Shown here piece after piece: positions 1 to 27,546 of a DNA stretch of 27,546 nucleotides. The position numbers were made by a program, and so were the translations under genes. Each line of letters starts with the position of its first letter. Positions within the stretch are counted from its first letter, which is position 1. Below the pieces are notes generated by a model. It did no database searches, had not been told where the DNA came from, and worked only from the letters and a program-made list of their open reading frames with translations. The stretch is from a virus: IMG/VR virus record IMGVR_UViG_3300021519_001130, positions 1 through 27,546 of that record, one strand, 5' to 3'.

Positions 1-84
1 GGTGCGACTGGCCCCGCAGGTGCTACTGGTGCGACAGGTGCTGCGGGTGCTACTGGTGCGACAGGTGCCACTGGTGCTGATGGA
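1..84 (+). repeat. Tandem 9-base-type Gly-X-Y coding repeat
   Basis: The DNA repeats ggtgcgact-like and ggtgctact-like 9-mers in tandem, encoding collagen-like triplets. The tract continues leftwards out of the window, so its full copy number is unknown. Such tracts often change length by slippage or recombination. Confidence 0.8.
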
Positions 85-603
85 GGAATGGGTACACAGA
101 CTTCATATTCTCCATCAATATATGCGGGTTCAACAATTGGAGCGGGACCAGGGGCAACACCAAACTTTAGTTTTACTTCAGGCAAAACAGCATCAAGTGA
201 CCAAACAGGTTCCTACGCAACAAGTGGAAAACTTGTACAATTTAGTGCAACAATTACGTGGAACAATGTTTCTAACATGTCTTCTATTACAACAAAAATT
301 GCTGATGCAGACATTACATCTAAACCAGGATTTTATATAACACTTCCAGCAAATGCTGCTCGCACAGCGTTTGTTTATGGTGGAGTTACGATTGAAACTT
401 CTGGTGGAAACGGAACAACCCTTGCGGGTGCAAAATATGAAGCCGTTATTGGAAGAACAGTTGCTGGTTCTGCTAATTTATATTTATTTACAAATGAAAA
501 AGAACCAAAACCTTTTGACTACGAACGTCCATTTGGAAGTGGTGGATGGGCAACTAGTAAAGGTAGTTTTATGACATTTAGTGGAGTATACGAAAAACAA
601 TAA
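1..603 (+). CDS. Collagen-like tail fibre / adhesin, 3' part (5' end outside window)
   Basis: Open from the first base to a TAA at 601-603, in frame 1. The visible part has 200 residues. The first 28 or so are perfect Gly-X-Y triplets (GAT, GPA, GAA, GAD), the signature of a collagen-like trimeric stalk. After them comes a globular region of about 170 residues rich in Gly, Thr, Ser and aromatic residues, probably beta-structured, ending FSGVYEKQ. Phage tail fibres commonly pair a Gly-X-Y stalk with a C-terminal receptor-binding or trimerisation tip, and I infer that role here. The gene lies on the opposite strand to the tail operon at 12-23 kb, so it has its own promoter outside the window. 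It could instead be a host-like surface protein, but the phage neighbours make a fibre more likely. The tip was not matched to any named family. Confidence 0.75.
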   Translation, partial: GATGPAGATGATGAAGATGATGATGADGGMGTQTSYSPSIYAGSTIGAGPGATPNFSFTSGKTASSDQTGSYATSGKLVQFSATITWNNVSNMSSITTKIADADITSKPGFYITLPANAARTAFVYGGVTIETSGGNGTTLAGAKYEAVIGRTVAGSANLYLFTNEKEPKPFDYERPFGSGGWATSKGSFMTFSGVYEKQ

Positions 604-764
604 CTAAGCAAATGATATAATATATTTAAAGGCAATGGAGTGAATCCACTAGGGTCACCCCACGCGCTGGTTCTGTATCACGCGCAGAGATAGAACCCAT
701 CTAATCTAAAAATGTGATATAAAAACTTGCAATTTCGCTTATTTAGATGGTTTAATAAGTGACT
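604..764 (+). other. Structured non-coding gap between the fibre gene and a small membrane gene
   Basis: No convincing ORF. Visible elements are: TATAAT at 616-621 just after the fibre stop, without a recognisable -35; two copies of CACGCGC at 661-667 and 679-685; a bulged hairpin whose arms are GGTTC...TATC and GATA...GAACC (about 669-696); and an 8-base inverted repeat, CCATCTAA (697-704) with TTAGATGG (743-750). Together these could be a terminator or attenuator, or a small structured RNA. I see no T-run typical of an intrinsic terminator, and no tRNA cloverleaf. Confidence 0.4.
697..750. repeat. 8-base perfect inverted repeat, 38-base spacer
   Basis: CCATCTAA at 697-704 is the exact reverse complement of TTAGATGG at 743-750. 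It precedes the small membrane gene by about 15 bases. It may be a protein-binding site or an RNA stem. The function is unknown. Confidence 0.45.
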
Positions 765-920
765 ATGTTTATCTTCTTAATTATATTAGCAGCACTAATT
801 TTTCTTGCACATAAAACAGTTATGAACGCTGTAGAAAAATATAACTATGGACACAGTGTTTGCGAAGAGTGGCGCGAGTTTGAGCGCCAGTTCCAGTACG
901 AGGATGCTTTTAAGTTCTAA
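765..920 (+). CDS. Small single-pass membrane protein (51 aa)
   Basis: ATG at 765-767, TAA at 918-920; a GTG six bases upstream is an alternative start. The product begins MFIFLIILAALIFLAH, one strongly hydrophobic N-terminal helix of about 15 residues. A charged, aromatic-rich tail follows (KYNYGHSVCEEWREFERQF). I do not recognise a family. The layout fits a small holin-like or membrane-anchored accessory protein. No strong Shine-Dalgarno is visible. Its 3' end overlaps the 3' end of the convergent nuclease-like gene by 11 bases (910-920), so this is the junction of the two transcription units. A short ORF like this can arise by chance, but the clean membrane-helix and charged-tail pattern favours a real gene. 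Confidence 0.5.
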   Translation: MFIFLIILAALIFLAHKTVMNAVEKYNYGHSVCEEWREFERQFQYEDAFKF

Positions 921-1419
921 CTGAACGCTTCTCTTGACGAGCCAAGAGCCAGTCAACCAATTCATCAAACGGTCGGATATACTGCTTTGGGCACAATAGC
1001 CATGTTTCTTCAATCTGGCGATACTTGTCAAAACCAGTAAACGGGTACCAATATTGCTCTGTTGACGTTGGAACAACAAGTATTTCTTTGCTCACCTGAG
1101 AAATTAGGGCAACCGCAAGTGGCTTTTCCGCTTTTGCATACCATCCAGAACGGGTATCCACGATAATGCTATTACGGGAGAAATCGCTTGGGTCTGCCGT
1201 AAAGTTCTGTCCTTGAGACTTGACCTCAAGACAGCCAGGCATATTGTTGAATTCAATGTCTTTTTCAAACTTGGTCATGTAGTCGCGCTCTTCATCTGTT
1301 TTTGCAATTTGCACTTCATTTGCATAGCAAATAATCCCAAAGTTATTCAAGCGTTCAGCAACAACTTTTGCCCACTTCCCACCAATATGGTATGACTTCT
1401 CGTAATTGAATTGACTCAT
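910..1419 (-). CDS. PD-(D/E)XK nuclease-like protein
   Basis: A 169-residue protein with a plausible PD-(D/E)XK arrangement. Glu22 lies in an N-terminal helix (KVVAERLNNFG), Asp54 in KDIEF, and Glu65-x-Lys67 in CLEVKS. Members of this fold include Holliday-junction resolvases, restriction enzymes and phage exonucleases. The length suits a minimal single-domain nuclease. The C-terminal half (SGWYAKAEKPLAVALIS, then TWLLCPKQYIRPF) resembles phage proteins that cover the nuclease core, but I cannot name a subfamily. The start overlaps the thioredoxin stop at 1419 by one base, so it is the last gene of the leftward operon. The nuclease call rests on the motif only; substrate and activity are unknown. 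Confidence 0.5.
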   Translation of the reverse strand: MSQFNYEKSYHIGGKWAKVVAERLNNFGIICYANEVQIAKTDEERDYMTKFEKDIEFNNMPGCLEVKSQGQNFTADPSDFSRNSIIVDTRSGWYAKAEKPLAVALISQVSKEILVVPTSTEQYWYPFTGFDKYRQIEETWLLCPKQYIRPFDELVDWLLARQEKRSVRT

Positions 1420-1730
1420 TACTTGCTAATCATAGCAAGAATTTGTGTCTTTCCTTTTGCTCCAACTTCACGTTTTACCATTTCTCCATTTTCAAATAAA
1501 ATTAAAGTTGGGATACTCATAACATTATACCTTTGCGCAATGTCACCATGCTCATCAATATCCAATTTTGCAATCAAAACAGAATCCGAATGCTCTGCAT
1601 CAATATCCTTCAAGACTGGGGCAATTGCCTTACATGGTCCACACCATTCCGCCCAGAAGTCAACGAGTACTGGTATGGGCGATGTCTTAATAACTTTTTC
1701 AAAATCTTTGCTATTTAAATGGACAATCAT
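1419..1730 (-). CDS. trxA: Thioredoxin
   Basis: A 103-residue, single-domain thioredoxin of normal family length. The active site WCGPCK (Cys30, Cys33) follows a DFWAEWC strand, and the cis-proline motif SIPTLILFENG comes later. It is a cytoplasmic dithiol-disulphide reductant. In phages it could feed a ribonucleotide reductase, act as a polymerase processivity factor as in T7, or protect against redox stress; none of these partners is visible here. ATG at 1728-1730 overlaps the ferredoxin stop (TAATG), so the two are translationally coupled. No thioredoxin reductase gene is seen in the window, so a host reductase is presumably used unless the adjacent ferredoxin takes part. Annotation is secure; the physiological role is inferred. 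Confidence 0.93.
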   Translation of the reverse strand: MIVHLNSKDFEKVIKTSPIPVLVDFWAEWCGPCKAIAPVLKDIDAEHSDSVLIAKLDIDEHGDIAQRYNVMSIPTLILFENGEMVKREVGAKGKTQILAMISK

Positions 1731-1978
1731 TACTCCGCCTCAATAAAGATACATTCGCCTGGACACTCTTCTGCTGACTCAACAACATCATCAAGTCTGT
1801 CGTCTGCGAATGAAGCCAAGCCAGCCGCGCCTTCTGGGTTCCCCACAGCGGCCGCATAAATCTTGTCCCCTTCTCGCACATACGCAAGACCGTCTGGCAT
1901 CATATGAAACACATCTGGGGCTATCTCGGCGCATAGTCCATCTCCAGTACATAGGTCTTGGTCAATCCAAACGCGCAC
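1730..1978 (-). CDS. Small [3Fe-4S]/[4Fe-4S] ferredoxin
   Basis: An 82-residue one-cluster ferredoxin beginning VWIDQDLCTGDGLC. Ligands are Cys10 and Cys16 with Asp13 in the usual position of the second cysteine (C-x2-D-x2-C), then Cys72 or Cys76 in ECPGECIFIE. This pattern occurs in actinobacterial [3Fe-4S] ferredoxins that serve cytochromes P450, and in Asp-ligated [4Fe-4S] ferredoxins. A 36-residue stretch between the motifs is Ala/Gly rich. The start is GTG at 1976-1978, overlapping the upstream TAG by one base (TAGTG). It is coupled to both neighbours and followed by thioredoxin, so a low-potential electron carrier is co-expressed with a dithiol carrier. The redox partner is unknown; no P450 or oxygenase is visible in the window. 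Confidence 0.85.
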   Translation of the reverse strand: MRVWIDQDLCTGDGLCAEIAPDVFHMMPDGLAYVREGDKIYAAAVGNPEGAAGLASFADDRLDDVVESAEECPGECIFIEAE

Positions 1979-2268
1979 TATTTTCCTTCTAGATGGTCAG
2001 GGATTCCATTTCCGTCTTTGTCTTCTTCGGAGTTACGGCCAGTTGAAATCATTAGGCCTGCAAGTGTACCAGTAATAAACGTGGCAACGCTTGAAAGAAC
2101 GCCAAAGAACATCTTGTCGTTTTCGGCCTGAGCACCAATCGGTTGTGTTACGAATACAAGTGCCCATAAAACACCAATAGTTGTAATCATCAATACGAAG
2201 CCGAGCATGCAGCCAATAACAAATTTTAGACGGGCGTCAAGTTCTGCTGATGTAAGACGTTTTTTCAC
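1978..2268 (-). CDS. Two-pass membrane protein with acidic Asp-rich tail (96 aa)
   Basis: Start taken as GTG at 2266-2268, which overlaps the lipoprotein stop as GTGA. A longer reading upstream would run through the lipoprotein gene. The protein has hydrophobic segments at about residues 16-40 and 53-75, a short loop between them, and a C-terminal tail with DKDGNGIPDHLEG. That tail resembles Ca-binding DxDxNG loops. I recognise no named family. Two short helices and a charged tail fit a holin-type or other phage membrane protein. It belongs to a coupled set of three small membrane or exported proteins (2811-1978). Function is unproven. Confidence 0.7.
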   Translation of the reverse strand: MKKRLTSAELDARLKFVIGCMLGFVLMITTIGVLWALVFVTQPIGAQAENDKMFFGVLSSVATFITGTLAGLMISTGRNSEEDKDGNGIPDHLEGK

Positions 2269-2492
2269 GGTGCGGTTGTCTCCTGTGTTGGGGCGATTGT
2301 TGTTTCGCTTGGATTGAATCCAAGAAGGTATTCTGTGCAGTTTCCATCTACTTTGCATCTCGGTAACTTACAATCCTCACTGGCCCAATTGTCTGGGTCT
2401 TGACATGAATAACGGTAACCGCCTTCGTATCCGCACGAAGCAAAAGAAAGTACAAAGGCAATAGGCGCGATAAACTTAGCAATCTTACGCAT
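2265..2492 (-). CDS. Small phage lipoprotein (75 aa)
   Basis: ATG at 2490-2492. The N-terminus MRKIAKFIAPIAFVLSFASC is a lipoprotein signal: basic n-region, hydrophobic core and a lipobox-like FASC with Cys20 as the lipidation site. The mature part is about 55 residues with four more cysteines (30, 41, 46, 52), probably two disulphides, and a Thr/Pro-rich end. It would be anchored on the outer face of the host membrane. Phage lipoproteins of this size are known in superinfection exclusion and receptor or DNA-injection blocking; that role is only a suggestion. It lies between a holin-like gene and a two-pass membrane gene, overlapping the latter by four bases. Confidence 0.7.
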   Translation of the reverse strand: MRKIAKFIAPIAFVLSFASCGYEGGYRYSCQDPDNWASEDCKLPRCKVDGNCTEYLLGFNPSETTIAPTQETTAP

Positions 2493-2493
2493 A

Positions 2494-2811
2494 CTATGCC
2501 TTATGGGCGATATACGCGCTCGCTGTGGCACTTCCCATACCAGAATCATTGAACGCTTTTGAGAACTCTTCTTTGCGTGCGCTTCCATCAACCTTATTGA
2601 AAACGCTATTAATTTCTTCAACACTGAGTTTCCCATCATCAAGAAATGCGCGCGACAGGCCCTCAATTACAGTTGCTACGCCAGCAATTCCAGCCATAAA
2701 GATTGCCTTCCAAAGAGGAACTCCTGCAATTGTTCCAGCGCCAATAACGCCCAATCCAGATGCTGCAAATGTTGCCATGATGCGCAAGACGATACTTTTA
2801 ACCTGTTCCAT
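2494..2811 (-). CDS. Holin-like membrane protein (105 aa)
   Basis: The N-terminal half has two hydrophobic segments (about residues 8-28 and 30-50) separated by a short turn with PLWKA. Next come IEGLSRAFLDDGKLSVEEIN and a hydrophilic C-terminal half. This layout (two small-residue helices, WKA motif, then a DDGK-LxxEEI segment) is common in holin-like proteins of actinophages, including relatives of the r1t holin group. The DDGKLSVEEI segment also resembles an EF-hand loop. ATG at 2809-2811 overlaps the upstream TAA by one base. It is far from the endolysin at 23 kb, which has its own holin-like neighbour, so a non-lytic membrane role remains possible. Confidence 0.55.
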   Translation of the reverse strand: MEQVKSIVLRIMATFAASGLGVIGAGTIAGVPLWKAIFMAGIAGVATVIEGLSRAFLDDGKLSVEEINSVFNKVDGSARKEEFSKAFNDSGMGSATASAYIAHKA

Positions 2812-2987
2812 TACTGTTGCGCTCTACCCTTTTTATCTTGATGAGTACGCAAAGGATGCCCTAGTGGGAGGTATTGACGGCGCTTCCCAGCCTTTGTTCC
2901 AGGAACAATCTCCACTTCACCAGTAAGAGGATTTTTGCGCGTGCGGCCTTCTCCAGAACCTGGTTTGCCTTTTTTCTGTTTTCCCAT
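2811..2987 (-). CDS. Small highly basic protein (58 aa)
   Basis: ATG at 2985-2987, TAA at 2811-2813. The product starts MGKQKKGKPGSGEGRTRKNP and ends with QDKKGRAQQ. Lys and Arg are very frequent with few acidic residues and no hydrophobic core, so it may be disordered and bind nucleic acid or the ribosome. The stop overlaps the next ATG (TAATG), which supports a genuine, coupled gene. I do not recognise a family and no Shine-Dalgarno stands out. Confidence 0.6.
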   Translation of the reverse strand: MGKQKKGKPGSGEGRTRKNPLTGEVEIVPGTKAGKRRQYLPLGHPLRTHQDKKGRAQQ

Positions 2988-3028
2988 AGAGATAATAATA
3001 ATCTTTTGAGGAACTGAAATGGTTTAGG

Positions 3029-3451
3029 CTAGAAAGGCAATGTATCCTGCGGGAATTCGCTTTCAATGACCGCTGAGTTGCCTGATTCAACCACCTTGAA
3101 CCCATCTGAGCGCTCCAGGACCATGTGAACGTAGTTATGCAATCCCCAGTTTTCAACTAGATTGCGAATTACTGATTCAGCAGCCAGGGTTGAGCATGTG
3201 TATAAGTCAAACTGCACAAACGGTGGGTTTGTTTCATCCCAAACGTGCATTGCAATATGCGAAGTCTCAATCAAGCAACCGACCGTCATTCCCCTATTAC
3301 CCTCTTTGGTGACATAGGCAGCAATCGGTCCAGCGGCAATTTTCATTCCAATTTCCTCTACGAGTTTTTCAATCCATAGAAGAGCAGCACCTTTATCCAT
3401 CGGCGGGTTGCTCATGTACCCATTTAAGAGTAGATGATTATGTAGTGCCAT
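3029..3451 (-). CDS. S-adenosylmethionine decarboxylase-like (SpeD/SpeH family)
   Basis: 140 residues, close to the ~125-residue prokaryotic SpeH proenzymes. The core IETSHIAMHVWDE aligns with the pyruvoyl-forming ESHxTxH segment of SpeH: Ser64 is the residue that would become the pyruvoyl group, His69 matches the catalytic or processing His, and FDLYTC supplies the Cys (Cys86). In SpeH the self-cleavage occurs at Glu-Ser; here the residue before Ser is Thr63, with Glu at 62. Classical members decarboxylate AdoMet to feed aminopropyl groups into spermidine. Some relatives in bacteria and phages decarboxylate arginine or ornithine instead, so the substrate is uncertain. No spermidine synthase is seen in the window. 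It starts one base after the WhiB stop. Confidence 0.78.
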   Translation of the reverse strand: MALHNHLLLNGYMSNPPMDKGAALLWIEKLVEEIGMKIAAGPIAAYVTKEGNRGMTVGCLIETSHIAMHVWDETNPPFVQFDLYTCSTLAAESVIRNLVENWGLHNYVHMVLERSDGFKVVESGNSAVIESEFPQDTLPF

Positions 3452-3452
3452 A

Positions 3453-3851
3453 TTAAAATCCGTTCTGTATGAGCCAGTTCTGCTCTTCCCTATTGACTAT
3501 TTGATTATAGGTGTTCGTAGCCCTGCTATTTGCGAGGCCAACCCTGTTATGTCTGATGTTGAACCGCCTTCGGATTGCATCTCTTTGCCTCTCCGTGAAC
3601 CCACCCCAAATGCCAAACGCTTCCCACTGTACCGAGTACTCCAAACACTTCTTTCTGACAGGGCATGTCTGGCAGATTTCAATCGCTTTTTTCTGGTTAT
3701 CAAGTTGGTCCTTATTCATTCCAAAGGTCGGGAACCACCATGATGTATCGTAACCAGAGCAAATACCTCCTTCTGGGGGGAACGGTGCGGCATTCCTATT
3801 TTCTGAAGCAATTGCTCTTTGTGTTCTGGAATAAACGTCTACATCAGTCAT
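3453..3851 (-). CDS. WhiB-family iron-sulphur transcription regulator
   Basis: A 132-residue Wbl protein with all family features. The four cluster cysteines are Cys31 (GGICSG) and Cys60, Cys63, Cys69 (CxxCxxxxxC in ICQTCPVRKKCLEY). The G[I/V]WGG turn is FGIWGGFTERQR at about 79-90, followed by a basic stretch (RDAIRRR) and a longer C-terminal tail. Wbl proteins bind a [4Fe-4S] cluster, contact sigma factor and are confined to Actinobacteria and their phages, so this gene is the best host indicator in the window. Phage Wbl proteins can interfere with host WhiB regulators. AGGAA lies about six bases before ATG 3849-3851. The gene follows the frameshift gene by 15 bases and precedes the SpeD-like gene. 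Confidence 0.95.
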   Translation of the reverse strand: MTDVDVYSRTQRAIASENRNAAPFPPEGGICSGYDTSWWFPTFGMNKDQLDNQKKAIEICQTCPVRKKCLEYSVQWEAFGIWGGFTERQRDAIRRRFNIRHNRVGLANSRATNTYNQIVNREEQNWLIQNGF

Positions 3852-3866
3852 TTGTTTCCTATTCGT

Positions 3867-4112
3867 TTAGTACTGGCCGTTGTAAGACCAGTTATGTCTT
3901 TCCTTGAGTAACTTAATTGCAATAGAGAATATCAGGTTCTCATCAAAAGTAAAAATCCGCTGTGAAAGAAAAATCTGGTGGATATGTGAATGGCTAAACT
4001 CTGGACACTCTTGTGGGTCCACTGCATTTGACTGTAATACCTGGGCGATAACTACGGCAGTTGCGTAAACGCGTTGCCAGTATCTTGGGTCATCGCCCTC
4101 TACAGAAAAGGG
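3867..4112 (-). CDS. -1 frame extension of the 4100-4324 gene (no own start codon)
   Basis: Reading in the -1 frame relative to the upstream gene gives about 80 coherent residues to TAA at 3867-3869. They include VEGDDPRYWQRVYATAVVIA, then CPEFSHSHIHQIF and KLLKERHNWSYNGQY. The composition is protein-like (aromatics, alternating hydrophobic helices). The frame opens at about 4130 after a TGA, and there is no ATG, GTG or TTG until an internal GTG about 30 codons in. Access is therefore best explained by ribosomal slippage at CCCTTTT (4106-4112), giving a fusion of about 150 residues. A one-base assembly error in the CCCCTTTT run is the main alternative. No family recognised. WhiB follows 15 bases after the stop. 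Confidence 0.6.
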   Translation of the reverse strand, partial: PFSVEGDDPRYWQRVYATAVVIAQVLQSNAVDPQECPEFSHSHIHQIFLSQRIFTFDENLIFSIAIKLLKERHNWSYNGQY

Positions 4113-4324
4113 GCCGTTACTCGTTTCTCATAGAGACTGCAGACCATTTCCCAAGTCTCATTAGATGGTGGCCCAGATTCAACGTGTGTAGCGACAGACA
4201 TGCGCTGCTTGCTATCAAATAATTTTGCATCTCTGAGAGAAATACCAATCTCCTCAAGTGCATCAACAATTCTTACCGACTTAAGAAGGCGATGCTGGTG
4301 TTCGTACGGATTCTCTAATTGCAT
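4100..4324 (-). CDS. Hypothetical protein (74 aa), upstream half of a probable -1 frameshift pair
   Basis: Begins MQLENPYEHQHRLLKSVRIV and has a compact helical look (DALEEIGISLRDAKLF). It ends with YEKRVTAPFL at TAG 4100-4102. I do not recognise it. Its last codons, GCC CCT TTT CTG TAG, contain a textbook XXXYYYZ slippery heptamer one codon before the stop, and a coding -1 frame continues for about 80 residues. The 74-residue form would be the default product and the roughly 150-residue form the frameshift product. It sits between a small membrane protein gene and the WhiB gene in the same leftward operon. Confidence 0.65.
   Translation of the reverse strand: MQLENPYEHQHRLLKSVRIVDALEEIGISLRDAKLFDSKQRMSVATHVESGPPSNETWEMVCSLYEKRVTAPFL
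4106..4112 (-). promoter_or_regulatory. Candidate -1 ribosomal slippery heptamer CCCTTTT
   Basis: On the - strand the zero-frame codons GCC CCT TTT give C CCT TTT, an exact X-XXY-YYZ heptamer. Slipped tRNAs would re-pair on CCC and TTT. It lies one codon before the TAG. No clear downstream stem-loop was identified by eye. Confidence 0.55.
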
Positions 4325-4343
4325 CTATTCCCTCAATCATTGT

Positions 4344-4538
4344 TTAATTCTTGAACCGCCCTTGCGAGTTCCTGTTGAAGACATTAGCAGTGTTTCGGTA
4401 AACTTCCAAATCTTGTTGAGCCTCATTTAACTGCTGATTCAATACACCAAGGCTTAATCCAGCCAAAGTAAATAAAACAACGAACAAGAATGCACAAAGC
4501 CACCCGACTATGGCAACCAAGATTAAAAGGAAAGTCAT
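4344..4538 (-). CDS. Small membrane protein with coiled-coil tail (64 aa)
   Basis: One long hydrophobic N-terminal segment (residues about 3-33, TFLLILVAIVGWLCAFLFVV and on) is followed by an amphipathic, Gln/Asn/Glu-rich helix (NQQLNEAQQDLEVYRNTANV). This suggests a membrane-anchored coiled coil. No family assigned. The start overlaps the upstream HTH-like gene by four bases (ATGA). Confidence 0.7.
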   Translation of the reverse strand: MTFLLILVAIVGWLCAFLFVVLFTLAGLSLGVLNQQLNEAQQDLEVYRNTANVFNRNSQGRFKN

Positions 4539-4819
4539 TCCAGCGGTGCTCGCCCACCAGCGATAATTTTGCGCGCAAGCGCAACCATCTGCTGGATTAA
4601 AGGTTTTGACACCTTCAACTCTTCGGCAATCTCAAAATATGATAGCCCATCTTTATCTGGTCCACCAAATTCGCAAGATTCTTTAATCGCCAAAGCGCGC
4701 GCCTCAATGATTTGGCGGCGCAATTCAGCCACTGCTGGGAGCATTTCTGAATGAAGTTTCTTTGACCGCTTTACTGGGTCTGCTTCACGCAATATTTCTT
4801 TAAGTTTTGCCTCAATCAT
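4535..4819 (-). CDS. Small HTH-containing protein (94 aa)
   Basis: ATG at 4817-4819 preferred, because TTGGAG lies five bases upstream; a GTG at 4823-4825 is the alternative. The N-terminal half is a charged helix (LREADPVKRSKKLHSEMLPA). The C-terminal half contains SYFEIAEELKVSKPLIQQMV, which reads as a helix-turn-helix (helix, ELKVS turn, recognition helix), similar to sigma region 4 or small phage regulators. It may be a DNA-binding regulator. It is coupled between RusA and a membrane protein gene. Target unknown. Confidence 0.6.
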   Translation of the reverse strand: MIEAKLKEILREADPVKRSKKLHSEMLPAVAELRRQIIEARALAIKESCEFGGPDKDGLSYFEIAEELKVSKPLIQQMVALARKIIAGGRAPLE

Positions 4820-4821
4820 GT

Positions 4822-5226
4822 TCACTCCAACTCGGTTATTTCCATAATGATTTTAGATTCTCCAGATATTACTGGTGCCTCAAAAGTGAGACGCCTTACA
4901 ATGTCTGGACCATCTTCCCAAAGTATACCAGCATCAACAAGTCCATCTATACAGGCCTTCGCTACGGGGAAGTGTCCGCCAGTGTCTGCCCTACCTTGAC
5001 GATTTCTTCGGTGCGGAGTGAACGTTATTTCAACGGCTTTAAGTTTTTTTGGTATTTTTCTTGCTATTGCCACTGTTGCCGTTGCGTCGCGCCACTCTTT
5101 TACAAGTTTTGCTCTTTGCATGTGGTGAATTGTGCGCTCTTTATTTAGCGTCCAAAGTTTCTCTCCCCACACTTCAACAACAAATGTGCGTAACTCTTTA
5201 GGCTGCTTATTTTTCTTTGGAGGCAT
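4822..5226 (-). CDS. rusA: RusA-like Holliday junction resolvase
   Basis: 134 residues from ATG 5224-5226 (a TTG four codons upstream is possible), matching the ~120-residue RusA family. The characteristic segment is GRADTGGHFPVAKACIDGLV followed by AGILWEDGPDIV. It provides the acidic residues (Asp after Arg-Ala, Asp before Gly-Leu, Glu-Asp before Gly-Pro) and the conserved Lys of RusA. The N-terminal strand VEVWGEKLWTLNKERTIHH resembles the family's substrate-binding start. RusA dimers cut four-way DNA junctions, resolving recombination or replication intermediates before packaging. It overlaps the CmoA-like gene end by about 20 bases. The first acidic motif departs from the usual DxDN (here ADTGG), so activity should be treated as probable rather than certain. 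Confidence 0.8.
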   Translation of the reverse strand: MPPKKNKQPKELRTFVVEVWGEKLWTLNKERTIHHMQRAKLVKEWRDATATVAIARKIPKKLKAVEITFTPHRRNRQGRADTGGHFPVAKACIDGLVDAGILWEDGPDIVRRLTFEAPVISGESKIIMEITELE

Positions 5227-5920
5227 AGATTCCCACAAAGTTAAGGTTTTGCCAGAATGGCTGAACTGTTGTAAATCCAGCCTCTTTTAGCAACCGAATG
5301 TTTTCTGATGTCCGCAGCGGAACGAGAATATTTTCAAGCGATGCACGTTTTGCCGAAATTTGCTCATCGGTATAGTGGTTATCTTTTTTCATTTGAAGAT
5401 AAACATCAACAAGGTGCTCTTGTGCAACATGGTTTTCACCAAGAACCTTTTCAACCAAAATAAAACATCCGTTATGCGTTACAGAGTTATAAACCTGACG
5501 CAGCAATTCCTGTCGGTACTCAATGGGCACAAATTGTAAAGTGAGTATTGACAAAACGATGTCATACCTAAGCCGCGTAAGTTCCACTTCCTTTAAGTCG
5601 GCATGAACTATTGAGACAGTATCGTCTATGGAAAATCTCTGCCTTGCTCTGGTGACCATCGCAGATGAGTAATCAATGCCCACATAAGAAAGGTGAAGAG
5701 AACCACTAAATTTTTGCTGCATCATGGCAATCATCTCTCCATGTGAGCAACCCATATCAAGAATGAATCCGCCATTGGGCACGATTGGTTCAACCATACG
5801 AATTACGGCACTGCGCATTTCTTCATACCCTGGTATTGAACGGCTCAGCATGTCGTCAAAAACAACTGCAACGCTTTCATCAAATGACCATTCTGTTCCA
5901 GCAATTATTTCATCTTTCAT
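5207..5920 (-). CDS. CmoA-like carboxy-S-adenosylmethionine synthase homologue
   Basis: 237 residues, near E. coli CmoA (247). Similarity, judged from memory, runs end to end. EWSFDESVAVVFDDMLSRSIPGY corresponds to the CmoA N-terminal WTFDERVxxVFxDMxxRSxPGY. Next are motif I ILDMGCSHG, motif II VGIDYSSAMV, then LTLQFVPIEYRQELL, and finally HYTDEQISAKRASLENIL matching the CmoA GYSELEISQKRxMLENVM segment. Arg192 matches Arg199 of E. coli CmoA, which holds the carboxylate of carboxy-SAM. CmoA converts SAM plus prephenate to carboxy-SAM, the donor for CmoB in tRNA wobble-uridine modification. No CmoB is seen here. ATG overlaps the ParB-methyltransferase stop (ATGA). It could instead be a methyltransferase in a CmoA fold, but the specific motifs argue for carboxy-SAM binding. 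Confidence 0.8.
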   Translation of the reverse strand: MKDEIIAGTEWSFDESVAVVFDDMLSRSIPGYEEMRSAVIRMVEPIVPNGGFILDMGCSHGEMIAMMQQKFSGSLHLSYVGIDYSSAMVTRARQRFSIDDTVSIVHADLKEVELTRLRYDIVLSILTLQFVPIEYRQELLRQVYNSVTHNGCFILVEKVLGENHVAQEHLVDVYLQMKKDNHYTDEQISAKRASLENILVPLRTSENIRLLKEAGFTTVQPFWQNLNFVGIYASKEK

Positions 5921-7464
5921 AGTTCTATTCCCAATCTTTGTGAAAATGCTGCTTTTGCTTCCTTGACCATTCCCAATCGCCTACCGCCTGGATGCGGAAG
6001 GTCAAATTCAAATTCAATTGCTGCTACTAAATCTTCTTTACTAATCGGGCGAGGGTTTATTCCTACCGCTTGAACAAGTCCGTTTTTGGCGGTATTAAAT
6101 ACTTCCACAGTTTTAAAACCATTTAAAACGAGTTCCTTAAATTCAATTGGCGTATGGTATTTCTGGACTTTTGGCTTTGCTGCCACATCGGCAACAATTA
6201 TTCGCGGTTCATAATCAAGCGGGAAGCCACCACTAATGGTGTCGTGACCCTTCTTGACATCGCCCTGTGCGTGGTTATGCCACCTATCGGATTCGCTTGA
6301 TATTGCAGAGGTATAGAACTTGGTTGTTGGAGAACAAAGAGAAGCAACAAGATTCACCACATGCACCCTGTCTTGGTAAAATGGAATGCTATTAAATACG
6401 CTTGACATGAATATTGAAGACCACTGTGTCCCGTTTGCGACGCGCTCAAGAAACCTTGCCGTGAGTGCTTGTGCCCCCTCAGTATCAATTGTTTCGTTGT
6501 CTGGGCCCAGAAGGAATGGCTCAAACGGTATTGCATCAACGCCCATGTTCTGAAGTATTTCTGTTTTATCGCAAAGTCCAGCACCAAAATCAATCACGGT
6601 ATTTCCGTAGTACTGTTTCCATAACTCAATATGTTTTGGGTCATTGAGGTGAAATGCTCCGTTGCGGTTTCCAGATGATACAAAATTACGCAGGAAGTCT
6701 TCCAAAAATGTTGGAGTAAGAATTGTTTGTTTTTGGTTTCGTCGCCTAAAAGAGTTATGCCTGAGTAGGTCTGCGTAGCGCTCTTGGATGTCAAAGTCCA
6801 TTGAAAGTAGGTTCATCATTGCCTTGACTTCTTCTTTTACGCTTGATGGAACAACCACACAGTCAATAAAATCAATATTCTCCATTGCGGCAAAGGTTAA
6901 CCGTGCCCTTCCATTGAGTACCTCATTCTCTGGGGTGCAGACAATTGGCATTGAGGGAAGGCCCTTGGAGCGAAACTGACCAGCCATCATTAGTGCATGG
7001 TTTTCTGCCCATCTCTCATTTAACTGTATTAATCTCAGGACTGATTGTGGCTTTGTTTTTAGTACTGGATACCACTCTGGCGTATCTACCTCAATGTCTG
7101 GCAGGGCTGTAATTCGGTCAAACAAACCTTCCATTGAAAAAAGTTGCTCCCGCATGTCGGCAGACGACTGATTCTTATAAACATCGTTTGTGGCACGATT
7201 GTAAAGAACGTTTATGCCCATACGACGCTCTACTGGCATCTCGGGTGTTCGTACTACGGGAACCATCTTTGCGCCCATCCTGGAGGCAACCAGGTGCCTC
7301 TGGTGACCGCTTAAAATCTCGCCGTTTACATCCGCATAGATTGGTAGCAGCCAGCCAAATTTGCGCAGGGAGAGTTCAACCATGTTGAGCCTTTCGGGGT
7401 CTGCTTTTCTTGGGTTGTAGGCAGACGGCCTAAGTTCATCAATTGAGACTAGTTTTGCTTTCAT
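5917..7464 (-). CDS. ParB-like domain(s) fused to a SAM-dependent methyltransferase-like domain
   Basis: 515 residues from ATG 7462-7464, which overlaps the upstream stop (ATGA). Residues about 1-85 form a ParB/Srx fold: IDELRPSAYNPRK, then NGEILSGHQRHLVASRMG with the ParB nucleotide-binding-type GHQRH. Residues about 155-215 look like a second degenerate ParB unit (GLPSMPIVCTPENEVLNGRA, then RLTFAAMENIDFIDCVVV). The C-terminal half carries a class I methyltransferase motif I, TVIDFGAGLCDKTEIL (about 290-300), with an acidic FEPF at the expected end of strand 2, and SSVFNSIPFYQDR near motif IV. A DPPY/NPPF amino-methylase motif is absent. ParB-fold proteins fused or adjacent to methylases are frequent in phage DNA-modification loci. 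The substrate of this enzyme is unknown. Confidence 0.72.
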   Translation of the reverse strand: MKAKLVSIDELRPSAYNPRKADPERLNMVELSLRKFGWLLPIYADVNGEILSGHQRHLVASRMGAKMVPVVRTPEMPVERRMGINVLYNRATNDVYKNQSSADMREQLFSMEGLFDRITALPDIEVDTPEWYPVLKTKPQSVLRLIQLNERWAENHALMMAGQFRSKGLPSMPIVCTPENEVLNGRARLTFAAMENIDFIDCVVVPSSVKEEVKAMMNLLSMDFDIQERYADLLRHNSFRRRNQKQTILTPTFLEDFLRNFVSSGNRNGAFHLNDPKHIELWKQYYGNTVIDFGAGLCDKTEILQNMGVDAIPFEPFLLGPDNETIDTEGAQALTARFLERVANGTQWSSIFMSSVFNSIPFYQDRVHVVNLVASLCSPTTKFYTSAISSESDRWHNHAQGDVKKGHDTISGGFPLDYEPRIIVADVAAKPKVQKYHTPIEFKELVLNGFKTVEVFNTAKNGLVQAVGINPRPISKEDLVAAIEFEFDLPHPGGRRLGMVKEAKAAFSQRLGIEL

Positions 7465-8780
7465 TGCTCCGTGCGGCGGGCGCTCTTGCGCTTTGAGCGG
7501 CGTTGGCGCGTACTCACCCATGAATCATCTGGGATATTCAGCATCTCTCCTATGCCGCTGCAAACTTCTTCATAGGAGAATCCAAATGCTTTGAACATTT
7601 CTTCTTCCCATGCATCAAATTGCTCGCGGACAAATTTAAACTCCCACCTTCCAATAATCGCAGTGATATTCCTTTGAACGTCATCATCTTCTTCTTTTAC
7701 TGGAGCGCTCTTGATGCCCCACCCAGCAACATCGCGCAGAAGGTCGTCTACTGCATCTCCGTCATAGCCAGTCCCCTGAAACGATGTCATTCCGCGCAGC
7801 ATTTCTGCTAATTCAACATGGTCATAAGTGCCAAGGTCTGCAGTTTTATTGTCTACTAAAACAATTCTTGCTGCTGCTTCATCGTCAACATCAACAAATG
7901 TTGCTGCTATTTCTTTCCAGCCCAGCATCTTTGCTGCTTTCCATGTATGGTTACCAACAAGGATTGAGTTGTCAGAATTATTTACTACTATCGGTCTGAA
8001 CTGACCATTCTCGCGCAAACTCTCTGCGATACTCCCAACGTCACCCTGACGGGCATTCATCGGATATGGGAACACGCTGTTAATGTCAACATTTGTTGTC
8101 CCAGCGATAACGGATTTCATTCCAGATTTTTCAACCGTCTTTTTGCGGACTGTCTTTTTGCGCGCTTTTGGAGGACTGGCAACAGCGCCACTCAGATTTA
8201 ATCTGCGCTTTAACTCAACAACAACTGAATTGTCATCTCCGTAGGCCTTCATAACATCACTGGCCCAATTTTCATACACGTCGTCGTCAACCATGATTCT
8301 GTATGAGCCAACGCAGACACGGATTTCTTCTCCAACCTTGCCAGTTCGCTCTGATTCTGGCGCGGTGAACTCACCAGCACCATCAAGAAGCGACTGCAAT
8401 TGGTCAACATCAACTTGATTAAAACCAGTTCCATCAAGACTTGATAAAGATTGAAGAAGTTCTAATAATCTAAAATCATCATATGAAGAAGCATCTGAGG
8501 TTCTGTTGTCTGCAAGGACAATCTTTTGCGCTTCAAGTTCATTGACGTCCACCCAAGAAACAGCAATTTTTGTCCAGCCCAAACTTCGTGCGGCGCGCCA
8601 TGTGTGGTTTCCAGCGAGGATTGAGTTATCGGCACGGTTTACTACAATCGGTTTATATTGACCGTTTACTTCAAGGGACTTGGCAATTGCCTCAACATCA
8701 CCGCGACGTGGGTTTTGGTGATATGACTTTAGGGTTGAGATATCAACAATCTCTGTGTCTACTTTAATCTGCTCGTCCAT
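7461..8780 (-). CDS. Tandem ParB-fold protein
   Basis: 439 residues from ATG 8778-8780 (a TTG two codons upstream is possible). Two clearly homologous ParB/Srx domains are present. The first has LKSYHQNPRRGDVEAIAKSL, GQYKPIVVN and AGNHTWRAARSLGW. The second has YPMNARQGDVGSIAESLREN, GQFRPIVVN and VGNHTWKAAKMLGW. Each is followed by an (L/A)DN(R/K)T motif and a helical tail. A basic linker rich in KKTVRKK joins them. The usual GxRRxxA of ParB is GNHTWxAA here, the version found in phage ParB-like proteins linked to methylases and nucleases. ParB domains bind DNA and CTP or related nucleotides, so this may be a DNA-sliding or nucleotide-binding partner of the next gene. A nuclease role cannot be excluded. 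Confidence 0.8.
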   Translation of the reverse strand: MDEQIKVDTEIVDISTLKSYHQNPRRGDVEAIAKSLEVNGQYKPIVVNRADNSILAGNHTWRAARSLGWTKIAVSWVDVNELEAQKIVLADNRTSDASSYDDFRLLELLQSLSSLDGTGFNQVDVDQLQSLLDGAGEFTAPESERTGKVGEEIRVCVGSYRIMVDDDVYENWASDVMKAYGDDNSVVVELKRRLNLSGAVASPPKARKKTVRKKTVEKSGMKSVIAGTTNVDINSVFPYPMNARQGDVGSIAESLRENGQFRPIVVNNSDNSILVGNHTWKAAKMLGWKEIAATFVDVDDEAAARIVLVDNKTADLGTYDHVELAEMLRGMTSFQGTGYDGDAVDDLLRDVAGWGIKSAPVKEEDDDVQRNITAIIGRWEFKFVREQFDAWEEEMFKAFGFSYEEVCSGIGEMLNIPDDSWVSTRQRRSKRKSARRTEQ

Positions 8781-8802
8781 GAGCAATAGTATAGACTATG
8801 TA

Positions 8803-9153
8803 TCAGTCTTTAGAAAAACCTTTTGCTAGTTTCTCTCTGATTTTACGGATTTGTTCTAGGTTTTCTTCCACCGAACACGGTTCATCCTGCTCGGCTCGCT
8901 CTAGTTCCAGGCGCTTCGCATTGGCATCCTGAATCTCCCTAATATGCACAGGGTTTATCATTTCGTAGAAATCAGCCCATGCTGGGAAGAACCTAAGAGT
9001 CCGCTCTAAGCGCTTTACGGTACTCCTCGCAGTTTCATACTGGTATGGAAGAAGATTATCTTCCCACCTGTACACCTCTTCAACTGTTAATTTTTTATTT
9101 GGGAAGACCAAAGATAATTCAGCGATTATCTTGTCTGCTTCGTCTACTGTCAT
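8803..9153 (-). CDS. Possible replicative helicase loader/inhibitor-like protein
   Basis: 116 residues starting MTVDEADKIIAELSLVFPNK, then VYRWEDNLLPYQYETARSTV and a RFFPAWADFYEMI motif. The N-terminal helical bundle, with a helix-initiating W.D.L..Y.YE.A....L pattern and a FPP/FPA-like [W/T]xADFxE segment, is the pattern of short phage proteins related to the SPP1 gp39 helicase loader. The charged C-terminal half (IREIQDANAKRLELERAEQD) is probably helical and variable. It sits in the replication block just downstream of the HTH replication protein, which supports the call. Alternative: an unrelated small helical protein. Confidence 0.5.
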   Translation of the reverse strand: MTVDEADKIIAELSLVFPNKKLTVEEVYRWEDNLLPYQYETARSTVKRLERTLRFFPAWADFYEMINPVHIREIQDANAKRLELERAEQDEPCSVEENLEQIRKIREKLAKGFSKD

Positions 9154-9388
9154 TGTGTTGGTTCCATTTCTCTTCTAATTTTAAATGATGCTCGTGGGAA
9201 ATTTCATCAAGGTGAAATGGGTCAAGTTCCGTTCCACGAATTTCTTCAGCAAGAATTCTTTGTTTTCTCCACAGTAGGTTGAAATATGTTTGCCCATATC
9301 TCCAGCCACCGCTTTTGTATAGCCGTTCATAATCAATGCTGACCGTTGCAATAAAGTCGGTGTAGGTGCAATCATCTTTAAACCACAT
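9119..9388 (-). CDS. Hypothetical protein (89 aa)
   Basis: The frame is open further upstream, but that part runs through the preceding gene, so I place the start at ATG 9386-9388 (MWFKDDCTYTDF). The sequence is aromatic-rich (KSGGWRYGQTYFNLLWRKQR) and ends in a His/Asp-rich charged tail (DEISHEHHLKLEEKW). No family recognised. Its 3' end overlaps the following gene by 35 bases. No strong Shine-Dalgarno is seen, and it may rely on coupling to the upstream gene. Confidence 0.55.
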   Translation of the reverse strand: MWFKDDCTYTDFIATVSIDYERLYKSGGWRYGQTYFNLLWRKQRILAEEIRGTELDPFHLDEISHEHHLKLEEKWNQHNDSRRSRQDNR

Positions 9389-9392
9389 GCGA

Positions 9393-9617
9393 CTAGAGAG
9401 TATAGTGGTCTCTCCATTGAGATGGTGAATGGTTCTCAATAACGGCTTTTGCCTGCTCTTCGCTTTCATACATCCGTACGACATGCACGCACGGGTCTTC
9501 TTCGTATAGAAGAGTCTCCTCCTCAATGCTTAGTGGAAGGCCATCGTGGGTATAGCAAACTGGCGGGCCGCACCAGCCTTTTTCAATTCCGTATTTCATC
9601 CAATCGTTGTAATCCAT
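9393..9617 (-). CDS. Small conserved-looking actinophage protein (74 aa)
   Basis: ATG at 9615-9617 with GAGGAG seven bases upstream. The product begins MDYNDWMKYGIEKGWCGPPV, with CYTHDGLPLSIEEE and EEDPCVHVVRMY after it. Short proteins with this layout (Y.DW..YG, C.PPVC.THDG.P.S..EE, DPC.HV.R.Y) recur in actinobacteriophage genomes, as far as I recall, without known function. Three cysteines and the THDG motif might bind a metal; that is speculative. It lies directly after the HTH replication gene. Confidence 0.7.
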   Translation of the reverse strand: MDYNDWMKYGIEKGWCGPPVCYTHDGLPLSIEEETLLYEEDPCVHVVRMYESEEQAKAVIENHSPSQWRDHYTL

Positions 9618-9618
9618 A

Positions 9619-10311
9619 TTATGCTCCTCGTTGTTTTCTTGCTTCTGCAATTGCATCCCAGCCACCTGGAACCTGTTTAGATGTTCCAGCATCAACAAAC
9701 TCCAAAGACGACCAGTGAGTCGCTAGAGCCATTGCTGTTACGGCAGCACCTGGGAATTTGATTTTATAATTTGCGACACGAATATAGATTTCATCAGCGG
9801 TTGCAGAGGATTCCTTCAAAAGTTTAACTGCTGCGTTATACTTCTTTCGTTCCTGCGTATTCAGTGTTTCCTGATTAACGCCACAGGCGACAAGCGTTGC
9901 AGTCCAAATGTCATCAACTTTTACTGGCTTTCGTGTTCCCTCATCAATTGACATTACTTTTACTGGGACAATTTCAAGAGATACAGAACTTTCTGCCTTT
10001 TCTGACTCCCAAGACCTTTTATCTTTTGCTGGGCGAGCCCTATCTGCTTTTTTATCTGTAATCAAAACTGAATACATGGTGCTTGTACCAGTTCTATAAT
10101 CTCTGCGTAATTCACCAAGTTTTTCCAAGTTATCAAGACAGCGACGAACGGTACGTTCGCTTAAACCAGTCTTCCACGCAATAAGCGCTACTGATGGCCA
10201 CGAATTTGTACCGTCTTCCCATGCATTATCTGCAATCGCAAGAAGAACAAACCTATCGTTTCCCGTTGAATCGGATTTCTTAAAAACCCTACTCATGCAT
10301 TCAACTGACAT
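9619..10311 (-). CDS. Phage replication protein with N-terminal winged HTH
   Basis: 230 residues; ATG at 10309-10311 overlaps the previous stop (TAATG), with AGGAG seven bases upstream. The N-terminal ~90 residues form a winged helix of the type used by replication initiators and primosome proteins: DRFVLLAIADNAWEDGTNSW, PSVALIAWKTGLSERTVRRC, and then LDNLEKLGELRRDYRTGTST. A basic linker (KKADRARPAKDKRSWESEK) leads to a helical C-terminal domain with NYKIKFPGAAVTAMALATHW, as in replication proteins that recruit the helicase. It probably binds the phage origin or interacts with the helicase; which of these cannot be decided from sequence alone. Confidence 0.75.
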   Translation of the reverse strand: MSVECMSRVFKKSDSTGNDRFVLLAIADNAWEDGTNSWPSVALIAWKTGLSERTVRRCLDNLEKLGELRRDYRTGTSTMYSVLITDKKADRARPAKDKRSWESEKAESSVSLEIVPVKVMSIDEGTRKPVKVDDIWTATLVACGVNQETLNTQERKKYNAAVKLLKESSATADEIYIRVANYKIKFPGAAVTAMALATHWSSLEFVDAGTSKQVPGGWDAIAEARKQRGA

Positions 10312-10856
10312 TATTTTCTCCTAATAGAAACTTTTTCTGCTTTTTCAACTTCACAAAAGTCATCTGGGTTAAGACCAGGGAGCATAGCCCGTAATGCGGT
10401 TACTCGCCAATCTCGGATTGCTGCGGCTTCGGTAATATTCCGAACTACGGCGTCTATAATTGGCTTTGCTATTGTGATTAAATCAATTACTTCGCCAGTG
10501 TTAGGGTCAATTACTGTCCCACCATCACCAGAGAGAGACATGTTAACAACTGCTTCCAATAATGTTTTATGCTCCCAATTTTTGCGGCTTGAACTGACCT
10601 TGCGCTCGGCGGTATGATTGCCATGTACGAGGACCTTTTCACCGTTGAGACGCATCCATGTAACAAGGAGTTCGTTTACAGAGTCTTCCACCTCTCTAAT
10701 TTCACGCTTAAGTTCACCGATTTCAATCAAGGTGTTGAAGAGTACGTCTGGGTCAATCTCTGTAGCACCATCCTGGATACTCCTAACATCAGGGCGAACA
10801 CTTTTGGTAAGCGTATCCATCATGTTAAAAATCCCGCCAATTAAATTTTCGCTCAT
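10311..10856 (-). CDS. Hypothetical protein of the replication block (181 aa)
   Basis: ATG at 10854-10856 chosen because it overlaps the HIRAN stop as ATGA and has GGAG about six bases upstream. The protein shows helical segments (PDVLFNTLIEIGELKREIRE) and a basic patch with NHTAERKVSSSRKNWEHKTL. A section with NTGEVIDLITIA follows, and it ends in EKAEKVSIRRK. Its length and surroundings suggest a DNA replication or repair accessory protein. I do not recognise a family. Confidence 0.65.
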   Translation of the reverse strand: MSENLIGGIFNMMDTLTKSVRPDVRSIQDGATEIDPDVLFNTLIEIGELKREIREVEDSVNELLVTWMRLNGEKVLVHGNHTAERKVSSSRKNWEHKTLLEAVVNMSLSGDGGTVIDPNTGEVIDLITIAKPIIDAVVRNITEAAAIRDWRVTALRAMLPGLNPDDFCEVEKAEKVSIRRK

Positions 10857-11182
10857 TGTTTTCTCCATACTCTAATTTTTAAACCTGGTTGGTCTAAGTT
10901 TTCTGCTGATACAAGGATTGATTCAATTTCTGCAAGCCACGGTTTCCCGCAATCAATTTCGCTAGCAATCACCGATGCAATAAATTTTGGGATGTGCCCA
11001 AGCATCAAGCCATTATGCTTTACCTTAATTGCGTTTACATCGTACGCATTGTTTTTATCTCGCTCTAGCGTTACACCAAGAGAACCTGAAGCGACGCTAG
11101 CGCTAAGACCAAATATGGATTGCGGGTAATTTTCACAGAATGAAACGCCCACAACTTTTGTCGTGAAGGCGTCTGGGGTCAT
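10853..11182 (-). CDS. HIRAN-domain protein
   Basis: 109 residues that are essentially one HIRAN domain: a first strand with KVVGVSF, then LERDKNNAYDVNAIKVKHNG (RD..N.YD.NAI.V is the family hallmark) and GHIPKFIASVIA. HIRAN domains recognise 3' ssDNA ends or damaged DNA and are best known at the N-terminus of the eukaryotic SNF2 helicase HLTF. Stand-alone bacterial and phage versions occur. Here the gene is separate from, but encoded on the same strand as, the SNF2 helicase at 24-26 kb. It overlaps the upstream annealing-protein candidate by four bases (ATGA) and the following gene by four. Confidence 0.85.
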   Translation of the reverse strand: MTPDAFTTKVVGVSFCENYPQSIFGLSASVASGSLGVTLERDKNNAYDVNAIKVKHNGLMLGHIPKFIASVIASEIDCGKPWLAEIESILVSAENLDQPGLKIRVWRKQ

Positions 11183-12063
11183 TCTTCGTCTCGCGAAAGC
11201 GCCTCATACATGTTAATCATTTGAAGATACTCAACCTCTGAAATCATCTCGTCCCAAGACGATGGGTCTCCAAACGCAAGCACAATTTCTTTTTGTGCGT
11301 CTTGTGCAAGTAATGCAATCAGGCTTACAAGTGGCGCTGACGCAACAAGGTTTTCCTCTTTGCGAGAATTTTGAATTCCCTGCAAGGTGATAATCAGATT
11401 GTTCAAATCGCCTTTTTGCATTGGCCAAACTCTGCCGTTCAACTTGTCATGCTCTTCACGCAGTGTCTCAAGTTCATCTGGGGTTAAGTCTGCACACATG
11501 GTCTTAAATGTTGCGTGCGCATCATTTGATTCATCCTGCGACTTCCAACCAGTCAAAAGTGGTTTCTGCTGCTCTTTTTCAGGAGCCTCTTTGGATTCAA
11601 TTGCTGGCACCTTATTCTCAATAACGTTGCCAGCAATCATCGCTGATTTTGTCTCAATGCTTTGATTGACAACGTTCTGAACATCTGCGGTCACATTTTT
11701 CTTAACACCATTTTTTGTGTCACGAAACTTCAGAAGAATCTTCAGGTCTGTCATTGTGTCTGGGTATCCAGCCTTCTTTAGTGCACGGCCCATTGCCTTT
11801 GAGCAAAGAGCATGCCAAGAGTCCGTGTCTTTTGCACCACGAACATCACCCTGCGATTTGAATGCAGTAATGATTCGGTCATCACCAGTAAAACGACTGA
11901 CTTTTGCAATGCAAAGTTTTTCATCTTTTTTGGTGAATGTCGCTGGGATGTTTACATCCGCTGCAGTTCCTTCGCTGAAGTCAACAGTGGCATCTGGCCA
12001 ATCTGCTTTAAACATCGCCCACCGAACTGAGGTGGATAGGTAATCGTCATAATTAATCGGCAT
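11179..12063 (-). CDS. Probable ssDNA-annealing (ERF/Rad52-like) recombination protein
   Basis: 294 residues with a strong Shine-Dalgarno (AAAGGAGG) before ATG 12061-12063. The N-terminal ~130 residues contain YLSTSVRWAMFKADWPDATV, then DVRGAKDTDSWHALCSKAMG and RALKKAGYPDTM. The SKAMGRALKKAGY signature is the conserved segment seen in phage annealing proteins (AxxxxxGRALxxxGY). A Lys/Glu-rich linker leads to a helical C-terminus (TFKTMCADLTPDELETLREE), which in this class often binds SSB. The expected role is annealing of complementary ssDNA in phage recombination. The family assignment rests on this motif and its context (HIRAN, RusA, replication genes). Confidence 0.6.
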   Translation of the reverse strand: MPINYDDYLSTSVRWAMFKADWPDATVDFSEGTAADVNIPATFTKKDEKLCIAKVSRFTGDDRIITAFKSQGDVRGAKDTDSWHALCSKAMGRALKKAGYPDTMTDLKILLKFRDTKNGVKKNVTADVQNVVNQSIETKSAMIAGNVIENKVPAIESKEAPEKEQQKPLLTGWKSQDESNDAHATFKTMCADLTPDELETLREEHDKLNGRVWPMQKGDLNNLIITLQGIQNSRKEENLVASAPLVSLIALLAQDAQKEIVLAFGDPSSWDEMISEVEYLQMINMYEALSRDEE

Positions 12064-12123
12064 AATGCCTCCTTTAATTTCCTGGGGACTCCAACTTTAC
12101 CACCCCATAATTAAAATTGCAAA

Positions 12124-12285
12124 TTATTTGGTCTCTAATTCCGCAATTTTTTTATTAAGTTGGCTGATGATTGACCTTTGGATAGCCGTATCCCGTGCCA
12201 ATGTTGCCACCTGTGACGATAGGTCTGCAATAACTTCGGAGATATCTGGCTGTACTTCAATTTCTAATTTTTGATTTTGTGTCAT
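12124..12285 (-). CDS. Small coiled-coil protein after the tail hub (53 aa)
   Basis: ATG at 12283-12285 overlaps the tail-protein stop (ATGA); TAA at 12124-12126. The product is MTQNQKLEIEVQPDISEVIA then DLSSQVATLARDTAIQRSII, ending NKKIAELETK. It is hydrophilic and helical with heptad-like spacing. Short proteins immediately after the tail hub are common in phages and may be tail-tip or assembly factors. No family is recognised. Confidence 0.6.
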   Translation of the reverse strand: MTQNQKLEIEVQPDISEVIADLSSQVATLARDTAIQRSIISQLNKKIAELETK

Positions 12286-15200
12286 ATTCCCAGCCTAGCC
12301 TCAATTTCTTTTAAGCGGGCATCAAACTTTTGGGCAATTAACACTAATACTGGAATCATAAATCCCAAATCAACCGACCTAATCTTGTCAGCGTCTGCGC
12401 CATCTGGGTCTGCCAGCAGACTGCTGGTTTCATACTGTGGGAAAAGTTCTTTAAATTCATCAGCAATAACTCCGATTTGGCCTTTGTATAGGTGCAAGTC
12501 CTCATCATCCAAAAAGTTGATTTTGTCAAATTGCCAAATTTTTACTTTATTTAATAATTTATCAATCCAGTCATCTGATGGTTCCTCAATATTTACTTTT
12601 ACTCTTCTATCGGAAGTAACCGACGCGCCATCCATATATTGCCCATAGACGTTGTCAACAATAAAAAATCCACGCGCACCAGTCCAATCAAGGGCCATGG
12701 CATTGTGGCTACCAGGACCGAAAGAGGCATCCTGGTACCTGATTCCGACTCCTCTCCAGTTAGTCCCAGTACCGCTGCTCATAGCGCCAATATATGCTCC
12801 TTCCCGAACTTCAACTCCAGCGGTTCCCATTTGTGCATAAAGTGTTCCTGCATAAATTGATTGGAAGCGTCCGTCGTTTTGAACATAGGACTGATAGCCA
12901 TCGCCTCCAGCAAAAGTGGCGTCGCTCGTGCTTGACAAACCGCCAGTAAAAGTCGCACCATTCGCAGATGTAACAAATCCCGCCGATGAAATTTTGAATG
13001 GTGCCGCATTATATGTTGATGCTCCAACCCACATATTTCCAGATGTGTCAACATGGAACGATGTTGTATCCGCTCCGCCAATATCAATGCTTCCGCCGTT
13101 GATTGTTCCCGAGAAAGTTCCCGTGGTTGCAGCCATACTTCCAGCAGCAGAAACTTTAAATGGTGCCGCGGCATATGTTGATGCACCAGACCACATATTC
13201 CCAGAAGTATCAACATGAAAAGATGAAGTGTCAAAACCACCAATATCAATTGATGTTACGGAGAATGCCCCACCATTAAATTCTGCGGTTCCATCTCCGC
13301 CAATTCTCCATCCACTGGTACCAACGGAGTATGTTGCGGACTGAACAGCAGACCCAACAAGGGTAAAGGGCTCATTTGATGATGAGAATGTCCGAGTCGC
13401 TGATGTTGTGCCCTTTAGGCCAAGTTCGTTAATTGGTGTGATTACATATGAATATGTTGAACCTGGCGAAGAAAGATTTTCAATTGTTGCCGAATTGCTT
13501 GAACCGTCTACTATGACTGTTGAAAACTCAAGAACTTGTGCAACAGAGGCGGATACAGATGCAGAAATATCTGGACCCTGATTTGCCCAGTAAATTACGC
13601 TTGATGATGTATTCAAGAGCGGGACATTAAACCCACCAAATCCGTCATCGGTTGAGAGGTTTTTTGCTGGATAAATATTAACGAGCATTCCATTTGTCAG
13701 ACCGTGCAAAGTTTTTGTTCCAGAAGAAATATTTCCAGAACGGACAAGCGAGAATCCAGTTTTTAATGTCCCTTCACGGAAAACAGAAATTTCGTATTGG
13801 GAAGCACGACTATCGGTATTGTCCCATGTCACGGTCACTCGGTTGCTCATTCCAATCGTTGCCGTTGTTGCAGATGCCGACATTGGAGCAGGAAGATTTA
13901 TATTTGGGGTATGCCCAGTAAATCCAGGTATAATAGACGCATTGAGCGAGCCGTAACCTCCTTGCGTTTCAAGGTCTGAGGCAATATCTGGAAATATTTC
14001 CCCAAATGTGACCTCAATAGTTTGTTCATTTGAGTTAGAAATTGCTGCGGAAATCGCACTAATTAACTGGCTTGAATATAGACCGATGGCCGTTTCAACA
14101 AGTACCTTGTCTCCAACTGAAAAATCCACCCACGCAACCTGCCCAGTTCTTTCTGGGAACTTTGCTGTCTGCGATAATTTTGCGCCGTCAATTTTACGCA
14201 TAGCAGAACTTGTAAAGTTAATAATTGCTGGTGAACTAACTGCAGAGTTTTCAAACCAAGATTCACGAATACCGTATACGTTTTTGTTTACGGATACAAT
14301 TTTATCAATTCCTCTTTGGTCTGAACCGTATGTAACTGTTCGTCTATCAGTAACAGAAGATTTTGTTTCAGAGTTGGTGAGGCTTGGCAATGTGAAGAGC
14401 AGTGCCGTATCGCCAGATGTTCTGTCTGTCCCAAATGGTACCGAGCGGATGACGCCATTTCTGTTAAACGGAGTTACAGCAAAACTTACAGAACCAGAAG
14501 CATCAAAGTGCCATGATAACCCACACTGTTCCGAGACCTGCTTGATGACTTCACCCATTGTTTTACCCTGCGGAACAGCAAAACGACCAGCATCTTGGAT
14601 GACACTTCCCTTTGAGTCAAGGTATCCCTTATTGGCGTCAACAACACCATCCAGATATAGCGGCCAACTTACGGCATTAGATGCGCCACCGCGACCGTTT
14701 GTCGTAATTGGATAACCAAAGTAGGATGGAGATGCAGAATATTCGTAGCCAGTTTGTGCTTCTTTAAATAAAACCCAAAACGCGCTAAGACCGTTAATTC
14801 CGCCAGCGGTATCTGCCCCAAATACAAGATTTACTGTTCCAATTTGGCTGGGCGTAGTCAAACCACCATTAGAAGTAAGTTTAAAAATGCTGTAACCATT
14901 TGTTGAGCCTTCGGAAACAAATGCTTGTTTCCCAACTTGGAGATGGTCAAGAACAAGACCATTTGCTATTGACGAACGGACTATTCTCCAGACGGTTGAA
15001 ACAGAGCCAGTATCCTTAATCCAGTAAATCCCGTTATGCGCTTGGTTTGATTGATTTTTTACAAGGACGTAGTCGCCAACAGTGAGGTCTGTAATGCCAT
15101 CAATCCCAGCGGAATTAATGCTGCCATTTGATGTTCCCTGTAGTTCTGCACCATCTCCTGGAAAGCCACTAGTAACTGTCCCATTAAAATAGTTTGCCGT

Positions 15201-15671
15201 TATGGCGGATGTTGTTGCTACGCGAACAATCCATTCGTAACCAATAAAATCTCTATCCCAAAGTTTTGGAAATGAGCCGTTGATTGTGCCAACTCGTCCC
15301 TGATTGGAGAATCCAGCGGGGAGAACTACAGCCCAATCAAGTGCAGAACCGATACCCTTGCCAGCGATTGTTACAGTTTCTCCGTCTGGGAGTCGTTCAA
15401 CCTGCACATCCTCAATAAAAAACGTAAACACTGGGGCGCTATTCCGTACTACCTGCAACGCGTATGGGCCAGTAAGTAAAGATTTACCGTTTTCTAATTC
15501 AAAATCTGCAAAAAATTGGTCCTTAAAGTCGTGAACTAATTTTCCAGTTCCATAATCATTGAGTTGGTCGGAAAACTCAATTGATGACCAGCGCGGAACA
15601 TAGGCAATTACGCTGGCAGCGTTCATCGCTGAAACTACACGAATATCCCAGGTTGAATTAACAGTTTGCAT
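12282..15671 (-). CDS. Tail hub / fibre protein with C-terminal S74 intramolecular chaperone
   Basis: 1129 residues. The N-terminal part (RWSSIEFSDQLNDYGTGKLV, VFTFFIEDVQVERLPDGETV) is the start of siphovirus minor tail/baseplate proteins. The middle holds Gly/Ser/Thr-rich beta regions that look fibronectin-like (NRVTVTWDNTDSRASQYEIS; YSYVITPINELGLKG). Two near-identical 54-residue repeats (DTSxFHVDTSGNMWxGASTY) follow. The last ~110 residues are a peptidase S74 chaperone: VTSDRRVKVNIEEPSDDWID carries the Ser-Asp...Lys self-cleavage dyad, and GQIGVIADEFKELFPQ is its hallmark. It should trimerise and clip itself off after folding. Position after the distal tail protein fits a tip or receptor-binding role. 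Confidence 0.85.
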   Translation of the reverse strand: MQTVNSTWDIRVVSAMNAASVIAYVPRWSSIEFSDQLNDYGTGKLVHDFKDQFFADFELENGKSLLTGPYALQVVRNSAPVFTFFIEDVQVERLPDGETVTIAGKGIGSALDWAVVLPAGFSNQGRVGTINGSFPKLWDRDFIGYEWIVRVATTSAITANYFNGTVTSGFPGDGAELQGTSNGSINSAGIDGITDLTVGDYVLVKNQSNQAHNGIYWIKDTGSVSTVWRIVRSSIANGLVLDHLQVGKQAFVSEGSTNGYSIFKLTSNGGLTTPSQIGTVNLVFGADTAGGINGLSAFWVLFKEAQTGYEYSASPSYFGYPITTNGRGGASNAVSWPLYLDGVVDANKGYLDSKGSVIQDAGRFAVPQGKTMGEVIKQVSEQCGLSWHFDASGSVSFAVTPFNRNGVIRSVPFGTDRTSGDTALLFTLPSLTNSETKSSVTDRRTVTYGSDQRGIDKIVSVNKNVYGIRESWFENSAVSSPAIINFTSSAMRKIDGAKLSQTAKFPERTGQVAWVDFSVGDKVLVETAIGLYSSQLISAISAAISNSNEQTIEVTFGEIFPDIASDLETQGGYGSLNASIIPGFTGHTPNINLPAPMSASATTATIGMSNRVTVTWDNTDSRASQYEISVFREGTLKTGFSLVRSGNISSGTKTLHGLTNGMLVNIYPAKNLSTDDGFGGFNVPLLNTSSSVIYWANQGPDISASVSASVAQVLEFSTVIVDGSSNSATIENLSSPGSTYSYVITPINELGLKGTTSATRTFSSSNEPFTLVGSAVQSATYSVGTSGWRIGGDGTAEFNGGAFSVTSIDIGGFDTSSFHVDTSGNMWSGASTYAAAPFKVSAAGSMAATTGTFSGTINGGSIDIGGADTTSFHVDTSGNMWVGASTYNAAPFKISSAGFVTSANGATFTGGLSSTSDATFAGGDGYQSYVQNDGRFQSIYAGTLYAQMGTAGVEVREGAYIGAMSSGTGTNWRGVGIRYQDASFGPGSHNAMALDWTGARGFFIVDNVYGQYMDGASVTSDRRVKVNIEEPSDDWIDKLLNKVKIWQFDKINFLDDEDLHLYKGQIGVIADEFKELFPQYETSSLLADPDGADADKIRSVDLGFMIPVLVLIAQKFDARLKEIEARLGI
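12997..13250 (-). repeat. Two ~92-base direct repeats, 162-base period, in the tail-fibre gene
   Basis: Copies at about 12997-13088 and 13159-13250 encode the 54-residue repeat units of the hub protein. They share AATGGTGCCGC starts and CCAATATCAAT ends with silent and conservative differences. The unit resembles a beta-solenoid repeat. Confidence 0.7.
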
Positions 15672-16562
15672 TTAGATGTATGCCCTCTTATAATCTATTG
15701 TGCAAGTGCCTCTGCCAGCAGTTGAGTTTTGGCTAAAGACCAAAGTATTAGTTGTTGGAAATAAAACCATCCAGTCCTGGCGGGTTCCAGAACGGTAGAG
15801 ACCAGAAATAACATTGGTTCCAGTCCCAGTTTTTACTGTTAGTGCTTCAGTATTAATCACAATGCTTGTTCCAGCAGTTACTGTGCCCGTATACCCAATA
15901 ACCGAAGTTGATGAATATGTTTGATTGGTTAGGCGTGGATTAACCAAATTCTGGGTAGTCGCAGCAAAAGTAATAGTCATATATGTGACTGGGGCAGTCC
16001 CGATAACCGCAGCAGAGTTGGAAACGCTAGCCGTAAGGGAGGCAGTAGAGATGGTCCCGACAAGAGACGGAGAGTAGTTGGCATAGTCATACCAGCGTGG
16101 GTCGGCAAATACGACATCAACTGTGAACTCGCAATAAGTTAGCGTTTTATGGTCGTCCATATTGAATGAACTAGTAATTTCACCATACCCGTAGCGGGTA
16201 TCCACTGTTCCAGAGGATGCGACATTGATTCTGCTGTGAGCGATTGTAAGTTGATTTGTTGATGTAAGAATAGCCATAACCGTGTCATAATTAGCATTAA
16301 ATTGTGAGCGGCGACCAGCCTCTGTTGTCGCAACGATACCAGTAGTCGGGTTTGCATCCGTAATGGTTATGTTCCATGTTTCAGTTCTTGATGTGAAACG
16401 CTTTTCCCTCCATGCAACACCATGTATTGATGGAACATCAATGTCATTTCCTTTTTTGCCAGCATGGCTTTTGGTAATAGCATTAATCCAAAACCCGTGA
16501 TTAGCAAATTCGGTACCGTCAATCGTGTACCATTCGGTAAATCTTGGAAGCAGAGTTGACAT
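15672..16562 (-). CDS. Distal tail / minor tail protein
   Basis: 296 residues. It starts MSTLLPRFTEWYTIDGTEFA with HGFWINAITKSHAG, continues with VPSIHGVAWREKRFTSRTET, and ends DWMVLFPTTNTLVFSQN plus a Cys-containing strand (GTCTIDYKRAYI). This is the layout of siphovirus distal tail (Dit-like) or minor tail proteins: N-terminal ring domain, inserted beta domain, C-terminal W..L.PG.N.L-type strand. It lies between the tape measure and the hub, exactly where Dit is expected, and abuts the next ATG. AGGAT lies about six bases before its start. The specific family was not confirmed. Confidence 0.75.
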   Translation of the reverse strand: MSTLLPRFTEWYTIDGTEFANHGFWINAITKSHAGKKGNDIDVPSIHGVAWREKRFTSRTETWNITITDANPTTGIVATTEAGRRSQFNANYDTVMAILTSTNQLTIAHSRINVASSGTVDTRYGYGEITSSFNMDDHKTLTYCEFTVDVVFADPRWYDYANYSPSLVGTISTASLTASVSNSAAVIGTAPVTYMTITFAATTQNLVNPRLTNQTYSSTSVIGYTGTVTAGTSIVINTEALTVKTGTGTNVISGLYRSGTRQDWMVLFPTTNTLVFSQNSTAGRGTCTIDYKRAYI

Positions 16563-16571
16563 AATTTAATC

Positions 16572-19500
16572 CTAACCGAATAAGCCAGCAGTAGAGAGCG
16601 CTTTCATGCGGCGAGCGATTGACTCCTCCGAGGTTTCCGCAATTGGATTATTTACAACAATATTAACCGTGCTCCCAGAACCGTAAGAAGAATTCATGGA
16701 ATCCGATTGACCAACCTTAAAAAGTTTTTCAAGCGCGATTTGCGTACTGTATCCCTGGAGGGGAATTACTGCTTCTGGTCCGTTCTCGCCTATTATTGCA
16801 CGGGTCGCCTTTGTAACAATTCCGCCAGATGCCATGTAGTTCCACAATTGGAATCTTTCAATATCCTCTGGACGTACCGCTCCTGGATTGCTCCTGAATA
16901 GGTTTACCAAACCGTTGCTCGGAACACCATATTTTGATTTAACGGCGCCTTGTCCAACGGGATTATATGTTGCTCCAGGCGTAGTTCCTGCTGCGGGGGT
17001 GGCTGGGGTTGTGTCTTTAGTGTAAGTCTGGTCTGGCGCCGCCTGCATTGGCGGTGGCGTATCAAGAGGATTTGTTACAACCGCTGGTGTAACAAATTTT
17101 GTTGCAGATGAATTTGTTGCCTCTTGTGCTGCTGTTTTAATATAACCGAATACGGTCTCCCCTAGACCGTGAAGGGCAATTTGAAACGCCCCGCTTGGGT
17201 TTGTAAGACTTAAACCCAAATCATTAATTCCTGTAATTGTATTTGGAATTGACTGCAAAGCAAATTGATGAAACATGTCCGTGGCTTGTTGCATGTTTAT
17301 GGCTAGGTCAATAGCCGCAGTAACCTGCTCTTCTTGCGCTTTGACAATGTCATATGTTGCTTTTGCAAGTTCAAGAGTTTTATTTTTTTCATCTTGCTTT
17401 GCATCCATTAAATTAGTTTCGGCCTTAATTGCGTCTGGGGAAACTTCCGATGCGCTTGCTCGTGCTTCCAGCAAAGCCTGTTCCGCATCAACCATTGCAC
17501 CAAATGTTCCACGCTTCATTGCGTATGCGCGAGAAGCCTCTTCGTATGCTGTCTGTAATTCCTCAATTCTTGAAAGTTCGTAATCTGTTACATCGGCGCC
17601 CATATTCTTGCCGCTTTTTGCAGCGCTATAGGATTTTTCACGCTCTGCCTTTGCGGTGGCTGCTGCGTATCCCATTTGTTCAATAACAAGTTTTTGTCGT
17701 GCAAGCATTGCGCTTCCAAGACCCAACTGAGCATTAATATAACTACCGATTGTGCCAAGAGCGGCCGACGCATCCTTCGTAATCTTGTCAATCATTGCTC
17801 CAAATGCATTTGAATACTTCCCGAACTTATCAAGGACTGCTTGCATCTTCTTTTCTGCTGGTGTTTCAATCTTCTTATCCCCACCACTACTGCTTGTTCC
17901 CGAACCATTAAAGGCTGCTGCGAGTGCTGCTGCCGCTGCTGCGGCTGTAGCAGCACTTGCTATTGCCGCAGGAGTTGTTCCTGGAGTGGTTGAACCAGTG
18001 CCACCAGCGCCACCAGCGCCTCCATTTCCCGTTGCATACTTTTCGGCTAATGCTGCAAGGCGAACACCCTGTGTTGCAATTGCCGCATCAGATGCTCCTA
18101 GTCCCTGAACCATCCCATCAACAAAACCCTTACCGCCAGTTTTTCCAAAGTTTTTCATTCTATCAATCATGTCTTTGGCACTTGAACCGTTAGCAATTCC
18201 GAGGAGTATTCCATCCGTAATCGGTTTGCCAATTTTTTCTTGAGCAAGTTTTGAAGGAGATTTAATTCCCCAAAAATCTTTAATTGTTTGAAAAAGGTTA
18301 TTATTAAATGCCTCCATTCCAGGCGCTGCTGCATTGGCTGCATCTAGCGCGTTCTGATTAATCCCTTCTGAAATTTTTCCCAAAAGACCAGCGTCCATTT
18401 CCCCTTGGGAGCCAGTGAAGGCACCAGCGCCAACAAGTGTTCCCTGCAATTCTCCTGGTTTAAAATTAATTGAGTCAAGAGTTGCTTTTGCTTGCTCTTG
18501 TGTCATCTTTCCGCCAGCAGTCATTACTTTGACAATATTTTCGTAACCAGCAGTTATTGTTGCTGCGGCGTAATCAAGACCCTTTGCTGGGTCCATTGCC
18601 TCGGCATTAGCGGTATCAAGAATTGCATCGCGGTACTTTTGGAGTTTGGTAATTGCAGCCCCACCCTTTTCGGAGTATGGGTCAAGCCCACCAGAACCAG
18701 CATCAGATAAGGCCTTCCTGACATCTCTGATTGCGTCTCCAAGGTTAACTTGTATTCCAATAAAATCATTTGATAGGCCAAGAACTGCTTTTTGACCTTC
18801 TTCAAATTTTTTAATGGCTCCAGTAGCCATGCCATATTCATCAGCCATCGCTTGAATTGCTGGGTTTAGACCAGTACCAAAAGTATCAGCAAGTTCCATT
18901 ACGGCCATTTTTTGCTGCTCGGTTACGGTTACTGATTTGGCAGTAGCATCAATGTGGTTTTGAATCACATCATTAAATACACCAAATTCTTCTATTGGAG
19001 TGGCATTTCCAAGTTTTTTGTATCCGTCAGCAAGTTCGCTTGTTATTTCTTTTGCAGTTTTTTCTTCAACTCCAAGTTCGGTAAAGAATGCAGTAATTCC
19101 CTTTTGATTATCCACATTTCCAAACATCTTTTCAAAACTTCCAGAGGATTCTTTTGTTAAACCTCCGATATCTTTCAAATCCTTAAAAGCACCTTGTGTA
19201 AAAGTTGTCCAAGCATATCCTTGGTCATCAACACTTAGTGTGCTCTTTTTTATAGCACCGTCCACTGTTTTCAATCCGTAAAGGAATGTATTTAAATTTT
19301 TTGTTTGAGAAAATGATGTGCTCAGTTCTTCTCCCAAGCCACTTACTACTGCTGTGGTAACTGCAAGAGTTTCCGACAGGGTTTTTGTATCATTATTACT
19401 CATTCCTTCTGGGCCAAATAATGTTGCAAGAACAGCATTTACATCATTTACATCTGTTTTAGTTTTTGCAAGTATCGCTTTAAATGCTGGACCGACTAAA

Positions 19501-21746
19501 ACATCGCCCATTCCTTCGTCGTCTGCATAACTTACTTTTCCAAAGTCTCTATGGAATCCAAGTATGAACTGTGCCTGAACAAGTTGACCAACTTTATCCA
19601 TTTCTTGCCCAAGAGGGGCCATTCCAGCGGCTGCTTGAACAATCATTCCTGGGGTTACAGACAATGAATCCTGGAACCACATCATCAAAGATTTCTTTGA
19701 CTCTTCAGTCAATCCAGTCATTCGTTTGATTACAGAAGCGGCATATGCTGCTGCTTCTGGAGAACCAGGATTACGTTTTCCAATCTCGGCTACTGCACTC
19801 TGAACATCTTTAGATAGTTCTTCTTCAATTTGTTTTTTTGTATCTGAATCAAGAGCGCCGCCAGTAAAGTTAAGTTTGTTTTGTTTTAGATTGAGTGACA
19901 CATCAATCTGGTCCATTTTTACTGCGTCACCAAGGAATGTGGTCATGTCTGAAAGCGATTTATTTGTTTTATCTAAACCATCAGTTTTTCCACCAAATGG
20001 ACCAAGTCCAAACGTTGATGCAACGGTTGCAATCAACATGCCAACCATCATTATTTCTGGAAGCATTACCATTAATTTCGTTCCAAATGCCTGAGTCGCT
20101 GTACCAGCATTCATAATTGCAACTGTTGCCGCATCGGTTGAAATTGCATCTAGTTCACTTGCATCTGCTGCGGCCATTGTCAAGAATCTACGCTCAATGA
20201 GGCTTCCGTTATTTTCTCTAGCAATCAGTAGTGCTTTTTTTGTGCTGAGGCTATTTGTTGCTTCTGCAGCGGTTAATTGATTAAGTGCTGCTGCTTCCTG
20301 GTCGGTGGTCATTGTTAGGCCGCCAAATGCCTTACTTGACTGTTGTGCGGCTTGTCCACCAAGGCGAAGTCCTTGCGTCATGCCACGAATCACTGTTTGT
20401 AGGTGTCCACCAAGTCGGACCATTGAACTCCATGTTCTGAATAGCCCATTTGCCATTTTTGCACCGATGAAAAACGCAAAACCAAGAGAGCCTACAATCT
20501 TAAAAAGGCCAGAAAATATTCTTGATAGAAACCCAGAACCTTGTCCAAGTTTAAAAATTGCACTAGCCGCACCAGTTAATACTTGACCCATCTGCATTAA
20601 CCCACTAGCAACAGGCATCAGGGTCTGCCCAAGTCCGATAAGTGCCGTTTGCGAACTCGCCAAGGCTGCTTTGAATTTATAGTCTGCCGTTTCGGAGTAG
20701 ACTCTAAATGCCTCTGCCGCATCACCAGCAGAGCCACCTACGGCATCAAAAATCTTTCTGTTTTCTTCAAGGTTTGGACCCAATAATGAAAGAACAGCCT
20801 GAAGCGCTCGTACGTTACCAAAAACTTTTGTTAATCCAGAAACCGCAACCGAAGTATCCGTACCGCCAAGTTTTGCATTCAACATTGATAGAGCGTCAAG
20901 TAATCCGTTCTCTTGAACATTCTTTCTGACCTCTTCTGCACTTGTTCCAGCAGCAAATAGTTCTTCTTTGGCGGCTTTTGCTGGTTTCAACAATTGAGAC
21001 ATAACTTGGCGCAAATAAATTGCTGCCGTTCCAGCGGTTGTACCAGTACGAGTTAATGAAGCCATTCCAGCAGAGACATCCTCAAACGTCGCACCAAATG
21101 TTGCAGCAATTGGGAGGACCTTGCCAAGGGAGGGTGCCAATTGGTCTGCTTCAACTTTTCCTTCTTTTACGGCTGCGGTCAAAATATCTGCAGCGTTTGC
21201 CGCTGAATAGTTTCCTTCTCCGTACGCGTTAATTACCGACGTAAGAGCATCGGCTACAACTTTTGTTTCTCCAAGACCAGCGGCGGCCGCTCTTGCGGCT
21301 TGATTGAGAACATTAATTGCTTCTGCACCTTTAATACCAGCAGAAGAAATGAAGTACATGGCATCTGCAAGTTCAAGCGGTGCGCGAGCGGTATTTGCGG
21401 CCATTCCAAGAATATCTCTTGAAAATGACTGAACTTCTTTTGCAGAAATACCCACCAGTCCCTGGATTTTCTTCATTGATTTTTCAAAGTTTCTAGATGC
21501 CTGAATTGCGGCTCCGCCAAGCATGGCAAGAGGCATAATCATCGTGTAGTTAATCAACGAGGAGGTTTGGCGCATTGCATCGCCCATTTGGCGAATTGGC
21601 ACCTGAGAGCGAGTAAACTGGCTCGCCATTGCATTAAGCGAATTAGTCGTGCTCCGCATTGCACCGCTAGCGGCACCCGCACCAGTAGCGGAAATAATTA
21701 CACTTACATGAAGTGGTGGTATGGCGCCGCCGCCGATGCTTGACAT
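16572..21746 (-). CDS. Tail tape measure protein
   Basis: 1724 residues, the longest gene. The N-terminus contains the TP901-type tape-measure domain (FEKSMKKIQGLVGISAKEVQ; ISSAGIKGAEAINVLNQAAR; DQLAPSLGKVLPIAATFGAT; LTRTGTTAGTAAIYLRQVMS). A hydrophobic stretch near residue 570 (KLMVMLPEIMMVGMLIATVA) may be membrane-active at DNA injection. Ala-rich low complexity with AATAAAAAAALAAA follows in the second half. The C-terminus has the familiar ASGGIVTKATRAIIGENGPE then AVIPLQGY. At the usual ~0.15 nm per residue, the tail would be roughly 250 nm. It follows the frameshifted chaperone, the standard siphovirus order. Confidence 0.95.
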   Translation of the reverse strand: MSSIGGGAIPPLHVSVIISATGAGAASGAMRSTTNSLNAMASQFTRSQVPIRQMGDAMRQTSSLINYTMIMPLAMLGGAAIQASRNFEKSMKKIQGLVGISAKEVQSFSRDILGMAANTARAPLELADAMYFISSAGIKGAEAINVLNQAARAAAAGLGETKVVADALTSVINAYGEGNYSAANAADILTAAVKEGKVEADQLAPSLGKVLPIAATFGATFEDVSAGMASLTRTGTTAGTAAIYLRQVMSQLLKPAKAAKEELFAAGTSAEEVRKNVQENGLLDALSMLNAKLGGTDTSVAVSGLTKVFGNVRALQAVLSLLGPNLEENRKIFDAVGGSAGDAAEAFRVYSETADYKFKAALASSQTALIGLGQTLMPVASGLMQMGQVLTGAASAIFKLGQGSGFLSRIFSGLFKIVGSLGFAFFIGAKMANGLFRTWSSMVRLGGHLQTVIRGMTQGLRLGGQAAQQSSKAFGGLTMTTDQEAAALNQLTAAEATNSLSTKKALLIARENNGSLIERRFLTMAAADASELDAISTDAATVAIMNAGTATQAFGTKLMVMLPEIMMVGMLIATVASTFGLGPFGGKTDGLDKTNKSLSDMTTFLGDAVKMDQIDVSLNLKQNKLNFTGGALDSDTKKQIEEELSKDVQSAVAEIGKRNPGSPEAAAYAASVIKRMTGLTEESKKSLMMWFQDSLSVTPGMIVQAAAGMAPLGQEMDKVGQLVQAQFILGFHRDFGKVSYADDEGMGDVLVGPAFKAILAKTKTDVNDVNAVLATLFGPEGMSNNDTKTLSETLAVTTAVVSGLGEELSTSFSQTKNLNTFLYGLKTVDGAIKKSTLSVDDQGYAWTTFTQGAFKDLKDIGGLTKESSGSFEKMFGNVDNQKGITAFFTELGVEEKTAKEITSELADGYKKLGNATPIEEFGVFNDVIQNHIDATAKSVTVTEQQKMAVMELADTFGTGLNPAIQAMADEYGMATGAIKKFEEGQKAVLGLSNDFIGIQVNLGDAIRDVRKALSDAGSGGLDPYSEKGGAAITKLQKYRDAILDTANAEAMDPAKGLDYAAATITAGYENIVKVMTAGGKMTQEQAKATLDSINFKPGELQGTLVGAGAFTGSQGEMDAGLLGKISEGINQNALDAANAAAPGMEAFNNNLFQTIKDFWGIKSPSKLAQEKIGKPITDGILLGIANGSSAKDMIDRMKNFGKTGGKGFVDGMVQGLGASDAAIATQGVRLAALAEKYATGNGGAGGAGGTGSTTPGTTPAAIASAATAAAAAAALAAAFNGSGTSSSGGDKKIETPAEKKMQAVLDKFGKYSNAFGAMIDKITKDASAALGTIGSYINAQLGLGSAMLARQKLVIEQMGYAAATAKAEREKSYSAAKSGKNMGADVTDYELSRIEELQTAYEEASRAYAMKRGTFGAMVDAEQALLEARASASEVSPDAIKAETNLMDAKQDEKNKTLELAKATYDIVKAQEEQVTAAIDLAINMQQATDMFHQFALQSIPNTITGINDLGLSLTNPSGAFQIALHGLGETVFGYIKTAAQEATNSSATKFVTPAVVTNPLDTPPPMQAAPDQTYTKDTTPATPAAGTTPGATYNPVGQGAVKSKYGVPSNGLVNLFRSNPGAVRPEDIERFQLWNYMASGGIVTKATRAIIGENGPEAVIPLQGYSTQIALEKLFKVGQSDSMNSSYGSGSTVNIVVNNPIAETSEESIARRMKALSTAGLFG

Positions 21747-21811
21747 AAAATAATTTTTACATCATTAAGCAATAATGTCAAATGCTTTGAGCGTAAATGG
21801 TTATTACAATA

Positions 21812-21985
21812 CTAACCAGTTTGGAGGCCCATGGACTTGGCAAAATTCATAATATCGTTTGCGCCAGATTTTTGTTTCATGTATCCCATGCCTTCAAAAA
21901 CTGCGCTAACTTGTGCTGGGCTTAGGTCCCAGAACTCTTCGTACGAGCGGCCCGTTTGACTCCAGGTTGTGTACCAGATTTTCCA
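21812..21985 (-). CDS. Tail assembly chaperone, -1 frame extension (T part)
   Basis: Open in the -1 frame relative to the upstream chaperone gene, ending TAG/TAA-type at 21812. The coherent part reads WSQTGRSYEEFWDLSPAQVS, AVFEGMGYMKQKSGANDIMN and FAKSMGLQTG, typical for the T domain that binds the tape measure. Most of an ATG-initiated version from 22120 is Arg-rich out-of-frame sequence, so the natural product should be a G-T fusion made by -1 slippage, ending about 65 bases before the tape-measure ATG (counted on the + strand between 21747 and 21811). Confidence 0.7.
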   Translation of the reverse strand, partial: WKIWYTTWSQTGRSYEEFWDLSPAQVSAVFEGMGYMKQKSGANDIMNFAKSMGLQTG

Positions 21986-22482
21986 CGGGAGTCTTCCATC
22001 GTCTGATTGTTTTGGCTGATTGCCTCGTCTAGCAGTTTCTTTTGCTCGTCTGCGAGTTCGGCGCTCTGCTTCAGCATCCGACTCGCGATGGTGGGGTCCA
22101 CGCCGTTGGCAAGAGCCCAAGCAACACCGACTGCATTAGAGTAATGCATGATTTGCCCCTCCAACATCATTTCGCCAATTGCGTCTTGTGGTTTTTTTAA
22201 TGCATAAGCCAATGTTTGGCGAAGCGTTGAAACTGGTTTCTGTTCAAGCGTCTGTTGCCACATATCAAGCGAACCCCAATGGTCCTCAATGTCGGAAATA
22301 ACGTTATTACTGAAACGGACAAAAACAGTTTCTTTAACCGTTTCTCCAACTTCATCATATTCGCGTTCCCACACTTGTGGTTCAACTTGTTTGACTTTTG
22401 CGACTTCGCAAGAGATGCCTTTATTTTTTAATACAATTGGTGTGTAATCCATACGGGCACTATACACACTTATTGCCACCAA
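21922..22482 (-). CDS. Tail assembly chaperone (G part)
   Basis: 186 residues from TTG 22480-22482, the start with GGAGGG eight bases upstream; GTG 22477-22479 and ATG 22450-22452 (MDYTPIVLKNKGISCEV) are alternatives. It contains DIEDHWGSLDMWQQTLEQKP and VSTLRQTLAYALKKPQDAIG, then HYSNAVGVAWALANGVDPTI. This is the expected character of gpG-type chaperones that coat the tape measure, and it lies between the tail tube and tape measure. A -1 frame continues past its TAA (see 21812-21985). Its translation start is overlapped by a UUCG hairpin (22488-22509), which could control expression. Confidence 0.85.
   Translation of the reverse strand: MVAISVYSARMDYTPIVLKNKGISCEVAKVKQVEPQVWEREYDEVGETVKETVFVRFSNNVISDIEDHWGSLDMWQQTLEQKPVSTLRQTLAYALKKPQDAIGEMMLEGQIMHYSNAVGVAWALANGVDPTIASRMLKQSAELADEQKKLLDEAISQNNQTMEDSRGKSGTQPGVKRAARTKSSGT
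21979..21985 (-). promoter_or_regulatory. Candidate -1 slippery site TGGAAAA in the tail chaperone
   Basis: Zero-frame GGA AAA on the - strand can slip to TGG AAA. The A-site tRNA re-pairs perfectly but the P-site only at two positions, so this is not a canonical XXXYYYZ. Other possible sites upstream (GCAAAAG, CCAAAAC) are no better. The exact slip point is therefore uncertain. Confidence 0.4.
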
Positions 22483-22487
22483 TGCAA

Positions 22488-22509
22488 ACGCCCTCCCGAA
22501 GGAGGGCGT
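22488..22509 (-). promoter_or_regulatory. UUCG-tetraloop hairpin overlapping the chaperone Shine-Dalgarno
   Basis: A perfect 9-bp stem ACGCCCTCC/GGAGGGCGT closes a CUUCGG-type tetraloop in the - strand RNA. Its 3' arm contains GGAGGG, eight bases before TTG 22482, so folding would hide the ribosome site. Only three Us follow, so as an intrinsic terminator it would be weak. A second small hairpin with arms AACAAC-like/GTTGT lies just upstream (about 22512-22527). Confidence 0.65.
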
Positions 22510-22539
22510 CTACAACAAGGAGTTGTTATTAATCAGTTA

Positions 22540-23097
22540 TTATGCTGACAAACCAGCGGCTGATTCACGGAACTGTGCAGTACCGAAACCAACGCTAGCG
22601 TAGATTGGCAGAATTGCTTCTGCGTCAAACGCTGGCTTGCCGAAGTTGTCTGTTGAAGAGTTCATAATGGTTCCACCAGTGACTTGGCACTTGTTGAGGG
22701 TCATTACGAGTTCTGCCAACGATGCTTCTAGGTCGCTGATAAGGAATTCAACTTTGAAGTATGGGAGGCTTTGGCCATCAAACGACAACGATGAAGTCTC
22801 TGACGAACCAGAGCCTGCTGAAACTACTGAACCACCAAAGATGGTTGAAAGAACATCAAGGCTCAATTCGCTATAAGTTGCCTTAAAGTTGAGGCGGTCA
22901 ATCTTGCCCTTCTTGGCAAGAATCTTTCCGTCACCCTTGAGTTCTTGGTTAACGAAGTTCGGCTCTACCGAAACTTCCTGGATACCAGGAACGTCAACTG
23001 CCGAGCCGTAGGTGATGCCTGCGACGGTGTCCGTGAGTACAGGGTAAACCTTGCAATCGTGAACATCAAATGTAATTGTGGACTTTACTGCTGCCAT
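22540..23097 (-). CDS. Major tail tube protein
   Basis: 185 residues with a strong AAGGAG seven bases before ATG 23095-23097. Composition and segments fit phage tail tube proteins: an N-terminal beta-rich domain (STITFDVHDCKVYPVLTDTV) with EVSVEPNFVNQELKGDGKIL, a Gly/Ser loop (VSAGSGSSETSSL), and a C-terminal PYFKVEFLISD strand plus FGTAQFRESAAGLSA. Position immediately upstream of the tail chaperone and tape measure is the classical location. The strong ribosome site and downstream hairpin suggest high expression separated from the following gene. Confidence 0.88.
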   Translation of the reverse strand: MAAVKSTITFDVHDCKVYPVLTDTVAGITYGSAVDVPGIQEVSVEPNFVNQELKGDGKILAKKGKIDRLNFKATYSELSLDVLSTIFGGSVVSAGSGSSETSSLSFDGQSLPYFKVEFLISDLEASLAELVMTLNKCQVTGGTIMNSSTDNFGKPAFDAEAILPIYASVGFGTAQFRESAAGLSA

Positions 23098-23104
23098 TTT
23101 ATGA

Positions 23105-23110
23105 CTCCTT
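23105..23110 (-). promoter_or_regulatory. Strong Shine-Dalgarno of the major tail protein gene
   Basis: AAGGAG on the - strand, seven bases before the ATG, in a 68-base gap that also has an AT-rich TATAAAATA (23131-23139) possibly serving as a -10. No convincing -35 is seen. Confidence 0.55.
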
Positions 23111-23165
23111 GAGGTGTATGACTACTGGCTTATTTTATATCTTTTTACGGGTAAGTGTTAGAGGG

Positions 23166-23738
23166 TTATTGCGGGATACCGTTAGCGGCTTCATAGTCCA
23201 GCACTGCTTGTGGCATTGCTTGACCTTCCGTGAAACGGATGTGCCAAGGCTCTGCTCCTGGGTTATCAACAACTTCATGGCTGAAGCCGAACTTCTGCTC
23301 ATTTGCAAGAAGCCAAGCCATAATCTTGCCATTGGCATTAGCAATGTCAATGGCCAGACCAAGCATGTGGCGCGAACACGTTTTGGCGTCGTCATTTGGC
23401 GCAGCAAGAGGAGCATTGCCCTTCTTTAGATACCATTTTACGCCATTCCATGTACGTGTTGAGGTATCTTGCAATACATCCTTTGTGTAGCGAGTAAGGA
23501 AGCCTTTGGTTTGGGTCTCAATACTGCGGAATGTGTCGCCGTCGCTAGTCGGTTTTAGGACTACGCCTTCTGCTGCTGCGGCTGCTTTCATCGCCTCAAA
23601 TGCGCGGGCAGCACAATGGTGCATATGACCACCGCAAGAAAGTTTGCGGAGCATTCCAGGAGTGATTTCGCTCGGCTTCTTGCCCTTAAGGTGTTCGCAG
23701 AATTTAATTTCTACTACTGGCCAACTCTCTTTTGACAT
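23166..23738 (-). CDS. M15 (VanY-type) peptidase endolysin
   Basis: 190 residues. The zinc site is read directly: SRHMLGLAIDIAN gives SxHxxGxAxD (His124, Asp131), and AEPWHIRF gives the third ligand His166 and the Glu/Trp pair. An N-terminal stretch (MSKESWPVVEIKFCEHLKGK then KPSEITPGMLRKLSCGGHMH) may be a small substrate or wall-binding element with three cysteines. M15 phage enzymes cut peptide stems of peptidoglycan (endopeptidase or carboxypeptidase) to release progeny. No signal peptide is seen, so release needs a holin; a holin-like gene ends three bases upstream. It lies between the lysis-type and tail genes, an unusual but known position. Confidence 0.9.
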   Translation of the reverse strand: MSKESWPVVEIKFCEHLKGKKPSEITPGMLRKLSCGGHMHHCAARAFEAMKAAAAAEGVVLKPTSDGDTFRSIETQTKGFLTRYTKDVLQDTSTRTWNGVKWYLKKGNAPLAAPNDDAKTCSRHMLGLAIDIANANGKIMAWLLANEQKFGFSHEVVDNPGAEPWHIRFTEGQAMPQAVLDYEAANGIPQ

Positions 23739-23740
23739 TA

Positions 23741-23938
23741 CTACTTCTTTTCTGTGCCAAAGAATGAAGCGACCGATGGGTCACCAATCTTGGTTGATGC
23801 AAATGCAAGTGCTGCTGCTACGAGTGGCATAGCAAGTGCTGTGAGCATTGGGTCAACGTTGTACTTATTGCAAAGGTAAACTACGACGCCCATTGCGCCA
23901 CCTTTTGCTACACCATCTGCTGCTGTTGCTGATTTCAT
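23741..23938 (-). CDS. Holin-like membrane protein (65 aa)
   Basis: ATG at 23936-23938 with AAGGAG six bases upstream. Two hydrophobic segments, about residues 13-26 (KGGAMGVVVYLCN) and 29-48 (DPMLTALAMPLVAAALAFAS), with a short soluble C-terminus ending SFFGTEKK. Size, two helices and direct linkage to the endolysin gene fit a holin. Holins have little sequence conservation, so the assignment rests on topology and position. Confidence 0.65.
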   Translation of the reverse strand: MKSATAADGVAKGGAMGVVVYLCNKYNVDPMLTALAMPLVAAALAFASTKIGDPSVASFFGTEKK

Positions 23939-23993
23939 GTTTGCTCCTTAACTAGGTACAAACAGTCTTGCTCATAAAATGCGTATATGCCAA

Positions 23994-26150
23994 CTATGGC
24001 TTAGTTTTATTATAAAAACGTTTCATCAAATCGCCGATAATGCTCTGTTGTTGGACTTCATCGCCATCCGTAACAGCATCAACAACGGACCTTTTAGCCT
24101 CAATAAGGTCATAGATATCCTCGTCAATGGTATTGGCCCCAATTAGGTACCAAGCCTGAACGCTGTTTTTTTGTCCAATTCTGTGGGCTCTATCTTCGCA
24201 CTGGTCATGTTCGCCTGGCGTCCATCCCTGCTGAACAAAACAAACATCCGAGGAGGCGGTGAGGGTAAGTCCAACTCCACCAGCCTGAATATTCAAAACA
24301 ATAACTCTGCTCTTTGGGTCAGTCTGGAAAGAGTCAACAGCATGCTGCCTATCTTCCATTGAGTCTCTACCACTAACGCGCAGGTTTCCATAACGCGCAG
24401 CGAGTTTGTCAACTACAGATACGTTATGCGCAAAAATAATCAATTTCCTATCGCAAGATTCAAGGAAAGAATCAATCCACTCAATCACCGATTCCATTTT
24501 TGCATCTGCTGCTAACCGCTTCAAAACGGTAGTCCTGCTCAAGTGCTCTGCTGAGTCAGATGTTTTATAGCCGTTCTCTGAAAGAAATGCAATCAAATCT
24601 TTTTCTGCTTTTTTGTACTCTTTCCACCCATCACCAGACGGTTCAATATGAACGACATTTCGCGTCTTTGCTGGGAGTTCTGTAAGTACCTCATCCTTGG
24701 TTCGGCGCATATAACAGTTCTGTCGCAACTTAAGATTTAATTCACCAAGATTTGATGCGCCCTTTGTATCCCACCCGAACCCATTATGCTTTGCATCCGT
24801 GTAGCGCTTTAGGAATGCCCACTTGCCGCCAAAGCGACCAATCATCCCAAGAACCTCAAGTTGACTGACCAACTCTTCTGGCCTATTTGTAACTGGAGTT
24901 CCAGACAACAGGAGAACGGTCCCAGACTGTGGAATACTCTTTGCGATATCCCTTACCGCGGCAGTACGTTTTGTCTTTGATGTTTTAATGTAGTGAGACT
25001 CATCAAGAACTAATCCCATTGGGGAAAGATGGAGTATCGGCTCAACAAACCGCCCGACAATGTCATAGTTGACAATGTTTATATCGGCGCTATTGATGTC
25101 GGTCTTTGAAGAAACAACATTTGTGCTTCTATGCGGGAGCCACTTATTTAATTCGCGCCTCCAGTTTTCCTTTAAAGATGCTGGACAAACGATTACGGCT
25201 GGGAATGCATTTCTGTGCTCTAGCGATGCAATAGCCTCTACTGTTTTCCCAAGACCCATTTGGTCGGCAATCAAGCATCGTCCGACTTTTGACACATAAG
25301 CAACCGCGGCTCTCTGGTATGGCATGAGGGTGCCGTTTAGTGTCGGTACATCAATATCGGCATCCGTTGATGCTGATTGCTCCAATAGTTCTGCCGACTT
25401 CTTTGTCAAATCAAGAATGTTTTTGCGCAACTGAGCAGAAATATCTAAATCGTATTTGTCGGCAAACTCAAGAACAGAAATTGATAGTGGGGCAAGCCAG
25501 CATTTTTTCTTTACATCCCATCTGCGTTGGGGAATGGCCTTAATATCCGTGACTGCTGATTCGCTGTATGGAAATTTGATAAGTGCAAGACCGCGCTTAT
25601 CAAGCGTTATTGATTTCTCTGTGTCAATCATGTCAAACTCTGGTAATTGTGTTTGGGCTTCTTCGGAAACCGTGAAATTGTATTTATTGGCTATCTCTGC
25701 AAGTTTTAGTTTAGCCGATTCTGGAGCAAACCAAACAGAAACTGCTGTATTCCAAACAATGTCTGGAATTTGTTTAATTTCAGCAATGACCTGTTCGTCA
25801 TACTCGGAGCGTATTACAAAGTACTCATCTACTTTAGAGATTTTTCTTTTTGGTCCAGTATCATTTATTTGTTTTATCTCGTCAACTGGGTCACTTGAGG
25901 CTCTTTTTGGAGTCTCAATTTCATCGTAGATAATTCCATAGTTCTTTAATTGCTTGGAGTATTTTGCAAGCATTAGCCACGCACTATAAGCAATTGACGG
26001 CGTCCATAAAGAATCTGGGATTAGCGCTAATTGTGTTCCAAACCTAGAATCTGGGCGAGAGAATCCAACCCCATCTTCTGATTGAGCGCCATCGCAAGCA
26101 AGCGCAAGAGCCCTTACCGCTTTGGAAAGTTGAGAGTAATTCTTGTCCAC
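23994..26150 (-). CDS. SNF2-family helicase with tandem HARP-like repeats
   Basis: 718 residues from GTG 26148-26150. SNF2 motifs: I CLIADQMGLGKTVEAIA (~292-308), Ia VIVCPASLKENW, II GLVLDESHYIKT (DESH, ~379-390), III LLLSGTPVTNR, IV KLIIFAHNVSVVDKLA, V IQAGGVGLTLTASSD, VI DQCEDRAHRIGQ. Upstream, residues about 109-165 and 187-240 form two similar units (EYDEQVIAEIKQIPDIVWNT; SAVTDIKAIPQRRWDVKKKC then WLAPLSISVL), which look like the HARP domain of SMARCAL1. That enzyme is an annealing helicase acting at stalled forks. The likely role is ATP-driven DNA remodelling of phage replication or recombination intermediates. The HARP reading is by eye and should be tested by structure comparison. Confidence 0.88.
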   Translation of the reverse strand: MDKNYSQLSKAVRALALACDGAQSEDGVGFSRPDSRFGTQLALIPDSLWTPSIAYSAWLMLAKYSKQLKNYGIIYDEIETPKRASSDPVDEIKQINDTGPKRKISKVDEYFVIRSEYDEQVIAEIKQIPDIVWNTAVSVWFAPESAKLKLAEIANKYNFTVSEEAQTQLPEFDMIDTEKSITLDKRGLALIKFPYSESAVTDIKAIPQRRWDVKKKCWLAPLSISVLEFADKYDLDISAQLRKNILDLTKKSAELLEQSASTDADIDVPTLNGTLMPYQRAAVAYVSKVGRCLIADQMGLGKTVEAIASLEHRNAFPAVIVCPASLKENWRRELNKWLPHRSTNVVSSKTDINSADINIVNYDIVGRFVEPILHLSPMGLVLDESHYIKTSKTKRTAAVRDIAKSIPQSGTVLLLSGTPVTNRPEELVSQLEVLGMIGRFGGKWAFLKRYTDAKHNGFGWDTKGASNLGELNLKLRQNCYMRRTKDEVLTELPAKTRNVVHIEPSGDGWKEYKKAEKDLIAFLSENGYKTSDSAEHLSRTTVLKRLAADAKMESVIEWIDSFLESCDRKLIIFAHNVSVVDKLAARYGNLRVSGRDSMEDRQHAVDSFQTDPKSRVIVLNIQAGGVGLTLTASSDVCFVQQGWTPGEHDQCEDRAHRIGQKNSVQAWYLIGANTIDEDIYDLIEAKRSVVDAVTDGDEVQQQSIIGDLMKRFYNKTKP

Positions 26151-26153
26151 ACG

Positions 26154-26621
26154 CTATTTTGCGGAAGAAATGCTAGACCACAAAATTTGGTCATAAACCT
26201 CTGCTACCGCATCGGCATCCATTGCTGCCTTTTTGTGCTCATAGATTGCTCTTGTTAGACGCACAATTTCATCGGTGTGTGATACTGAATCATTTTCACC
26301 AACCAAAATTTTTACTTGTGTTAGGCGATTGCTAATTCCGTTTCTGTATCTTTGTGCTTTTCTTTGCCAAGAATCATATTTTTCTTTTTCTTCAAGATAT
26401 TTATCTAGTGCGTACCCACCATACTTTGCTTCTTGCGATAGCAAACTAATTTTGTTATGGTGAAACTGCATTGATGACTCTGCATCAGAAAGCGCAGTTG
26501 TAAGCGCCTGGCACCAGGCCAAATGGTTTTTGGGGTCCTGGAGCCATTCCTGCTCCTCTACCGTTGCGTCGCCCTTGCATTCACGCTTTGCTATGTCTAA
26601 TAAGTTATTTGGGTCAATCAT
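26154..26621 (-). CDS. Coiled-coil hypothetical protein (155 aa)
   Basis: ATG at 26619-26621; the stop lies three bases before the SNF2 start, so they are probably coupled. Mostly helical and charged, with long amphipathic stretches (LTTALSDAESSMQFHHNKIS; YALDKYLEEKEKYDSWQRKA; NRLTQVKILVGENDSVSHTD). A short helical N-terminal segment (MIDPNNLLDIAKRECKG) precedes them. No family is recognised. Because it is immediately upstream of the helicase it could be a partner or regulator, but this is inference from position only. Confidence 0.7.
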   Translation of the reverse strand: MIDPNNLLDIAKRECKGDATVEEQEWLQDPKNHLAWCQALTTALSDAESSMQFHHNKISLLSQEAKYGGYALDKYLEEKEKYDSWQRKAQRYRNGISNRLTQVKILVGENDSVSHTDEIVRLTRAIYEHKKAAMDADAVAEVYDQILWSSISSAK

Positions 26622-26677
26622 TAAATTCTCCGAACTAAGTTAGTGAGAGCCTATCAGGTATGCCTCACGCCAAAAAA

Positions 26678-26932
26678 CTATTCGCTGAATTCACCAAGTG
26701 CGTGGTCGCGGATGTGGCCATCCAGTTTTTCTTCAGTTCTTTCTACGCCCTTTTCAACTCTGTCAATTGAAATTCCAAGACTCTTTGCAACGGTTTCAAG
26801 TTTGTCTACAACAAAATTATGGTCCGCTTTATTCTCTTCCCATCTAGTATTTGTGGAGCGCCTAGCATGCTCTATGTATGCAACAATTATCAGTGAAACT
26901 GCACCGATTAATGCCACATATATTTGTTCCAC
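26678..26932 (-). CDS. Membrane-anchored coiled-coil protein (84 aa)
   Basis: GTG at 26930-26932 overlaps the upstream TAG (TAGTG). One hydrophobic helix (MEQIYVALIGAVSLIIVAYI, residues 1-20) is followed by a basic HARRSTNTR and a long amphipathic helix (NKADHNFVVDKLETVAKSLG onwards). The topology resembles small actinophage membrane proteins often listed as putative holins or spanin-like factors. The function remains unassigned. Confidence 0.65.
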   Translation of the reverse strand: MEQIYVALIGAVSLIIVAYIEHARRSTNTRWEENKADHNFVVDKLETVAKSLGISIDRVEKGVERTEEKLDGHIRDHALGEFSE

Positions 26933-27105
26933 TACTCTTCATCTCCAGATGTAAGAGCAAACCCAATTGCGTGTATCGCCAGGGCTGCAATAGACATATA
27001 AATACCCCATTTTTGAGTCTGCCCACTGAGGGTAATCAAAACAAGACCAGTTCCAGCGAGAGTCCATCCGAGCGAGGAGAGTTCTCCAATAATCTTCTTC
27101 AGCAT
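26932..27105 (-). CDS. Small two-pass membrane protein (57 aa)
   Basis: ATG at 27103-27105 with AAGGAT seven bases upstream; TAG at 26932-26934. It starts MLKKIIGELSSLGWTLAGTG, with hydrophobic segments at about 13-27 and 33-52 (WGIYMSIAALAIHAIGFALT), and ends SGDEE. The pair with the next, coupled membrane gene is typical of phage membrane pairs near lysis genes. No family recognised. Confidence 0.65.
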   Translation of the reverse strand: MLKKIIGELSSLGWTLAGTGLVLITLSGQTQKWGIYMSIAALAIHAIGFALTSGDEE

Positions 27106-27178
27106 AGGCAATCCTTACAGCAGGGTATAGTTATTTTATTTAATCATGCCCAACTGGTATAGAAGGAGTTGGCTACAG

Positions 27179-27546
27179 TCAGCGTCTGACTCGCCGCGCA
27201 CGGCGTTGTTTTTTCCCACTAGTTTTCTTATCTGGTGCTGGAACATCTCCGCCACCACCAGAATTGCCACCAGAAGGGCCTCCAGAGCCACCAGAAGGGC
27301 CAGAACTGCCGCTAGAGGCGCCAGAGGCTCCAGTGGCCCCAACGGCTGCCACAGCGGCTCCTGCAGCGACAAGCGTCCTTCTAGAGCCAACATCAATACC
27401 CGAACCGAGTGGGACATAGCTATCAAAAACTCCAGCAAAAACATTTATTTGTTCTTGGAATGCATTTTTTACATCTACTGGGGCGTCGGTAAGGGCCTCT
27501 GATATCGCTTGCCCCTCTTCCAACGAGACCTCGGCAACGACGACCG
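27179..27546 (-). CDS. Gly/Ser-rich protein, C-terminal part (5' end outside window)
   Basis: The frame stays open to the right edge, so the true start is beyond 27546; the TTG at 27521-27523 is probably internal. The visible C-terminal ~122 residues contain a helical part (VDVKNAFQEQINVFAGVFDS, then YVPLGSGIDVGSRRTLVAAG). Next is a Gly/Ser/Pro-rich low-complexity tract (GASSGSSGPSGGSGGPSGGN) and a very basic end (KKTSGKKQRRARRVRR). This is reminiscent of disordered C-termini of virion or nucleic-acid-binding proteins. I cannot identify the product. Confidence 0.5.
   Translation of the reverse strand, partial: VVVAEVSLEEGQAISEALTDAPVDVKNAFQEQINVFAGVFDSYVPLGSGIDVGSRRTLVAAGAAVAAVGATGASGASSGSSGPSGGSGGPSGGNSGGGGDVPAPDKKTSGKKQRRARRVRR

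Follow-up and report, generated by a model that had tools for sequence, protein, structure and literature searches.

What is a homologue of CmoA doing in a phage, directly behind two genes for ParB-fold proteins? The question is raised by IMG/VR virus record IMGVR_UViG_3300021519_001130, a linear sequence of 27,546 nt, probably a fragment, which was analysed as a whole and is called the window here. At 5207-8780 its minus strand carries three consecutive genes, in the order double ParB-fold protein, ParB-methyltransferase fusion (P2) and CmoA homologue (P1). In phage S-B43, the phage's own CmoA makes carboxy-SAM, CmoX uses it on cytosine C5 of DNA, and CmoY adds glycine (PMC12783734, December 2025). 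Phage DNA carboxymethylation from carboxy-SAM is thus already known, and what would be new in the window is the type of enzyme that P2 represents.

The locus

Table 1. Features of the P2 locus; all lie on the minus strand of the window.
Feature	Position	Strand	Basis and remarks
CTATACT -10 box	8788..8794	-	7 bases ahead of the ATG at 8780
Double ParB-fold protein	7461..8780	-	starts with the ATG at 8780 (439 aa); the operon's first gene; PF02195 and phrog_723
P2, ParB-methyltransferase fusion	5917..7464	-	515 aa; phrog_5475, E=6e-95; AlphaFold and Foldseek; candidate carboxymethyltransferase
P1, CmoA homologue	5207..5920	-	237 aa; TIGR00740, 172.6 bits; predicted carboxy-SAM synthase
RusA-like Holliday junction resolvase	4822..5226	-	phrog_34, E=4e-10; start overlaps the end of cmoA

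P2 had been listed from 7521. We corrected its start to codon 20, the ATG at 7464, because a relative that is 89% identical (L006) has a stop within the first 19 codons. Given this start, both junctions within the trio are ATGA overlaps of 4 bases, and a gene overlap of this kind is the usual sign of translational coupling. An earlier note on this DNA, made from the sequence alone, had described three consecutive genes, coupled or overlapping, for a double ParB-fold protein, a ParB-methyltransferase-like fusion and a CmoA homologue. The gene arrangement is confirmed, with the start of P2 moved, and the first protein does have two ParB-like stretches, found by Pfam (ParB_N, PF02195, E=5e-18) and by PHROGs (phrog_723).

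In relatives the double ParB gene has the same start ATG as in the window, and in most of them (L006, L011-L015, L017, L018) the CTATACT box lies at about the same distance from it. This spacing suggests a leaderless transcript that starts at the double ParB gene. The RusA-like gene likely belongs to the same operon as cmoA; it is outside the conserved module, its homologue following cmoA in close relatives only (12 loci).

Elsewhere in the window, a WhiB-like transcription regulator at 3453-3851 (minus strand; phrog_472, E=2e-19) suggests an actinobacterial host for the phage. Adjoining it at 3029-3451 on the same strand is an S-adenosylmethionine decarboxylase homologue (phrog_3125, E=8e-10), a second SAM-using enzyme of the fragment. 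A helicase is encoded at 23994-26150 (minus strand); it corresponds to the central part of a large family of phage helicases (phrog_62, E=1e-116), and there is a weak match to a family of DNA methyltransferase-helicases.

A conserved module

A chance trio can be ruled out, because all three genes are conserved in unrelated phages. In an all-frame comparison of seven genomes (the window, the complete phages HJ05 of Aeromonas, SM1 of Pseudomonas and Evaa of Gordonia, and three other viral records), the only genes present in at least three of the other genomes were those for ParB, P2 and CmoA. We further counted P2 loci from viral contigs together with prophage loci from a genome collection, taking only loci with room for the neighbouring gene. 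On the viral contigs every P2 gene is followed, on the same strand, by CmoA. When the prophage loci are added, CmoA lies at most 2.5 kb downstream in 126 of 129 loci and upstream in one more; the sole exceptions are the prophage loci L102 and L106, where ParB and P2 are followed by a HAD gene and there is no CmoA. One locus (L236) has a HAD gene and CmoA without ParB or P2. About 84 of the 50,697 records of a phage collection carry CmoA, and full-length P2 occurs in 14, which belong to phages that have CmoA as well (HJ05, Evaa and the Pseudomonas SM1 group). ParB, P2 and CmoA are a conserved module, carried by phages or prophages of Gordonia, Aeromonas, Pseudomonas, Verrucomicrobia, Firmicutes and others.

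The HAD gene encodes a small HAD-like protein (motif DLNYTLV; phrog_32036, function unknown) and stands between P2 and CmoA at L109 10057-10551, in about 75 other P2 loci and at L003 2633-3190 (minus strand). It is found in most Verrucomicrobia prophages and in Evaa and is absent from the window's group, so we rejected it as a fixed part of the module for the window. An apparent P2-CmoA fusion in L143 was likewise set aside as a likely assembly join or deletion, its CmoA part starting in mid-domain. In many carriers (L029, L109, L003, L002) the module stands directly before the terminase genes, a position that suggests expression or action near packaging.

The CmoA homologue

By sequence comparison and predicted fold, P1 is a member of the CmoA family, and it very probably makes the rare cofactor carboxy-SAM. 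Its residues 10-235 can be aligned with E. coli CmoA and H. influenzae YecO, sequence comparison with the PDB ranks 1im8, 4gek and 4iwn first, and the predicted fold has 1im8 and 4gek among its top fold matches, with TM-scores of 0.84-0.88. The match to TIGR00740 (E=1e-50, residues 9-235) stays below the curated cut-off of 193.3 bits. The SpCmoA type (S-B43 and S-B05), a proven maker of carboxy-SAM, also misses it with 115.6 bits, a lower score than that of P1; the cut-off is therefore set too high for CmoAs of phages.

The earlier note had matched Arg192 of P1 to Arg199 of E. coli CmoA and had taken this residue as key. The first point stands, since the full-length alignment does place R192 in the column of R199, which in E. 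coli CmoA forms a salt bridge with the carboxylate of the carboxy-SAM cofactor (PMC3663124). The second is weakened. The window and most relatives have the arginine; the column has Glu in SpCmoA, Thr in SM1, Asn in HJ05 and Ala in Evaa. Because the proven phage enzyme has Glu there, Arg199 supports the CmoA call and is not required for it, and we rejected it as a decisive test.

The fusion protein P2

P2 matches phrog_5475, a family of unknown function, over its whole length. Pfam detects in it only ParB_N, at a weak E=0.0013 that falls short of the Pfam cut-off, and misses the methyltransferase domain, which is clear in the predicted fold. In the AlphaFold model (pLDDT 91, pTM 0.88) a ParB-fold domain and another ParB-like stretch precede a class I SAM-methyltransferase fold at the C-terminus. 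Foldseek matches the N-terminus of this model to ParB and Noc structures, so that both ParB-fold proteins of the locus do contain ParB_N (P2 by way of its fold), and the C-terminus to class I SAM methyltransferases such as CcbJ and ToxA. The fusion claimed in the earlier note is therefore real. Among 38 sequences the invariant residues include D292, F293, G294, G296, E315, N358, S359, P361 and F362, which cover a signature for SAM binding, D-F-G-x-G (292-296), an acidic residue (E315) and, after strand 4, N-S-x-P-F (358-362). P2 is a ParB-METHYLTRANSFERASE of unclassified type.

Judged by sequence and model, the methyltransferase domain lies outside the CmoX, CmoB and N6/N4-methyltransferase families. 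Profile comparison of P2 with CmoX, CmoB and CmoA gave no recognisable relationship: the probability was 0.3 for CmoX, and 23 for E. coli CmoB over 69 columns only. The search for a direct link of this domain to any of the three yielded nothing firm. P2 does not have the combination of PF00145 homology, SPPC motif and Arg350 equivalent that marks CmoX, nor PF01555 together with [DNS]PP[YFW], which marks the N6/N4 amino DNA methyltransferases. PF01555 was not found in the window, HJ05, SM1 or Evaa. We did not adopt N-S-[VI]-P-F of P2 as an amino-methyltransferase motif; a generic class I loop fits at least as well.

Known users of carboxy-SAM

As the earlier note had remarked, no CmoB is visible: of the families that mark it (PF08003 / TIGR00452), PF08003 was not found in the window, nor in HJ05, SM1 or Evaa. 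A PF00145 match was found nowhere in the window, and the CmoX type of PF00145 was not found in HJ05, SM1 or Evaa, while the S-B43 control gave it. The window is a fragment of 27.5 kb, and the rest of the genome could encode further users of carboxy-SAM.

Loci were also collected by their CmoA. In the window's CmoA group, P2 is present at 60 of 73 loci and CmoX at none, and 12 of the remaining 13 loci end at a contig edge on the P2 side. With the S-B43 CmoA group it is CmoX that is present (66 of 80 loci), and P2 is present in none. Thus P2 and CmoX replace each other beside CmoA. Five weak matches in P2 loci (about 45 bits) were considered as hidden CmoX and rejected; they are without SPPC and look like ordinary C5 methyltransferases. 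A third context of CmoA is seen at L090 4989-6657 and in L340-L356, from Erwinia jumbo phages, where CmoA adjoins an asparagine synthase-like gene and neither CmoX nor P2 was found within about 10 kb.

What P2 may do

On balance we favour the view that the operon is a phage DNA-modification module, in which P1 makes carboxy-SAM and P2 carboxymethylates nucleic acid, most likely phage DNA. P1 would convert SAM and host prephenate to carboxy-SAM, and the class I methyltransferase domain of P2 would bind it and transfer the carboxymethyl group to nucleic acid, with the bases of the phage's own DNA as the most likely acceptors. The ParB-fold domains of P2 and the separate double ParB protein would bring P2 to DNA, where the charged carboxymethyl groups would resist restriction; in some phages these groups are possibly amidated further. 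Because profile comparison finds no recognisable kinship of P2 with CmoX, CmoB or CmoA, the use of carboxy-SAM by P2 rests on gene partnership. From this partnership and the fold, it is likely that P2 uses carboxy-SAM, and overall fairly probable that it does so on DNA. More tentatively, P2 might be the first member of a second class of DNA carboxymethyltransferases that depend on carboxy-SAM, a class of independent evolutionary origin, fused to ParB and acting at a position that is not cytosine C5, such as an exocyclic amine. The product would be a natural DNA base not described before, spread widely among the phages and prophages of many bacterial phyla.

It is, of course, possible to see P2 as an ordinary ParB-guided DNA methyltransferase that uses SAM, and the CmoA homologue as a second ordinary methyltransferase or as an independent passenger. 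ParB is often fused to ordinary phage DNA methyltransferases, as the match to phrog_498 and the Type II methyltransferase matches in PADLOC indicate; some partner CmoAs are without Arg199, and the CmoA fold is common to other SAM-dependent methyltransferases, such as CysG, ordinary ones included. An independent passenger, however, would not accompany P2 in 127 of 129 loci across many phyla. All 27 partner CmoAs of P2 that were scanned match CmoA models. Most relatives, like the window, have Arg199, and SpCmoA, a proven enzyme, is itself without it. We consider this explanation unlikely.

Nor does it seem probable to us that P2 uses carboxy-SAM on RNA or protein, or that the pathway serves to drain SAM as a counter-defence, instead of modifying DNA. 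The Foldseek matches do place the P2 domain closer to small-molecule methyltransferases than to DNA amino-methyltransferases, and SAM depletion has been raised as a possible side effect of the CmoX pathway (PMC12783734). But the ParB fold, present both in P2 and in a protein of its own, points to DNA; SM1, HJ05, Evaa and many prophages have the terminase genes next to the module; and draining SAM would need no P2 at all. This alternative we hold to be quite unlikely.

That the phage CmoA supports the wobble modification cmo5U of host tRNA through host CmoB is its textbook role and agrees with the PHROGs label (tRNA methyltransferase), but it is very unlikely here, since, of the 19 hosts of P2 prophages, Vibrio and Photobacterium alone have a CmoB that passes the curated cut-off and the other 17 show none, the phages with the module have none either, and the partnership with P2 would be left unexplained.

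The hypothesis of the earlier note, that P1 provides carboxy-SAM and the ParB-linked methyltransferase or another enzyme spends it on phage or host nucleic acid, perhaps altering host tRNA, can therefore be kept in part. CmoA as the synthase and the ParB-methyltransferase as the likely user agree with the pairing of the two genes and with the finding of neither CmoX nor CmoB in the complete genomes; alteration of host tRNA does not fit the hosts.

Prephenate and the carboxyl group in HJ05

CmoA takes prephenate as its second substrate, and DAHP synthase opens the pathway by which prephenate is made. Aeromonas phage HJ05 encodes such an enzyme, annotated as hypothetical, three genes after cmoA (L001 6257-7420; PF00793, E=1e-49), and it may raise the supply of prephenate. 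About 3 kb beyond this gene lies one for an asparagine-synthetase-like ATP-PPi enzyme, also annotated as hypothetical (L153 4288-5505, which is HJ05 10287-11504) and weakly similar to CmoY. It is of the class of the amide ligase CmoY and is a candidate amide ligase acting after P2. Both enzymes fit a carboxymethyl handle, and both are seen in this one phage only.

Implications

Natural carboxymethylated phage DNA was reported only in December 2025, for a single transferase family, and P2 adds a second candidate type beside CmoA. If our reading is correct, phages have a second, separate route to carboxymethyl DNA modification, the ParB-methyltransferase fusions of phrog_5475 gain a role, and there is a new enzyme that places carboxyl handles on nucleic acid. 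The module is present in cultured phages, namely the SM1 type of Pseudomonas, HJ05 of Aeromonas and Evaa of Gordonia. A full-text literature search for ParB, CmoA and phage together, with preprints outside its scope, found only PMC12783734, and for the Samunavirus group our literature search turned up no publication that deals with DNA modification.

Comparison with known systems

Phage ParB-fused DNA methyltransferases (phrog_498, Type II) resemble P2 in having an N-terminal ParB fold followed by a SAM-binding Rossmann domain, and in lying near terminase. They differ from it in that the C-terminal domain of P2 is not PF01555 and a CmoA partner is added.

The bacterial CmoA-CmoB pathway to cmo5U34 in tRNA shares with the window the CmoA family, its fold and the Arg199 of P1. 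Unlike that pathway, the window and related phages have no CmoB, P2 does not match it, and most hosts are without it.

The closest parallel is the CmoA-CmoX-CmoY system of Synechococcus phage S-B43. There too a phage CmoA adjoins an enzyme of methyltransferase fold, CmoB is absent and ParB-domain genes are often near, as was noted for CmoX (PMC12783734); an asparagine-synthetase-like enzyme is also found in at least one phage with the P2 module, HJ05. The same study found no N6 or N4 candidates linked to CmoA and did not describe a partner of the P2 type (PMC12783734). CmoX is a homologue of cytosine-C5 methyltransferases (PF00145, SPPC motif, Arg350), whereas P2 has neither the family nor the motif and, unlike CmoX, carries its ParB domain in the same chain.
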